Below, piece by piece: positions 1 through 64,000 of a stretch of DNA of 64,000 bases. The position numbers and the translations under genes were made by a program. The number at the start of each line of letters is the position of its first letter. The first letter of the stretch is position 1. The notes below the pieces were generated by a model. That model was not told where the DNA came from. It was given only the letters and a program-made list of their open reading frames with translations, and did no database searches. Source of the DNA: Rhizomonospora bruguierae (GTDB taxonomy: Bacteria; Actinomycetota; Actinomycetes; Mycobacteriales; Micromonosporaceae); contig NZ_BBQH01000030.1 in the NCBI RefSeq assembly GCF_018397995.1, positions 1 through 64,000 on the forward strand. Direction: 5' to 3'.

Positions 1-20
1 GGGCTGGGCTGGGCTGGGTG
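1..20. repeat. Short GGGCT tandem repeat at the left edge
   Basis: Three full GGGCT units followed by a degenerate fourth. The next 40 bases are similarly G-rich (GGGATGGGCGG occurs twice). It lies in non-coding sequence before the first gene, and whether it extends past the window edge is unknown. No function is inferred. Confidence 0.4.
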
Positions 21-171
21 CTGCGGGCCGGGATGGGCGGGGCCGGGATGGGCGGATGACGGCTTTTGGAGTGAGCCGCACCGGTTTATGCCGATTGCTC
101 GTTGAACTCCATGGCCAACCGCACATCCGCCGCGCCCGGCGCGCCGGCCAGGCAGGAGAGTGGGATAACGC

Positions 172-1122
172 ATGAACAAGTGGCTCTACCGCACGGTGGG
201 CACCGTGGGGCTCGCCGGCGGCGCGCTCCTGATCGCCGGTCAGGCCGCACAGGCCGACGCCCCCCGGCCCGGCACCGACCCCCAGCAGCTACGCGCCCTT
301 GTGGACGGCCTGTTGGCCCCGATCGGCGACGTCCACCTAGGAGCGGCTCAGTTGGGCCTACCCGCCGACCAGGCCCCGCAGGTCATGTTCGCCTCCCAGG
401 AAGCGTCCACGATCGCCGGCAGCACACTGGAGGCCCCGGCCCTTCCCGGTCTGCCGGATCTTGGAGGGCTTCCCGACCCGCGCGATCTGCCGATCTCGGA
501 TCTCACCGCCGCCCTCGGCGCCCTTCCCGCCGGTGGCCTCGGGCTGCTTGCCGCCACCGACGGCAGCGACCACGGGAACGACCGCGGCGGTGTCCGCAGC
601 AGCGGCCTGCACGGCGTCAACCCCGCGGCCGACATCCTGCCGATGCCGGCCGGTCAGCAGGCGGGTCTCACGCCGCTGCCGCTCGACAGCAGCGTGCCGC
701 TCGACACGCTCCCGCTCGCGGACGTGCCGCTCATCGCGGACGAGTTGGCCCAGCCGCTCGGCGGGCTGCTGCCCACCGACGGCCTCCCGAGCCGCGACAC
801 CGGCATCACCCCGCTCGACCCGCAGTGGCCGCTTCACGACCTGGTGACCGTGCCACCGGTGAACACGACGGCGCTGCCCTCGGCCAGCCTCCCCCTGCCC
901 AGCGGCGCCGACCTGGGCGACCTACGGACGCCCTCCGCCAGCCCGCCCTCCGCCGGCCATCCCGCCCCGGACCGCACCCTGCCGCGGGGCGCCGAGCGCC
1001 CGGTGGCCGGTGAGGACACCCAGTTCACCGAGTCAGGGACGCCCTGGGCGACGATCCTCCCGTTGGATGGTCTTCCCGTCCTCCCCGCGCTGGACGACCC
1101 GGGCACCATCAAGCTGATCTGA
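172..1122 (+). CDS. Secreted protein of unknown function
   Basis: 316 residues. The start is set by AGGAGAG about 11 bases upstream of the ATG. Residues 1-29 form a clear Sec signal peptide: a short basic N-terminus, a Gly/Ala/Leu core and an AQA-DA type cleavage site. The mature part is rich in Pro, Leu, Asp and Gly, with repeated short Leu-Pro-Leu and Pro-Leu-Asp steps and no cysteines or enzyme motif that I recognise. Third codon positions are strongly G/C, so it is a real gene. It is monocistronic and followed by a hairpin at 1141-1170. I do not recognise the family. A secreted, probably extended or wall-associated protein is the most that can be said. Confidence 0.75.
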   Translation: MNKWLYRTVGTVGLAGGALLIAGQAAQADAPRPGTDPQQLRALVDGLLAPIGDVHLGAAQLGLPADQAPQVMFASQEASTIAGSTLEAPALPGLPDLGGLPDPRDLPISDLTAALGALPAGGLGLLAATDGSDHGNDRGGVRSSGLHGVNPAADILPMPAGQQAGLTPLPLDSSVPLDTLPLADVPLIADELAQPLGGLLPTDGLPSRDTGITPLDPQWPLHDLVTVPPVNTTALPSASLPLPSGADLGDLRTPSASPPSAGHPAPDRTLPRGAERPVAGEDTQFTESGTPWATILPLDGLPVLPALDDPGTIKLI

Positions 1123-1140
1123 GCATCGGCGCCCAACGAC

Positions 1141-1170
1141 GTGGCGGGGGTGGCTTGCCGCTCCCGCCAC
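1141..1170. terminator. Candidate hairpin terminator between convergent genes
   Basis: GTGGCGGG at 1141-1148 pairs with CCCGCCAC at 1163-1170 around a 14-base loop. It lies between the converging genes ending at 1122 and 1260. There is no T-tract, as is common for terminators in high-GC actinobacteria. Confidence 0.5.
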
Positions 1171-1259
1171 GGTACTTCCGGTCTCGTATGGGCTCTCGTC
1201 CACCTGACTCCGCCCCGGCCACGCAGGGGCGGTCAGCGCCGACCGGCGGTCACGCCGCT

Positions 1260-1799
1260 TCAGGGCAGCGGGTGCGTGTCGATCCAGAAGCGGAGTTCCT
1301 CGTCGAGGGTCTGATCCGGCTGTCCGCCGTTGGCGAGGATGACGCGGCGGGACGGCTCGTTGTCCGGGTGGCAGGTGAGCAGGACCCGGGCCAGGCCCAG
1401 CCGCCGCGCTTCGACGAGCCCGCTGGCGAGCATGCGGGTGGCGTGCCCCTGGCGGCGCCACGCCGTGACGACGCGGTAACCGATGTGCCCGCCGGCGACC
1501 GCGAGTTCCGGCGTGAGTTCGTGCCGGATCACCAGGGTGCCGAGGTAGTGCTCCCCGGCGACGTACCAGTAGATGGACGAGGGCACACCCCACCGGGTGA
1601 GGACGCCACGCCGCGCCGCCGCGTGGCCCTCGAAATCCTCGCTGGCCGGGCCGAGCCAGTCGGCGCTGCGCCCGTCCAGCACGCAGTCCGCCTGCTCACC
1701 GGTCAGGTAGGAGACCCGGACCGCGGCCGTGGGCGGCACCAGCCTCGGCGGTTCCGGCAGCGTGATCATCGCCCTGATCGTATGCCTCGACGCCGCCAC
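1260..1799 (-). CDS. GNAT family N-acetyltransferase
   Basis: 179 residues from a GTG at 1799; an internal ATG at 1769 is an equally plausible start giving 169 residues. The central and C-terminal part has the GNAT pattern: the strand before motif A (LGTLVIRHEL), then GHIGYRV followed by an RRQGHATRML acetyl-CoA loop (the R/Q-x-x-G-x-G/A signature), then a helix and a strand ending near CHPDNEPSRRVILANGG. This fits acetyl-CoA-dependent transfer to an amine or alanine-type substrate in the RimJ/RimL-like branch. The substrate cannot be told. It converges with the secreted protein at 172-1122. Confidence 0.85.
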   Translation of the reverse strand: MAASRHTIRAMITLPEPPRLVPPTAAVRVSYLTGEQADCVLDGRSADWLGPASEDFEGHAAARRGVLTRWGVPSSIYWYVAGEHYLGTLVIRHELTPELAVAGGHIGYRVVTAWRRQGHATRMLASGLVEARRLGLARVLLTCHPDNEPSRRVILANGGQPDQTLDEELRFWIDTHPLP

Positions 1800-1948
1800 G
1801 TTCTGCGCGCGCCGTCCGGTCGCCGGTCACCTGTTCACTAGCTTGGGCCAGCCACGATCCGCCGTCAGCTTGGAAGCCACCACCTGCGAAGCCATCCCTC
1901 TGGCCGACCCACCACCCACCGCCGCTCCCGGCCGGCCGCGGGCGCAAC

Positions 1949-2095
1949 ATGGGAAGACACGTATTCAAGCTCACCTTCTACGTCGTCGATACCTCCGCGC
2001 TGGCGACCGGACGAGCGGTACGGGACGAGTTCATCAACATCGAACGGCCGCCGACCAGCTCACCCGAGGATGATTGCACCTTTTGTACTTTTTAA
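1949..2095 (+). pseudogene. Fragment of a RidA (YjgF/UK114) family gene
   Basis: An open frame of 48 codons from an ATG at 1949 to a TAA at 2093-2095. It reads as the C-terminal half of a RidA-type enamine/imine deaminase: a KLTFYVVD strand, a short helix containing ALATGRAVRDEF and then NIERPPTSS. Intact RidA proteins are about 130 residues and continue after PPTS with a conserved strand and E-x-E ending. Here the frame instead runs into DDCTFCTF and stops, and nothing upstream encodes the N-terminal half. It is therefore a truncated relic, with sequence composition that becomes AT-richer just after it. Confidence 0.6.
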
Positions 2096-2183
2096 CGACT
2101 ACAACTCGTCACACCGACGTGTCATGCTGTTCCCACCTATCCTGCGGGTAGAACAAGGGCGACGAGGACGGAGGGCAGCAGAG

Positions 2184-2378
2184 TTGGCCACGAAGACCGG
2201 CGCCGAGTTGATCGAGTTCGGTGAGATTTCCGCCGAGGACCAGCAGGGCATGCTGGAACGTGCAGCACGAAGCCTGCTCAATCTATCGGCGACAGAGTTC
2301 CGCCAGCGCTGGGATGCTGGGCTGTACAGGGAAGATGGGGATCCCCGGGTCACGCAGGTGGCAATGCTGCTGCCCTGA
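2184..2378 (+). CDS. Small protein of unknown function, first gene of an overlapping pair
   Basis: 64 residues from a TTG at 2184, chosen because GGAGGG lies about 8 bases upstream; the same frame is open from 2070, so a longer form is possible. The protein is acidic and probably helical (EISAEDQQGMLERAARSLL), ending in a segment that contains FRQRWDAGLYREDGDP. Its stop overlaps the next start in the arrangement TGATG, so the two genes are translationally coupled. Small first gene plus larger second gene is the usual layout of a toxin-antitoxin module, but I see no recognised antitoxin DNA-binding fold. Codon use is less G/C-biased than in neighbouring genes, consistent with acquisition. Confidence 0.5.
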   Translation: MATKTGAELIEFGEISAEDQQGMLERAARSLLNLSATEFRQRWDAGLYREDGDPRVTQVAMLLP

Positions 2379-2953
2379 TGCCTGGCCGGACCCCGTACAA
2401 CGCTTACAGCGCGTTCGTGACCCCGCTCGCGAGCGCGCTGTCTTGCGTCGCAAGAGCAAAAATCGTGTGCACTAGTGGCGGCAGCAGCCAGCTCGGCAAG
2501 GTGCATCTACTCCTGTTGGGCGGCGTCGACGAAGGCGCCTATGTCAGGCCGAAGGGCGGCGCTCGCCTGGAGCTGCGTGCGCGGATGCGATACGAGATCA
2601 TCGAGGATGACCGCGAAGGCATGGGGCCGTATCGGGTTACCACCCGCTGGTACGAGTACTCACTTCAGGAGTCTGGGGGCCAAGCGGTAATCGAGTACCA
2701 CTGGCACCCCGGCGGGAAGTCTCATGAGGATCGCCCACATGTGCACCTCGGCACCGCTCAGCTTCGGCCGAACGCTGTCATGACCAAGAAGCAGCACTTG
2801 CTGACCGGGAGGGTGACCTTCGAGCAGGTGATCCGCCAAGCCATCGAATACGGCGTCGAGCCGTTGTGTGCTGACTGGGACGACAAGCTGACGGCGGCTG
2901 AGACGCCACACGTCCTGCATAGAAGCTGGAGCGTAGCGCCGAGCATGCGTTAG
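2378..2953 (+). CDS. Hypothetical protein, second gene of an overlapping pair (possible TA toxin-like)
   Basis: 191 residues, starting at the ATG that overlaps the stop of the preceding small gene. The C-terminal 120 residues look structured: alternating strands (YRVTTRWYEYSLQ, AVIEYHWHP), then a His-rich turn containing RPHVHLG, then TGRVTFEQVIRQAIEYGVEPL and a DW. The pattern of a Tyr/His strand followed by PHVHL and a C-terminal helix recalls the TumE/DUF6516-type small toxin proteins. That is a resemblance only. The first 50 residues are less convincing, so the true start may lie further in. Codon use is weaker than in the flanking genes. It sits just before an integrase relic and a tRNA, so it may be island cargo. 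Confidence 0.5.
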   Translation: MPGRTPYNAYSAFVTPLASALSCVARAKIVCTSGGSSQLGKVHLLLLGGVDEGAYVRPKGGARLELRARMRYEIIEDDREGMGPYRVTTRWYEYSLQESGGQAVIEYHWHPGGKSHEDRPHVHLGTAQLRPNAVMTKKQHLLTGRVTFEQVIRQAIEYGVEPLCADWDDKLTAAETPHVLHRSWSVAPSMR

Positions 2954-2966
2954 GTGCGACGCAAGA

Positions 2967-3137
2967 CGGCGCTTGGAGAAGCTCCGTCCGACAGCGCTGC
3001 TTCGGGAAGCCGTCGGCCCGCCCGGCGTCCGGCTGCACGACCTGCGCTACACCGTCGTCTCGCCGCTCATGGTGCTGGGCGTGCCGCCGCACGTCTGCCG
3101 TTGTTGTCTCTGTGGCTGTCACGGCCCGTCTGTCTGA
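2967..3137 (+). pseudogene. C-terminal remnant of a tyrosine-type site-specific integrase
   Basis: Reading from 2967 the frame gives a short helix, then LREAVGPPGVRLHDLRYT, then VVSPLMVLGVPPHV. This is the hallmark C-terminal region of phage and ICE integrases: the box with H-x-L-R-(H/Y)-T followed by the helix A-x-x-L-x-x-G-V-x-P. After this the frame degenerates and stops at 3135-3137 without the catalytic Tyr box. No start codon or N-terminal part is present. The fragment reads towards the 3' end of the adjacent tRNA-Thr, the usual position of an integrase beside its attachment site. Confidence 0.7.
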
Positions 3138-3167
3138 TCTTGGCCACCAGGAAACGCCTGGTAGGGC

Positions 3168-3244
3168 TGGAGCCCCCGGCCGGGCTCGAACCGGCGACAT
3201 CTCGCTTACAAGGCGAGTGCTCTGGCCAACTGAGCTACAGGGGC
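3168..3244 (-). tRNA. tRNA-Thr (anticodon TGT)
   Basis: The reverse complement of 3171-3244 folds as a full cloverleaf. The acceptor GCCCCTG pairs with CGGGGGC (one T-G wobble), and the D arm carries GCTCAGTTGG. The anticodon stem CTCGC/GCGAG encloses CTTGTAA, giving anticodon TGT. The T arm is GCCGG-TTCGAGC-CCGGC and the discriminator base is T. CCA is encoded at 3168-3170. The decayed integrase lies directly beyond the 3' end, so this tRNA is the likely insertion site of a lost element. Confidence 0.95.
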
Positions 3245-3258
3245 ATCTCCGTCCGCCC

Positions 3259-3264
3259 AGCATA
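3259..3264 (-). promoter_or_regulatory. Candidate -10 box of the tRNA-Thr gene
   Basis: TATGCT on the minus strand ends 15 bases before the mature tRNA 5' end, a sensible distance for a sigma-70 type -10. I see no clear -35 at 17-18 bases. The rest of 3245-3480 holds no gene and no other recognisable site apart from the ribosome-binding site of msiK at its end. Confidence 0.35.
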
Positions 3265-3480
3265 GCTACTCGCCGGGCGTCAGGGTCCCAGTGTCGGGTG
3301 GCGGCGTTCGTACTACTGGGCGCTTTGTCCCAATCATCCCTGGCACGCCACCGACCAGGGAGGGGTGCACTTGGCAGTGGCGCCGCTGGTGATTACGGTT
3401 ACGTCACCGGACCCGTGGGGCCCGGCTCTTTCACTCGGATCGTCCGGCACGTTCCTGCCGGTGGAAGGAAGCGCTGCGTC

Positions 3481-4572
<1,092 letters not shown>

Positions 4573-4588
4573 CCGGCAGCACAGCAGG

Positions 4589-4622
4589 ACGAGGGGGCCC
4601 GCCGCCACGGCGGGCCCCTCGT
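4589..4622. terminator. Bidirectional hairpin terminator between msiK and the pectate lyase
   Basis: ACGAGGGGGCCCGCCG on the left pairs with the complementary CGGCGGGCCCCTCGT on the right around a very short loop, with a single bulged G. The stem is about 14 GC-rich pairs and sits between the converging stops at 4572 and 4630. Confidence 0.75.
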
Positions 4623-4629
4623 GCTTCGC

Positions 4630-6243
4630 CTAGATCTTTCCGGTACCCGCACCCGCGGTGACCAGCGACTTGATGTTCGCTGCGGGGTCCACGGAGTAGC
4701 CGTACGGGATGCTCGCGACGCTGCCGTTGGTCAGCACCGGACCGGAGTTGACCAGCACGTTGTTGCGGGCGACCAGGTTGCCGCCCGGCGAGGAGCCCTC
4801 GCTGGTGTGCGTCGGGTCGGTCAGGTTCTCGAAGTAGTTGCTCTCGACGAGGACGCCCGCGCCGCACGTGGTGGCGACGCCGTAGCTGTAGCTGAGCGCG
4901 GTGGTGTTGACGTAGTAGTTGTTGAACACGTGCACCGGGTTGCCGAAGCGGACCCGGGGGTTGCGCTGGGCGCAGTTGCTGAACATGTTGTGGTGGTACG
5001 TCACGCGCAGGTGGCCGGTGTCCTCGGACGCGTTGCTGTCGCTGTGCCCGACCAGCGAGCACTTGACGTGGTCGTGCAGCTTGTTCCAGGACACGGTGAT
5101 GTAGTCCGCGCCGTGCGTGATGTCCAGCAGCCCGTCGTAGTAGTCGGTGCCGTGGGTGGTGTCGCTGGACAGGTCGTTGTGGTCGAGCCACAGCCGGGTG
5201 GCGCTGTCGATGTGGATGGCGTCGCCGTTGCCGTTGCCGGCCCGCACGTTCGAGATCTTCAGGTTGCGGACGATCACGTTGCTCACGCCCCGGATGTTCA
5301 GGCCGCAGCCGTTGAGGCCGGAGCCGGAGCCGACCCCGAGGATGGTCTTGTTCGCGCCGACCCGCACGTCCGCGGAGCAGGTGAAGTTGCCGTTGACCTG
5401 CACGATCGCCGCCGAGTTTCCGGTGACGGCGCTGGTCAGGGCGGCGAGGCTGGTCACGGTGGTGGTGGAGCCGCCGGCACCGCCGGTGGTGCCGCCGCCC
5501 TGGGTCGCCCAGCCGATCAGGCCGCCGGCCGGGGGTGGTGGCGGCGTGGTCGAGGTGGGCGGCGTGCTGGTCGGCTGGGTCGTGGTGGGCGGGGTCGTGG
5601 TGGGCGGCGAGGTGGTGCCCCCGGTGGTCACGGCCACGTCGTCGAAGGACGCGCTGGCGTACGAGGTGACCAGGGCGATCCGGCCGGCGGTCTGCTGGGT
5701 GTTGGTGCCGGCGGCGACCTGCGCGCCGTTGACCAGGCCGCGGATGGTGCTGCCGGACATCTCGATCCGCAGGGTGTACCAGGTGCCGGTGTTGACCGAC
5801 AGGGCCGCGCCGCCGATGACGGTGATGGAACTGCCGTTGACCGCCTGGAGTTCGGCCCGGCCGGAGTTGAGCAGGGCCAGCCGGTACATCTTGGTGTCGC
5901 TGCTGGAGCGGGCGGCGATGGCGACGAGGCGGCCGGAGCCGTTGAACGACAGCGGCTTGACCCGGGCCTGTAGCTGGTAGTCGGTCCAGCCGGTGTCGCC
6001 GGCGAAGGCGCGGGCGAGTTCGCTGCCATTGTTGGACTGCTGGTACACCGGGGTGCCGTCGGTGACGACCGTCCAGGTGCCGCCGGACTTGGACCAGCCG
6101 TTGGCGTTGCCGTCGTTGAAGTCGTCGGTGAAGGCGGTCGCGGCGTTGGCCACGGCGCCCATGGCGAGCGCCAGCGCCAGCGCGGTCGCGCCGGCACCAG
6201 CGGCGGCCAGCAGGCCGCGGCGGTTCGGGTTTCTGATCTGCAC
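4630..6243 (-). CDS. Secreted pectate lyase, polysaccharide lyase family 1, with an N-terminal jelly-roll-like domain
   Basis: 537 residues from a GTG at 6243, preceded by GGGAGGA. The signal peptide (about 1-34) starts with RNPNRRG, a Tat-like twin-arginine stretch, then a long Ala/Leu core. Residues about 36-210 form a beta-rich concanavalin/LamG-like domain beginning TAFTDDFNDG. A Pro/Thr linker (about 212-240) leads to the right-handed beta-helix lyase domain. That domain shows the family-1 signatures WLDHNDLSSD, a DITHGAD...VSWN strand, and the QRNPRVRFG box with the catalytic arginine. It should cleave polygalacturonate outside the cell by beta-elimination, feeding the uronate importer and catabolic operon encoded next to it. 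TTTGCAG boxes near 6740-6757 suggest shared control with that operon. Confidence 0.92.
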   Translation of the reverse strand: MQIRNPNRRGLLAAAGAGATALALALAMGAVANAATAFTDDFNDGNANGWSKSGGTWTVVTDGTPVYQQSNNGSELARAFAGDTGWTDYQLQARVKPLSFNGSGRLVAIAARSSSDTKMYRLALLNSGRAELQAVNGSSITVIGGAALSVNTGTWYTLRIEMSGSTIRGLVNGAQVAAGTNTQQTAGRIALVTSYASASFDDVAVTTGGTTSPPTTTPPTTTQPTSTPPTSTTPPPPPAGGLIGWATQGGGTTGGAGGSTTTVTSLAALTSAVTGNSAAIVQVNGNFTCSADVRVGANKTILGVGSGSGLNGCGLNIRGVSNVIVRNLKISNVRAGNGNGDAIHIDSATRLWLDHNDLSSDTTHGTDYYDGLLDITHGADYITVSWNKLHDHVKCSLVGHSDSNASEDTGHLRVTYHHNMFSNCAQRNPRVRFGNPVHVFNNYYVNTTALSYSYGVATTCGAGVLVESNYFENLTDPTHTSEGSSPGGNLVARNNVLVNSGPVLTNGSVASIPYGYSVDPAANIKSLVTAGAGTGKI

Positions 6244-6286
6244 GGGTTCCTCCCGGGTGAGATGGGCGGGACGGTCACGTCCTCGG

Positions 6287-6649
6287 TCAGGCCGGTAGCC
6301 GGTTCGGGTCCGCCAGCAGCCCGGCCACGATGGGCACGAGCAGCGCGGGCAGGACCGGTCCGGTGCGCGGGGCGGGCGCCCAGCCGGCGTCGGCGGACAG
6401 GTCCGGGGCGGGCGCCGGCAAGAAAGCGACCCGCGAATACGCCGGGTCGACATAATCGGCGCACGACAACGAATTGTTTGCGTGGTCCACGTTGCCGTCG
6501 ATCCGGCCGCCGGAGTAAATGATCGCGGGCTTGGCGTCCGCCCCGTTGGTGGCGTCGGCACCACCCGGCGCCGCGATCAGTTCGGCGCCGCCCAGGTCGC
6601 CGGCGGACGGCGCGGTTGCCATGACGGATGCCAATGTTCTTCTGCGCAT
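6287..6649 (-). CDS. Small protein of unknown function upstream of the pectate lyase
   Basis: 120 residues from the ATG at 6649 (GTG at 6655 is an alternative). Codon third positions are almost all G/C, so this looks like a real gene, not an open frame by chance. The N-terminus is basic (MRRRT) but lacks a proper hydrophobic core. The middle contains a motif rich in Asp, Gly and Asn (IIYSGGRIDGNVDHANN) with one Cys, and the C-terminus has a hydrophobic stretch of about 17 residues (VLPALLVPIVAGLLA). It ends 43 bases before the lyase start and reads in the same direction, so the two are probably co-transcribed. I do not recognise a family. Confidence 0.55.
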   Translation of the reverse strand: MRRRTLASVMATAPSAGDLGGAELIAAPGGADATNGADAKPAIIYSGGRIDGNVDHANNSLSCADYVDPAYSRVAFLPAPAPDLSADAGWAPAPRTGPVLPALLVPIVAGLLADPNRLPA

Positions 6650-6739
6650 CTGCACACCCCCGCACCAGTGGCCGGAAACATATATGAAAGCCGATGCCCC
6701 ACGGTAGGCATGCGCAATTACGGCAGTCAATGGATTGGG

Positions 6740-6757
6740 TTTGCAGATAATTTGCAG
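6740..6757. promoter_or_regulatory. Tandem TTTGCAG boxes upstream of the lyase operon (putative LacI-family operator half-sites)
   Basis: TTTGCAG occurs at 6740-6746 and again at 6751-6757, an 11-base spacing that puts both on the same DNA face, and once more at 6847-6853. The surrounding 6650-6800 is noticeably AT-richer than its neighbours, as expected for a promoter. The same heptamer forms a perfect inverted repeat at 13634-13649 before the uronate operon. The rest of 6658-6856 holds no gene that I can see. Confidence 0.4.
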
Positions 6758-6856
6758 AATCCCGCGACAATGTCGACCAACCCGGCGCCGAAATCGCCGA
6801 GTCCGGGGTGTTGGGCCCGACTTCTAGCGGACCGTCGTCGCCGTTGTTTGCAGGAT

Positions 6857-8020
6857 TCAGCTCACCAACTCGCGATAGGGGTGGGCCGCCCAGGGCACAC
6901 CGGTTTCGGACAGCAGCGCCAACCGCTCCACGCAGGCGCGCAGCGCCGCATTGATACCCGGGATCCGGTTGACCCGCGCGGGGGGCTCACCGGCCGGGAC
7001 CACCACGTCGGGGCCGAGCAGGACGGGGTCGCCGGCCGCGCGCACCGCGTCCAGGACGGCGGTGAACGGCGCGGTCCGGGCCAGCGGCGCGACCAGCGGC
7101 ACATCCCGGTCCGCGCGGTGGTCGAGCAGGTTGGCCAGGAGCGAGACCCGGCCGGGTACCTCGCGCGACGCCGGGTCGCCGGGCAGCCGGAGCCGGTCCG
7201 TCGGGTACTCGAGCAGCGCCCGCCCGGCCGTACCGGTGACCGCGATCTCCCCGGCCACGAAATCCTCCCCGGCCAGCGTGACCGCGACCAGCACGGGTGG
7301 CCCCTCCCGCGGGGTCAGCCGCAGCGTCGAGGTGTCGTCCACCTCGATCGGTCGGGTGCGGTAGCACTCCACCTCGACCGTGCCGGGGAGCACGCCTCGA
7401 GCCGCCCCGGCGTTGCCGGCCACGATGGCGGACTCGGAGACCGCGATCGCCTGCATGACCGCGTGGGCCAGTGGGTTCGCGAGCGCCCCGTCCAGCGAGG
7501 GGCGGCCGTCGACGGTGCGCCGGCCCGCCCACGGGGCGCGGGCGTAGTAGGCGTCGTCCCGCTGCCAGCAGGCGAGCGCGCTGACCCCGGTGACCCGGCC
7601 GAGCTGGCCGGCGGCGATGGCGCCGGTCAGCTCGGCGAGGGCGGCCGAACCCAGCGCCTGGAAGCCGACCTGGCACGCCCGGCCGGTCTCCGCGACGACG
7701 GCCGAGAGCGCCCGGTGCTCCGCCGCCGAGAGCACCGGCGGCTTCTCCAGCAGCAGGTCGGCCCCGGAGCGCAGGACGTCGGTCGCGATCGGCAGGTGGG
7801 TGTGCGGCGGGGTGCAGACCACCACGACCTCGGGGGCCGCCTCGCGCAGCAGATCGCGGTGGTCGGTGAAGACCGGCACGCCCGGCGGCGCGTCCCCGAC
7901 CGGGCGCACATCGGCCAGACCCACCAGGCGTACCCGCCCGGCCGCCGCCAGCTCGGCGATGTGCCGCCGGTGCCAGCGGCCATGCCCGCTCGCCCCGACC
8001 AACGCCACCCGCACCGTCAC
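6857..8020 (-). CDS. Gfo/Idh/MocA family oxidoreductase
   Basis: 387 residues from a GTG. The N-terminal Rossmann domain begins VRVALVGASGHGRWH, with a glycine-rich nucleotide loop. It continues to VVVVCTPPHTHLPIA and then LLLEKPPVLS, the conserved E-K-P motif of this family whose lysine acts in catalysis. The C-terminal half is the alpha/beta substrate domain (FQALGSAALAELTGAI onward). It presumably oxidises or reduces a sugar or sugar acid with NAD(P). It is the last gene of the minus-strand uronate operon, starting 7 bases after the preceding stop. The substrate is unknown. Confidence 0.85.
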   Translation of the reverse strand: MTVRVALVGASGHGRWHRRHIAELAAAGRVRLVGLADVRPVGDAPPGVPVFTDHRDLLREAAPEVVVVCTPPHTHLPIATDVLRSGADLLLEKPPVLSAAEHRALSAVVAETGRACQVGFQALGSAALAELTGAIAAGQLGRVTGVSALACWQRDDAYYARAPWAGRRTVDGRPSLDGALANPLAHAVMQAIAVSESAIVAGNAGAARGVLPGTVEVECYRTRPIEVDDTSTLRLTPREGPPVLVAVTLAGEDFVAGEIAVTGTAGRALLEYPTDRLRLPGDPASREVPGRVSLLANLLDHRADRDVPLVAPLARTAPFTAVLDAVRAAGDPVLLGPDVVVPAGEPPARVNRIPGINAALRACVERLALLSETGVPWAAHPYRELVS

Positions 8021-8027
8021 CGGATGC

Positions 8028-9506
8028 TCACCGCGCGGCCCGGCGGATCGTCTCGGCCACGCCGTGCCGATCGAGGTCCACGAGCCAGCCCACCACCAGG
8101 TCGCGGACCACCGGGTCGGCGGCGAGGTCGGGCGGGAAGGTCGCGTCGATGCCGAACAGCGCCGCCACCACCCCCGCGGGGCCGGGGCGGGCCGCGGCCA
8201 GCGCCGACCGGATGCGCTCCGCCAGGGGGTCGTTCAGCGGCAGGTCGGCACCGTCGTCGGCCCGGCCGCAGACGAACCGGGCCCAGGCCGCCACCACGAG
8301 CGCCGCCCAGCGCGGCGCCGCGCCGGCCGCCCGCCGGTCGGCCAGCGTGTGCAGGACCCGCTGGGGCAGCTTCTGCGTGCCGTCCATCGCGACCTGGAGG
8401 GTGCGGTGCTGGATCGCCGGGTTGGCGAACCGTTCCAGCACCTCGTCCCCGTAGGCGACCGGGTCGACACCGGGTGGCGGGGTGAAGCTGGGCGCGATGT
8501 CCTCCGCGATGAGCCGGCGCATCGCGTCCGCCATGCCCGGCACGGCGAGCGCCTCGGCGATCGTCTCGCGGCCGGCGAGCGCGCCCAGGTACGCCAGGGC
8601 GGAGTGCACGCCGTTGAGCGCCCGCAGCTTGAGCCGCTCCCAGGGGCCCGCGTCACCGGTGAGCACGGCGCCGGCCAACTGCCACGCGGGGCGCCCGGCG
8701 GCGAAGTCGTCCTCGATGATCCATTGGCTGTACGGCTCGGCGCCCACCGCCGCCAGGTCCACCACGCCCAGCGCCCGCTCGGCGGCGGCGATCGTCTCCG
8801 GGGTACTGGCCGGCACGATCCGGTCCACCATCGTGCCCGGGAACGAGACGTTCTCCGCGACATAGCCCGCCGCGTCGGCGACGCCCGGGTACCGCAGGGC
8901 CGCCGTCACCAGGCCGCGCAGGCGGCGCCCGTTGGACGGGAGGTTGTCGCAGCTCAGCAGCGTGATGGGGCCGGCGCCGGCCCGGTTGCGGGCCTGGAGC
9001 CCGCGCAGCAGCAGCCCCGGCACGGTGACCGGGGGGCGGTCGGTGCTCAGGTCGGCGACCACGTCGCCGTCCGCCCGCAGCCGCCCGGTCGCCGGGTCGA
9101 GCAGGTACGCCTTCTCGGTCACGGTCAGCGTCACCACCCGGATCGCCGGATCCGCGATCAGGGCCACCACCGCGGCCGGGTCGTTGGCGGCGTGCCGCAC
9201 CCCGGACAGCGCGCCGATGACCCGCGTCCGCGTGCCGCCCGCCGCCAGCGAGGCGACGCTGAACAGGCAGTCCTGCTCGCGCAGCGCGTCGTGCACGGCG
9301 ATGCTGCGCGGGGCGACGCCGACGATGCCCCAGTCACCGCCGGCCGCCGCCATCGCGTCCTCGGTGAAGACCGCCTGGTGGGCCCGGTGGAACGCGCCGA
9401 GTCCCAGGTGGACGATGCCGGGCGCGGGCGGGTCGATCCGCGGGCGGGCCGCGGCCGGCACCCGCGCCAGCGCGGAGCGGGTGAGGCGGTGCGCGGTCAC
9501 CGCCAT
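8028..9506 (-). CDS. uxuB: Mannitol dehydrogenase family reductase (fructuronate/tagaturonate reductase)
   Basis: 492 residues, the normal length for polyol/uronate dehydrogenases of this family. It opens with GIVHLGLGAFHRAHQA, the family's NAD-binding and signature region, and carries VTLTVTEKAYLL, LLSCDNLPSNG and NVSFPGTMVDRIVP. The catalytic segment KLRALNGVHSALAYLG has the conserved K-x(4)-N-x-x-H arrangement. Beside uronate isomerase it should reduce D-fructuronate or D-tagaturonate to mannonate or altronate with NADH. Its start overlaps the upstream dehydratase gene by 10 bases. Whether mannonate or altronate is formed cannot be decided from sequence here. Confidence 0.88.
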   Translation of the reverse strand: MAVTAHRLTRSALARVPAAARPRIDPPAPGIVHLGLGAFHRAHQAVFTEDAMAAAGGDWGIVGVAPRSIAVHDALREQDCLFSVASLAAGGTRTRVIGALSGVRHAANDPAAVVALIADPAIRVVTLTVTEKAYLLDPATGRLRADGDVVADLSTDRPPVTVPGLLLRGLQARNRAGAGPITLLSCDNLPSNGRRLRGLVTAALRYPGVADAAGYVAENVSFPGTMVDRIVPASTPETIAAAERALGVVDLAAVGAEPYSQWIIEDDFAAGRPAWQLAGAVLTGDAGPWERLKLRALNGVHSALAYLGALAGRETIAEALAVPGMADAMRRLIAEDIAPSFTPPPGVDPVAYGDEVLERFANPAIQHRTLQVAMDGTQKLPQRVLHTLADRRAAGAAPRWAALVVAAWARFVCGRADDGADLPLNDPLAERIRSALAAARPGPAGVVAALFGIDATFPPDLAADPVVRDLVVGWLVDLDRHGVAETIRRAAR

Positions 9507-10786
9507 GCCGGGCCGTCCGGGAAGGAGAACTCGGCGATCGACTCCGGCCTCATCGTCGCGCTGTACCCGGGCCGCTCGGGCAGTAGGTACCGCCCGTCGC
9601 GGGTGCGCACCGGGTCCACGAAGTGCTCGTGCAGGTGGTCCACGTACTCCACCATCCGCCCGTCCAGCGAGGTGCCGACCCGCAGGTAGTCGAAGATCGC
9701 CAGGTGCTGCACGTACTCGCAGAGCCCGACGCCGCCCGCGTGCGGGCAGACCGGCACGCCGAACTTGGCCGCCATAAGGATCTCGGCGAGCACCTCGTTG
9801 ACCCCGCCGACCCGGCAGGCGTCGATCTGCATGACCCCGATCGCCTCGGCCTGGAGCAACTGCTTGAAGATCACCCGGTTGGCGGCGACCTCGCCGGTGG
9901 CCACCCGGATCGGCGATACCGCCCGCTGGATGCGGGCGTGGCCGAGCACGTCGTCGGCGTGCGTCGGCTCCTCGATCCAGTACGGCCGGACCTCGGCGAG
10001 CAGCCCCATGTTGGCGATCGCCTCGTCCACGTCCCAGACCTGGTTCGCGTCCATCATCAGCAGCGCGTCCGGCCCGATCTCCTCGCGGATGATCCGGGCC
10101 CGGCGCACGTCGTCCTCGATCGCGCCGCCGACCTTCATCTTCATCGCCCGCCAGCCCTCGGCGTACGCCTGGCGGGTCAGCGCCCGGACCTTGTCGTCCG
10201 GGTACCCCAGCCAGCCGACCGAGGTGGTGTACGAGGGGAAGCCCGCCTCCCGGAGTTCGGCGAGCCGTTCCTGGCTCCCGATCAGTCCTTTGTCGAGGAT
10301 GGCGGTGGCGTCGTCGGGGGTGAGCGCGTCGGTGATGTGGTGGAAGTCGACGCAGCGCACCAGTTCCTCGGTGGGCAGCTCGGCCAGCAGCCGCCACAGC
10401 GGCTTGCCGTCGAGCTTGGCGCGCAGGTCCCACACAGCGTTGACGATGGCACCGGTGGCCATGTGGATGACGCCCTTCTCCGGCCCCAGCCAGCGCAGTT
10501 GGACGTCCGCGCTGAGCGAGCGCCAGAACGCGACCGGCGCCGCGAAGATCTCCTCGACCGTGCGCCCGACCACGTGGTGCGCCAGGGCGCGCACCGCCGC
10601 GCAGGTGATCTCGTTGCCGCGCCCGTTGGTGAAGGTGAACCCGGCGCCGGTGTGCGGGCCGTCGGTGACCAGTTCCACGTAGGTGGCGGAGTAGTCGCCG
10701 CGGTTGATGGCGTCCGAACCGTCGCCCGCGGCCGCGGTCGGGAACCGCACGTCGTGCACGGCGAGGTCGGTGATCGTGGTGACCAT
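9497..10786 (-). CDS. Enolase-superfamily sugar acid dehydratase, L-fuconate dehydratase-like
   Basis: 429 residues. The barrel domain shows KMKVG (general-base lysine), the metal-binding acids in DANQVWD, EEPT and ATGE, and CPHAGGVGLCEYVQHL near the C-terminus. The combination with FKQLLQ and GVNEVLAEILMAAKFGVPVCPHAG is diagnostic of the fuconate dehydratase group. It removes water from a sugar acid to give a 2-keto-3-deoxy acid. In a uronate operon one expects UxuA or UxaA at this step; neither is present, so this protein may fill that role or act on a related acid. Its start overlaps the uxaC stop (TGATG). Confidence 0.88.
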   Translation of the reverse strand: MVTTITDLAVHDVRFPTAAAGDGSDAINRGDYSATYVELVTDGPHTGAGFTFTNGRGNEITCAAVRALAHHVVGRTVEEIFAAPVAFWRSLSADVQLRWLGPEKGVIHMATGAIVNAVWDLRAKLDGKPLWRLLAELPTEELVRCVDFHHITDALTPDDATAILDKGLIGSQERLAELREAGFPSYTTSVGWLGYPDDKVRALTRQAYAEGWRAMKMKVGGAIEDDVRRARIIREEIGPDALLMMDANQVWDVDEAIANMGLLAEVRPYWIEEPTHADDVLGHARIQRAVSPIRVATGEVAANRVIFKQLLQAEAIGVMQIDACRVGGVNEVLAEILMAAKFGVPVCPHAGGVGLCEYVQHLAIFDYLRVGTSLDGRMVEYVDHLHEHFVDPVRTRDGRYLLPERPGYSATMRPESIAEFSFPDGPAWR

Positions 10787-12204
10787 CAGCGCTCCAGCTT
10801 GAAGATCCGGCGGGGCAGGTGGTACGCGAGGTCGACGATCGTCTCGGCGGCCTCGTCCAGCGGCAGGCGGTGCTCGGCGACCAGGCGGGCCAGGTAGCCC
10901 GCGTCGATCCGGCGGGCCACGTCGTGGCGGACCGGGATCGAGCAGAACGCCCGGGTGTCGTCCACGAAGCCGGCGGTGTTGTAGAAGCCGGCCGATTCGG
11001 TGACCGCCTCCCGGAACCGGCGCAGCACCTCCGGCGAGTCCAGGAACCACCACGGCGCGCCCAGGTACAGCGCCGCGTACCCGCCGGCCAGCGGGGCCAG
11101 TTCCCGGGTGAAGGTGTACTCGTCCAGCGTGTAGAGCACCACCCGCAGGCGCGGATCGTTGCCGTACGCGTCCAGCAGCGGCGTGAGCGCGTGCAGGTAC
11201 TCGGTCGCCTGCGGAATGTCCCCGCCGACGTCCCGGCCGTGCGTGGCGTGCAGCCACCGGTTGTGGTTGCGGACCGCGCCCGGGTGCAGCTGCATGACCA
11301 GCCCGTCGTCGATCGACATGCGGGCGAACTCGACGAGCATGTGCGCCCGGAACGCCTCCGCGTCGGCCGCCGTCGCCTCGCCCCGCAGCCCCTTGGCGTA
11401 CAGCGCGGACGCCTCCACCGTGTCCAACCGCAGGGTCCGCGCCGTCGGGTGGCCGTGGTCGGACGAGGTGGCGCCGGCCGCGATGAACGCCTCCCGGCGC
11501 CGGCGCAGCGCCTCCAGGTACCCGGCGTAGGTGCCCGTGTCGGTGCCGGCCACCTCGCCGAGGCGGCGCACGTTGCCCGCCCAGTTGTCGAACTCCATGT
11601 CCACCACGTTGTCCGGCCGGAACGTGGTGATCACCCGGCCGCCGGGGCCGCCCCAGCCGTCCGCGGCCAGCTTGGCGTGCTGGTGCAGGTCGTCCAGCGG
11701 GGATTCGGTGGTGGCCAGCACCTCGATGCCGAACCGCTCGAACAGCGCCCGCGGCCGGAACTCCGGCTCGGCCAGCCGGGCGGCGATCGCGTCGTACACC
11801 TCGTCGGCGGTCGCCGGCCGCAGCGCCGTCTCGACGCCGAACACGTCCCGGAACGTCTGCTCCAGCCACAGCCGCGACGGCGTGCCGCGGAACAGGTGCC
11901 AGTGCTCGGTGAACAGCCGCCAGATGGCCCGACCGTCGGTCTGCACCGGCTCGCCGTTGACCGACGGGACGCCGAGCCGGGCCGGCGGGACGCCCTGGCT
12001 GAGCAGCATCCGGGTCAGGTAGTGGTCCGGCACGATGATCAGTTGAGCCGGGTCCGGGAACGGCCGGTCCTCGGCCAGGATCGCCGGGTCCACGTGCCCG
12101 TGCGGCGAGATCAGCGGCCGGTCGCGGACCAGGGCGTACAGGTCCCGGGCGATGCTCCGCTGGCTCGGGTCGGAGGGCAGCAGCAGGTCGGTGGGCGGGG
12201 GCAC
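10786..12204 (-). CDS. uxaC: Uronate isomerase (glucuronate/galacturonate isomerase)
   Basis: 472 residues, full length for UxaC. The metal-binding SPHGHVDP motif near residue 33 (H-x-H) is in place. Further family markers are FGIEVLATTESPLDDL, the FRPDNVVDMEF segment and LHPGAVRNHN. It interconverts D-glucuronate with D-fructuronate, or D-galacturonate with D-tagaturonate, the entry step of uronate catabolism in the cytoplasm. It is second in the minus-strand operon, 32 bases after the Gfo/Idh gene. With a pectate lyase nearby, galacturonate is the more likely natural substrate. Confidence 0.93.
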   Translation of the reverse strand: MPPPTDLLLPSDPSQRSIARDLYALVRDRPLISPHGHVDPAILAEDRPFPDPAQLIIVPDHYLTRMLLSQGVPPARLGVPSVNGEPVQTDGRAIWRLFTEHWHLFRGTPSRLWLEQTFRDVFGVETALRPATADEVYDAIAARLAEPEFRPRALFERFGIEVLATTESPLDDLHQHAKLAADGWGGPGGRVITTFRPDNVVDMEFDNWAGNVRRLGEVAGTDTGTYAGYLEALRRRREAFIAAGATSSDHGHPTARTLRLDTVEASALYAKGLRGEATAADAEAFRAHMLVEFARMSIDDGLVMQLHPGAVRNHNRWLHATHGRDVGGDIPQATEYLHALTPLLDAYGNDPRLRVVLYTLDEYTFTRELAPLAGGYAALYLGAPWWFLDSPEVLRRFREAVTESAGFYNTAGFVDDTRAFCSIPVRHDVARRIDAGYLARLVAEHRLPLDEAAETIVDLAYHLPRRIFKLER

Positions 12205-12236
12205 GGCGGTCGCTCCTGTCGACGGGTGCGGTCAGG

Positions 12237-13613
12237 TCAGGTCAGGTCCAGCAGGCCGGCAACGCGAACGGGCCGGCCGGTGGCGAAGGAGGCGTTGGCC
12301 GCCAGCCCGGTGAGCAGGGCGAGGGCGCCGTCCCGGGCGGTGGCGCCGCGCCCCATCGGGTCCGTCTCGCCGCCGAACAGCACCGCGGTCATCCGGGCGT
12401 CCGCCCCGCCGTGCCCGTCCCGGGCGTACCCGGGCACCGGCACCTCGCGCGGCGGCTCCCAGTACGGGTGGACGGTCAGCCGGGCGTGGCCGAACTCGGC
12501 GGCGGCCTCGGCGCCGTGCAGCACGGCGGAGCCACCGGAGCCGGCGGAGCCATCTGAGCCACCGGAGCCGGCGGAGCCCTTGACCGTCCGGGCGGCCGCC
12601 GGGCTCACGTAGCCGTTCTCCACCACCTCCAGTTCCAGCCGGCCCCGGCTGCCGTTGAACATCACCCGGTACCCCTCCCACGGCGCGTACGCGGTGAGGT
12701 GGTACGACATGGTGGCGCCGGTGGAGTAGCTGGCCAGCACGGCCATGTCGTCCTCGATGGTGACGCCGGGGGCGAACACGTTCCGGTCCCGCTGGTACCC
12801 GTCGGCCGCCTCGGCGTCCAGGTACAGCGCCTTGAGCTTGGGCTGCCCGGCGAGGTCCAGGGCGAACGGGTCGTCGGCGGCGGCCGGCGACCCGTGGGCC
12901 CGCTCGTAGTCCCGGGCGTACCCCTCGGCGGCGCCGGCGCCGGCGTCCCCGTAGAAGAACAGGCGGCCCTTGGCGTAGACCTCGACCGGCGTGGCGTCCA
13001 GCCACCAGTTGACCAGGTCGAAGTGGTGGCTGGCCTTGTGCACCATCAGCCCGCCGGAGTTGGCCTTCTCCCGGTGCCAGCGGCGGAAGTAGTCCGCGCC
13101 GTGCCGCACGTCCAGCAGCCACTCGAAGTGCACCGACCCGACGGTGCCGATCTCGCCGCCGGCCAGCGCCCGCTTCACCGCCTCGTGCAGCGGGTTGTAC
13201 CGGTAGTTGAACGCCACCGACACGTCCCGGCCGGTGCGCCGCACCGCCTCGAGGATCCGCCGGCAGCGGCCCTCGTTGGTGGTCATCGGCTTCTCGGTGA
13301 CCACGTCGCAGCCGGCGTCCAGGGCCGCCACGATGTACTCGTCGTGGGTGTGGTCGACCGTGGTCACCAGCACCGCGTCCACCCGCTCCTTGGCGAGCAT
13401 CGCGGTGAACTCGGCGGCCGGGTACGCCGGTACCGGCGCCGCGCCCAACTCGGCCAGCCAGGCGTTGTGGGCCGCCATCCGGCGCGGGTTCACGTCCGCC
13501 AGCGCGACCAGTTCGGCCACGTCCGCGTGGTCGCGCACCAGGGCCTGGGCGAACATCTCCGCCCGGGCCCCGGTGCCCACGATCGCGTAGCGGGTGCGTG
13601 CGCGGTCGGTCAT
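12237..13613 (-). CDS. Gfo/Idh/MocA family oxidoreductase, first gene of the uronate operon
   Basis: 458 residues. The start at 13613 is fixed by GGGAGG at the right distance. The Rossmann part starts ARTRYAIVGTGARAEMFAQAL, and the conserved EKP motif appears in CDVVTEKPMTTNE. HKASHHFDLVNWWL is a substrate-domain motif typical of larger members. Around residues 345-362 there is a Gly/Ser-rich insert made by two copies of a 27-base unit (12529-12578), absent from ordinary members and probably a surface loop. It heads the operon with uxaC, a dehydratase and a reductase, so it probably handles a uronate-derived or oligosaccharide intermediate. The substrate is unknown. Confidence 0.85.
   Translation of the reverse strand: MTDRARTRYAIVGTGARAEMFAQALVRDHADVAELVALADVNPRRMAAHNAWLAELGAAPVPAYPAAEFTAMLAKERVDAVLVTTVDHTHDEYIVAALDAGCDVVTEKPMTTNEGRCRRILEAVRRTGRDVSVAFNYRYNPLHEAVKRALAGGEIGTVGSVHFEWLLDVRHGADYFRRWHREKANSGGLMVHKASHHFDLVNWWLDATPVEVYAKGRLFFYGDAGAGAAEGYARDYERAHGSPAAADDPFALDLAGQPKLKALYLDAEAADGYQRDRNVFAPGVTIEDDMAVLASYSTGATMSYHLTAYAPWEGYRVMFNGSRGRLELEVVENGYVSPAAARTVKGSAGSGGSDGSAGSGGSAVLHGAEAAAEFGHARLTVHPYWEPPREVPVPGYARDGHGGADARMTAVLFGGETDPMGRGATARDGALALLTGLAANASFATGRPVRVAGLLDLT
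12529..12578. repeat. 27-bp tandem repeat inside the oxidoreductase gene
   Basis: A 23-base core (GAGCC ACCGGAGCCGG CGGAGCC) occurs at 12529 and again at 12556, a period of 27 bases. On the coding strand it adds nine residues per copy, rich in Gly, Ser and Ala. Being a multiple of three, it can expand or contract without shifting the frame. Confidence 0.75.
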
Positions 13614-13633
13614 CCGGTACCGCCTCCCAGGTT

Positions 13634-13649
13634 CTGCAAAGGTTTGCAG
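13634..13649. promoter_or_regulatory. Perfect inverted repeat CTGCAAA-GG-TTTGCAG, putative operator of the uronate operon
   Basis: CTGCAAA at 13634-13640 and TTTGCAG at 13643-13649 are exact reverse complements around two bases. The site sits 20 bases upstream of the start at 13613, just before the ribosome-binding site, where a bound repressor would block transcription. Symmetric sites of this size are typical of LacI-family regulators, and one is encoded divergently 220 bases away. Confidence 0.65.
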
Positions 13650-13786
13650 CAGAACGTCCCACGGGCCGCCGCGCGCGTCAACAGGGGGCGACGAAGGCGT
13701 CCGATTTGTCGGGCTCATCGCCGGTCTCTCGATCAGGATTGCGCTTTCTTAAGGGGTTCCCGTCACCGAACCGCAATCCGGAACCG

Positions 13787-13816
13787 TTGACACCGGCGCA
13801 ACCGTTTGCATTAATT
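13787..13816 (+). promoter_or_regulatory. Promoter of the LacI-transporter operon with an embedded operator-like site
   Basis: TTGACA at 13787-13792 is followed after 17 bases by ATTAAT (13810-13815), close to the sigma-70 consensus and unusual in this GC-rich context. The spacer contains GCAACCGTTTGC (13798-13809), an imperfect palindrome centred on CG as in many LacI-family operators. The regulator start lies about 50 bases downstream. Confidence 0.6.
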
Positions 13817-13866
13817 GGGCCTCTCAACCAGCTCAGCGTGACCACCAACACATCGAAGGGCCAGCC

Positions 13867-14889
13867 GTGCCAGCCACCATCCGAGACGTCGCGCGCGCGT
13901 CGGGGGTACACATCTCCACCGTGTCGCGGACCTTCTCGGCTCCGCACCTGGTCAACCCCGAGACCCGGAGCCGGGTGCTGGCCTGCGCGGAGAACCTCGG
14001 CTACCGGCCCAACCGGGCCGCCCGGGCGCTGATCACCGGCCGGACGCACAACGTCGGCCTGATCGTCGCCGACCTCGCCAACCCGTTCTTCCCACCGCTG
14101 ATCAAGGCGGCGGAGAGCCAGGCCCGGCACCGCGACTACCACATCTTCGTCACCGACACCAACGAGGACCCGGCGGTCGAGGAGGAACTGATCCACGCGC
14201 TGGCCAAGCAGGTGGACGGCATCCTGCTGTGCAGCCCACGGCTGAACAACAGCCTGATCGAACAGCTCAGCCGGGAGGTGCCGCTCGTACTGATCAACCG
14301 GCAGGTGGCGGGCCTGCCGGCCGTGGTGATGGACGTCGGCCAGGGCGCCCGCCTGGCCATCGAACACCTCATCGGCCTCGGCCACCACCAGATCGGCCTG
14401 CTGGGCGGCCCCCGGGGGTCGTGGACCAACCGGGAGATCCGCCGGGCGGTCACCGCCGCCGCCCGGTCCGCCGATGCGGTGCTGACCGGCATCGGACCCA
14501 ACCAACCCACCGAGGCGGGCGGCGCGGCCGTGGCCGAGCAGGTCCGGCGTAGCGGCGTCACCGCGGTGCTCGCCTACAACGATCTGATGGCGATCGGGCT
14601 GATCGAGGAGCTCGACGCGCTCGGGGTCCGGGTACCCGCCGACATCAGCGTGGTCGGCATCGACGACATCGCGCTGAGCCGGCGGATCCGGCCCCGCCTG
14701 ACGACGGTGGCCAACCCGACACCGGCCGCCGGCCGGGCGGCCGTCGACATGCTGCTCCAGCGAGCTGGCGACGACCGCCGCACCACCGCACAGGTAACGC
14801 TCCAGACCGAACTGGTCATCCGCGATTCCACGGCGCCACCACCGGCAACCCGCACCGCCGTGGTGCTCGCTTCCCACGTCAAGGAGTGA
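13867..14889 (+). CDS. LacI family transcriptional regulator of uronate/pectin genes
   Basis: 340 residues from a GTG. The N-terminal helix-turn-helix reads TIRDVARASGVHISTVSRTFS, and the hinge region containing NPETRSRVLACAENLGYRPN is followed by the periplasmic-binding-protein-like effector domain (HNVGLIVADLANPFF, VPLVLINR, VSVVGIDDI-type strands). It is divergent from the uronate operon and is the first gene of the operon that encodes the transporter. I infer that it represses both and is released by a uronate or a catabolic intermediate; the inducer cannot be read from sequence. Confidence 0.9.
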   Translation: MPATIRDVARASGVHISTVSRTFSAPHLVNPETRSRVLACAENLGYRPNRAARALITGRTHNVGLIVADLANPFFPPLIKAAESQARHRDYHIFVTDTNEDPAVEEELIHALAKQVDGILLCSPRLNNSLIEQLSREVPLVLINRQVAGLPAVVMDVGQGARLAIEHLIGLGHHQIGLLGGPRGSWTNREIRRAVTAAARSADAVLTGIGPNQPTEAGGAAVAEQVRRSGVTAVLAYNDLMAIGLIEELDALGVRVPADISVVGIDDIALSRRIRPRLTTVANPTPAAGRAAVDMLLQRAGDDRRTTAQVTLQTELVIRDSTAPPPATRTAVVLASHVKE

Positions 14890-14896
14890 GACAAGA

Positions 14897-16201
14897 ATGC
14901 ACCCCACCACACCCACCACCCTCGGCCGGCGGAGATTCCTGCGCGGCATCGCGGCCCTCGCCGTCGCCGCGCCACTGATGTTCGGCGCCGCCGCCTGCGG
15001 CGACGACAAGTCCGGCGACGACGGAAAGGTCGAGCTGTCCTTCTTCTGGTGGGGCGGCGACGCCCGCGCCAAGCTCACCGAGCAGGCCCTCGACCTGTAC
15101 ACCACGAAGCACCCGAACGTGACGTTCAAGAAGACCTGGCAGGCCAACCAGGGCTACTTCGACAAGCTGGCGACGCTCACCGCGGGCGGCGACGCGCCGG
15201 ACATCTTCCAGATCGACGACAACTACCTGACCGAGTACGCCGCCCGCAACGTCACCCTGGACCTCATGTCGTACAAGGACTCGGGCAAGCTGGACGTCTC
15301 CAAGTTCCCCGAGAGCCTGTGGAAGTACGGCCTCGTCGACGGCAAGCTGGCCGGCCTGGCGTTCGGCGAGAACACCCAGGGCATGGTCTACAACAAGACC
15401 CTGCTGGAGAAGAACGGCCTGCCCGAGCCGACGATCGGCATGAGCTGGCAGGAGCTGATCGACTGGGCGGCGCAGGTGACCGCCAAGACGAAGATCCCCG
15501 GCACCCAGGACCCCAGCGCCGACTACAAGGCGTTCTGGATCTGGCTGCGCCAGAACGGCAAGGACATGTACAAGGACGGCGGGCTCGGCTTCACCGCCGA
15601 GGACGTCACCGCCTGGTTCCAGATGTGGAAGGACGCGGCCGCCAAGAAGGCCACCCCGACCGCGGACGTCATCCACGAGGGCAACGACACCGACATCACC
15701 AAGCAGCTCGTGGTGACCGGCCGGGCCGCCACCTCGTTCGTCTGGGTCAACCAGATGCCGGAGCTGAAGAAGAACACCAAGGACGAACTGGGCGTCGTCT
15801 CCTACCCCGGCGACCCGAGCGCCCAGTGGGCCCGCGCCTCGATGTACTTCTCGGTGTTCCGGAACAGCAAGCACAAGGACGCCGCGGTCGACGTCATCAA
15901 CTTCCTGGCGAACGACCCGGAGGCCGGCGAGATCCTCGGCACCGACCGGGGCCTGCCGTCCAACCAGGACATCCGCAAGACCGTCGCGGACACCACCACC
16001 GACCCGGCGATGAAGCAGTCGATCGAGGTGGAGACCGAACTGGCCACGAAGTTCGGCCCGTCGCCGCAGGTCCCGCTCAAGGGGCACAGCAAGGTGCGCA
16101 GCGAACTGGTCAAGGCGGCCGAGAACGTCCAGTACGGCCGGCAGACGCCCGCCGAGGCGGCGGAGGCATACCTGAAGACGTGCCAGGCTGCGATCGCCTG
16201 A
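14897..16201 (+). CDS. Extracellular sugar-binding lipoprotein of an ABC importer
   Basis: 434 residues. AAGGAG lies just upstream, overlapping the end of the regulator gene. The signal peptide has a twin-arginine RRRFLRG motif, a hydrophobic core and a lipobox ending GAAAC near residue 34, so it is probably a Tat-exported lipoprotein. The mature protein is a family 1 solute-binding protein (LSFFWWGGDARAKL, WQANQGYFDKLATLTAGGDAPDIFQID). It should capture a uronate or oligogalacturonide outside the membrane and pass it to the two permeases encoded next. Confidence 0.9.
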   Translation: MHPTTPTTLGRRRFLRGIAALAVAAPLMFGAAACGDDKSGDDGKVELSFFWWGGDARAKLTEQALDLYTTKHPNVTFKKTWQANQGYFDKLATLTAGGDAPDIFQIDDNYLTEYAARNVTLDLMSYKDSGKLDVSKFPESLWKYGLVDGKLAGLAFGENTQGMVYNKTLLEKNGLPEPTIGMSWQELIDWAAQVTAKTKIPGTQDPSADYKAFWIWLRQNGKDMYKDGGLGFTAEDVTAWFQMWKDAAAKKATPTADVIHEGNDTDITKQLVVTGRAATSFVWVNQMPELKKNTKDELGVVSYPGDPSAQWARASMYFSVFRNSKHKDAAVDVINFLANDPEAGEILGTDRGLPSNQDIRKTVADTTTDPAMKQSIEVETELATKFGPSPQVPLKGHSKVRSELVKAAENVQYGRQTPAEAAEAYLKTCQAAIA

Positions 16202-16241
16202 CAGCGGCACGGTACCGACGAATGCGGAGAGGAGTCGACTC

Positions 16242-17228
16242 GTGGCGTTGACCACGACGTCCACCCCGGCCCTTCGCGACCGGCGGCCCCGGCCCGGCCC
16301 CGCCACCCGGCGGGGGCGGGCCGGGGCCGCCCGGCGCGGCGAGGGTGCCGCCGGGTACGTCTTCCTGTCGCCCTGGCTCCTGGGGCTGATGGGCATCACG
16401 GCGCTGCCCATGCTGCTGTCCCTGTACCTGAGCTTCACCAACTACGACGTGCTCACGCCGTGGTCCGAGGTGGAGTGGGTGGGGCTGGCGAACTACCGCC
16501 GGATGTTCACCACGGACCCCACCTTCTGGCACTCCGTGCAGGTGACGCTCAAGTTCGGCCTGATCGCGGTACCCCTGAAGCTGGCCGCCGCGCTCGGCGT
16601 GGCGATGCTGCTGCACCGGGCGTGGCGCGGGGTCGGCCTGTTCCGTGGCCTGTTCTACCTGCCGTCGCTGCTCGGCGGCAGCGTGGCGCTGGCCATCGTC
16701 TGGGTCAACATGTTCAACCGGGCCGGCGCCTTCAACTCGCTGCTCAGCCTGTTCGGCATCCACGGCAAGGCGTGGGTCAACGACCCGGACTGGGCGCTGC
16801 CGACGCTGATGCTGCTGGCCATCTGGCAGTTCGGCGCCCCCATGGTGATCTTCCTGGCCGGACTCAAGCAGGTCCCGGTGGAGTTGTACGAGGCCGCGGC
16901 CGTGGACGGGGCCGGCGCCTGGCGCAGGTTCCGCAACGTCACGCTGCCGATGCTCTCCCCGGTCATCTTCTTCAACCTGGTGCTGGAGACCATCCACGGC
17001 TTCCAGGGCTTCACCTCCGCCTTCGTGCTCAGCAACGGCAGCGGCGGACCGATCGACTCCACCCTCATGTACACGCTGAACCTGTACATCCACGGCTTCA
17101 CCGAGTTCGAGATGGGCTACGCGTCCGCCCTGGCCTGGGTGTTCCTGTTGGCCATCGCGCTCATCACGGTGGTGCTGTTCAGCACCGGCCGGTTCTGGGT
17201 GCACTACACCGACGGAGACGACCGCTGA
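16242..17228 (+). CDS. Sugar ABC transporter permease (UgpA/MalF type)
   Basis: 328 residues from a GTG with GGAGAGGAG upstream. Six transmembrane segments follow a basic N-terminus of about 30 residues; the first is around YVFLSPWLLGLMGITALPMLL. The ATPase-contacting EAA loop reads EAAAVDGAGAWRRFRNVTLPM. The stop overlaps the start of the second permease (TGATG), so the two subunits are made in step. No ATPase gene is in this operon; MsiK at 3481 is the obvious partner. Confidence 0.92.
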   Translation: MALTTTSTPALRDRRPRPGPATRRGRAGAARRGEGAAGYVFLSPWLLGLMGITALPMLLSLYLSFTNYDVLTPWSEVEWVGLANYRRMFTTDPTFWHSVQVTLKFGLIAVPLKLAAALGVAMLLHRAWRGVGLFRGLFYLPSLLGGSVALAIVWVNMFNRAGAFNSLLSLFGIHGKAWVNDPDWALPTLMLLAIWQFGAPMVIFLAGLKQVPVELYEAAAVDGAGAWRRFRNVTLPMLSPVIFFNLVLETIHGFQGFTSAFVLSNGSGGPIDSTLMYTLNLYIHGFTEFEMGYASALAWVFLLAIALITVVLFSTGRFWVHYTDGDDR

Positions 17229-18109
17229 TGGCCACGCACGTCGCCCGTGGGCCGGCCAACCGCCGTCTGAACACCGGGACGCGCGCCGCGTTCCGGTACG
17301 CGATCCTGCTCCTCATCCTGGCGCTGGTCCTGTACCCGCTGGTGTGGATGGTCGGCACGTCGCTGAAGTCCCAGCAGGAGATCGTGAACAACACCGGCCT
17401 GTGGCCGGCGGAGTTCACCCCCGGCAACTACGCGCAGGGCTGGGTCAACTTCGACGTCCACTTCGGCCGGTTCTTCGCCAACAGCCTACTGCTGTGCGCG
17501 CTGATCGTGATCGGCAACGGCCTGTCCTGCCTGCTGGCCGCGTACGCGTTCGCCCGGCTGAGGTTCCGGCTGCGCGGGTTCTGGTTCGCCGTGATGATCG
17601 GCACCCTGCTGCTCCCCGGGCACGTACTGATCATTCCCCAGTACATCCTGTTCAAGACGCTGAACTGGGTCGGCGGGCCGTGGCCGTACCTGCCGCTGGT
17701 GGTGCCGCACTTCCTGGCCACCGAGGCGTTCTTCGTCTTCCTGATGGTCCAGTTCATGCGGGGCATCCCCCGCGACCTGGACGAGGCGGCGAAGATCGAC
17801 GGGGCCAGCCCGTACGGCGTGTTCCGCCACGTGATCCTGCCGCTCAGCCGGCCGGCGCTGGTCACCACGGCGATCTTCTCGTTCATCTGGACCTGGAACG
17901 ACTTCTTCCGCCAACTCGTCTACCTGTCCGACCTGAAGGACTACACCGTCCCGGTCGCGATGCGCCTGTTCATCGACTCGACCAGCGAAAGCGCGGTCGG
18001 GCCGATGTTCGCGATGTCCGTGATGAGCCTGCTGCCGGTCTTCCTGTTCTTCGTCGCCTTCCAGCGCATGCTGGTCGAGGGCATCAACACGAGCGGGCTC
18101 AAAGGATGA
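17228..18109 (+). CDS. Sugar ABC transporter permease (UgpE/MalG type)
   Basis: 293 residues with six transmembrane segments. The first is YAILLLILALVLYPLVWMVGTSL. The EAA loop reads EAAKIDGASPYGVFRHVILPL, and the protein ends with the usual short tail after FQRMLVEGINTSGLKG. It forms the membrane channel together with the preceding permease. The stop overlaps the next start in an ATGA arrangement. Confidence 0.93.
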   Translation: MATHVARGPANRRLNTGTRAAFRYAILLLILALVLYPLVWMVGTSLKSQQEIVNNTGLWPAEFTPGNYAQGWVNFDVHFGRFFANSLLLCALIVIGNGLSCLLAAYAFARLRFRLRGFWFAVMIGTLLLPGHVLIIPQYILFKTLNWVGGPWPYLPLVVPHFLATEAFFVFLMVQFMRGIPRDLDEAAKIDGASPYGVFRHVILPLSRPALVTTAIFSFIWTWNDFFRQLVYLSDLKDYTVPVAMRLFIDSTSESAVGPMFAMSVMSLLPVFLFFVAFQRMLVEGINTSGLKG

Positions 18110-18849
18110 GACCGGAGGGTCGCGGCGGGGTGGTCGGGGGTGTAGGAGGCGGGTCGAGGCCGTTGGCTGGTGGGCTGGGCGAGACGGGTCCGGCTCGGCC
18201 GGCGGCTGGTGGGCTGGGCGAGGCCGGTCCGGCTGGGTCGGTGGTGGGGTGGCCGGAGGAGGCGGGTCCGCCGCCGGGGCGGCGGGAGTGGCGGGAGACC
18301 GTCCGCAACGCGGCGGACTTCGCGCTGCTCGGCATCCTCACGGCGGTGGCCGCCGCACCGGTGGTCACCGCCGGCGCGGCGGCGGCCACGGCCAGCGCCG
18401 CCGTCCACGACTGGGCCACCACGCAGAGCTTCCCCGACCTGCGCACCTGCGCCCGGCGGTACGTGCGGGCCATCGTCCCCGGGCTGGGGGCGACCGCCGT
18501 CGCCGCCGTCACGGTCTGGCTGCTCGCGGTCGACCTCTCCGCCCTGCGCGCCGGGCGGGTACCCGGCGGCACGCCGCTGCTCGTGGCGACCGCCGTCCTC
18601 GCGGCCCTGGCCGCCGGCCTGGCCGGGCTGATCATCGTCGCGGTCGGCCGGCGGGGCGGCCAGGGCTGGCGGGCCGCCGCGGCCGAGGGGGTACGCGGCG
18701 CGTACGAACGCCCCGCCGCCCTGCTGGCCGCGACCGGGGTCGTCACGCTGGCCACCCTCATCGGGCTCATGGTCCTGCCGCCGCTGATCCCCGTGCTCCT
18801 CGGCTACGCCCTGCTGGCCCTGCACGGAGTTACTGCGGCCTCGCGGTGA
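18106..18849 (+). CDS. DUF624/YesL-like integral membrane protein
   Basis: 247 residues, starting within the stop of the permease gene. After a 65-residue Gly/Pro-rich head come four or five hydrophobic segments, with a start (RNAADFALLGILTAVAAAPVVTAGAAAAT) that matches the DUF624/YesL pattern of a Pro-Val-Val-T-x-G turn between the first two helices. YesL-type proteins commonly accompany sugar ABC transporters for pectin and rhamnogalacturonan fragments; their role is not established. The head contains a 39-base direct repeat (18165-18240), which a start further downstream would exclude. Confidence 0.7.
   Translation: MRPEGRGGVVGGVGGGSRPLAGGLGETGPARPAAGGLGEAGPAGSVVGWPEEAGPPPGRREWRETVRNAADFALLGILTAVAAAPVVTAGAAAATASAAVHDWATTQSFPDLRTCARRYVRAIVPGLGATAVAAVTVWLLAVDLSALRAGRVPGGTPLLVATAVLAALAAGLAGLIIVAVGRRGGQGWRAAAAEGVRGAYERPAALLAATGVVTLATLIGLMVLPPLIPVLLGYALLALHGVTAASR
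18165..18240. repeat. 39-bp direct repeat in the head of the DUF624-like gene
   Basis: A unit beginning GGCTGGTGGGCTGGGCGAG starts at 18165 and again at 18204. Two near-identical copies add 13 residues each to a Gly/Pro-rich N-terminal stretch. The period is a multiple of three. Confidence 0.7.
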
Positions 18850-18858
18850 TCAATCACC
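18845..18858. promoter_or_regulatory. Palindrome GGTGAT-CA-ATCACC at the start of an AT-rich intergenic region
   Basis: Six-base arms around CA, overlapping the end of the DUF624-like gene. The following 90 bases are AT-rich and contain TTGACC, a -35-like hexamer, before the type VII-like operon. The palindrome could be an operator or a weak terminator; the sequence does not decide. Confidence 0.35.
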
Positions 18859-18950
18859 ACATGGCGATTAATCGTCGTCCATCAATTGACCGGTGCAATA
18901 TCTCATGAAACAGTGACTCGTCATGTCGATGCCGTTACGGGGAGGGCGTA

Positions 18951-19328
18951 ATGGGCAAGACTGGCGAGGCGCTCGCCGCCGACCTCTACCGGCTTCTCGT
19001 CGTCGCACGGAATGACCTGCCCAGCGTGGCGGACGCGTACCACGAGTGCGCCAAGCACTCGGGAAGCGCGGGTACCGGCGCCGCGGCGGCCATGACCCGC
19101 CCAGTGTACTTCGGCGGCAGGCTCGGTCCGGTACACGACGCATGGGTGGACCTGCACGAAAAAGTGCACAGGCACCTGGCGGTGACAGGGGAGAACCTGG
19201 ATGACGCAGCCGCCGCCCTCGAACTCGCGGCACGGCAGTACCACGACACCGACGCCACCGCCGGCCAGAAGTTGGACGCGCTGCTGAAGCAGAACGGCGA
19301 CCCCGCAGGGGAGCGGGGCACGGTATGA
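18951..19328 (+). CDS. Small helical protein with a type VII secretion signal-like motif
   Basis: 125 residues, ATG preceded by GGGGAGGG. The composition is helical and Ala/His-rich with no signal peptide. Near the C-terminus is the motif Tyr97-His-Asp-Thr-Asp101 directly after a helix (LDDAAAALELAARQ). This is the Y-x-x-x-D/E export signal of ESX/type VII substrates. Length and helicity fit EspC/WXG100-type secreted proteins. Its end overlaps the next gene by four bases, and that partner has a W-x-G motif, as in typical substrate pairs. The assignment rests on motifs, not on a family match. Confidence 0.6.
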   Translation: MGKTGEALAADLYRLLVVARNDLPSVADAYHECAKHSGSAGTGAAAAMTRPVYFGGRLGPVHDAWVDLHEKVHRHLAVTGENLDDAAAALELAARQYHDTDATAGQKLDALLKQNGDPAGERGTV

Positions 19329-20242
19329 GCTACGAGCAGCTCATGGAGCACGCGAACAACATCCGGGCAAAGGCCGTGTGGCGTGCGGTCCAGAAGCACG
19401 AGGTGGAGCCGATCTACGCCGCCACCAGTGGCCCGGAGGGCTACTACGCCAACATCCCCGAGTTGTTCCGCCCGTTCTCCGAACTGCCGGACCCGAACGG
19501 CTACAGCCCGCTCATCGCCGACTACCGGGTCATCCTGTCCAAGCTGTCCAGCGGAAACCAGGACCAGGACCCGATCGACGGCCATCAGACGTACCTGGCG
19601 AACCCGCAACTGGACAAGATGCAGGCGGCGAACAGCAACCTGCTGGACTGGACCGGCCATGCCGCGGTCGCCTTCCGCAGCCGCTTCCTGACCCCGTTCC
19701 CGTCCCTGGTGAAGAACCAGTTCATCATCGCGAGCGTGCTCAAAGCCGCACTGGAGGCGCACCAGGCGATGTGGGCCAGCGCACGCCGGGACATCGACGC
19801 GCTGGCGGAGACGACGATCAAGGCGCTGGACTCCGATCCCTGCTGCGACCCGACGAAGTGGAGCGTGGAGTTCACGATCGCGGCCTCGATCGCCGCCGTG
19901 GCGGCCGTCCCCCTCGCCGCGGTGACCGAGGGCATGAGCGTGCCGCTGACACTGACCGCGGTTGGCGCCGCTGCCCAAGTGGTGGCGGCCAAGCCCCCGG
20001 ACAGCATCAAGGAGAACAAGTCCGGAAGCACCGCGCTCCAGATCGTCGAGGAGATGAAGAAGGACATCAAGACGATCGAGCAACAGATCACAAAGGCCGA
20101 GGAGCGGATCACCATGTCGCTGGCCGCGAACGTCTCCGACATCGGCCGCCATCCGGATCTGTTCGTGGCCGCCCGGCCGGCCCTGGCGAACGCGACCGCC
20201 GCCAACGTGCGCAGCGGCGGCTTTCTCGGCGAAGCGCTGTGA
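19325..20242 (+). CDS. Type VII secretion-like protein with a WXG motif and a hydrophobic segment
   Basis: 305 residues, coupled to the preceding gene. The N-terminal 175 residues look helical and contain Trp109-Thr-Gly111 in a turn between helices (SNLLDWTGHAAVAFRSRF), the WXG hallmark. Residues about 180-220 form a long Ala/Val-rich hydrophobic stretch that could be one or two membrane passages. The C-terminal 80 residues begin with a Lys/Glu coiled-coil-like helix (EEMKKDIKTIEQQITKAEERI). There is no signal peptide. It may be a membrane-interacting ESX effector or a PPE-like partner of the small upstream protein. No catalytic motif is seen. Confidence 0.6.
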   Translation: MSYEQLMEHANNIRAKAVWRAVQKHEVEPIYAATSGPEGYYANIPELFRPFSELPDPNGYSPLIADYRVILSKLSSGNQDQDPIDGHQTYLANPQLDKMQAANSNLLDWTGHAAVAFRSRFLTPFPSLVKNQFIIASVLKAALEAHQAMWASARRDIDALAETTIKALDSDPCCDPTKWSVEFTIAASIAAVAAVPLAAVTEGMSVPLTLTAVGAAAQVVAAKPPDSIKENKSGSTALQIVEEMKKDIKTIEQQITKAEERITMSLAANVSDIGRHPDLFVAARPALANATAANVRSGGFLGEAL

Positions 20243-20246
20243 TGCC

Positions 20247-20753
20247 ATGACCGAGGTCGGGCAGAGCGAGCACGCGCTGCGAGTCGACGCGATCCACCTG
20301 CGGGTCCAGGCGGGGCGTGCGGAGATCCGCGCCGACCTGCGGCACCGGGATCAGGTAAGCGTCGCGTTCGGCCCGGGCATCTATCGGTTCCTCAACGAAC
20401 GCACGCTGGAGGCGCACCTGGCCAATCTCGGGCGGCTGCTGGTGGCGGGGTGGACGCGGGCCTACCTGGAATCCCTGGATGAGGAAATCCGGCAGGCGCA
20501 GGGCGTCCACGACCAGCGCGACCGGTCGTACGCGGAGGATCGGAGCCGGATCGCCTCGTACGGCGCCTCGTCTGACGAGAGCGTCATCATCACCGGCCGG
20601 GGCATGACTGACATCCGGATATCCATTGAGGACGGCGCCCTGCGCCGGATCGGCGAGCGGGAGTTCGCCGACCGGACCCGCGAGGCGGCCGCCCACCTGA
20701 TCGGGGACTACATGGACCAGGTCCGCGAGCTTCAGCGCAGGTACTACGGATGA
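20247..20753 (+). CDS. YbaB/EbfC-like protein with an apparent internal duplication
   Basis: 168 residues, starting 5 bases after the preceding stop. Residues 37-82 and 122-167 can be laid over each other: a short beta strand pair with a conserved Gly and then Arg-x-x-x-Glu-Arg, followed by a long helix (LEAHLANLGRLLVAGW against FADRTREAAAHLIGDY). Each half resembles the strand-strand-helix end of YbaB/EbfC nucleoid proteins, which recur in actinobacterial type VII loci. The linker (83-110) is charged and probably helical. Function is unknown; a chaperone-like or DNA-binding helper for the two secreted proteins is a guess from position. Confidence 0.55.
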   Translation: MTEVGQSEHALRVDAIHLRVQAGRAEIRADLRHRDQVSVAFGPGIYRFLNERTLEAHLANLGRLLVAGWTRAYLESLDEEIRQAQGVHDQRDRSYAEDRSRIASYGASSDESVIITGRGMTDIRISIEDGALRRIGEREFADRTREAAAHLIGDYMDQVRELQRRYYG

Positions 20754-21580
20754 GGCCCCGGGGCCCGTGGCCGCCTGCCGCAGCGGCCCTGCTGGTCCTC
20801 GGCACCCTGACCGCCTGCACGTGGACACCTCCGGAGGCGTCGTGCGCACTGCCGTCCAGCGCGCCCACGGCCGCGGCTACGGAAGGCCCGGCCCCGGACG
20901 GCAAGTCCGTGAAGGTGGTGCAGCAGGGGTACAGCATCGCCCCGAACAACGAGGTACTGATGGGTGCGATCCTGGCGAACACCAGCACCTTCATCGCCTA
21001 CCGCACCCGGATCCGATTCCGGCCGTTGGATGCGCAGCACCGGCCGGAGGCCCCCTCGTCGGAGCCGGCGATGGCCTTCCAGGAGATCCCGGTGGTGCTG
21101 CCCGGCCAGCGTATCGGCGTGGGCGCGAGGCAGCTGGTGACGCGCAACGACGCGGGTGCGCCGATGCGGGTGACCTCGTTCGAGATCGAGATCGGCCCGA
21201 TCCATTGGCTGCCGCCCGAGGCGCTGCCCGGCTACCGCCCGGTGACCGCCGCCCTGGTGCGCGTCGAGCGTCCGAGGCCCATGCAGCCGTACTACCGCAC
21301 GTTCACGTACGACGAGAAGTCGACGAACTGCACGGACCTGACCGACCGGGGCGCCGGGATCGTCCTGCGGAACGGTCACGGCACGATCATTGGGGGCACG
21401 CACCCGCTGACGATGGGCAGCAACGCCGGGCGCACCTGCTGGCAGGGTTCGTCGCAGCAGACGGCGCAGCCGCTGCACGAGATCAGGGTGCCGTTCGACG
21501 AGGCACGCACGGAAATCTATCCGTACTGCGACGTTGATCGGCCGCCGCACATGGGCGGTTCGGTGGCACCGTTCAACTGA
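20750..21580 (+). CDS. Putative lipoprotein of unknown function
   Basis: 276 residues, overlapping the previous stop in an ATGA arrangement. A lipoprotein signal peptide ends at LTAC with the cysteine at residue 23, so it should be anchored on the outer face of the membrane. The mature part is beta-rich with several Pro/Arg turns and four more cysteines (for example NCTDL, RTCWQG, PYCDVD), likely forming disulfides outside the cell. It closes the operon with the type VII-like proteins and converges with the Hsp70 fusion gene, 6 bases apart. I do not recognise the family. Confidence 0.65.
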   Translation: MRPRGPWPPAAAALLVLGTLTACTWTPPEASCALPSSAPTAAATEGPAPDGKSVKVVQQGYSIAPNNEVLMGAILANTSTFIAYRTRIRFRPLDAQHRPEAPSSEPAMAFQEIPVVLPGQRIGVGARQLVTRNDAGAPMRVTSFEIEIGPIHWLPPEALPGYRPVTAALVRVERPRPMQPYYRTFTYDEKSTNCTDLTDRGAGIVLRNGHGTIIGGTHPLTMGSNAGRTCWQGSSQQTAQPLHEIRVPFDEARTEIYPYCDVDRPPHMGGSVAPFN

Positions 21581-21586
21581 CGCGGC

Positions 21587-24241
21587 TCACCCGGCGTAGC
21601 GCCAGATGCGGAACTCGGTGTCGCTCGGGCAGAGGATCACCGACCGGTTCCAGGAGCAGTCGCCGCCCTTGGCCCTGCGCAGCAGCCCCAACTCGACCGG
21701 GTCGCCGCCGGACGACACCGCCAGCCCCGCCACGCTCTGGTCCGTTGGGGTGGTCGACAGCGAGGTGGCGAACACGAGGACGTTGCCGCCGTCGATCCGG
21801 ACCGTGATGCCGGTCCGGTCCATCACCCTGGTGCCCTTGCTGTCGAACAGCAGTGACCGCTGCGGTGTGGCCGCCATGGCGCGGACCAGGACGTGATCGC
21901 CGACCGGGGCGAGGCGGTCCATGCCGGCCGCGTCCGCCCGCCAGACCTGGCCGCCGTCACCCGTCGTCTTCAGCGCCGCCAGCTGCGTGGTCTTCTCCTT
22001 GTCGGAGGAGACGGCGTCCAGGACGCACAGCCGGTCCTCGCCGCAGGGTGCGAAGTCCACCAGTTCGCGCCGGCCGTCGGTGGCGCGGTAGATGGCGCGC
22101 GGGCCGGTCATGGTTTCCAGGTCGTACGAGAGGAACTGGTATCCGGTGCCGGTTGCGGCCACGTAGAGCCGGCCGTCGTACGCCACCAGGTTGTCGTCCG
22201 GGTCGGCGACGTTGTCGCGCTCTTCGCGGACCGTGCCCGTTGCGGCGTCGAAGACGCGCACCGACTTGTCCTGGTTCACCTGAACCAGCCTGACGTTGCC
22301 CTGGTACTTCGGCGCGTACGCCTTGGTGTTGCCGGCGGGCGCGCCGGTCACCCCGGCGGGCGCGGCGTAATCGGCGGTGGTGTGGACGTACAGGAGCCTC
22401 GGCGCACCATACGACTCGGTCTCCACGTCTGGTTCGGAGCGGATGACGGCGCCCGTGGCGGCGTTGAGGAACACCAGTCGTTTACCCGCCCGGTCGTCGC
22501 GTACCGCCGTGCCGCCCAGGAACCACAACATGTCGTTGTAGCCGAGCGGGACGCTCCAGCGGTCGCCCTCGCCGCCGCCACGCAGCACCGTGACCGTGGT
22601 CGGGGTGGACGACGACCGGTACGGGACGGCCGCCACGCCGTCCTCGAAGCCGATGATGCCGCTCCAGTAGTCGTCGGTGGGCGGGGTGAGCGTGGCGCTC
22701 CACCGTTCCTCGCCGCCCGGCAGGGTGATCGAGCGCACCTGGAGCAGATGGCCGTCCTCCTCCCAGGCGACGTACCCGACGTCACCCGAGACGAAGGTCC
22801 AGCTGTGGCTGCGGTCGCCGCCCATCTGGACGGTCGCCACCGGGTCCTTCACCGGCTGGAAGGCCAGGGCCGGGTAGGGGTCGCGGAAGGCGACCAGCCA
22901 GGTGAGGGAGAGGGCGGCCAGGGCCACCACCACCCCGGCCACGATCCACGGGACCGGGCGCCGGTGGATGGGGCGCCGAGCGGCCGGCGGGGCAGCCGGC
23001 GAGACGGGCGGGGGCACGGCCGGCGAGATCGGCGCCGGGACGGCACCCGCACCAACCGGCACGGCGGCGGTTGGCGCGGCGGCGGGCATCGCGGTGGCGA
23101 ACACCGCGGTCGGGGACGCCGCGGGGAGCGGCACCGGTACCGCCGCGGGTGCGGGCAGTTCGGCGAGGGCCCCCTCGGCGACCGGAAGTTCGGGCTGCTC
23201 CAGCACGGTCGGGGCGATCCCCAGCTCGGCGTGGAGCAGCCGGGCCACCAGCGGTACCCGGGACGAGCCGCCGACCAGGAACAACCCGGCGAGCTGACCC
23301 GGTTGCAGGCCGCCGGCGGCGATCACGGCGGCCGTCTCGGCGACGCCCCGGCGCAGCAGCGGGGCGATCAGCCCCTCCATCTCGTCCCGGGTCAGGTGGG
23401 CGGCCCGCTCCACGCCCGGCACCGCGACCGGGGCGGTGGTCGACCGGGACAGCATCTCCTTCGCGGCGCGGACCTCGTCCCAGAACTGGCGGCGGATCCG
23501 CCACTCACCGGTCCCCTCCGGGTGGCTGATCCGGCGCCACACCTGAGGGGCGGAGCCGGCGAGCACGCCACCGAGGTGGTCGACCAGGGCGGCGTCCAGG
23601 TCCAGGCCGCCCAGTTCGGCGACGCCACCCGCGCCGGTCACCGCGAACCGGGGGCGCCCGGCCGGGTCCACGCCCTCGTTGCGGACCACCGCCACGTCCA
23701 ACGTCCCGCCGCCGAAGTCGAAGACGGCGATGCTGGCGCCGACCGGTACCGGGCGCCGCAGCAGGTCGGCGAAGTACCGGGCCGCCGCGACCGGCTCCGG
23801 CACCAGGGCCACGGGCGGCCAGCCGGCCCGGGCCACCGCGGCGGTGAGCAGCTCGCGGCGGCGGCCACCCCACGTGGCGGGGTAGGTGAGGACCGCCGGC
23901 GGCAGGAAGCCGACCGCCTCCACGGCGGCCCGCGCCACCGCGCCCAGCACCGCCGCGAGCAGGTCGACCGTGGCCACCTCGCGGTCGCCCAGCAGCACGC
24001 TCGCCTCGTCCACCCGGCGCTTCGGGTGCGGCTCGTAGCGGGCCGGGTCCGCCTGCGCGAGGCGCTGCGCGTCCCGGCCCAGGTGCCAGTGGCCGGCCGG
24101 GTCCAGGTACACGCCGGACGGGGTGACCGGCTGGCCGTCGAACAGCAGCGGCCGGGTCCGGCCGTCCGGCCAGCGCACCACCGCCACCGTGTTCGATGTG
24201 CCCAGGTCCACGCCGAGCGCGAAGCCGTGCGGTTCGATCAT
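21587..24241 (-). CDS. Membrane-anchored Hsp70 ATPase fused to an outside beta-propeller domain
   Basis: 884 residues. Residues 1-350 are an actin-fold Hsp70 ATPase: GVDLGTSNTVAVV (phosphate 1), DFGGGTLDVAVV (phosphate 2) and FLVGGSSRVPLV (adenosine). The usual DnaK substrate-binding domain is missing. An Ala/Pro-rich linker (about 360-420) leads to one transmembrane helix (about 427-449, PWIVAGVVVALAALSLTWLVAF). The remaining 430 residues form repeated beta-propeller blades of the PQQ-like type, predicted outside. This layout would couple ATP-dependent conformational change inside to a binding surface outside. It faces the type VII-like operon and may work with it. Confidence 0.85.
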   Translation of the reverse strand: MIEPHGFALGVDLGTSNTVAVVRWPDGRTRPLLFDGQPVTPSGVYLDPAGHWHLGRDAQRLAQADPARYEPHPKRRVDEASVLLGDREVATVDLLAAVLGAVARAAVEAVGFLPPAVLTYPATWGGRRRELLTAAVARAGWPPVALVPEPVAAARYFADLLRRPVPVGASIAVFDFGGGTLDVAVVRNEGVDPAGRPRFAVTGAGGVAELGGLDLDAALVDHLGGVLAGSAPQVWRRISHPEGTGEWRIRRQFWDEVRAAKEMLSRSTTAPVAVPGVERAAHLTRDEMEGLIAPLLRRGVAETAAVIAAGGLQPGQLAGLFLVGGSSRVPLVARLLHAELGIAPTVLEQPELPVAEGALAELPAPAAVPVPLPAASPTAVFATAMPAAAPTAAVPVGAGAVPAPISPAVPPPVSPAAPPAARRPIHRRPVPWIVAGVVVALAALSLTWLVAFRDPYPALAFQPVKDPVATVQMGGDRSHSWTFVSGDVGYVAWEEDGHLLQVRSITLPGGEERWSATLTPPTDDYWSGIIGFEDGVAAVPYRSSSTPTTVTVLRGGGEGDRWSVPLGYNDMLWFLGGTAVRDDRAGKRLVFLNAATGAVIRSEPDVETESYGAPRLLYVHTTADYAAPAGVTGAPAGNTKAYAPKYQGNVRLVQVNQDKSVRVFDAATGTVREERDNVADPDDNLVAYDGRLYVAATGTGYQFLSYDLETMTGPRAIYRATDGRRELVDFAPCGEDRLCVLDAVSSDKEKTTQLAALKTTGDGGQVWRADAAGMDRLAPVGDHVLVRAMAATPQRSLLFDSKGTRVMDRTGITVRIDGGNVLVFATSLSTTPTDQSVAGLAVSSGGDPVELGLLRRAKGGDCSWNRSVILCPSDTEFRIWRYAG

Positions 24242-24292
24242 GCCCTGCCCTCCCGGCCCAGCATGTTACGGGCGCCGGGCTTGGCGGGTGGG

Positions 24293-25408
24293 TCAGGCGG
24301 CCGGTGCGGGCCAACCGGCGGCGGCCCGGCGGCGGGTGATCTCGGCGAGCGTGACCGCGGCGGCGACGCTCGCGTTCAGCGACTCCACCTCCGCCGCCAT
24401 CGGGATGGACACGCGCAGGTCGCAGGTGCTGCCGACGAGCCGGGACAGGCCCCGGCCCTCCGAGCCGACCACGACCACGACCGGGCCGACCGCGACCTCC
24501 AGGTCGTACAGGTCGGTCTCGCCGTCGGCGTCCAGGCCCACCACCACGAAGCCCGCCTGCTGGCACGCCTTGAGGGACCGGGTCAGGTTCGTCACCTGGG
24601 CAACCGGCAGCCGGGCCGCGGCGCCGGCGCTGGTGCGCCAGGCGGTGGCGGTGATGCCGGCCGCGCGGCGCTCCGGCACGAACACGCCGTGCGCGCCGAA
24701 CGCGGCCGCCGAACGGATGACGGCGCCCAGGTTCCGCGGGTCGGTCACCCCGTCCAGCGCCACCAGCAGCGGTGCGGCCTGCTCGCCGGCCGCCGCCAGC
24801 AGGTCCTCGAACGGCTCGTACGCGAACGGCGGGACCTGCAACCCGATGCCCTGGTGCAGCACCCCGCCGGTCATCCGGTCCAGTTCGGCGCGGGTCACCT
24901 CGAGGATCGCGATGCCCCGGTCGGCGGCGGTCCGCACGCTCTCCGCCACCCGGTCGTCCAAATCGATGCCCTGCGCCACGTACAGCGCCGTGGCCGGCAC
25001 GTTCGCGCGGAGGCTCTCCAGCACCGGGTTGCGCCCGACGAGCAGCTCCGGCGCGTCCTTGGCCGGCGCGGCCCGGCGCCCGGGTGAGACGCGCGGCCCG
25101 CTGCGGGCCGGCGCCGGCCGGCCGCCACCGGTGCCGGCGCGCTTCGAGGTGGTGTCCCGGGTGCCCGGCTTGCCGATCTTCGGCGCGCGGCCCTCGGCCG
25201 CCGCGGCCCGGCGCTCCTTCTCCTGCTTCCAGGCGGTGCGCTCGGGCAGCGGCTCGGTGCCCGAGTACCCCTTGTGCCAGGGGCGCTCGTCCGCGGGCAG
25301 GGTCCGCCCCTTGCCCTTCAGCCCGGCGCGGTTCTTCCCGCCCGAACCGATCGTCGCGCCCTTCCTGGGCGTGGCGCGCCGACCCCGGCGCTGGGAGTTA
25401 CCGGCCAT
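24293..25408 (-). CDS. rlmB: 23S rRNA (guanosine-2'-O-)-methyltransferase RlmB (SpoU family)
   Basis: 371 residues, start at 25408, overlapping the end of cysS. The first 110 residues are a basic, low-complexity actinobacterial extension rich in Arg, Lys and Gly. The RlmB core then shows the substrate-binding domain ([15 protein letters not shown]) and the SPOUT knot with its three motifs: [31 protein letters not shown] and [18 protein letters not shown]. It should methylate the ribose of G2251 in 23S rRNA. The cysS-rlmB pairing is standard in actinobacteria. Confidence 0.93.
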
Positions 25409-26807
25409 CGATCGTCCACCTCGGTCCGTGCGGCGTGTCCTCGACCACGATGCCCGCATATTTGAGTTGGTCGCGCACCGCGTCCGCGGCCGCCCAGTCC
25501 TTGCGTGCGCGGGCCTGCGCCCGCTGCTCCAGCGCCAGCCGCACCAGCGAATCGACGGTGGCGTACAGGTCGCCGCCGGCGCCGTCGCCCCGCCACGCCT
25601 CGTCCAGCGGGTCCAGCCCGAGGAGGCCCAGCATCGCCCGGACCGCGCCCAGCGCCCCACCGACGCCCGCGTCGTCGGCGGCGTTCAGCGCCGTGTTGCC
25701 CTTTCGGACCGCCTCGTGCAGGTACGCGAGGGCGGCCGAGGTGTTCAGGTCGTCGTCCATCGCCTCGACGAAGCCGGGCGGCAACTCGCCGGGGGCGAGC
25801 GCACCCACCCGCTCCGCGGCCCGCTGGACGAAGCCCTCCACCCGCCGGTACGCCACGGCGGCCTCGTGCAGCGCCTCGTCCGAGTAGTCGATGCGGGACC
25901 GGTAGTGCGGCGCCGCCAGGTAGTAGCGCAGCTCGACCGGGCGGACCCCCTTCGCGGCCACCGCCGGCATGTCGATGACGTTCCCCAGCGACTTGCTCAT
26001 CTTCGCCTCGCCGAGGTTGAGCAGGCCGTGGTGCACCCAGTACCGGGCGAACGGCAGCCCGGCGGCGCGGGACTGGGCGATCTCGTTCTCGTGGTGCGGG
26101 AACACGAGGTCCAGCCCGCCGCCGTGGATGTCGAACTCGGCGCCCAGGTACCGCCGGGCCATCGCGGAGCACTCGATGTGCCAGCCCGGCCGGCCCCGGC
26201 CCCACGGGGACGGCCACTCGGCGTCCTCGGGCTCCTCGGGCTTGGCGCCCTTCCACAGCGCGAAGTCGCGCGGGTCGCGCTTGGCCCGCTCCGGGTCCTC
26301 CCCGGGGGCCAGCATCTCGGCGCGCTGACCCGACAGGGCGCCGTACTCCGGATACGACGTCACGTCGAAGTACACGTCGCCGGAGCCGTCCGCGGCCGGG
26401 TACGCGTGCCCGGCCGCGATGAGCTGCCCGATCAACTCGTGCATCTCCGGGATGTGCCCGGTCGCCCGCGGCTCGTACGTCGGCGGCAGCACGTTCAGCG
26501 CCTCGTACACGGCGGCGAGGATGCGCTCGTTCGCGTACGCGATCGACCAGAACGGCCGCCCGCTCTCGACCGCCTTCGCCAGCACCTTGTCGTCGACGTC
26601 GGTGATGTTGCGGACGAAGCGCACCGCGTACCCCGAGCGCACCAGCCAGCGGCGCAGCACGTCGTAGTTCACGCCGGAACGAAGGTGGCCGATGTGCGGC
26701 GGGGCCTGGACGGTGAGGCCACACAGGTAGACACCGACCTGACCGGGCACACGCGGGACGAAGTCCCGCACCGAGCGGGTCGCGGTGTCGTACAGCCTCA
26801 GCGTCAC
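25398..26807 (-). CDS. cysS: Cysteinyl-tRNA synthetase
   Basis: 469 residues from a GTG at 26807. The class I HIGH motif appears in [10 protein letters not shown], preceded by the zinc-site cysteine (YLCGLTVQ). KMSKS appears in AKMSKSLGN. The segment [11 protein letters not shown] provides two more zinc ligands. The C-terminal anticodon-binding part is complete. It charges tRNA-Cys. In many actinobacteria it follows ispF; here ispF lies 20 kb away in the same orientation. Confidence 0.97.
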
Positions 26808-26840
26808 CTTCCCAGGGTAACCGCCGTACCCTGTCCGACT

Positions 26841-27488
26841 GTGACCGAGCCGGACCGGGTAGCCGAGACGGCGCAGACCCTGGACCGTGGCCTGCGCCTG
26901 CTGCGCCTGGTCGCCGAAACGCCGGACGGGCTGACCGTGACCGCGGCCGCCGCCCGCCTCGGCGTCGGACGCGCGGTCGTGTACCGCCTGGTCGGCGCCC
27001 TCGTCGCGCACGGCCTGGTACGCCGGGACGACGCCGGGCGGCTGCGCCTGGGCGTGGGCCTGCTGAGCCTGGCCCGGCGGGTCCAGCCGCTGCTGGCCGA
27101 CGCCGCGCTGCCGCAGCTGCGCCGGCTCGCCGAGCGGGTCGGCGCCACCGCCCACCTGACCGTGGCCGACGGCGCCGAGGCGGTCGCGCTCGCCGTCGTC
27201 GAGCCGAGCTGGACCGCCTTCCACGTCGCCTACCGCACCGGCTCCCGCCACCCGATCGAGCGCGGCGCCGCCGGCCAGGCCATCCTCGCCGGCCGCCGCG
27301 GCGAGACCGGCTGGACGGTGTCCGCCGGGCAACTCCAGCCCGGCGCGTACGGGGTGGCCGCCCCCGTCGCGGGTATCGAGGGGCTGGAGGCGAGCGTCGG
27401 CGTGGTCGCCCTCGCCGAACTGGACCCGTCCGAGGCCGGCCCGGCCGTCGTAGCCGCCGCCGAGACCCTCGCCCGGGTGCTGCGTTGA
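26841..27488 (+). CDS. IclR family transcriptional regulator
   Basis: 215 residues from a GTG, somewhat shorter than the usual 250. The winged helix-turn-helix is at the N-terminus ([42 protein letters not shown]), followed by the effector domain with [25 protein letters not shown] and the [11 protein letters not shown] motif. The final helix of the effector domain is reduced. It is divergent from cysS and 25 bases before the dienelactone hydrolase gene, which it probably regulates in a single transcript. Confidence 0.87.
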
Positions 27489-27513
27489 CCCTTCCCGCAC
27501 GAAGGAGACCGTC

Positions 27514-28242
27514 ATGTGCCACGACACCGACGCCCTGCCGCCCGCACCGCCCGGCCACGGCGCCGTCGCCTCCCGGGAGGAGCCGGTGCTCACCGCCGCG
27601 GACGGCAACCGGTTCGCCGCGTACGACGCGGTGCCGGAGCGGCCCACCGGCGCGGGCGTGGTGATCCTGCCCGACATCCGCGGACTGCACCCGTACTACC
27701 TGGCGCTGGCGGACCGGTTCGCCGAGGCCGGCGTCCAGGCGGTGGCGATGGATTTCTTCGGCCGCACCGACGGCGCCCGGCGGCGGGACGACTTGTTCGA
27801 CTACCGGCCCGCCGTCGCCCAGCTCACCCCGGAGCACGTCCACGCGGACGCGGCCGCGTGCGTGGACCGGCTGCGCGAATCGGGCGTCGAGCGGGTCAGC
27901 ACGGTCGGCTTCTGCTTCGGTGGCGGCCACTCCTGGCGCCTGGCCAGCACCGACCTGGGCATCGACGGCAGCGCCGGCCTCTACGGGCGCGCGGCGCTGC
28001 TGGAGGAGGTCGCCGACCGGGTACGCCGACCGCTGCTCATGCTGCTGGCCGGCGCCGACCACACCCCGCCGGAGACGTTCCTCGCCCTCGCCGGCCGGGT
28101 GCGAACGGCGGGGGTGAGCGTCGAGACCCACGTGTACGAGGGGGCGCCGCACTCGTTCTTCGACCGTGCGTGCGCCCAGTACCGCGACGCCTGCACCGAC
28201 GCCTGGCACCGGCTGCTCGCCTTCGCCCGCCCGACCGGCTAG
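27514..28242 (+). CDS. Dienelactone hydrolase family protein
   Basis: 242 residues with AAGGAGA before the ATG. An alpha/beta hydrolase of the DLH type: the nucleophile is the cysteine in GFCFGG (about residue 135), the acid is the Asp in [10 protein letters not shown], and the base is the His in [29 protein letters not shown] is the early family motif. DLH enzymes hydrolyse lactone or ester bonds, classically 4-carboxymethylenebutenolide in aromatic catabolism. The substrate here is unknown. It is paired with an IclR regulator, a group that often controls aromatic degradation. Confidence 0.88.
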
Positions 28243-28283
28243 CGCCCGTTGCGGAAGGGTCGGTCGGGCCGCGAAACGGGCAG

Positions 28284-29672
28284 CTAAGCCGGGCGCGTCA
28301 TCCGGAGCACGTCCAGGGCCTCGTCGAGCTGCTCGGCGGTGAGTTTGCCCGGCACGTGGCCGCGGTCCAGCACCACCGCCCGGATGGTCCGGTTGCTGGC
28401 CAGCGCCTCCTTGGCGACCGCGGCCGCCTCGTCGTACCCGAGGTACCGGTTCAGTGGCGTGACGATCGACGGCGAGCCCTCCGCGTACTCCCGGCACACG
28501 TCCTCGTTGGCCGCCATGCCGGCCACGCACCGGTCCGCCAGCAGCCGGGCCGCCGCCGCCAGCAGCCGGATCGACTCCAGCAGGTTGCGGGCCATCACCG
28601 GCAGCATCACGGTCAGCTCGAAGTCGCCCTGCGACCCGGCGAACCCGACCGCCGCGTCGTTGCCGATCACCTGCGCGCACACCTGGCGCACCGCCTCGCA
28701 GACCACCGGGTTGACCTTCCCCGGCATGATCGACGATCCGGGCTGGAGGTCCGGCAGGCGCACCTCGCGCAGCCCCGCCCGGGGTCCGGAGCCCATCCAG
28801 CGGATGTCGTTGGCGATCTTGTACAGCCCGACCGCCACCACCCGCGCCTGCCCGGACGCCTCGACCAGCGCGTCCTGCGCGCCCTGCGCCTCGAAGTGGT
28901 TGCGCGCCTCGGTCAGCGGCAGCCCGGTCGCCGCCCGCAGCTTCTCGATCACCCGGGGCGCGAAGCCGGGCGGGGTGTTCACCCCGGTACCGACGGCGGT
29001 TCCGCCGAGCGGCAACTCCGCCAGCCGGGGCAGCACGGCCCCGAACCGTTCGACCCCGTACCGCACCTGCGCGGCGTACCCGGAGAACTCCTGCCCCAGC
29101 GTGACCGGCGTGGCGTCCATCAGGTGCGTGCGGCCCGCCTTGACCACGGTCCGCCACCGCTCCGCCTTGGCCTCCAGCGCCCCGGCGAGGTGGTCCAGCG
29201 CCGGCAGCAGGTCCCCGGTCACGGCCGCGGTGGCCGCCAGGTGGATCGACGAGGGGAACACATCGTTGGACGACTGCGACGCGTTCACGTGGTCGTTCGG
29301 GTGGACCGGCCGCCCCAGCTCGCGCCCGGCCAGGGTGGCGATCACCTCGTTCGCGTTCATGTTCGAGGACGTGCCGGAGCCGGTCTGGAACACGTCCACC
29401 GGGAACTGGTCGTCGTACCCGCCGTCCGCCACGCGCGCCGCCGCCGCGGCGATCGCCGCGGCCAGGTCGCCGTCGAGCACCCCCAGCTCCGCGTTGACCC
29501 GCGCCGCCGCCCCCTTGATCCGTGCCAGTGCGGCGATGTGCGCCGGCTCCAACCCCCGCCCGGAAACCGGGAAGTTCTCCACCGCCCGCTGCGTCTGCGC
29601 CCGCCACAGCGCCTCCGCCGGCACCCGCACCTCGCCCATCGTGTCGCGTTCCACGCGGTATTCGTCGCTCAC
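28284..29672 (-). CDS. fumC: Fumarate hydratase, class II
   Basis: 462 residues from a GTG at 29672 (a second GTG directly upstream is also possible). The fumarase/aspartase superfamily signature [12 protein letters not shown] is present, with [28 protein letters not shown] and [21 protein letters not shown], all matching class II fumarase. It interconverts fumarate and malate without an iron-sulfur cluster. A class I fumarase is encoded 3.5 kb away (33144-34805), so the genome can use either depending on iron or oxygen conditions. Confidence 0.95.
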
Positions 29673-29749
29673 CACCCCATCGTGCCCTTCCCGCCCCGCC
29701 TCCGCCCCCGACGCCGCCACTGCGGCCGTGCGCGGATAACCCGGCAGGC

Positions 29750-32700
29750 TCAGGCCGGCCCGGCCGGGAGGTCGGCGAGGGCGCGCCCGACCGCGTCCCG
29801 TTCCGGGAGGCCGAGTTCGGTGAGCAGTTCGACCGCGCGCAGGTAGTAGTTGCGGGCGTGCTCGGGGTCGGCGCTGGCCGTGCAGTGGGCGATACCGGCC
29901 AGGGCGAGGGCGATCTGGGTGCGGTGGCCGGCCCGGGCGGCGCGGTCCAGTGCCTCGCGGTGCCGGGCGAGCGCGGCCGCCGGGTCGCCCAGGTCGGCCA
30001 GGACGGCGCCGAGGTGGTTGAGGCTCGCGCACTCCCCCGCGCTGTCGGTGCTGCCACGGGTGGCGACCAGGGCCTGGTGGTGGTAGCGCAGGGCGGCCCC
30101 CGGATCACCGGCGGCGCGGTGGGCGCGGCCGAGTTCGTTGAGGGTGTCGCCCTCGCCGTACCGCATGCCGTGCTGGCGCTTCATGGCCAGGGCGGCGGTG
30201 AGCAGGGCGATGGCGGGGCGGTGGTCGCCGAGCCGGCTGCGGGCCGCGCCGGCGTGCTCCAGGGACTCGGCGCGGGTGAACGAGTCGCCGCGCTGGCGGG
30301 TGATGAGCATGATCCGCCGGGCGTACTCCAGCCCGTCCGCGTACCGGCCGGTGAGGATCGAGAGGCGGGCCAGTTCGATGAGGCTGTTCGGCATCGCGGT
30401 CAGGTGCGCCGGCACCGGGTCGCGCCGCCACAGCCGCTGGGCCTCCTGGGCGTGCTCGATCGCCTCCGGGTACCGCTCGCCGGCGGTGTAGGCGACCGCG
30501 AGGTTCTTGTGGACCCGGGCCTCCCACTCGGTGCTGCGCAGCCTGCGCCACAGGTCGAGGGTGCGGTGCAGGCAGTCGATGCTGTCCTGGGGGCGGCTGA
30601 GCCGGAAGTAGCCGGAGGCGAGGTAGTTGAGGCAGACGGCCAGCGCCTGCTCGTCGCCAAGTGCCTCGGCGGCGGCGACCGCCCGGCGCTGGGTTTCGAC
30701 CAGTTCGTCGATGTGGCCCGAGACGTACAGCGAGCGCCACACCGCCCGGGCGAGCCGCCAGACGTGCTCCAGCAGGTTCCACTCCGCGGCGCAGCGCACG
30801 GCGGCGATCAGGTTGCGCCGCTCGGCGGCGAGCCACTCGCGGCCCGAGGTGGCCGCCGCCTTCACCAGGTCGGGGCGGCTCGGCGGGCCGGTCTCGACGC
30901 CGCGCTGGCCGGTGTTCTCGATCTCGCGGCGGGCCACGTTCGCGGTGTCGAGGTAGAAGTCGAGCAGGCCGGCGGCGGCCAGCCGGCGATCCGGCTCGCC
31001 GTCGGTCGCGGCGACCAGTTGCCTGGCGTACTCGCGCACCAGATCGTGCAGGCGGAACCGGCCGGCGACCGGCTCCTCCACGAGGTGGCCGTCGGCGAGC
31101 TCGTCGACCAGGTCCTCGGCCTCGCTGTGGGACAGCCCGGTCAGCGCGGCGACGGCGTACGAGTCGAAGTCCTCGCCCGGGTGCAGGCCGAGCAGCCGGA
31201 ACATCCGCTGCGCCGCCGGGGTGAGCTGGGCGTACGACAGGTGGAAGGCGCTGGCGACGGTGCGGTGCTCGGCGGCCAGTTCGGGCAGCACGGCGCGGTC
31301 GCGGGCGAGCCGGTCGGCCAGGTCGGCGATCCGCCAGCGGGGGCGGTGGGCGAGCCGGGCGCCGGCGAGGCGGATCGCCAGCGGCAGGTACCCGCAGCGC
31401 CGGACGACCTCGGCGGCGGCCGCCGGCTCGGCCCGGACCCGGCCCTCCCCGGCGACGGTGGCCAGCAGCCGGACCGCCTCGCCGGCGGACAGCGCCGGCA
31501 GCGGCTCCGGCTGCACGCCGTCCAGGCCGAGCAGCCGGCGGCGGCTGGTGACCAGCACCAGCACCCCGGGCGCGGCGGGCAGCAGCGGCGCGACCTGCGC
31601 GCTGCTGCCGGCGTTGTCCAGCACCACGAGCAGGCGCCGGGTGGACAGCTCGGCGCGCCAGAGGGCGGCGCGCTCGTCCACGTCGGCGGGTACCCGGTCG
31701 CCGGGCACGCCGAGCTGGCGCAGCAGGGTGGTCAGGGCGGTGCCGGGGTCCATCGGGTCCCGCTCGCTGTGCCCGTGCAGGTCGACGAAGAGCTGGCCGT
31801 CCGGGTACCGGCCGGCGAGCAGGTGGCCCAGGTGCACGGCGAGGGTGGTTTTGCCGCTGCCGGGCATGCCGTCGATCACCCGCACGACGGGGGTACCGGC
31901 CGGGGCGCGCTCGATCGCGTCCAGCAGCCGGGTGACGGCGGCGGCCCGGCCGGTGAAGTCGGTGGCGCCGCGGGGCAGGGTGCGTGGCGGCGGCGGGGGC
32001 GGCGGATCGGTGCCCGGGGAGAGCCCGGCCGCCAGGGCCCGGTCGCCGCGCAGGATGCGTTGGTGCAGGTGCTGGAGCGCCGGCCCGGGCTCGATGCCCA
32101 GCTCGCCGGCGAGCGCCTGGCGGGCCTGCCGGTACGCCGCGAGCGCGTCACCCGCCCGGCCGGCCCGGTACAGGGCGATCATGAGCAGCGCCCGCAGCCG
32201 CTCCCGCAGCGGGTACCGCTCGACCAGGTCAGTCAGCTCGGCGACGACCTCGCGTTCCCGGCCGGCGTTCAGCTCCGCCTCGGCGCAGTCCTCGAGGGCG
32301 ACGGCGCGCTGCTCGTCCAGGGCGGAGGCGCCCTGGCGGATCAGTCGGCTACCCATGCCGGCCAGGGCCGGGCCGCGCCACAGGTCCAGCGCGGAGCGCA
32401 GCAGTTCCCGCGCCTCGTCCCAGCGGGCCGCGGCGGCGGCCTCGCCCGCCTGGCCGACCAGCCGGGCGAACACCTCGCTGTCCAGCTCGTGCGGGGAGAC
32501 CCGCAGCAGGTAGCCGACCGGGTCGGTGAGGATGGCGTCCTCCGGGATGCCGAGCCGGGCGAACGCGCGGCGCAGCCGGGACACGCAGGTCTGCAACTGG
32601 CCGCGGGCGGTGGCGGGCGGGTGGTCGCCCCAGACGGCGTCCACGAGCTGGTCCACGTCGACGACGCGGTTGGGGCGCAGCAGCAGGGCGGCGAGCACGA

Positions 32701-32806
32701 TGCGGTCGCGGGCGGCCGTGATGGCCGGCTCGCCCGCACCCGGCCCGAGGTCCGGCCCGCCGGTGTCGGCGGCCACGGCCAGCGGACCCAGGATCCTGAA
32801 CCGCAT
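29750..32806 (-). CDS. AfsR/SARP family transcriptional regulator (BTAD + NB-ARC + TPR)
   Basis: 1018 residues, ATG at 32806. The N-terminus is an OmpR-like winged helix ([13 protein letters not shown] to about residue 95), followed by the bacterial transcriptional activation domain (about 100-250, ending with [17 protein letters not shown]). The NB-ARC ATPase starts near residue 280, with P-loop [17 protein letters not shown], a Walker B ([11 protein letters not shown]) and a downstream MHD-like region. Tetratricopeptide repeats fill the C-terminal 300 residues. Such proteins are signal-integrating activators, often of secondary metabolism. No biosynthetic genes are directly adjacent; the nearest cluster in this window is at 50396-54292. 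Confidence 0.93.
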
Positions 32807-32836
32807 GCCAGCCCCCGGTGACCTCCAGTCAGCCGC

Positions 32837-32842
32837 AATCTA
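32837..32842 (-). promoter_or_regulatory. Candidate -10 box of the AfsR-type regulator gene
   Basis: TAGATT on the minus strand lies about 30 bases upstream of the start at 32806. No convincing -35 hexamer is seen at 17-18 bases. Confidence 0.3.
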
Positions 32843-32943
32843 GCCAACCTGACCATGATCCGCGACCCCCCGCCGAGAGCGGGACGACAGCGAAACGAGA
32901 CCGCAACCCGACATGATCACCAATGCCGGCCCGAACGGGGGCC

Positions 32944-33012
32944 GCGCGGCGTCGGGTCGCGGGGTTGCGCGGCGTCCGGCCGCGGGACACGCGGTGTCGC
33001 GTCGCGCGGTGG
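32944..33012. repeat. Degenerate 23-bp repeats in the gap between the regulator and fumarase
   Basis: GCGCGGCGTC followed by a G/C-rich decamer occurs at 32944 and again at 32967, with a third, worn copy after that. The whole gap 32807-33143 holds only this low-complexity GC stretch and a candidate -10; I see no gene or RNA in it. Confidence 0.5.
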
Positions 33013-33143
33013 GAGGGCATACGCGGCGGGGCGGGCGGCGTCGAGGTGTCGGACGACGCCGCCATGGCTCCGGCATGGCCAAGGCGACCCTCCAGCCGCC
33101 CCGATCCCCGCCGTCCGAAGACCTACCCCACCGGCCGGCAGGG

Positions 33144-34805
<1,662 letters not shown>

Positions 34806-34816
34806 GACGGAAAAGC

Positions 34817-36223
34817 CTATGCCACGCCGCCCTCCTTCTTTTCGGGGTCCAGACCGGGTGTGGTGCCGGCCGGCGGGCTGAACGGCTGGGGCAGCGGCGT
34901 GCCGGTCGGCGGGGTCGACGACACGACGCCCCCGAAGGCGAGGAACGCGAGCTGCCGCGAGTCGCTGACGATCACCCCGGTCGGGCCCACTGCCCGGATC
35001 TTCCCCGAGCTCTTGACGGCGAACAGTTCGCCGCCGCCGCGCCGGTCCAGCGCGACGATCCGGTCCGGGTCCCGGTCGGTGAGGATCGCCGCGTACGGGG
35101 TGAGGGCCGCCTCCACCCGGTTCTTGACCGTGCGGCTCCACAGCGGCTGGGACCGCCCGTGCGCGTACCCGGAGACCGTCCGCTTGTCCGGCGAGCGCAC
35201 CAGCACCGCCGCGTCGTCGAGGGCGAGCACCTCCTCGCCGGGGCCGCCGGACCACATGAGCCGCCCGTCGTAGGCGTCCATCGTGGCCTCGCGCCCGTTC
35301 GCGGCGAGCACCGACAGCGCGCTTCCGGCCCCCACGGGCCCTTCGCGCTGGGCGCACCCGGCGGCGGCGGTCTTGAAGTTGTACCCGTCCCGCTGCCACA
35401 CCTCGACGCCGTTGGCGGCATCGACGGCGCGGGCGGTGTAGTAGCAGTTGCCGGCGGCGGAGGTGGCGGTGATCCGCAGCACCCGCCCGACCACCGCGAT
35501 CCGCTCGTTGCGCTCCGGCTTGATCTGCGGCAGCACCCGGCCCGACGCGGTGTCCACGACGTACGCGCTGCCGTTGATGGGGAAGCCGAGCAGCTGCGGC
35601 ATCGGGACCGGGCCGCCGGCGCCGTCGTCGACGCGTGGCGAGCCGACCGCCCGGCTGCCGAGCAGTCCGGGGTTGTCGGCGAACAGCACGAAGCCGATGC
35701 CGGGCAGTTCGACGCTCCACAGCGGCGTCGCGCCGCGCGGCTCCCAGGCGCGCAGCGTGCAGTCCTCGGCCCCCTCGCAGTACACGTCGAGCAGCGCGTC
35801 GCGGTAGGTCCAGACGGCGCTGGCCCGGGTGTCCTTGCGCAGGACGGTGCCGGTGGTCGGGTCGAGCAGCTCGTACCCCTTGACCAGCAGCTTGCCGACG
35901 GCCGCGACCGAGCCGGTGCCCTCGCCGGCGACCGCGGACCAGTCCGCGTCGCGCTGCCACAGCTGGCGCCCGTCGGTCAGCGACCGGGCCTCGACGGCGG
36001 TCCGGTGCTCCACGACCACGGCCGATCCGGCGATCGTGACGGTCTTCGGCGGCCCACCCAGGCGCACCTGCCAGGCCGCGGCCGGGGCGGCGATCGGGCC
36101 GTCGCGGTTTACCAGCGACCAGAGGGCGGGAAAGGGGTTCCAGGTACCGGTGGCGACGAGCACGGTCAGCACGATGACGCCGGCGACCAGCCAGCCAGAA
36201 CCACCGGCCCTCCCCTTGGCCAT
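34817..36223 (-). CDS. Membrane-anchored PQQ-like beta-propeller protein
   Basis: 468 residues. A basic N-terminus is followed by one transmembrane helix (about 11-28, [18 protein letters not shown]). The rest, outside the membrane, is made of beta-propeller blades with recurring D-x-x-(T/S)-G-x-x-L-W patterns ([40 protein letters not shown]). Two cysteines in a YCEGAEDC loop could form a disulfide. It resembles BamB/quinoprotein-like folds, but the residues of true PQQ enzymes are not apparent. It reads into the class I fumarase, 11 bases apart. The role is unknown. Confidence 0.8.
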
Positions 36224-36331
36224 GCGGGGACCGTAGCGGCGTGGGCGCCGGGATGGGGCGAGCCTGATCCGCCCGTGTCGATCACGTATCGGCCGCTATG
36301 TGGCGATCTTGCCGGAACACCCCGGCGGCTC

Positions 36332-36835
36332 TCACGCCGAGCGCGGACCGGGCGGCGGGTCGCCGCGCCGCGCCGCCTCCTCGACCAGCGGCAGGGTCCG
36401 GTACGGGATCTGCTCGGCCAGCGCGATGATCGTGGCGGCGCGGACCACCCCGTCGTACGCGACCACCTCGTCGATGACCCGCTGGAGGTCGGCGTTGGAG
36501 CGGGCGACGATCCGGCAGAGCAGGTCCGCCGAGCCGGTGATCGTGTACGCCTCCAGCACCTCGGGGATCCGGGCCAGGTGCACCGCCGCCGGGTCGTGCC
36601 CGCGGCTCTGGCGGATCTCCAGGGTGACGAACGCGGTGACCGTGAAGCCGAGCGCGCCCGGGTCGACGTCCGGGCCGAACCCGCGCACGACGCCCCGGCC
36701 GACCAGCTTGTCCAGCCGCGCCTGCACCGTGCCGCGGGCGACCCCGAGCCGGCGGGCCAGGTCCAGCACGCCGACCCGGGGGTGCTCGGACAGCAACCGG
36801 AGCAGCCTAGCGTCCAGGTCGTCGACGGTAGTCAT
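36332..36835 (-). CDS. Lrp/AsnC family transcriptional regulator, likely controlling hppD
   Basis: 167 residues, ATG at 36835. The helix-turn-helix is LDARLLRLLSEHPRVGVLDLARRLGVARGTVQARLDKL, and the C-terminal RAM/ligand-binding domain contains AYTITGSADLLCRIVARSNADLQRVID. It is divergent from hppD with a 143-base gap that contains a 20-base perfect palindrome at 36864-36883. Regulators of this type next to hppD normally respond to an aromatic amino acid. Target and effector here are inferred from position. Confidence 0.9.
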   Translation of the reverse strand: MTTVDDLDARLLRLLSEHPRVGVLDLARRLGVARGTVQARLDKLVGRGVVRGFGPDVDPGALGFTVTAFVTLEIRQSRGHDPAAVHLARIPEVLEAYTITGSADLLCRIVARSNADLQRVIDEVVAYDGVVRAATIIALAEQIPYRTLPLVEEAARRGDPPPGPRSA

Positions 36836-36863
36836 AGTGACCAGAGATTCTGCCGTACCGCCT

Positions 36864-36883
36864 GCCAGATTGTGCAATCTGGC
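36864..36883. promoter_or_regulatory. Perfect 20-bp palindrome, likely Lrp/AsnC operator
   Basis: GCCAGATTG-TG-CAATCTGGC: nine-base arms that match exactly around TG. It begins 29 bases upstream of the regulator start and about 95 upstream of hppD, in an AT-richer part of the divergent gap. Confidence 0.7.
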
Positions 36884-36938
36884 CACGGAACACTGGCACT
36901 GTTGCCTAGTCTGACCCGGTGCCCGATTCTCTCGGCAT

Positions 36939-36954
36939 AGCTCAGCGCTGAGCT
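36939..36954. promoter_or_regulatory. Perfect 16-bp palindrome in the hppD leader
   Basis: AGCTCAGCGCTGAGCT reads the same on both strands and ends 24 bases before the hppD ATG, just upstream of its AAGGGGG ribosome-binding site. It may be a second operator or a small RNA hairpin affecting translation. Confidence 0.5.
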
Positions 36955-36972
36955 TGTGTCGAAGGGGGATGA

Positions 36973-38148
<1,176 letters not shown>

Positions 38149-38188
38149 CGCCGTCCCGGCCGGCGGGCGGCCCTGCCACACTGTCCGC

Positions 38189-38815
38189 GTGACGGAACAG
38201 ACCCCTCCACGGGTACCGGAGCAGGGCTACGCGCCGCCCGCGCAGCCCTACCCGGGCCACCCCCCACCACCCCCGCGCCACCCCGGGTACGGGCTGCCGC
38301 CGGGGTACCAGCCCACGCCGCTCAGCCCCGGCGGGCAACCGCTGGCCAGCTTCTCCGACCGGCTGCTCGCGTACCTGGTCGACGCCGCCGTCGCCGTTGG
38401 CGTATCGCTGGTCCTGGTGATACCCGCGGTCATCGTGCTCGTCATGCTCGTCGTGGACTCCGCCTCGCACGGTTCCCCGGACGAGTGGGCGTTCATCCTG
38501 TGGTTCCTGCTGATCGAGGGCGCCCTGATCCTGGTGGTGCTCGCCTTCTCGTACCTGTACCACGTCGAGTGGCTCATCCGGCACGACGGGCAGACGTTCG
38601 GCAAGAAGGTGATGAAGCTGCGCATCGTGCCGCTGGAGCCCACCACCCGGCTGACCCGGGGTGTGGCGGCCAGGCGGTGGCTGGTCACCCAGGGCTGCGG
38701 GCTGCTGCCGGGAGTCAGCTACCTGGACGGGCTCTGGCAGTTGTGGGACAAGCCGTACCAGCAGTGCCTCCACGACAAGTGGCCGAAGACCGTGGTGATT
38801 AAGGTTCCGGCGTGA
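38189..38815 (+). CDS. RDD family membrane protein
   Basis: 208 residues from a GTG. A Pro/Tyr/Gly-rich cytoplasmic head (about 60 residues) precedes the RDD domain: ASFSDRLLAYLVDAAVAVGVSLVL, with Arg and Asp of the RDD signature in the first helix. Two more transmembrane segments follow, then FGKKVMKLRIV and a terminal CLHDKWPKTVVIKV. The function of RDD proteins is not settled; some act in ion transport. Its last four bases overlap the next RDD gene (GTGA). Confidence 0.85.
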   Translation: MTEQTPPRVPEQGYAPPAQPYPGHPPPPPRHPGYGLPPGYQPTPLSPGGQPLASFSDRLLAYLVDAAVAVGVSLVLVIPAVIVLVMLVVDSASHGSPDEWAFILWFLLIEGALILVVLAFSYLYHVEWLIRHDGQTFGKKVMKLRIVPLEPTTRLTRGVAARRWLVTQGCGLLPGVSYLDGLWQLWDKPYQQCLHDKWPKTVVIKVPA

Positions 38816-39780
38816 GCATGAACTCGGACGGCGGGGTGAGCGGGGTCGCCCCGGGCTGGTACAAGGACCCGGCGGACCCGACCACCCAGCGCTACTGGGA
38901 CGGCGAGGGCTGGCTGGGCGAGCCGCTGCCCGCGGACGCACCCACCCCGGAGGGGCCCCCGGAGGTGCCCGCCTCGCCGCCCCCGACCCCCCTCCCCGGC
39001 GGCGCCGCGCCCGACGGCCCCTTCCCCGGCGGCTTCTTCCCCGGCGGCGCTCTTCCCGGCAGCCCAGCCGGCGGCAGCCCAGCCGGCGCACCGGACCAGC
39101 CGCCGCCGATGCCGCCACCACCACCGGTACCGGGCCTGTCCCAGCCCTACCCTCCGCCGTCCGGCTACGGCACGCCGGGGTACGGGCCGCCGGGGTACGC
39201 GTACCCGATGCCGGCGCCGCGCCCGCACGGCCTGCCGCTGGCGCCGCTGGGCGTACGCCTGGTCGCCCGGCTCATCGACATCGGCATCGTGCTGGTGCTG
39301 AACGTGGTCGTGAACGGCTGGTTCGTGCTCGCCTACCTGCGCGAGGCGCTGCCGGTCAGCCAGCGGATGGCGGAGACCGGCGACTGGTTCGGCGCGAACA
39401 ACCAGATCTCGTCCCGGGGCCGCCTGCTGGAGGTGGTCATCTTCCTGGTCGCCACCGCGCTGTGGTTCGCGTACGAGGTCCCGTCGATGGCCAACACCGG
39501 CCAGACCATCGGCAAACGTCTGGTCGGCATCCGGGTGGTGGGCATGGAGGGCACGGCCCCGCTGGGCTTCGCCCGGGCGGTGCGGCGATGGTCGCCGCTC
39601 GGCCTGCCCACGCTCCTGTGGTGGTGCTGCGTCGGGTTCGTCTGGCAGTTCTTCGACTGCCTGTCCGCCGCCATCGATCAACCTCTGCACCAGGCGATCC
39701 ACGACAAGTCCGCGCGCACGGTCGTCGTGTACGCCCCGAAACTCCCGGAGGAGCCCCATGACCCGGTTGACCCGAGCTGA
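38812..39780 (+). CDS. RDD family membrane protein with an N-terminal DUF2510 domain
   Basis: 322 residues. Residues 10-35 (PGWYKDPADPTTQRYWDGEGW) form a DUF2510 module, common at the head of actinobacterial membrane proteins. A Pro/Gly-rich stretch (about 40-140) follows, then the RDD domain (APLGVRLVARLIDIGIVLVLNVVVNGWFVL) with three or four helices and the conserved QTIGKRLVGIRVV and HDKSARTVVV ends. It overlaps the aminotransferase gene downstream by 23 bases, so all three genes from 38189 are co-translated as an operon. Confidence 0.87.
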   Translation: MSMNSDGGVSGVAPGWYKDPADPTTQRYWDGEGWLGEPLPADAPTPEGPPEVPASPPPTPLPGGAAPDGPFPGGFFPGGALPGSPAGGSPAGAPDQPPPMPPPPPVPGLSQPYPPPSGYGTPGYGPPGYAYPMPAPRPHGLPLAPLGVRLVARLIDIGIVLVLNVVVNGWFVLAYLREALPVSQRMAETGDWFGANNQISSRGRLLEVVIFLVATALWFAYEVPSMANTGQTIGKRLVGIRVVGMEGTAPLGFARAVRRWSPLGLPTLLWWCCVGFVWQFFDCLSAAIDQPLHQAIHDKSARTVVVYAPKLPEEPHDPVDPS

Positions 39781-40837
39781 CCTGGACGCGCTGCCGAGCT
39801 ACGTGCCCGGGCGCAGCCCCGCCGACCTGGCCCGCGAACTCGGCCTGCCCGAGGCGATCAAGCTGGCGAGCAACGAGGTGCCGTACGGCCCGCTGCCCGG
39901 GGTCGCCGAGGCCGCGGCGGAGGCGGTCCGCGAGTCCAACCGGTACCCGGACATGGGCGTGCTGGCGCTGCGAAACGCCCTGGCCGAACTGTACGGCGTG
40001 CCGGCCGAGCGGGTGGTGACCGGCTGCGGCTCGGTGGCACTGGCCGAGGCGCTGGTCCGGGCCGCCGCGCTCCCCGGCGACGAGGTGCTGTACTCGTGGC
40101 GCTCGTTCGAGGCGTACCCGATCATCGTGGCGGTGTCCGGCGCGACCAGCGTCCGGGTGCCGAACACGGCCGGGCACGCGCACGACCTGGCGGCGATGGC
40201 GGCGGCGGTCACCGACCGCACCCGGCTGATCTTCGTGTGCAACCCGAACAACCCGACCGGCACCCCGATCCACCGGGTCGACCTGGACCGGTTCCTCGCC
40301 GCCGTGCCGGAATCGGTGCTGGTGGTGATCGACGAGGCGTACCGGGAGTTCGTCACCGACCCGGAGGTGCCGGACGGCCTGGCGACGTACGGGAACCGGC
40401 CGAACGTGGTGGTGCTGCGCACGATGTCCAAGGCGTGGGGCCTGGCCGGCCTGCGGATGGGCTACCTGGTCGCCCAGCCGGAGGTGGCGGCGGCGGTGCG
40501 CAAGGTGGTCACCCCGTTCTCCACCTCGGCGGTGGCGCAGGCGGCCGCAGTGGCCGCGCTGGCCCAGGAGGACGAGGTCAGACGCCGCTGCGCGCTGGTC
40601 GTCGAGGAGCGGGAGCGGCTGCTGCGGGCGGTCCGGGCGCTGGTCCCGGACGTGCCGGACACCCAGGCGAACTTCGTCTGGCTGCCGCTGGGCGAGCGCT
40701 CGGCCGAGTTCGGCCGGGGCTGCGAGGCGCGCGGCGTGATCGTCCGTCCGTTCGCCGGTGACGGGGTCCGGGTCACGGTCGGCACCCCGGCGGAGGACGA
40801 CGCGTTCCTGGGCGCGGCCGAGGCGGCGCTCAAGTAG
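39758..40837 (+). CDS. Histidinol-phosphate/aromatic aminotransferase (class I/II, PLP)
   Basis: 359 residues with GGAGGAG before the ATG. The fold type I motifs are present: the phosphate site GCGSVALAEAL, the CNPNNPTGT loop, VIDEAYREF (Asp for the pyridine nitrogen) and the PLP lysine in TMSKAWGLAGLRMGYL. The sequence matches HisC-like proteins. Placed between hppD and the other tyrosine catabolic genes, it is more likely the aromatic aminotransferase that makes 4-hydroxyphenylpyruvate than the histidine enzyme. It converges with the propeller gene, with only 7 bases between stops. Confidence 0.88.
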   Translation: MTRLTRADLDALPSYVPGRSPADLARELGLPEAIKLASNEVPYGPLPGVAEAAAEAVRESNRYPDMGVLALRNALAELYGVPAERVVTGCGSVALAEALVRAAALPGDEVLYSWRSFEAYPIIVAVSGATSVRVPNTAGHAHDLAAMAAAVTDRTRLIFVCNPNNPTGTPIHRVDLDRFLAAVPESVLVVIDEAYREFVTDPEVPDGLATYGNRPNVVVLRTMSKAWGLAGLRMGYLVAQPEVAAAVRKVVTPFSTSAVAQAAAVAALAQEDEVRRRCALVVEERERLLRAVRALVPDVPDTQANFVWLPLGERSAEFGRGCEARGVIVRPFAGDGVRVTVGTPAEDDAFLGAAEAALK

Positions 40838-40844
40838 CCGCCGG

Positions 40845-42065
40845 TCAGATCGTGCGCGCCAGCACCACCGGCCGCGCGTCGAAGTAGTAGGCACTGTTCG
40901 GGTCGTCGGGGCGGGCACCCCAGTGCAGCCGCTCGATGGAGAGGTAGCCGTCCATGGCGGCGACCGCGCCGGCGGCCCAGCGCAGCCCCTGGCCGTACAC
41001 GGTGCCGTAGAACCGCGTCCGCAGCTTTCCGCTCGCCGCCTCCAGCGTGATCAGGCGCCGGGACGAGGTGAGCAGGTGCACCAGGCCGGGCTCGACGGCG
41101 ATCACCCGGGCCCGCCGCTCGGTGGAGCGCCACAGTTCGCGGCCGGTGGCGGCGTCCCGGGCGATCAGGTCGCTGCTCATGGCGACGGGTACCACGCTGC
41201 CCTCGCCGCTGTCCCCGGTGGTCCTGCCGGCCGGCACCAGCCGGGTGCCCTCCGGGTCGAGGGCCGGCGCCGACCACGGGGCCTCGGTCTGGGGTGGCCA
41301 GAGGTAGCCGTGGGGGCCGGCACGCAGCCCGGCGCAGTCGGAGTGGCCCAGGCGGCAGCCCAGCGGGGTGACCGCTCCTGCCACGCTCCAGTCCGGCAGG
41401 TGGGCGCCGGTGGTGGCGTCGACCGCGGCGAGGGTGCCCCCGCAGACGCGGGCGAAGCGTGTCGTGGACGTGAAGTCCACCCCGTCCGCGCAGGCCGGCA
41501 CGGCGGCGCGCCACAGCTCACGCCCGGTGGCCGCGTCGTACCCGCGCGCCTCGCCCATGCCGGCCGCCACGATCGCCGAGCCGGCGGTGTACAGGTGCGG
41601 CGGCGAGTACACGGTCTGGGCGCCGGTGCGCCGGCCCCCGTACGCGGTTTCGGGCAGCGCCGGGCCGGGCGCCCGCCAGCGCACCGCGCCCCGGTCGGCG
41701 GACAGGCCCACCAGGTACCCGTCCGACCACTGGCTCACCACCGTGCTCCCGGTCGCGGTGACCCCGACGAGCTGCGCCGGCCAGCGCCGGTACGACCAGA
41801 TGGGGGTCATCTGGGTGCGCTCGTCCACCGGCCCGTCGGCGCGGACCTGGCGCTGGCTCGCGTAGACCCGCACCCGCCCGTCCACCACCAGCGGCGACGC
41901 GGTGAACGTGCCGATCACCCCGAGCTTTTTCCCGTGCGGCCCGGGAGGGGCGGCCTTCGCGGGGGTGCTGACCTCCGCGGGGGCCAGCACGCGGTACCCG
42001 ACGACCACCGCCGCCACGAGCGCGACGGCACCCGCCACCCAACCGATCCACCGGCGACCCCGCAT
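40845..42065 (-). CDS. Membrane-anchored PQQ-like beta-propeller protein
   Basis: 406 residues, ATG at 42065. One N-terminal transmembrane helix (about 6-24, IGWVAGAVALVAAVVVGY) is followed by propeller blades with the repeated pattern YDAATGRELWRAA, VDATTGAHLPDW and RDAATGRELWRST. Two pairs of cysteines (PACADG, RVCGG, GCRLGHSDC) may form disulfides outside the cell. It resembles the propeller proteins at 34817-36223 and in the Hsp70 fusion. It is followed at 42079 by an SRPBCC gene in the same direction upstream. No function is assigned. Confidence 0.78.
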   Translation of the reverse strand: MRGRRWIGWVAGAVALVAAVVVGYRVLAPAEVSTPAKAAPPGPHGKKLGVIGTFTASPLVVDGRVRVYASQRQVRADGPVDERTQMTPIWSYRRWPAQLVGVTATGSTVVSQWSDGYLVGLSADRGAVRWRAPGPALPETAYGGRRTGAQTVYSPPHLYTAGSAIVAAGMGEARGYDAATGRELWRAAVPACADGVDFTSTTRFARVCGGTLAAVDATTGAHLPDWSVAGAVTPLGCRLGHSDCAGLRAGPHGYLWPPQTEAPWSAPALDPEGTRLVPAGRTTGDSGEGSVVPVAMSSDLIARDAATGRELWRSTERRARVIAVEPGLVHLLTSSRRLITLEAASGKLRTRFYGTVYGQGLRWAAGAVAAMDGYLSIERLHWGARPDDPNSAYYFDARPVVLARTI

Positions 42066-42078
42066 CACGGGCGCCACC

Positions 42079-42543
42079 CTAGGGGACGGGGTGCATGCGC
42101 TCCGCGGCGGCGGCGAGATCGTCCAGGTCCGCGCGGAGCGCACCCTCGGAAACCCGCACCGCCAGACCGCCGAGCACCGCCGCGAGCAGCCGGCCGGACG
42201 TGCCGACCGGGCCGGCCTCCTGCACGGCGGTGACGGTGGTCTGCCCGCGCCGCTCGGTGAACGTGTAAGTCATCCGGTACTCGGCGCCGTCGCCCGGTGA
42301 GGCGACCACGCAGCACTCCCGCGGCCGGCACTCCAGCACCCGGAACTCCTCGGTGACCCGCAGGCCGTCCGCCATCTCCCGGGTCTCGCGCCAAGCCGTG
42401 CCGGCGCCGAACGCCGGCCCCGGCAGCACCTCGACCGATTCCACGGTGGACAGCCAGGCGGCGCGGGCCGGCAGGTCCGTGAAGACCCCCCACACCCGCT
42501 CCACCGGTGCCGCCACCGCCCGCGTCACCACGACCGTCGACAT
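42079..42543 (-). CDS. SRPBCC (START-like) family protein
   Basis: 154 residues. The fold is read from the start TVVVTRAVAAPVERVWGVFTDLPARAAWL, typical of polyketide cyclase/SRPBCC proteins, through strands ending YRMTYTFTERRGQTTVTAVQEA and a final helix (SEGALRADLDDLAAAAER). It binds a hydrophobic ligand in a deep pocket; ligand unknown. It lies between fahA and the propeller gene on the same strand, and a link with aromatic catabolism is possible but unproven. Confidence 0.82.
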   Translation of the reverse strand: MSTVVVTRAVAAPVERVWGVFTDLPARAAWLSTVESVEVLPGPAFGAGTAWRETREMADGLRVTEEFRVLECRPRECCVVASPGDGAEYRMTYTFTERRGQTTVTAVQEAGPVGTSGRLLAAVLGGLAVRVSEGALRADLDDLAAAAERMHPVP

Positions 42544-42597
42544 CCCCGCCTCCCGGCTCCACGGTACTTGGGGCGACGCCGGCCACGAGCGGGTTTC

Positions 42598-43803
42598 TCA
42601 GCGCGGTGCCAGGATGGATCCGGTCACCGGGGCGAGGGTGATCCGGGTGCCGTCCGGGCCGGGTGCCGTCGCGCCGATCGTGACCGTGTCGCCGTCCGCC
42701 AGGAACATGCGGGATTCGCCGCCGGCCAGGGTCACCGGTTCGGCGCCACTCCGGGTCAGTTCCAGGAAGCTGCCGGTCTGCGCCCGCTCCGGTCCGGAGA
42801 CGGTGCCGGACGCGTACAGGTCGCCGGTCCGCAGGGCGGCGCCGTTGACGGTGAGGTGCGCGAGTTGCTGCGCCGGGGTCCAGTACATGCCGGCGAACGG
42901 GGGCCGGGAGACGAGGGTGCCGTTCCACTCCACGGTCAGCGCCAGGTCCAGCCCCCGGCGGTCCTCCTCCCGCAGGTACTCCTGGACGGGTGGCTCCTGC
43001 CGGGGCGCGGGTACCCAGGCGGCCCCCAGGGCCTCCAGCGGGGTGATCCAGGCGGCCACGGACGTGGCGAACGACTTGGCCAGGAACGGGCCGAGCGGCT
43101 GGTACTCCCACGCCTGGATGTCCCGGGCGGACCAGTCGTTGACCAGCACCACGCCGAACACGTGGTTCGCGAAGGCGCCGGTGGGCACCCGCTCCCCCAG
43201 GGCGCTCGGCACGCCCACCACGAAGCCCACCTCGGCCTCGATGTCCAGCCGGGCGGAGGGACCGAAGACCGGCTCCCCGGCGCCCGTGGACCTGCGCTGC
43301 CCGCACGGCCGCACCACGGGGGTACCGGAGACGATCAGGGTGCCGGCCCGGCCGTGGTACCCGATGGGCAGGTGCTTCCAGTTGGGCAGCAGCGGCTCCT
43401 GGCCCGGGCGGAGGATGCGGCCGACGTTCGTGGCGTGGTACTCGGAGGAGTAGAAGTCGACGTAGTCGCCCGGCGACCAGGCCAGCACCGGCTCCACATC
43501 GGACACCGGGGACAGCAGCGGCTCCACCGCCGGCCGGTGCCGCTCGTCGGTGAGCAGGTCGACCAGTCGCGCCCGCACGGCGGTCCACTGTGGGCGCCCC
43601 AGGGCCAGGAACGCGTTCAGCGTGGGCGCGCACAGCGACCCGCCCGCCAGGACCAGTTCGGCGCGCTCGGCGGCGGCCAGGTCCAGCACGAAGTCGCCGA
43701 TCCGCGCGCCGAGGCGGGGCGCCGCGTCGCCGCGGGTGAACGCGCCGTACGGCAGGTGCCGCGCGCCGAAGCCGCCGCCGGCAGCACCCGGTACCCAGGT
43801 CAT
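42598..43803 (-). CDS. fahA: Fumarylacetoacetase
   Basis: 401 residues. The N-terminal SH3-like domain (FGARHLPYGAF) is followed by the FAH beta-fold, with metal-binding DYVDFYSSEYHATN, the catalytic loop PIGYHGRAGTLIVSGTPVVRP, EAEVGFVVG (metal-binding Glu) and VNDWSARDIQAWEYQPLGPFLAKSF. It hydrolyses fumarylacetoacetate to fumarate and acetoacetate, the last step of tyrosine breakdown. Its start codon overlaps the stop of the preceding gene (ATGA), so the two proteins are made together. Confidence 0.96.
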   Translation of the reverse strand: MTWVPGAAGGGFGARHLPYGAFTRGDAAPRLGARIGDFVLDLAAAERAELVLAGGSLCAPTLNAFLALGRPQWTAVRARLVDLLTDERHRPAVEPLLSPVSDVEPVLAWSPGDYVDFYSSEYHATNVGRILRPGQEPLLPNWKHLPIGYHGRAGTLIVSGTPVVRPCGQRRSTGAGEPVFGPSARLDIEAEVGFVVGVPSALGERVPTGAFANHVFGVVLVNDWSARDIQAWEYQPLGPFLAKSFATSVAAWITPLEALGAAWVPAPRQEPPVQEYLREEDRRGLDLALTVEWNGTLVSRPPFAGMYWTPAQQLAHLTVNGAALRTGDLYASGTVSGPERAQTGSFLELTRSGAEPVTLAGGESRMFLADGDTVTIGATAPGPDGTRITLAPVTGSILAPR

Positions 43804-44645
43804 GCGGCCATCATCCCCAACTCGACGAGATCCTGGACCGGTTCGGCCACGCTGCACGAGCCGAAGGACACCAGCAGCGGACGGTGCAGGCCGGTGGCGA
43901 CCCCGCCGGCCACGGCGCCGGCGGATCCGGCGGCGAGCAGTTCGGCCACCTCGATCACCTCGGCGCCGGCGGCGGCCCGCAGCGCGGCGGCGAGCACGTT
44001 GAGGAAGCCGTGGTGCACGAAGCCGGTCTCCGGGTCCGTTCGGCGGATCGCGCGGTGCAGCCCGGCGGTCAACTTGAACGGCAGCGACCGGTCCCGGCAG
44101 GCGCAGATCACCGCGGCCAGCTCCATCGGCGTGGGGAACAGCTCGGCGGCCAGCCCGCCGGTGCGGAACTTGGGCGCGATCCAGGCGCCGGCGGCCCGCG
44201 CCTCGGCCACCGTGTCCAGCGCGGCGATCAGACCCCGGGCGAGCGGAATCTCCGCGTACCCGATCAGGTCGGGCCAGCCGGAGAGCTGGTCGGCGAGCGT
44301 GCGCAGGCCGGGTTGCGGGTCCTCGCCGCGCTTGGCGACCGCGACCTCCACCTGGCGCGGGACCAGCCGGGGCTCGGCCCGCACGGCGGCGACGGCGGCG
44401 GGCAGCCCGGCCAGGCCGGTGTCCCCGACCAGGCCCACCTCGAGCCGCTCCTGCGGCCCCAGCAGCGCCGGCAGGTCGCCCAGCCCGGACGCGGGAACCA
44501 GCAGCGGACCGACCATCGGCGCGTACCAGGCGGCCCGGTGCTCGCGGTGCGCGGCGACCGCCCGGGGTAGCGGCGTGCCGGCGGGCGGGAACACGGCGGC
44601 GTCGTCGACGAGGCCGGTCAGCAGCTCCGGCACGGAAGTTGACAC
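43800..44645 (-). CDS. Conserved protein of unknown function, translationally coupled to fahA
   Basis: 281 residues. No family that I can name. Alternating hydrophobic strands and Ala-rich helices suggest a TIM-barrel-like fold. Conserved-looking polar clusters lie at strand ends: VAVAKRG (about 102-107), IAPKFRTGG (156-164), FKLTAGLHRAIRR (190-202) and FVHHGFLN (209-216). The lysines in PKF and FKL and the His pair look like an active site. The gene is divergent from hmgA and shares a four-base overlap with fahA. It thus sits exactly between the two enzymes that flank the unassigned maleylacetoacetate isomerisation step. That role is a hypothesis from context only. Confidence 0.7.
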   Translation of the reverse strand: MSTSVPELLTGLVDDAAVFPPAGTPLPRAVAAHREHRAAWYAPMVGPLLVPASGLGDLPALLGPQERLEVGLVGDTGLAGLPAAVAAVRAEPRLVPRQVEVAVAKRGEDPQPGLRTLADQLSGWPDLIGYAEIPLARGLIAALDTVAEARAAGAWIAPKFRTGGLAAELFPTPMELAAVICACRDRSLPFKLTAGLHRAIRRTDPETGFVHHGFLNVLAAALRAAAGAEVIEVAELLAAGSAGAVAGGVATGLHRPLLVSFGSCSVAEPVQDLVELGMMAA

Positions 44646-44660
44646 GGCTACCGAACCTAA

Positions 44661-44699
44661 CGGACGCTACGTGTAGCGGACAACAGCGTCCGATTATCG
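44661..44699. promoter_or_regulatory. Nested palindromes in the hmgA/fahA divergent control region
   Basis: Three symmetric elements overlap here. CGCTAC-GT-GTAGCG is at 44665-44678. CGGACGCT (44661-44668) matches AGCGTCCG (44685-44692) in inverted orientation. CGATTATCG is at 44691-44699. They lie 16-55 bases from the start at 44645 and 42-80 from hmgA, where a repressor could control both directions. Confidence 0.55.
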
Positions 44700-44741
44700 A
44701 ACGCTTGAGGCCGGACACCGCTACGCGCCGGGAGGGTCGAC

Positions 44742-45920
44742 ATGCCGTACTACCGCCGCGTCGGCGAGGTGCCACCGAAGCGCCACACCCAGTTCCGCCA
44801 GCCCGACGGCAGCCTGTACGCCGAGGAGTTGATGGGCCAGGAGGGCTTCTCCTCCGACTCCTCCCTGCTCTACCACCGGCACCTGCCGACCGCGATCGTG
44901 GCCGCGGAGGAGTACGACCCGCCCGCGTACGCCCGGGTGGCCAACCGGCCGCTCAAGCCCCGGCACTTCGCCACCCACAAACTGGACGCGGGCGGCACCG
45001 ACCCGATCCTCGGCCGGCAGCCGCTGCTGGCCAACGACGACGTGCACATCTCGTACGTGGCCGCGGACCGCCCCTCCCCGCTGTACCGCAACGCGATCGG
45101 CGACGAGTGCGTGTACGTCGAGTCCGGCTCGGTCCGGCTCGAGTCCACGTTCGGCGCGCTGGAGCTGTCCGCCGGCGACTACGCGATCATCCCGACCTCG
45201 GTCATCCACCGGTACGTCCCGAGCGGCTCCCCGGCCGAGCCGGTGCGCATGCTCAGCGTGGCGGCGACCGGCCACATCGGACCCCCGAAGCGGTACCTGT
45301 CGGCGCGCGGCCAGTTCCTGGAGCACTCCCCGTACTGCGAGCGGGACCTGCGCGGGCCGGCCGCGCCGCTGCTCGCGGACGGCACGGACGTCCCCGTGTA
45401 CGTGTGGCACCGGCGCGGGTGGAGCCTGCACACGTACGCCCACCACCCGTTCGACGTGGTCGGCTGGGACGGCCACCTCTACCCGTGGGCGTTCTCCATC
45501 CACGACTTCGAGCCGATCACCGGGCGGGTGCACCAGCCGCCGCCGGTCCACCAGACGTTCCAGGGCCCCAACTTCGTGATCTGCTCGTTCGTCCCGCGCA
45601 AGGTCGACTACCACCCGCTGGCGATCCCGGTGCCGTACAACCACCACAACGTGGACTCGGACGAGGTGCTGTTCTACACCGGCGGCAACTACGAGGCCCG
45701 GCGCGGCTCCGGCATCGGCCAGGGCTCGATCTCGCTGCACCCGTCCGGATTCACCCACGGGCCGCAGCCGGGCGCGCCGGAGCGGGCGATCGGCGCCGAG
45801 TTCTTCGACGAACTGGCCGTCATGGTCGACACCTTCCGCCCGCTGGACCTGTGCGAGCCGGCCCTGGCCTGCGAGGACGCCGCATACGCCTGGACCTGGG
45901 CGCACCGACCCGCACAGTAG
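44742..45920 (+). CDS. hmgA: Homogentisate 1,2-dioxygenase
   Basis: 392 residues with GGGAGGG before the ATG. The cupin core holds the iron ligands in PYNHHNVDSDEVLFYTGGNYEA (His and Glu) and SLHPSGFTHGPQPG (His). Earlier markers are ECVYVESGSVRLESTFGALELSAGDYAIIPTSVIHRY. It is shorter than the 430-440 residues of proteobacterial HmgA, as usual for actinobacterial forms. It opens the ring of homogentisate with oxygen to give 4-maleylacetoacetate. It is divergent from the unknown gene plus fahA. Confidence 0.96.
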   Translation: MPYYRRVGEVPPKRHTQFRQPDGSLYAEELMGQEGFSSDSSLLYHRHLPTAIVAAEEYDPPAYARVANRPLKPRHFATHKLDAGGTDPILGRQPLLANDDVHISYVAADRPSPLYRNAIGDECVYVESGSVRLESTFGALELSAGDYAIIPTSVIHRYVPSGSPAEPVRMLSVAATGHIGPPKRYLSARGQFLEHSPYCERDLRGPAAPLLADGTDVPVYVWHRRGWSLHTYAHHPFDVVGWDGHLYPWAFSIHDFEPITGRVHQPPPVHQTFQGPNFVICSFVPRKVDYHPLAIPVPYNHHNVDSDEVLFYTGGNYEARRGSGIGQGSISLHPSGFTHGPQPGAPERAIGAEFFDELAVMVDTFRPLDLCEPALACEDAAYAWTWAHRPAQ

Positions 45921-45994
45921 CGGCCACCAGCCCGCGCAGTAGTCCCACCGCCCCGTTACCCCCCAGTGCGGCCACCCGGACGCCCGAACAGCGG

Positions 45995-47041
45995 CTACCG
46001 AGCCCCCCACCGGCGGCCGGCGAGCGCGGCGGCCCCCGCCAGGAAGCCCGCCACCAGCGCGAGGACCAGCGGCGTGGGGCCGCCCACGACGGCGAACGCC
46101 AGCAGGCAGAGCAGGCCCAGCGGGACCAGGCCGGCGGCCAGGGCCAGCGACCGGTCGGCGCGCAGCAGGGCGGGTACCCGCGCGCGGGGCTCCGCCGGTA
46201 TCTGCAACCACCGGAGCGACAGCGCGGCGAAGCCGGTCGCCGCGGCGAGCACGGCGATCGTCCGCCAACCCAGAACACCCGTGACGGGCTGGTCCCCGCC
46301 CGCGCAGGCGCAGAGGACCGCCGCGACGATCACGTAGCCGGCGCCCAGTTGGAGCATCCGGCGCAGGACGGCGCCCACCGCCGCCGGCCCGCCCGGCTCG
46401 GCGGGTCGCGTCTCGGCCGCGCCGGTCAGCCGCTCCAGCGCCTCGTGGTACCGGCGGCGCTCCAGGTGCAGCAGGCCCAGGTCGCGCCGGGCCGTGGCCA
46501 GCTCCGGGTCCAGCCGCAGCGCCTCCCGGTACGCCCGCTCGGCCAGGTCGAACAGCTCCATCCGGGCGGCCACCAGGCCCAGGACCAGGTGCCCACCCGG
46601 CTCCTCCGGGGACAGTTCCACGCCGCGCCAGGCCGCGTTCAGCGCCGTCTGCCCGTTGCGCACGCCCGCCAGGATCGCCGCGGCGCTGCTCTGCGCGTGC
46701 GCGTCCGCGGAGCCCAGCAGCAGGATCCGCTCGGCGGTCGCGGCGGCCTCCGGGCGGCGGTCCAGTTCGGCGAGGGCGGTGCCACGGGCGGCCAGCGCGC
46801 CGAGGTCGTCCGGTGCCACGGCGAGCGCCCCGTCGGCGGCGTCGAGCGCCTCCGCGGCCCGGTCCTCGGCCAGCAGGACCCGGGCGAGCAGCGTCAGCGC
46901 CGGCACGTGGCCCGGGTCCAGCGTCACCGCGCTGCGCAGCTCGCCGGCCGCCTCGCCGTACCGGCCCAGGTCCGCGAGCAGCTCCGCGCGGGCTACGAAG
47001 CCGTCGGGGGTCACCTGTTCCGGTACCGCTCCATCGGGCAC
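45995..47041 (-). CDS. Tetratricopeptide repeat membrane protein
   Basis: 348 residues from a GTG at 47041; a longer open frame upstream is low-complexity and less likely. Residues about 10-220 are TPR helices (ARAELLADLGRYGEAAGELRSAVTLDPGHVPALTLLARVLL and similar, ending LGLLHLERRRYHEALERL). The C-terminal 120 residues contain four hydrophobic segments (LGAGYVIVAAVLCACAG, GWRTIAVLAAATGFAALSL, LALAAGLVPLGLLCLLAFAVVG, PLVLALVAGFLAGAAAL). It is a membrane scaffold of unknown partner, common next to actinobacterial isoprenoid genes only as far as position here suggests. Confidence 0.78.
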   Translation of the reverse strand: MPDGAVPEQVTPDGFVARAELLADLGRYGEAAGELRSAVTLDPGHVPALTLLARVLLAEDRAAEALDAADGALAVAPDDLGALAARGTALAELDRRPEAAATAERILLLGSADAHAQSSAAAILAGVRNGQTALNAAWRGVELSPEEPGGHLVLGLVAARMELFDLAERAYREALRLDPELATARRDLGLLHLERRRYHEALERLTGAAETRPAEPGGPAAVGAVLRRMLQLGAGYVIVAAVLCACAGGDQPVTGVLGWRTIAVLAAATGFAALSLRWLQIPAEPRARVPALLRADRSLALAAGLVPLGLLCLLAFAVVGGPTPLVLALVAGFLAGAAALAGRRWGAR

Positions 47042-47370
47042 GCCACGAGCATACGGCGAGGCCCGCGAGAAACCCGCGCCCCGCCGGCGGCGAGCCTCCC
47101 GACGGGGAGGTCGAGGCCGACAGCTGCTTCGAACCGGGCGACCTCCTCGCGTGTCATGAGGATCAGCAGCGCCCGCCCGGGCACCGCCGGTCACGGCGCG
47201 GGGCGGCCCCGGCTGCTACGACGGTCCACTGTGATCAAACGCGTGGCGGGTCGGTTCGTCATCCTCGCCCTCGACGCCATCATCGTTGTCGCGCTCGGCC
47301 TCCTGGTCTTCGTCATGCATGACGTCCCCGCGCCGCTCGATCAGCCGTACCGGCTGGACGAGGCTGCGGG
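47042..47370. other. Intergenic region upstream of the TPR gene
   Basis: I see no convincing gene, RNA or repeat in this gap. A 48-codon minus-strand frame (47011-47157) and a plus-strand hydrophobic frame from 47231 are open but lack ribosome-binding sites and overlap real genes. Confidence 0.5.
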
Positions 47371-47850
47371 TCAGCCGTTCACGGCGTACACGAGCGCCAC
47401 GGCGATGGCGCCCAGCCCCTCCCCACGGCCGGTCAGACCCAGGCCGTCCGTCGTCGTGCCGGCGACCGCCACCGGGGCGCCGGCCGCGGCCGACAGCGCC
47501 GCCTCGGCCTCCGCCCGGCGCGGACCGATCTTCGGAGCGACGCCGATCACCTGGACCGACACGTTGCCGACCCGGAACCCCGCGGCCCGGACCCGGCGCG
47601 CCGTCTCGGCCAGCAGCGCGACGCCGCCCGCGCCCGCCCACTCGGGTGCGGCGACCCCGTAGTTGCCGCCCAGGTCGCCGAGGCCGGCGGCGGAGAGCAG
47701 GGCGTCGCAGGCGGCGTGCGCGGCGACGTCGCCGTCGGAGTGCCCGGCCAGCCCCGGCGCGTCCGGCCAGCGCAGGCCGGCGACCCAGCAGGGCCGCTCG
47801 CGGTCGAAGGCGTGCACGTCGGTACCGATGCCGACCCGGGGAACGATCAC
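47371..47850 (-). CDS. ispF: 2-C-methyl-D-erythritol 2,4-cyclodiphosphate synthase
   Basis: 159 residues from a GTG, the normal length. The start [10 protein letters not shown] provides the zinc-binding Asp and His, [17 protein letters not shown] the third ligand, and GLGDLG and [19 protein letters not shown] the substrate site. It makes the cyclic diphosphate in the MEP pathway to isoprenoids. It lies 21 bases after ispD in one operon with carD. Confidence 0.96.
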
Positions 47851-47871
47851 CGCCGCAGCCTACGGCGGCCG

Positions 47872-48594
47872 TCAGGCGGGGCGGGGATGCGGGCCGGCGG
47901 CGGGCTGCATGCGCAGGAGCGCCTCGGCGAACGCCAGGTCCACGGGACGGGTGATTTTGAGCGCCCATTCGGAGCCGGGTACGCACGCCACCGGTACGCC
48001 CAGCTCCTCGACCAGGCCGGCGTCGTCGGTGAGCGCGTCGACGGCGGCGCCGTGCGCGGCGGCGAGCAGCGACCGGCGGAAGCCCTGCGGGGTCTGCACG
48101 GCGCGCAGCCCGGACCGGTCGACGGTGCCGACGACCCGCTCCCGCGCGTCCACCTCCTTGATCGTGTCGACGACCGGGAGGACCGGGATGACGGCGTCGT
48201 GGCCGGCGCGCACGGCGGCGGCGACGGCCTCGATCAGCGCCGGCGGGGTGAGCGCGCGGGCCGCGTCGTGCACCAGGACGATCTCCAGGGGCGCGGGTAC
48301 GGCCGCCAGCGCGGCGGCGACCGACTCCTGCCGGGTCGCACCGCCGGGCACCACGGTCACCGGGGCCACGGGGGCGAGCATCCGTCGCACGTCGCTCTCG
48401 CCCTCCGGCGGGGCGGCGACCACGATCGTGCCGACGGACGGCGCGGCGGCCAGCCGGCGCACCGCGTGGACCAGGAGCGGCTCGCCGGCCAGGGGGCGCA
48501 GCGCCTTGGGCGCGCCCGGGCCGAGGCGCAGTCCCAGGCCGGCCGCGGGAACGAGGACGGCGACGTCACCGCGCGGTTCCGGTACCGCGGTCAC
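47872..48594 (-). CDS. ispD: 2-C-methyl-D-erythritol 4-phosphate cytidylyltransferase
   Basis: 240 residues from a GTG. The nucleotide-binding loop VLVPAAGLGLRLGPGAPKAL, VPGGATRQESVAAAL and VLVHDAARAL match IspD, and WALKITRPVDLAFAEALL is the C-terminal signature. It activates MEP with CTP. It lies between carD and ispF, the conserved actinobacterial order. The MEP pathway supplies the geranyl unit that the UbiA cluster at 50396-54292 would need. Confidence 0.95.
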   Translation of the reverse strand: MTAVPEPRGDVAVLVPAAGLGLRLGPGAPKALRPLAGEPLLVHAVRRLAAAPSVGTIVVAAPPEGESDVRRMLAPVAPVTVVPGGATRQESVAAALAAVPAPLEIVLVHDAARALTPPALIEAVAAAVRAGHDAVIPVLPVVDTIKEVDARERVVGTVDRSGLRAVQTPQGFRRSLLAAAHGAAVDALTDDAGLVEELGVPVACVPGSEWALKITRPVDLAFAEALLRMQPAAGPHPRPA

Positions 48595-48640
48595 GTCGCC
48601 GTCCTCGTGGTGGTGTTCAGGGGTGGGCCGAGCCCACCGT

Positions 48641-49126
48641 TCAGGCCTCGGTCAGCACCTTGTCGAGCAGCGTCTCCGCCTCGTCCTTGGTGCTCTTCTC
48701 GGCGAGGGCAACCTCGCCGACCAGGATGTCCCGCGCCTTGGCGAGCATCCGCTTCTCGCCAGCGGAGAGCCCCCGCTCCCGCTCACGACGCCAGAGGTCC
48801 CGCACGACCTCGGCCACCTTCAGCGGGTTACCGGAGGCCAGCTTCTCCAGGTTGGCCTTGTAACGCCGCGACCAGTTCGTCGGCTCCTCGGTGTGCGGAG
48901 CGCGCAGGACATCGAAGACCTTACCCAGGCCCTCCTCGCCGACCACTTCCCGTACGCCCACGATCTCGGCGTTCTCAGCGGGCACCCGCACCGTCAGGTC
49001 ACCCTGAGCGACCCTCAGGACGAGGTACTGCTTCTCCTCGCCCTTGACGACCCGAGTCTCGATTGCCTCGATGAGTGCGGCCCCGTGGTGGGGGTAAACA
49101 ACGGTCTCGCCGACACTGAAAACCAT
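48641..49126 (-). CDS. carD: CarD family transcription factor (RNA polymerase-binding)
   Basis: 161 residues, the usual length, with GAAAGGGG before the ATG. The N-terminal Tudor-like domain ([24 protein letters not shown]) binds the beta subunit of RNA polymerase. The C-terminal helical part with [32 protein letters not shown], including the conserved Trp, contacts DNA at the -10 region. In mycobacteria CarD is essential and stabilises open complexes at rRNA and other promoters. It is the first gene of the operon with ispD and ispF. Confidence 0.97.
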
Positions 49127-49443
49127 AGGTTCGAAACCCCTTTCGCTGTGTCTAGGGTAACACGGCCGCGCCCCGATGTTCCATCCGGGTCCAGACCGTT
49201 ATCGCAGCTCAGAGGGGGTGTGAGTCGTGCTGCTCGGGCTTGACAGACGCACTGAGGCGTGTCGCCACCACGGTGAGTGATGGCGCGCGGTCGGTTCAGC
49301 CACGAAACCCGAAATACCGGAATTGCCCGACACATGTCTATACCCGCAGTTCGCGGCTCAGCCAGGCCGCCGCCGACTGGCGTCCGGGCGCGGTCTGAGC
49401 GAGAGTAGTAGGGCCCGGGGAACACCACTTCGAGGAGCCGTCC
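49127..49443. other. Divergent control region between carD and the membrane protein gene
   Basis: 317 bases with no gene. It holds the two ribosome-binding sites (before carD, and GAGGAG before 49444), a TTGACA at 49240-49245 without a matching -10 at normal spacing, and TAGTAG at 49406-49411, a possible -10 for the plus-strand gene. No palindromes stand out. Confidence 0.4.
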
Positions 49444-50313
49444 ATGGGCAGTCTGGGCGGAGGCAACGGCGACAACTGGCCGCCGGATGGCGGTGGTCAG
49501 TCCGAGGGCCTACCCGGCCTGCCGCCCGAGTGGGGACAGATCATCATCCCCGACGATCTCGCCGCGCTCGCCGACGAGTCCGCCGCGGTCCGCCGCGAAC
49601 TGCGCCGCGCCGCGCGGGTTGCGCACCTGCGCCGCCTGGCCGGCCTGCCACCCCCGCCGCGCCCGGGCGTGCCGCCGGCCGCCCCGTCGGTGCGGCTTCC
49701 GTTGATCATCATGGTGCTCGCCGTCGTCGCGACCCTGGCCAGCCTCTTCCTGGTCACCTGGAGCGGCCCGGGCCGGCGAAGCGGGGTACCCACCACGCTC
49801 CCGCACCAGAGCGGCGCCCGACTGGCCGTGCCCCGGCTCACCCTCACGGATGACCGCGGCGACCCGATCTCGCTGCGCGAACTGCTCCCCGCGGTCCTGC
49901 TACTGACCGAGGGGTGCGACTGCGCCACCCTGGTCCGCACGACCGCGGACGCGGCGCCGCCGGGCGTCTCGGTCATCGCCATCGAGCGCACGCCACCCGC
50001 CCTGGCCACGGCCCCACCGCCGTTCGTCAGCGGTACGGGCGGGGGTGGCGGCGTTCCCGCCGCACCTGGTGCGTCCGCGCCCGGGGCGGGCCCATCGAGT
50101 CCCGGGGTGGGGCCCACGGCCGAGCCGCCGGCGCCCGTCCGCACGCTCGTCGACCAGTCGGACGCGCTGCGCACCCAACTCGACCTGCCCGGCCCCGGCC
50201 CCGGGGCGGTGGTGCTGCTCGCCGACCGCGAGGGCACCCTCGTCCGCACGGTCGTCGCGGCCAGTTCGGTCGAGGACTACCGCTCCGACCTGTCAAGGCT
50301 CGCCGGGCGCTGA
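49444..50313 (+). CDS. Single-pass membrane protein of unknown function
   Basis: 289 residues, GAGGAG before the ATG. A Gly/Pro-rich cytoplasmic part with a short charged helix ([25 protein letters not shown]) precedes one transmembrane segment (about 83-103, LPLIIMVLAVVATLASLFLV). The outside part starts with VPRLTLTDDRGDPISLREL and then LLTEGCDCATLVR, which recalls the start of a thioredoxin-like fold with a C-x-C, but a long Pro/Gly insertion follows and the fold is not complete by eye. Function unknown. Confidence 0.7.
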   Translation: MGSLGGGNGDNWPPDGGGQSEGLPGLPPEWGQIIIPDDLAALADESAAVRRELRRAARVAHLRRLAGLPPPPRPGVPPAAPSVRLPLIIMVLAVVATLASLFLVTWSGPGRRSGVPTTLPHQSGARLAVPRLTLTDDRGDPISLRELLPAVLLLTEGCDCATLVRTTADAAPPGVSVIAIERTPPALATAPPPFVSGTGGGGGVPAAPGASAPGAGPSSPGVGPTAEPPAPVRTLVDQSDALRTQLDLPGPGPGAVVLLADREGTLVRTVVAASSVEDYRSDLSRLAGR

Positions 50314-50395
50314 CCGGCCCTCCGCCGGTGCCACCAGTCCTGTGTGCGCGTGGCCGGCGGGGCCGCCGAGCACCACCGGGTAGGCCGGCGGCCCG

Positions 50396-51448
50396 TCACG
50401 CGCCACCGCCGGCCGTCCAGCCGAGCAGGGCGGCGTACAGCGTCAGGCCGGGGCCGAAGGCGAGCATGACGACGGTGCGCGGCGGCACCGGCCGGCGGCG
50501 CAGCTCGTCCAGGATGAGCAGGACCGTGGGGGACGAGCAGTTGCCGTGCGCCGCGAGCGTCGCCCGGGACTCGGCCAGCGCCTCCGGCGGCAGGCCCAGC
50601 TCCTTCTCGACCACGGTGAGGATGCGCGGACCGCCCGGGTGCACCGCCCAGCCGTCCACCTCCGGCAGGGCCAGGTCATGCCGGTCCAGCAGGCCGGCGA
50701 CCAGCTTCGCGACGTGCTGGGAGAGAACCTGCGGGACCTTCGGGGACAGCCCCATCCGGAAGCCCATGTCGGTGACGTCCCAGGTCATGTGCTCCGCCGT
50801 GGCGGTGTCCGTGACCGAGGTGATCTCGTGGACCGCGTACCCCGGCCGGCCGTCGGGGGTGAGGACGACGGCGGCGACGGCGTCCGAGAACAGCGCGTGC
50901 GCGACGATCTGCTGGGTGTCCACCGTGGACGGCTGGAGGTGCAGCCCGGTCAGTTCGGCGCAGAGCAGCACGGCCGGCCGGCCCCGGGCGTTGACGAAGT
51001 CGCTGGCCACCCCGAGCCCGGGCAGGGCCGCGTAGCAGCCCATGTGGCCGACGAACAGCCGCTGCATGTCGGCCGGCAGGGCGAGATCCCGGGCGAGCAG
51101 GATGTCCAGCCCCGGCGTCACGTAACCGGTGCACGAGCAGACGACCAGCAGTCCGACCTCGGCCGGGGCCAACCCGGCGTCGGCGAGGGCGCGGCTGACC
51201 GCCTCCTTGCCCAGCGGCAGCGCCTCGGTCAGGTACCGGCGCATCCGGCGCTCGGTCGACCACGCCGAGACGTCCTCCAGCAGCGGGCTGACCGCCGCGT
51301 GCCGGGTGGTCACCCCGGAGTTGGCGAAGATGCGCTTGGCGAGCCCGTTCGCGGCGCCCGTGTAGTGCCGGTCGAAGTATCCGGCCCACAGATCGTCCTG
51401 GCTGGCGGTGGGTGGCAGCGCCAGGCCGGCGCCGGCGATCGTCACCAT
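50396..51448 (-). CDS. Type III polyketide synthase (alkylresorcinol/alkylresorcylic acid type)
   Basis: 350 residues, ATG at 51448. The thiolase-fold catalytic triad is in place: Cys in LFVGHMGCYAALPGLG, His in GWAVHPGGPRIL and Asn in AAHGNCSSPTVLL. GFGPGLT-type end (LAFGPGLTLYAALL) is conserved. It should extend a fatty acyl starter with malonyl-CoA and cyclise it to an alkylated resorcinol or resorcylic acid. Its gene overlaps the flavoprotein gene by 7 bases; with the methyltransferase and the UbiA prenyltransferase it forms a cluster like agqA-D of Actinoplanes missouriensis. Confidence 0.92.
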   Translation of the reverse strand: MVTIAGAGLALPPTASQDDLWAGYFDRHYTGAANGLAKRIFANSGVTTRHAAVSPLLEDVSAWSTERRMRRYLTEALPLGKEAVSRALADAGLAPAEVGLLVVCSCTGYVTPGLDILLARDLALPADMQRLFVGHMGCYAALPGLGVASDFVNARGRPAVLLCAELTGLHLQPSTVDTQQIVAHALFSDAVAAVVLTPDGRPGYAVHEITSVTDTATAEHMTWDVTDMGFRMGLSPKVPQVLSQHVAKLVAGLLDRHDLALPEVDGWAVHPGGPRILTVVEKELGLPPEALAESRATLAAHGNCSSPTVLLILDELRRRPVPPRTVVMLAFGPGLTLYAALLGWTAGGGA

Positions 51449-52641
51449 CGCGGCGCCGATCCGTCGCGGTTCGGGTCGCCGCCGAGCGCCGCGACCCCGA
51501 GGTAGTCCGCGCACACGTCCGAGGTGGCGGGCTGGAGCGACCCGCAGCGGGCGTCCCGGTACAGGCGTTCGAGGGGGTGGCCCCGGCGGGAGGCGGAGGT
51601 GCCCGCGGCCTCCAGCATCGACGCGGCCACGTCCGCGGCGGTGGTCCCGGCCAGCAGCTTGGCCCGCCACACCCAGCGGTTGGTCTCCGGGTCGCCGGGC
51701 GCCTCGTCGACCCGGCGGGCCGCCTCGAAGACCGCCATCCGGGCGGCGCACACGGCGGCGTCCGCCCGGCCGATGCGGGACCGGACCGCGGGCAACGCGT
51801 CCAGCCTGCGGGCCCTGGCGTGCTCGACCGCGGCGTCCACCGCGGCCTGGGCGACGCCCACGTACACGGCCGCGTAGCTGGCGACCATCCAGTGCGGCAT
51901 CAACGCCGCCACGGCCAGCGCCAGACCCTCCACGCCCCCGAGGAGTGCGCTGGCCGGCACGGTCACGTCCAGGTGCAGGTCGTGCGAGGACGTGGCGCGC
52001 ATGCCGAGCGAGTCCCAGGCGGGCTCGACGGTCAGGCCGGACGCGTCCCCCGGCACCAGGAACTGCGAGACCACCGACTGGTCCTCGACGCTGCGGGCGG
52101 CGACCAGGTAGGCGTCCGCGTGCCCGGCCCCGGAGCAGAACGTCTTCGCACCCTTGATGTGGTACCCGCCCGGCACCGGCGTGTAGGCGGTGCTCAACTG
52201 CGACAGCCGCGAGCCCGCGCCCCGCTCGCTCATCGCCACCCCGTAGAACTCCCCCCGGGCCGCGCCGGCCAGGAAACCGTCCCGGGCCTCCAGCGCCTCG
52301 TCCGGCACGCCGAGCGTCTCGGCGACCTCCTCGTCCACCGCGTTGAACGCACCGGTCACCGAGGCGTGCATGTTGAACACCAGGGCGGTCGCGCCGTTGC
52401 CCCGGGCCAGTTCGTAGGCGACCCGGGCGTACCGGGCGAAGCTCGCGCCCGCCCCGCCGAGCCGGGCGGGAACCATCAGTCCAAAGAGGCGGGCCGCGCG
52501 CAGGTCCGCGAAGTCGTCCACCGGGAACGAGCCGTCCCGGTCGTGGTCGGCGGCCCGCGCGGCGAACCGGGGCGCCAGCCGCCGGGCGACCGCCTCGTGC
52601 TCCTCGCCCTCCGTCGCACCGCCGGGGTCACGTCCCGCCAT
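51442..52641 (-). CDS. Acyl-CoA dehydrogenase-like flavoprotein, probable aromatic monooxygenase
   Basis: 399 residues. The acyl-CoA dehydrogenase fold is seen in FGLMVPARLGGAGASFARYARVAYELARGNGATALVFNMH, the FAD/substrate region YGVAMSERGAGS, and RATSSHDLHLDVTVPASALLG. The catalytic Glu of true dehydrogenases is not evident in the C-terminal helix region, which favours a group D flavin monooxygenase. In the cluster it would oxidise the alkylresorcinol ring towards a hydroquinone. It overlaps the PKS gene and, by 14 bases, the methyltransferase gene. Confidence 0.83.
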   Translation of the reverse strand: MAGRDPGGATEGEEHEAVARRLAPRFAARAADHDRDGSFPVDDFADLRAARLFGLMVPARLGGAGASFARYARVAYELARGNGATALVFNMHASVTGAFNAVDEEVAETLGVPDEALEARDGFLAGAARGEFYGVAMSERGAGSRLSQLSTAYTPVPGGYHIKGAKTFCSGAGHADAYLVAARSVEDQSVVSQFLVPGDASGLTVEPAWDSLGMRATSSHDLHLDVTVPASALLGGVEGLALAVAALMPHWMVASYAAVYVGVAQAAVDAAVEHARARRLDALPAVRSRIGRADAAVCAARMAVFEAARRVDEAPGDPETNRWVWRAKLLAGTTAADVAASMLEAAGTSASRRGHPLERLYRDARCGSLQPATSDVCADYLGVAALGGDPNRDGSAPRW

Positions 52642-53404
52642 CTGCCTCCCCCTCCCCGGCCCCGTGGCCCCTGGTCCCATCCTTGGACCCCCAGCCCTGG
52701 TAGCACACGGCCGTCGACCAGGTGGGGACGATGCGGGCGGGCGGCGGTGCGTCCCCCGGACCGGTCGCCACCCGGTAGCGGTGCCGGAGCCAGCGCAGCA
52801 GACCACCCGCTGTCGGACGGATACCGCGCACCCGGAGCTTTACCCCGTGCGCGGCGCACTCATCCACAAGCCGGCGGACCGGCACGAACAGCCCGGGGTC
52901 ATGGAGGCCGCGGGGCACGCCCGGCACCCGCTCCCCGAGCGTCACGATCAGCAACCGGGACAGCCGGGTCGCGTTGAGGGTGTCCAGCACCAGGCGCCCG
53001 CCCGGCCGCAGCACCCGGCACAGTTCCGCGACCGCGCGCCCCAGGTCCGGCACGTGCTCCAGGATCTCGCCGGCCACCACCACGTCCGCCGCGCCGGCGG
53101 CCAGCGGCAGCGCGGCGGCGTCCCCCCGTAACGGGTGGACGCCGCGCTCCCGGGACGCCCGCGCGCAGGACTCCATCAGGTCCACCCCGAGGTGCCGGTA
53201 ACCCTTGCCGGCCAGGTAGGGCGCCAGCAGGCCGCCGCCGCAACCCACGTCCACGAGCAGGGCGCCGGGGCGGGGCGCCGGCGGCACCAGCCGGGCCCGC
53301 GCCTCGGCCAGCCAGTACAGCGGCGCGAACGGGCCGGCCGGCGCGGACCAGTGCGCCACCAGGTCGTCGTACTGCCTCGGGTCGTTGCGCGGAAGCGTCC
53401 GCAT
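52628..53404 (-). CDS. SAM-dependent methyltransferase (UbiG-like)
   Basis: 258 residues, ATG at 53404. Motif I reads LLVDVGCGGGLLAPYLAGKG, motif II VDLMESCARASRERG, then AADVVVAGEILEHVPDLGRAVAELCRVLRPGGRLVLDTLN. This is the pattern of UbiG-type O-methyltransferases of quinone pathways. The last 60 residues include YQGWGSKDG. It should add the methoxy group to the alkyl hydroquinone or resorcinol. Its promoter region is the 48-base gap shared with the divergent UbiA gene. Confidence 0.9.
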   Translation of the reverse strand: MRTLPRNDPRQYDDLVAHWSAPAGPFAPLYWLAEARARLVPPAPRPGALLVDVGCGGGLLAPYLAGKGYRHLGVDLMESCARASRERGVHPLRGDAAALPLAAGAADVVVAGEILEHVPDLGRAVAELCRVLRPGGRLVLDTLNATRLSRLLIVTLGERVPGVPRGLHDPGLFVPVRRLVDECAAHGVKLRVRGIRPTAGGLLRWLRHRYRVATGPGDAPPPARIVPTWSTAVCYQGWGSKDGTRGHGAGEGEADGGT

Positions 53405-53452
53405 GTGCCGAGCCTGGCACGACCGCCCCGGATCGACCAGACTTCCAGAGTT

Positions 53453-54292
53453 ATGCGGCGAACCTTGCTGGGGCTGATCCGGGCGACTCACCCCGAACCG
53501 GCGGTCGCGGTCCCGGCCGTGACCGTGCTACTCGGCGCTGCCGTCGGGATCGCCCCGGCGCACCTGGTGCCGCTGGGCGCCGCGATGCTCGCCGCCCACC
53601 TGGCCATCGGCTGGGCCAACGACTGGCTGGACGCACCCCGGGACGCGGCGGTCGGGCGCACCGACAAACCGATCGCCACCGGGCAGGTCAGCCGGCGCGC
53701 CGTCGGCGTCGCCACCCTGCTGGCGATCGTCGCCACCGTCCTGATCGGACCGCTTAACGGCTGGCGGTCGGGGCTCACGCTGGACATCAGCCTCACCTCC
53801 GCCCTGCTGTACAACTGGCCGCTCAAAGCCACCGCCGCCTCGGTCCTGCCGTACCTGGTCTCGTTCGGACTGCTGCCCGCGTACGTGGTGCAGGCGCTGC
53901 CCGGCGCGCCGCTGCCACCGGCCTGGATGGTGGCGGCCGGTGCCCTGCTCGGCGCGGGCGCCCACTTCGCGAACGTCCTGCCCGATCTGGACGACGACGA
54001 GCGGACCGGGGTGCGGGGCCTGCCGCACCGGCTGGGCCGGACCGGGTCGCTGATCGCCGGCGCGGCGGGCCTGCTCGGGGCCACCGCGGTGCTGGTCTTC
54101 GGGCCGCCCGGCGCGCCGTCCCCCCTGGGGATCGCCGGCGCCGCGCTCGCCGTCGCGGTCCTGATCACCGGGTGGTACCTGGCGCGCTCGGCGGTCGCCC
54201 GGGGCGGCCGGCCGGTGGCGATCTTCCGCGCGGTGCTGATCCTCGCCGTGATCGACGTGGTGCTGCTGCTGGCCAACGGGAGCGCGCGTTAG
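53453..54292 (+). CDS. UbiA family prenyltransferase
   Basis: 279 residues with about eight transmembrane helices. The two Asp-rich motifs that hold magnesium and the prenyl diphosphate are NDWLDAPRDAAVGRTDKP (residues about 59-76) and NVLPDLDDDERTGVRGLP. It should transfer a prenyl group, in the related Actinoplanes system a geranyl unit, onto the alkylated aromatic ring at the membrane. It is divergent from the methyltransferase gene. No geranyl reductase, needed for a dihydrogeranyl group, is in this window. Confidence 0.92.
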   Translation: MRRTLLGLIRATHPEPAVAVPAVTVLLGAAVGIAPAHLVPLGAAMLAAHLAIGWANDWLDAPRDAAVGRTDKPIATGQVSRRAVGVATLLAIVATVLIGPLNGWRSGLTLDISLTSALLYNWPLKATAASVLPYLVSFGLLPAYVVQALPGAPLPPAWMVAAGALLGAGAHFANVLPDLDDDERTGVRGLPHRLGRTGSLIAGAAGLLGATAVLVFGPPGAPSPLGIAGAALAVAVLITGWYLARSAVARGGRPVAIFRAVLILAVIDVVLLLANGSAR

Positions 54293-54388
54293 GGGGTACC
54301 GCACATCGCGGTGACCATGGGCAACTAGGCTGATCCGCGGTCTACGTGCGGGCGTGCGCCCGCACCGGTTGTTCGAGGAGGACCGACG

Positions 54389-55213
54389 GTGACGCGCTCG
54401 ATCACGGTGGGCTGGCGGGTTGCCCTGCTGGCGGGTGTCGCGGCGGCCGGGCTCGGGCTGACCGCCTGCAGCGCGGGGCAGTACGCGGAGACCGCGCGGA
54501 AGCGGCCGTCGGTCACGGGCAACCAGATCGAGATCCCGCTGCGCACCACGCAGGGCGCGGTCGGCGGGCTGTTCTACGTCCGGAACCTCCAGGTCGCCTA
54601 CAACGGAACCGAGGGCTACCCGTCCGGCGGTTCCGCGCCGGTCGAGGTGCACCTGGTGAACGAGTCCGCGGTGCCGCTGACCGTGCGGGTCAGCCTGTCC
54701 ACCGCGAACGGCGGCCCGAGCGCGGACCCGCAACTGGTCGGCGCGGCCGACGTCCGACTGGCCGGCGGCCACAGCGGGCAGGTCGAGCCGCAGCAGACGC
54801 TCGGCGGCACCATCTCGCCCTCGCCCGCCACCGGCCAACTGGCCACCCCGGCCGCCGGCTCCACGAACGCCACCGCCGACGCGGGCGCCTCGGCCGCGGC
54901 GACCGAACCGACCGCGAGCGCCTCGGCCGGCCCGACGCCCACCGCCCCGGCGGACCAGCCGGCGGAGGTGCAGGTCCCCCCGCGCTCCGTGGTGGTCTTC
55001 GACGCCCAGAGCGCGCAACTGCTCCAGGTCCAGGGGCTGAGCGGCAAGCTCGCGCCGGGCGGCGGCGTGCGGCTGCGCTTCGAGGTGGCCGGTGCGGGCC
55101 TCGCCCAGGTCGGCCAGGATCTGATCGCCCCCGTCGGGCTGCCGCTGTCGCCGGCGCCACGCGCCACCCCGGTGGCGCCGGGGCCGCACGAGCAGGGCGG
55201 CGTCAGCGAGTGA
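54389..55213 (+). CDS. Putative lipoprotein of unknown function
   Basis: 274 residues from a GTG with GAGGAGGA upstream. The signal peptide ends at the lipobox LTAC (Cys 27). Residues about 40-145 look like an Ig-like beta domain (VRNLQVAYNGTEGYPSGGSAPVEVHLVNESAVPLTVRVSLS). An Ala/Thr/Pro-rich linker (about 150-190) and a second beta part with VVVFDAQSAQLLQVQGLSGKL follow. It is likely an exposed cell-envelope protein. It is the gene before radA in the same direction, 41 bases apart. Confidence 0.75.
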   Translation: MTRSITVGWRVALLAGVAAAGLGLTACSAGQYAETARKRPSVTGNQIEIPLRTTQGAVGGLFYVRNLQVAYNGTEGYPSGGSAPVEVHLVNESAVPLTVRVSLSTANGGPSADPQLVGAADVRLAGGHSGQVEPQQTLGGTISPSPATGQLATPAAGSTNATADAGASAAATEPTASASAGPTPTAPADQPAEVQVPPRSVVVFDAQSAQLLQVQGLSGKLAPGGGVRLRFEVAGAGLAQVGQDLIAPVGLPLSPAPRATPVAPGPHEQGGVSE

Positions 55214-55254
55214 GCAACGCGGGAATCGTCGCACCCGGCCGGTAGCTTCGGGCC

Positions 55255-56703
55255 GTGACGAATTCGCGGTCCCGATCCGGGGCGGGGGTGCGCGGCGCCA
55301 ACGGGCAGGCGCGCCCCGCCTTCGAGTGCGATGCCTGCGGCCACCAGCCGCCGAAGTGGGTCGGGCGCTGCCCGGAGTGCGGCGAGTGGGGCTCGGTCGT
55401 CGAGTGCACGGTGAGCCCGGCCACGGTCGCCGGCAAGGCGGTCGCCGCCCGGTCGCCGGCGGAGCCGGCCCGCCCGATCGCCACGATCAGCGCCGCGCCC
55501 GCCCAGCGCCGCCCCACCGGCGTCGGCGAGTTGGACCGGGTGCTTGGCGGTGGCCTGGTCCCCGGCGCGGTGGCGCTGCTGGCCGGTGAGCCGGGCGTCG
55601 GCAAGTCCACCCTCCTGCTGGATGTGGCGCAGCAGTGGGCGGCCGGCTCGGGCTCGCCGGCGCTGGTGGTCAGCGGCGAGGAGTCGGCCAGCCAGGTCCG
55701 GCTGCGGGCCGAGCGGATCGGCGCCCTGCACGAGCGGCTGTACCTCGCCGCCGAAACCGACCTCGGCGCGGTCCTCGGCCACCTCGACACCGTCCAGCCC
55801 GGCCTGCTCATCCTGGACTCGGTGCAGACCGTCACGTCCCCGGCGGCCGAGGGGGTGGCCGGCGGTGTCACCCAGGTCCGCGCGGTGACGGCCGCACTGG
55901 TGGCCGTGGCCAAGGAGCGGGGCATCGCGACCGTGCTGGTCGGCCACGTGACCAAGGACGGCAACGTGGCCGGCCCGCGGGTCCTGGAGCACCTGGTCGA
56001 CGTGGTGCTGCACTTCGAGGGCGACAAGCACTCGTCGCTGCGCATGGTGCGCGGCATGAAGAACCGGTTCGGTGCCGCGGACGAGGTGGGCTGCTTCGAG
56101 ATGCACGAGGGCGGCATCACCAGCCTGCCCGACCCGTCCGGCCTGTTCCTCACCCGGTACGCGGAGCCGGTGCCGGGCACCTGCGTGACGGTGGCGATGG
56201 AGGGGCGCCGGGCACTGGTCACCGAGGTGCAGGCGCTGATCGGCGCGACGGTCGCCGGCTCGCCCCGCCGCACGGTCTCCGGGCTGGACGGCGCCCGGCT
56301 GGCGATGGTGCTGGCGGTCCTGCAGCGCCGCACCGAGCGCCTGACCCTGCACGATCGGGAGGTGTTCGCCGCGACCGTGGGCGGCATCCGGGTCGTGGAG
56401 CCGGCCGCCGACCTGGCCGTGGCGCTCGCCGTCGCGTCCGGCGGGCTGAACCTGGCGATGGCCCCGGAACTGGTCGCCATCGGCGAGGTGGGGCTGACCG
56501 GCGAGGTCCGGCGGGTGGGTGCGGTGCCGCGGCGGCTGGCCGAGGCGGCCCGGCTGGGCTTCCGGTTCGCCCTGGTACCGCCGGGCTGCGGCCCGGCCGC
56601 GACGGGTCCGGCGCCGGCGGGGATGCGGGTACTGGAGGTCGCGGACGTGCGCGCCGCCCTGCACTGGGCCGCCCGCGCGTCCGCCGAGTCGGCGTCGGAG
56701 TGA
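55255..56703 (+). CDS. radA: DNA repair protein RadA
   Basis: 482 residues from a GTG. The N-terminal zinc finger is FECDACGHQPPKWVGRCPECGEWGS (C-x2-C...C-x2-C). Walker A is GEPGVGKSTLLL, and the RadA-specific KNRFG motif appears in RGMKNRFGAADEVG. The C-terminal Lon-protease-like domain starts near residue 330 (GLNLAMAPELVAIGEVGLTGEVRRV). It drives branch migration in recombinational repair. The radA-disA order is standard in Gram-positive bacteria. Confidence 0.97.
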   Translation: MTNSRSRSGAGVRGANGQARPAFECDACGHQPPKWVGRCPECGEWGSVVECTVSPATVAGKAVAARSPAEPARPIATISAAPAQRRPTGVGELDRVLGGGLVPGAVALLAGEPGVGKSTLLLDVAQQWAAGSGSPALVVSGEESASQVRLRAERIGALHERLYLAAETDLGAVLGHLDTVQPGLLILDSVQTVTSPAAEGVAGGVTQVRAVTAALVAVAKERGIATVLVGHVTKDGNVAGPRVLEHLVDVVLHFEGDKHSSLRMVRGMKNRFGAADEVGCFEMHEGGITSLPDPSGLFLTRYAEPVPGTCVTVAMEGRRALVTEVQALIGATVAGSPRRTVSGLDGARLAMVLAVLQRRTERLTLHDREVFAATVGGIRVVEPAADLAVALAVASGGLNLAMAPELVAIGEVGLTGEVRRVGAVPRRLAEAARLGFRFALVPPGCGPAATGPAPAGMRVLEVADVRAALHWAARASAESASE

Positions 56704-56825
56704 CGGGGGGAGTCGAGGATGGGCGAGCCGCAGCGCGCGCTGAGGGCCCCGGGGCCGCGTCCCGGCACCGGCAATGTGATGCAGCCGTACCGTGACCGCA
56801 CCTGATGGATGACAATCCGTAGACT

Positions 56826-58019
56826 GTGCGGGTGCCGATCGACCGGGATTCCAACCGAGCCGCCAGCGCCAGCCTGGCCGGCCGTCCTGGCGTGGTCGGC
56901 GGAGTTCCCCGGCCGGTGGCGGCGCCCGCGGTGAACGCGGTGGTGAACACCTCCAGCGGCGACCCGTTGCGCGCGAACCTGGCGCTCATGGCGCCGGGCA
57001 CCGCCCTGCGCGACGGGCTGGAGCGGATCCTGCGTGGCCGCACCGGCGCGCTGATCGTGCTGGGGTACGACAAGGTGGTGGAGTCGCTGTGCACCGGCGG
57101 CTTCCCCCTGGACGTGGAGTTCTCCGCCACCCGCCTCCGCGAACTGTGCAAGATGGACGGCGCGGTGGTGCTGTCCAGCGACGGGACCCGGATCGTCCGG
57201 GCCGGCGTCCACCTGATGCCGGACCCGTCCATCCCGTCCGAGGAGTCGGGCACCCGGCACCGGACCGCCGAGCGGGTGGCGAAGCAGACCGGGTTCCCCG
57301 TGATCTCGGTCAGCCAGTCCATGCGGATCATCGGGCTGTACCTGAACCACCAGCGGCACGTGCTGGACGACTCCGCGGCGATCCTGTCCCGGGCGAACCA
57401 GGCGCTGGCCACGCTGGAGCGGTACAAGCTGCGGCTGGACGAGGTCTCCGGGACGCTCTCCGCGCTGGAGATCGAGGATCTGGTCACCGTGCGCGACGCG
57501 GTGGCGGTGGTGCAGCGGCTGGAGATGGTCCGCCGGATCGCGGACGAGATCGCCGGCTACGTGGTCGAACTGGGTACCGACGGCCGGCTGCTGGCGCTGC
57601 AACTGGACGAGTTGATGGCCGGCGTGGACGCCGATCGCACCCTGGTGATCCGGGACTACCTGCCCACCGGCCGGAAGGCCCGCACGCTGGACGAGGCACT
57701 GGTCGAACTGGACCTGCTCAGCGCGGCCGAACTGATCGACCTGGTGGCGGTGGCGAAGGCGCTGGGGTATCCGAGCGCGTCGGACGCGCTGGACGCGGCG
57801 GTCAGCCCGCGGGGGTTCCGGCTGCTGGCGAAGGTGCCCCGGCTGCCGGGCGCGGTGGTGGACCGGCTGGTGGACCACTTCGGCAGCCTCCAGCGGCTGC
57901 TCGGCGCGACCGTGGAGGACCTGCAGGCGGTGGACGGGGTCGGCGACGCCCGGGCCCGGGGTGTGCGGGAGGGCCTGTCGCGCCTCGCCGAGGCTTCCAT
58001 CCTCGAGCGCTACGTCTAG
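56826..58019 (+). CDS. disA: DNA integrity scanning protein DisA (diadenylate cyclase)
   Basis: 397 residues from a GTG at 56826 (a second GTG six bases on is possible). The DAC domain has the catalytic [15 protein letters not shown] (DGA) and [16 protein letters not shown] (RHR) motifs. A helical spine follows, then a helix-hairpin-helix DNA-binding end ([26 protein letters not shown]). It makes c-di-AMP and scans DNA for branched structures. TAGACT just before the start suggests its own -10, although radA ends only 122 bases upstream. Confidence 0.97.
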
Positions 58020-58059
58020 CGGGCAAGCCCCGGCGGGGGTTGGGGCGGGCAAGCCCCGG
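58019..58059. repeat. Direct repeat after disA
   Basis: GCGGGCAAGCCCCGG occurs at 58019-58033 and again at 58045-58059, separated by 11 bases, between the converging stops of disA and the next gene. Each copy is partly self-complementary (GGGC...GCCC), so it may serve in transcription termination. Confidence 0.5.
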
Positions 58060-58073
58060 GCGGGTTCGGGCCG

Positions 58074-58763
58074 TCAGTTCAGGGTCAACGTGACCGGCGC
58101 GCTGAGCTTGGAACCGAGGCGGGCGAAGACCTGATAGTCGCCGGCGTCGGCGAGTTTGCCGGTGGCCCGCTTGCCGTCGCAGGTGGTGCTCGTGTGCGTG
58201 TTCCAGGTGACCGTGTAGGCCCGCTCGAAGTTCGGCGTGAACGGCAGAACCTCGCTGCCGCGGGTCGCGTCACAGTCGTCCGAGGACCAGACCTTGGCCG
58301 AGCCGCCGCCCTTCACGATGCGGATCTCCTGGAAGTCGGCGCCCACGTCGCGCTTGCAGGTCCGCTTGCTCACGTTCTTGATCTTGATGGTGAGCTGGAC
58401 GCTGCCGCCCCGCGGCGCGTCGGCCGGCGACGGGACCGGGGTGACCAGCATCTCCTGGTCGCTACACATCTGGCTGGTGGCGGCCGGCGGCGCCTGGGCG
58501 GTGCCGGGCGGCGAGCTGCTCGGGTGGGCGCTGGGGGTGGCACCCGCCGTCGTCGGGGCGCCGGTGCCCGCCGAGGCGCTGACGGACATCGTGGGGGTCG
58601 GTGACTGGCTGGGCAGGGTGTCGTTCTGCGCCGCCTTGTTGTCGTTCGGCCCGTCGCTGCACGCGTAGACAAAGACGAAGATAACGGACAGCACGATGGT
58701 GAGCACGATGGCCCGGCGTCGCCAGTAGACGGCGGGAGGTAGGGAACCAACCGTCAGTCGCAT
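58074..58763 (-). CDS. Membrane-anchored or lipid-modified protein with an extracellular beta domain
   Basis: 229 residues. A basic N-terminus (YWRRR) is followed by a hydrophobic segment (AIVLTIVLSVIFVFVYACSDG), which ends in a cysteine but without a canonical lipobox. A Ser/Pro/Thr/Ala-rich stalk (about 45-95) leads to a domain of about 130 residues with six cysteines and strands such as VQLTIKIKNVSKRTC and AYTVTWNTHT, resembling an Ig-like or CARDB-type fold. Probably displayed on the cell surface. Function unknown. Confidence 0.75.
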   Translation of the reverse strand: MRLTVGSLPPAVYWRRRAIVLTIVLSVIFVFVYACSDGPNDNKAAQNDTLPSQSPTPTMSVSASAGTGAPTTAGATPSAHPSSSPPGTAQAPPAATSQMCSDQEMLVTPVPSPADAPRGGSVQLTIKIKNVSKRTCKRDVGADFQEIRIVKGGGSAKVWSSDDCDATRGSEVLPFTPNFERAYTVTWNTHTSTTCDGKRATGKLADAGDYQVFARLGSKLSAPVTLTLN

Positions 58764-58850
58764 GATTGCCTCACGTTAACCGCGCCGGACCAGAACCCCA
58801 CGGCGACTCGCCGGTGGTATGACCGCTTACCAGCTCCCATACCGGGAGCC

Positions 58851-59414
58851 TTACAGGTAGACCTTGCGCGGGTAGACGGCGTGCGCGCCGGTCACCCGAT
58901 CGAGAAAGAGCCGGCCGGCACAGTGGTCGATTTCGTGTTGAATCGCGCGCGCTTCGAACGCATCCGTACTCAGCCGCACCGGTGCGCCACTGCCGGGCAG
59001 GACCGCCTCGACCACCACCTTCGTGGCGCGCTTGACATCACCGGTGAGGTCGGGCACCGACATGCAGCCCTCCCGACCCAGCCGCAACCGGCTCGCCTCC
59101 ACCACCCGCGCGTTGCACAGCACGAACGCGCCGTGCCGGGTAACCGCCTTCGGGTGCCCGGTCACGTCCACCGCGAAGACCTGCGCGGCGACGCCCACCT
59201 GAGGCGCGGCCAGCCCGACGCACCCCGGCGAGACACGCATGGTGGCGAGCAGGCCGGCGGCGAGTCGCAGCACCTCGGGGTCGGTCGGGTCCACCTCGGG
59301 GCCGGCCGCGGCGAGCACCGGGTCCGGCGCGCGTACCACCTTGAGCACCTCGCCCGGCTCGCCGAGCAGCGCCGCATCCCACCCCGCCAGGGTGTCCGGT
59401 TCCGGCTCGGTCAC
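58851..59414 (-). CDS. def: Peptide deformylase
   Basis: 187 residues from a GTG. The three deformylase motifs are GCVGLAAPQVG (motif 1, G-x-G-x-A-A-P-Q type), REGCMSVPDL (motif 2, metal-binding Cys) and QHEIDHCAGRLFLDR (motif 3, H-E-x-x-H). It removes formyl groups from new protein N-termini. The start overlaps the stop of the ACT-domain gene (GTGA). Position apart from fmt and sun suggests an additional def copy. Confidence 0.94.
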   Translation of the reverse strand: MTEPEPDTLAGWDAALLGEPGEVLKVVRAPDPVLAAAGPEVDPTDPEVLRLAAGLLATMRVSPGCVGLAAPQVGVAAQVFAVDVTGHPKAVTRHGAFVLCNARVVEASRLRLGREGCMSVPDLTGDVKRATKVVVEAVLPGSGAPVRLSTDAFEARAIQHEIDHCAGRLFLDRVTGAHAVYPRKVYL

Positions 59415-59923
59415 AGCAGATCGGTCTCCACCGGGCGCAGCTTGACCTCCACGCTCAACTCATGGGCGACCTCCGCGAGCCGGGCCTCGACCACGCCGGT
59501 CGCGTCCCGTGCCAGGTCCACCTCGGCGACGACCAGGTACAGCGGCCCGGTCAGGCGGGTGGTCAGGTCGGTCACGTTCCCGCCCGCCTCCGCCAGGACC
59601 CGGGTCACGGCGGCCACGATGCCGAGCCGGTCCGCGCCGTGCACGGTCAGGACGTGCGGCACGCCGGTGGCGTCCTGCTCCCCGTCCGGCCGCACCCTTC
59701 GCACGGTGGCGAGCAGGCGGCCGTCCGCGGTCAGCGAGGCGAGCGCGTCCTCCACCGGCCCGGCGTCCGCCCCGGTGCAGATCAGCGTCATCGCGAAATG
59801 GCTGCGCAGCCGGGTCATGGTGGAGTCGCTGAGATTGGCGCCGACCCCGGCCAGCGCCTCCGCGACATCGGCCACGATGCCCGGTCGGTCGTGGCCGATC
59901 ACGGTGATGGCCAGTTCGGTCAT
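59411..59923 (-). CDS. Two-ACT-domain protein (GcvR-like)
   Basis: 170 residues. Two ACT domains in tandem: [35 protein letters not shown] (residues 4-38) and VLTVHGADRLGIVAAVTRVLAEAGGNVTDLTTRL (about 92-125). This is the arrangement of the glycine cleavage regulator GcvR and related amino-acid sensors; it has no DNA-binding domain. It is coupled by ATGA/GTGA overlaps to genes on both sides, so three unlike proteins are made from one transcript. The ligand is unknown. Confidence 0.87.
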   Translation of the reverse strand: MTELAITVIGHDRPGIVADVAEALAGVGANLSDSTMTRLRSHFAMTLICTGADAGPVEDALASLTADGRLLATVRRVRPDGEQDATGVPHVLTVHGADRLGIVAAVTRVLAEAGGNVTDLTTRLTGPLYLVVAEVDLARDATGVVEARLAEVAHELSVEVKLRPVETDLL

Positions 59924-61485
59924 GGCTCGACACTCCGGTCGGATCGTCGGTCCCGCAGAAACAGCAGCGGGACCAGAAGGATGCCCACGAACATCGGGCC
60001 CATCATGTACCGGACGAGCTGGGCGGGGTTGTTCGCCAGCACCGGCAACTGGTTGGACACGGCCACCGCCGCGAGCGCCAGCAGCGCGGACTCCCGGCGC
60101 CGCCAGGCGAGCAGCCCGACCGCCGCGTACCCGATGTAGCACCAGGTGGCGCCGCGCCACAGCAGCCACATGAAGGTGCGCAGGTCGGTGGCCTCGCGGA
60201 TCCACTGCGCCACCCCGTGCAGCGCCGGCACCGGCGGGTCCAGGTAGATCACCGACCGGTACGGGTTGTCCGCCATCCGCTCGCCGAAGCCGTGCAGCAC
60301 ACGGCTGCCGGTCAGCGGGGTGAGGATGGTGCCTCCCTCGGGCGGGCCGGCACCGATCTTCCAGGCGATGGCACCCCGGCAGAACCGGGCGTCGAACACC
60401 TCGCCCGGCACCCGCTTGAGCAGCCGCGTCCACAGCGCGAACAGGTCGGCGTCGTTGGCCTGGGCGGCGTCCCGGTCGAACTCGCCGCTCGTGGTGGTGT
60501 CCGAGGTGTAGCAGTTCGCCGAATCCGACCAGAAGCTCAGCGGGGCGACCCGGGCCATCACCTCGAGGTCGCGGCCCGTGAACTCCTCCGGCCGGTCGCG
60601 GTAGACCACCGCGATGTCCGCGTACGCCGGGCCGAGGAGCAGGTCGGACTTTGCCGGTTCCGCGCCCATCGCCGGGAACACCACGACGTTGCACACCAGG
60701 CTCAGCGCCGCCGCCACCAGGCCGATGCCGATCAGCCACAGCCGGATGCCGGCCAGCACCACCGCCGCCGCGACGGCGCCGACCACGACCATCAGGATGC
60801 CGTTCTGCCGGAACAGGGCCATCAGCAGGAACTCGACGAACAGCCAGCCGAGCAGGGCACGCATCGCCCCGTCCCGGTACCACCGCCCGGTCACCGGTTG
60901 CCGCTTGCGGACCACCATTCGGGCCAGCGTGCCGAGCAGGAACACCTGGAGGATGACGAACGGGACATCCTTCCAGACGAAGATCAGGAAGGTGCCGAGC
61001 GACGGCACGACCGGGACGATCACCGCCGCGACCCCCAGCCACTTCCCGGGTACCCCGAGGGCCCGCAGCCCGACGACGGCGTACGCCAGGGCGACGGCCG
61101 CGGCGACGGTCTGCGCCAGGGTGAGCAGCCACAGCCCGCCGACCGCCTGGATCGACAGCCACACCAGCCCGGTGTAGATGACCGAGTGGTTGGTCATCCA
61201 GTTGTCGGTCGTCGCCTGCCACACGTAGGCCACCGAGTCGTAGCTCGTCAGGCCCGGGAAGAAGGCGAGCCACCAGACCAGCAGCACGACCTGGGTGACG
61301 GCGTAGACCGCGAACGGCAGCCGCCGGTGCGGCGGAATCCGGTCGACCAGCCGCCGTCGCCCGGCGGCGCGCTCGGTACCGGCACGGCGCTCGTCCGCCC
61401 GGGGCGGACCGTCCGGTGGGGTCGGCGGCGTGGGCGGCGCCGGCACGGCGACCGGCTGGGCCGGGGCCAATGCTCGGTCCGTCAT
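59920..61485 (-). CDS. Polytopic membrane protein (DUF6020-like)
   Basis: 521 residues, ATG at 61485 with GGAG six bases upstream. A Pro-rich cytoplasmic tail (1-45) precedes about ten hydrophobic helices. An early loop contains FFPGLTSYDSVAYVWQATT, a pattern reminiscent of glycosyltransferase-39-type membrane proteins with an Asp in the first outside loop. A large loop (about 280-400) with two cysteines lies outside. It may be a membrane glycosyltransferase using a lipid-linked sugar, but I cannot confirm that. The end overlaps the ACT-domain gene. Confidence 0.7.
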   Translation of the reverse strand: MTDRALAPAQPVAVPAPPTPPTPPDGPPRADERRAGTERAAGRRRLVDRIPPHRRLPFAVYAVTQVVLLVWWLAFFPGLTSYDSVAYVWQATTDNWMTNHSVIYTGLVWLSIQAVGGLWLLTLAQTVAAAVALAYAVVGLRALGVPGKWLGVAAVIVPVVPSLGTFLIFVWKDVPFVILQVFLLGTLARMVVRKRQPVTGRWYRDGAMRALLGWLFVEFLLMALFRQNGILMVVVGAVAAAVVLAGIRLWLIGIGLVAAALSLVCNVVVFPAMGAEPAKSDLLLGPAYADIAVVYRDRPEEFTGRDLEVMARVAPLSFWSDSANCYTSDTTTSGEFDRDAAQANDADLFALWTRLLKRVPGEVFDARFCRGAIAWKIGAGPPEGGTILTPLTGSRVLHGFGERMADNPYRSVIYLDPPVPALHGVAQWIREATDLRTFMWLLWRGATWCYIGYAAVGLLAWRRRESALLALAAVAVSNQLPVLANNPAQLVRYMMGPMFVGILLVPLLFLRDRRSDRSVEP

Positions 61486-61591
61486 CGCAGACTCCATTCG
61501 TCGGTCGGGCACACTGGCCTCGGGGTGAGGCGAGAATATCGACCCGAGGTTGTGTGCTTCCTGTCAGGTCTCCTGGCATGATCGGCATACC

Positions 61592-62482
61592 ATGTCCGAC
61601 CCCCGGTTCGCGGACACCCTCGTCCGCTGGTTCGACGCCGCCGCCCGCCCCCTGCCCTGGCGCGAGCCGGGCACGGGCGCCTGGCCCATTCTCGTCTCCG
61701 AGGTCATGCTCCAGCAGACACCGGTGGCGCGTGTCCTGCCGGTCTGGCACGAGTGGGTGGCCCGCTGGCCGGTGCCCGCCGCGCTGGCCGCCGACCCGCC
61801 CGCCGAGGCGATCCGGCTGTGGGGCCGGCTCGGGTACCCCCGCCGCGCGCTGCGCCTGCACCAGTGCGCCGTCGCACTGGTCGACCGGCACGGCGGCGCG
61901 GTACCCGCCGACCTGGCGGAGTTGCTGGCCCTGCCCGGCATCGGCGCCTACACGGCCCGCGCGGTCGGGGCGTTCGCGTTCGGCCAGCGCCAGCCCGTGG
62001 TCGACACGAACGTCCGGCGGGTGGTCGCCCGGGCCATCGCCGGCGCCCCCGACGCCGGACCGGCCACCACCGCCGCCGACCTGACGGCCGTCGCCGCCCT
62101 CCTGCCGAAGGAACCCGCGGCGGCGGCACGGGCGAGCGCCGCGTTCATGGAACTGGGTGCGCTGATCTGCACCGCCCGCACCCCCCGCTGCGCGTCCTGC
62201 CCGGTCGCCGCGGAGTGCACGTGGCGCGCGATCGGCAGCCCACCCGCCACCGAGCCGACCCGCCGTCCCCAGCGGTACGCGGGCACCGACCGCCAGGTCC
62301 GCGGGCTGCTGATGGCCGCGCTGCGGGAGAGCGGGGGCCCGGTGCCGCGCGAACGCCTCGACCTGGTCTGGTCCGACGGGCCGCAGCGCGACCGGGCGCT
62401 CGCCGGGCTACTCGAGGACGGCCTGGTCGAGGCCGCCGGCCGGCGCGCCTACCGCCTCCCCGGCGACCACCACGTCCGCTGA
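61592..62482 (+). CDS. mutY: A/G-specific adenine DNA glycosylase MutY
   Basis: 296 residues, ATG at 61592. The catalytic Glu lies in ILVSEVMLQQTPVARVLP, the helix-hairpin-helix with GPD in LPGIGAYTARAVGAFAFGQRQPVVDTNVRRV (catalytic Asp), and the [4Fe-4S] cluster in CTARTPRCASCPVAAEC (C-x6-C-x2-C-x5-C). It is shorter than E. coli MutY (350), lacking most of the C-terminal MutT-like domain; this is common in actinobacteria. It removes adenine mispaired with 8-oxoguanine. Confidence 0.95.
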   Translation: MSDPRFADTLVRWFDAAARPLPWREPGTGAWPILVSEVMLQQTPVARVLPVWHEWVARWPVPAALAADPPAEAIRLWGRLGYPRRALRLHQCAVALVDRHGGAVPADLAELLALPGIGAYTARAVGAFAFGQRQPVVDTNVRRVVARAIAGAPDAGPATTAADLTAVAALLPKEPAAAARASAAFMELGALICTARTPRCASCPVAAECTWRAIGSPPATEPTRRPQRYAGTDRQVRGLLMAALRESGGPVPRERLDLVWSDGPQRDRALAGLLEDGLVEAAGRRAYRLPGDHHVR

Positions 62483-62513
62483 TCCCGCACCCTCAACCGC
62501 CGTGTTGGCTGTG

Positions 62514-62549
62514 GGCCGGAGGCGCAGTCGTACGACCGCGCCTCCGGCC
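62514..62549. terminator. Strong hairpin terminator between convergent mutY and membrane protein genes
   Basis: GGCCGGAGGCGC (62514-62525) pairs perfectly with GCGCCTCCGGCC (62538-62549). The loop itself holds GTCGTACGAC, another palindrome. There is no T-tract. It lies midway between the stops at 62482 and 62610. Confidence 0.75.
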
Positions 62550-62609
62550 GTGCCGGTGTTGGGTGGAAGCGGTTACGTGGCGCCGCACTCGGCGGTGACG
62601 GGATGAGCG

Positions 62610-64000
62610 TTACCGTCGCCCCCGGTGCACCGGGCCGCCCGAGTGGCGCAGCTGCGGACGGAGGTCCGTACGATCGGGGCCGCCCGCGGCCGGCGCGCCG
62701 TGCCGGGGAGTGAGGCACACCAGCGACCGCACGGTGCGCTCGCCGGCCAGCCCCGCCGCGCGCAGGGCCGCGAGGCCGTTGACGTTGCCGCGCTGGAGGC
62801 ACGCCACGTCCACCGGTACGGCGGCGAGCGCGGCCCGGAGACGGTCGGGCGGGGGTACCGAGCGCCGGGCGGCGAGGGCGGACAGCAGTTGCCGCTCGCC
62901 GGCCGTCCCGTCGCGCAGGGTCGCCAGGTACAACCCGCGCGGGTCGACCACCTTGACCTCGGCCGTGCGCGCGGTCATCGCCCGCATCACGCCCGGCGGG
63001 GCGAGCACCAGGTGCGCCGACGGGTAGGCCCGCAGCACGGCGGCGGCGACCCGCCCGCTGGCCGGGTCGCTCTTCCACTGCGGTCGCGACACCAGCGACG
63101 CCCGGTTCACGCCGGCCCACACCGGTACCGCCGTGAGCACGAGCAGCAACGCCAGGCTCGCACCCGGCGCGAGGACGGCCACCCGTCCCCGCACCGCCGG
63201 GCGGGGCCAGCGCGCCAGGCGGCCCAGTGACGGTACCCGCACCGAGGCCACCAGCCCGACCAGGGCCGGGGCCGGAAGGACCCACAGCATGCGCCACAGC
63301 ACCGGCGCCGAGCCGGTGAGCAGCGCCGCGAGGTTCATCGCGCCGGGCAGCAGCAGGATCACCGCCACGGCCGCGGCGCCCCAGGCGAAGGCGGCCGGTA
63401 CCACACCCCGGACCAGCAGCGGTCCGCACCAGACGGCGGCCGCGCCGACCACGCCCGCCGCGCCGACACCCACCACCCACCGCCAGGCCAGCGGCGCGGC
63501 CTGCAGGGTGCCGGACTCCCCCGCGGGCGCGCCCAGCGTCAGGCCCACGAGCAGGCCGCCGACCAGCGGGTACGCGGTGACCAGGGCGAGCGGGGGCGTG
63601 TCCCGGAGCCGGCCGAGGAGCACGAGGCCGAGCCCGGCGGCGACGGCGGTCAGCGGCACCACGAACGCGGCGGAGGAACTGAACCCGAGGCCGGCCACCC
63701 CGGCGGTGACCGCGAGCAGCAGGGCGAGCCGGGACCGGTCCCGGGCCCACTCGGTCAGGTACAGCCAGAGCGCCGGCAGCGCCAGCGACACCAGGATGGC
63801 CTTGCCCTGCCAGGCGCGCACCAGGTGGAACGAGCCGAACGAGGCGGCCGAGGCGCCGGACCAGAGCAGAAAGACCAGCGCCAGCAGCAGACCGGCCAGC
63901 GGCCGGCGGGGGGCCCACGCCTTCACGAGTTGCCACAGCGCGAGCACGGCCAGGACCGTGACCGCCGGCGGCAGCAGGTACCAGACCACGGAGGCGGCCG
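62610..64000 (-). CDS. Polytopic membrane protein, truncated by the window edge (DUF6077-like)
   Basis: At least 463 codons. A GTG at 63989 could be a start, but the frame stays open to the edge and no ribosome-binding site is visible in the remaining 11 bases, so the N-terminus probably lies beyond 64000. At least eleven hydrophobic helices (for example LLLALVFLLWSGASAASFGSF, AFVVPLTAVAAGLGLVLLG) are followed by an extracellular part of about 130 residues with SAHLVLAPPGVMRAMTARTAEVKVVDPRGLYLATL. The pattern fits DUF6077-type membrane proteins of unknown function. Converges with mutY. Confidence 0.7.
   Translation of the reverse strand, partial: AASVVWYLLPPAVTVLAVLALWQLVKAWAPRRPLAGLLLALVFLLWSGASAASFGSFHLVRAWQGKAILVSLALPALWLYLTEWARDRSRLALLLAVTAGVAGLGFSSSAAFVVPLTAVAAGLGLVLLGRLRDTPPLALVTAYPLVGGLLVGLTLGAPAGESGTLQAAPLAWRWVVGVGAAGVVGAAAVWCGPLLVRGVVPAAFAWGAAAVAVILLLPGAMNLAALLTGSAPVLWRMLWVLPAPALVGLVASVRVPSLGRLARWPRPAVRGRVAVLAPGASLALLLVLTAVPVWAGVNRASLVSRPQWKSDPASGRVAAAVLRAYPSAHLVLAPPGVMRAMTARTAEVKVVDPRGLYLATLRDGTAGERQLLSALAARRSVPPPDRLRAALAAVPVDVACLQRGNVNGLAALRAAGLAGERTVRSLVCLTPRHGAPAAGGPDRTDLRPQLRHSGGPVHRGRR

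Follow-up and report, generated by a model that had tools for sequence, protein, structure and literature searches.

The hmgA-X-fahA locus

The stretch of DNA analysed here (64,000 nucleotides of Rhizomonospora bruguierae, referred to below as the window) carries an unnamed gene, here called X, between genes for two enzymes of the homogentisate pathway, HmgA and FahA. The following features are considered.

36979-38148, plus strand: 4-hydroxyphenylpyruvate dioxygenase (HPPD), the upstream pathway step; TIGR01263, 419 bits
39758-40837, plus strand: HisC-like aminotransferase; NF002878, 492 bits
42079-42543, downstream of fahA: SRPBCC/polyketide-cyclase-like gene
42598-43803, minus strand: fahA, fumarylacetoacetase; TIGR01266, 405.5 bits (cut-off 375.3)
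43800-43803, minus strand: ATGA formed by the X stop and the fahA start (fahA ATG 43803-43801, X TGA 43802-43800)
43800-44645, minus strand: gene X, GTG start, 281 aa; candidate thiol-independent maleylacetoacetate isomerase, predicted (beta/alpha)8 barrel
43998-44015, minus strand: HHGFLN motif of X (residues 211-216), in the long insert between strands 7 and 8
44073-44075, minus strand: codon of K191, strand 7; kept in 61 of 62 sequences, proposed partner lysine
44169-44171, minus strand: codon of K159, barrel strand 6; kept in 61 of 62 sequences, proposed catalytic lysine
44688-44702, no strand: palindrome GTCCGATTATCGAAC / GTCCGATWATCGGAC in the shared divergent promoter of hmgA and X; candidate operator
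44742-45920, plus strand: hmgA-like gene for a homogentisate 1,2-dioxygenase of a divergent cupin type; TIGR01015, 46.4 bits (cut-off 510.75)

X and hmgA lie on opposite strands, 96 bp apart, and are divergently transcribed. The first-pass annotation of this DNA had placed X between hmgA and fahA, coupled to the latter by an ATGA overlap, and both the coordinates and the overlap are borne out. By the curated model TIGR01266, fahA is judged to be a true fumarylacetoacetase. The window-type HmgA has close relatives in 74 of 148 genomes of the class despite its score of 46 versus 510.75 bits against TIGR01015. In the Phytohabitans loci L028, L030, and L032, an SRPBCC-like gene directly follows X, and fahA is found elsewhere in those genomes.

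The HisC-like gene may encode a tyrosine/phenylalanine aminotransferase. With HPPD and this aminotransferase encoded in the window, the tyrosine route is present except for an isomerase. The palindrome between hmgA and X shows few changes in an alignment of 18 related loci and occurs once in the window when up to two mismatches are allowed; it is listed as a candidate operator.

Distribution of X and its linkage to the homogentisate pathway

X is a real, conserved, unnamed gene. The protein from the window has no Pfam match at E≤1 (FAA_hydrolase, PF01557, included), and it matches neither TIGR01262 and the GST domains nor PF11716. Its sole NCBIfam match (0.028) is at chance level, and a sequence search of the PDB returned no match. 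Pfam gave nothing above chance for 41 X relatives (E≤0.5) and four distant relatives, and PF11716 is not one of the 21 families that the search of the 41 listed. When these 41 sequences and their profile were compared with PDB sequences, matches were at chance level or none, and NCBIfam gave no more than that. X is thus filed under no family. Annotated plasmid records call it a "hypothetical protein", and no paper naming it came up in searches of open-licence PMC articles.

The order was represented by 61 genomes, and 24 of them have a match (E≤1e-3, own genome counted; the one in G009 is weak and partial); together with 57 loci found in a contig search, these matches show that X is no chance open reading frame (ORF). 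It also occurs in 49 of 148 genomes of the class and, in a sample of 198 genomes from the whole phylum, in 10, of which five lie outside the class. The three samples overlap, and as only 16 or 12 first-look candidates were scored per genome in the class and phylum searches, weak copies may be missed in these two counts. Some genomes (G027, G046, G055) carry two copies. Plasmid records add X in six Priestia (Bacillota) and one Kovacikia (Cyanobacteriota).

X is commonly found next to hmgA, fahA, or both. The numbers of loci with these genes within 1.5 kb of X are as follows.

Contig-search loci (n = 57): hmgA 46, fahA 30, both 25, neither 6 (hmgA or fahA, 51)
Order loci (n = 26): hmgA 22, fahA 22, both 21, neither 3 (hmgA or fahA, 23)
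Phylum loci (n = 9): hmgA 5, fahA 9, both 5, neither 0 (hmgA or fahA, 9)
Plasmid loci (n = 12): hmgA 6, fahA 12, both 6, neither 0 (hmgA or fahA, 12)

For hmgA, only matches of at least 150 bits to the divergent type are counted, and order locus L024, in which this count gave no X, was left out; since the locus sets share genomes and close relatives, these counts are not independent events. In all 73 loci that have fahA within 1.5 kb of X, fahA is downstream and on the same strand. When loci with a gap longer than 400 bp are set aside, 72 remain; of these, 47 allow a 4-bp overlap and four a 1-bp overlap, and 21 allow neither. Eight X homologues (L041, L044, L059, L066, L067, L023, L026, L027) have neither a divergent-type hmgA nor fahA within 1.5 kb.

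Two other views of this linkage were rejected. One was that X is retained in genomes devoid of fahA. Eighteen genomes, drawn from the 27 contig-search X loci that lack a nearby fahA, were searched, and fahA was found elsewhere in 17 of them (over the cut-off in 14); the exception is a 3.5-Mb record. The other was that X is a partner of the divergent HmgA only. At locus L132, X lies beside an HmgA of the classical type (TIGR01015, 631 bits), so X tracks the pathway and not one type of dioxygenase.

Plasmids display the same arrangement in several genera. The order is hmgA-X-fahA in Pseudonocardia and on the Rhodococcus plasmids pN1 and pNit, where hmgA is annotated merely as "cupin domain-containing protein". 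It is extended to hppD-hmgA-X-fahA in Tsukamurella and is followed by genes for CoA transferase subunits A and B in Streptomyces sp. Alt3. The Priestia operon, which comes with an AsnC regulator, reads hppD-X-fahA-hisC-hmgA-amino acid permease; a HisC-like gene is thus common to this operon and the window. On the Kovacikia plasmid, a record without annotation, hmgA and hppD are divergent from X-fahA. In each of the 24 plasmid records that match X, fahA lies no more than 150 bp away. Among 119 plasmid records with fahA, the other 95 gave no X match; one of these is from Nocardia farcinica, with fahA directly after hmgA, and the rest of those listed are from Pseudomonadota genera. A search with MaiA gave matches in 231 plasmid records, and the 60 listed are from Pseudomonadota genera as well; in the Dinoroseobacter cluster, MaiA is not adjacent to fahA. 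Two Streptomyces plasmids carry an X-fahA pair (L144, 6947-9067; L152, 6998-9126) with no window-type hmgA detected within about 7 kb. In L144, this stretch also encodes an AMP-binding protein and an acyl carrier protein, and the pair of L144 and L152 is possibly reused for another substrate.

Co-occurrence in the class leads to a similar picture. The 49 genomes with X encode HmgA (E≤1e-20) in 47 cases, FahA in 46, and close matches to both in 46. Conversely, close hmgA and fahA are both present in 71 of the 148 genomes, 46 of them with X and 25 with none recognised (Fisher p about 2e-16, phylogeny ignored). These counts tie X to the homogentisate pathway and also indicate that it is not universal in it: either the step can be achieved by other means, or X has a different function in the pathway. 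In several of the X-less genomes that were viewed, hmgA is immediately followed by fahA. No consistent replacement isomerase was seen beside hmgA in the X-less loci viewed, for which a crude ORF caller was used that placed some ORFs in the wrong frame. A further 13 genomes of the class (G075, G093, and eleven others) have fahA but neither a window-type HmgA at E≤1e-20 nor X; these may use classical HmgA.

MaiA (TIGR01262) does not exceed the cut-off in any of the 148 class genomes, among which one weak match was seen; a control search of 14 genomes gave one match over the cut-off. According to the first-pass annotation, no glutathione- or mycothiol-type isomerase is encoded in the cluster. This agrees with our searches, as the genome itself has no TIGR01262 match and the contig that holds the window has no match to PF11716 (MDMPI_N). 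Elsewhere in this genome, PF11716 has nine matches.

Predicted fold and conserved residues

The first-pass annotation had suggested a barrel fold and had proposed structure prediction as a check. AlphaFold2, run on X from the window with 40 relatives, confirmed the suggestion by returning a (beta/alpha)8 barrel (pLDDT 94.4, pTM 0.91) with strands at residues 13-15, 45-51, 68-73, 94-102, 128-132, 156-160, 190-192, and 258-263. A second model was computed for the Tsukamurella protein (37% identical) from relatives that partly coincide with those used before. It is consistent with the first model (pLDDT 93.4) and has K159 and K191 in the same places.

When the first model was compared with known structures by VIA-align, the top 44 rows were deoxyribose-phosphate aldolases, entries so titled, and derived designs (Z 14.8-13.0), and the first other fold was PdxJ (Z 12.8). 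E. coli DeoC (6z9j) was aligned over 215 residues with a Z of 14.7 and an rmsd of 3.5. For the second model, the lead was smaller (aldolase Z 13.9 versus designed barrel 13.0). Foldseek gave no clear match for the first model (E only 1.1e-3) and ranked a designed barrel first for the second. The KE70 designs are built on DeoC.

The conserved residues D14, E100, E132, K159, and K191 of X are located on strands 1, 4, 5, 6, and 7 of the model. By strand order, they would correspond to D16, D102, E141, K167, and K201 of E. coli DeoC, and the FGSCS segment of X to FGASS after strand 8 of DeoC. In DeoC, K167 and K201 are the catalytic pair, with K167 as the Schiff-base lysine, and D102 also has a catalytic role. 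X differs from DeoC by the long insert between strands 7 and 8 that carries HHGFLN and by its genomic context, which is tyrosine catabolism. Homology to DeoC was considered and rejected: hhalign comparisons of 83, then 102, X sequences with 12 deoC sequences were not significant (Prob 0.4 and 0.6), and the Pfam DeoC family has no match in X, its 41 relatives, or the four distant relatives. We therefore describe X as like DeoC in its predicted fold, and possibly in how it works, and do not assign it to that family.

Conservation was assessed in 62 X sequences below 80% identity, a set that excludes the fragment L081, locus L024, the Priestia copies found later, and the X-like ORFs at loci L096-L099. 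D14, E100, G213, R255, and P269 are invariant, and E132, K159, R161, G163, G164, K191, T193, H212, and N216 are kept in 61 sequences. The motifs PKFRTGG, FKLTAGLH, and HHGFLN had been singled out at first pass as looking catalytic. Conservation is indeed found in these motifs, at 61 or 62 of 62 sequences for the key residues. Distant copies mostly retain D[DYH]A..[FL]PP, E, E, K.R[TC]GG, K.TAGLH, GF[LV]N, R, and [FY]GSC, and the charged strand-end residues are also kept in the Priestia and Kovacikia proteins. Exceptions to these core motifs are L057, L080, where E replaces K191, and L140, which lacks K159 despite having hmgA next to fahA. The cysteine of FGSCS is kept in 57 of 62 sequences and is replaced in Amycolatopsis-type copies, which would make a mechanism based on a cysteine thiol less likely than one based on lysine.

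Three genomes of one genus (G134, G181, G199) carry X-like ORFs devoid of both lysines and of HHGFLN. Such ORFs were located at L098 (4725-5378), L099 (about 5074-5990), and L097 (about 4650-5540). Those of L098 and L099 lie just upstream of fahA and near hmgA; the genomes in which a degenerate ORF is retained in this position are G181 and G199. Two of the three genomes are among the 25 counted as X-less; in G134, counted as X-bearing, hmgA and fahA were not found.

A candidate for the maleylacetoacetate step

Maleylacetoacetate isomerisation has so far been known from zeta-class glutathione S-transferases (GSTs). These enzymes (MaiA/HmgC, TIGR01262) catalyse the reaction proposed here for X and occupy the same slot between HmgA and FahA, and X shares with the MaiA type a gene position inside homogentisate operons. 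They have the GST fold, whereas X is a predicted barrel without a TIGR01262 or GST match and is not expected to use glutathione. The mycothiol-dependent maleylpyruvate isomerase (MDMPI, PF11716) carries out an analogous cis-trans isomerisation in glutathione-lacking Actinomycetota, but differs from X in fold, and X has no PF11716 match.

Published clusters leave room for such an enzyme. A Bacillus with hmgA and a predicted fumarylacetoacetate hydrolase is described in the relevant section of PMC4457819 as having no identifiable isomerase gene, and the steps after maleylacetoacetate are called unclear there. A maleylacetoacetate hydrolase reported for some Bacillus, cited in the same section, would, like the proposed X, offer Gram-positive bacteria a glutathione-free route past maleylacetoacetate; it would bypass isomerisation, however, and X has no FAA_hydrolase match. 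For Rhodococcus ruber, the figure legend in PMC6498646 lists hmgA, hmgB, ech, and acs in the homogentisate cluster, with no isomerase among them, and that paper names genC as the mycothiol-dependent isomerase of the gentisate cluster. The portion of PMC11889516 on the R. globerulus proteome reports HmgA and HmgB and names no isomerase.

We consider X to be a glutathione- and mycothiol-independent maleylacetoacetate isomerase that acts between HmgA and FahA, with a probability of roughly 0.6; its substrate and mechanism are inferred. For the isomerase missing from homogentisate pathways that work without glutathione, X is the best candidate to have come out of this analysis. The first-pass annotation had raised X as a candidate for this step, and the proposal has gained support from the order of X and fahA, the clusters in three phyla, the lack of MaiA matches above the cut-off in 148 class genomes, and the conserved residues at the strand ends. 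Confidence is limited by the X-less genomes, the degenerate ORFs, the altered copies L140 and L080, the unlinked homologues, the non-significant hhalign comparison with deoC, and the nine MDMPI_N matches.

These last matches, all of them in the genome of the window and none on its contig, would suit an explanation in which an unlinked mycothiol-dependent enzyme (DinB/MDMPI), or free mycothiol, isomerises maleylacetoacetate and X deals with a side product such as maleylacetone, succinylacetone, or an adduct. The 25 of 71 genomes that have hmgA and fahA and no recognised X point the same way, as does the presence, on two Streptomyces plasmids, of an MDMPI_N gene that lies upstream of X-fahA at distances of about 1 and 3.3 kb. 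On the other hand, X precedes fahA in fixed order and strand, and it also lies beside fahA in the clusters of Priestia and Kovacikia, two genera (from Bacillota and Cyanobacteriota) that are not known as mycothiol producers. We regard this explanation as unlikely. X might instead be a non-catalytic partner of FahA or HmgA, for example a scaffold, chaperone, or channelling protein. While the 4-bp overlap possible in 47 of 72 loci and the lysine-less ORFs kept upstream of fahA in G181 and G199 would fit such a role, the near-invariance of the charged strand-end residues in the 62 sequences, extending to Priestia and Kovacikia, is what an enzyme would be expected to show, and many genomes with hmgA and fahA do without X; a non-catalytic role appears quite improbable.

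The probability is slighter still that no isomerase is needed because maleylacetoacetate is split directly into maleate and acetoacetate by FahA or a hydrolase resembling it, with X performing a downstream or accessory step. FahA scores against TIGR01266 are somewhat lower in genomes without X than in those with X (medians 389.5 vs. 420.0, p 0.004, phylogeny ignored, with the contig-truncated FahA of X-bearing G087 and G101 left out), and a maleylacetoacetate hydrolase is reported for some Bacillus in the section of PMC4457819 referred to above. In 71 of the 148 genomes of the class, that of the window included, FahA nevertheless scores above the cut-off for fumarylacetoacetase, and direct hydrolysis leaves X with no job that would explain its place beside hmgA and fahA.

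If X is the isomerase, it may be the founding member of a family of cofactor- and thiol-independent cis-trans isomerases, in which a lysine of a barrel resembling class I aldolases rotates the double bond of maleylacetoacetate. To this more specific proposal we assign somewhat less than an even chance. Amines catalyse the isomerisation of maleate. Isomerisation by a lysine is chemically plausible since the cis double bond of maleylacetoacetate is conjugated to a ketone; rotation becomes possible once an amine has either condensed with the ketone to an iminium or added across the double bond. In X, deprotonated K159, its pKa lowered by K191, would attack the cis-enedione, either forming a Schiff base with the ketone at C4 or adding in an aza-Michael reaction. 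The C2-C3 bond would thereby gain single-bond character and rotate, and fumarylacetoacetate would be released to FahA. E100, E132, and D14 may provide the acid/base groups, and R161, H212, N216, and R255 may hold the carboxylates of the substrate.

Which enzyme isomerises maleylacetoacetate in glutathione-free bacteria is an acknowledged gap, as PMC4457819 on Bacillus and the R. ruber legend in PMC6498646 illustrate. X represents a specific, widely conserved, unnamed family that fills this slot in annotated operons. If the assignment is correct, it would explain how the homogentisate pathway is completed without glutathione in Actinomycetota, Bacillota, and at least one cyanobacterium, and maleylacetoacetate isomerisation would have been solved a second time by a non-homologous enzyme using different chemistry. 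Many entries now called "hypothetical protein" would then become annotatable.
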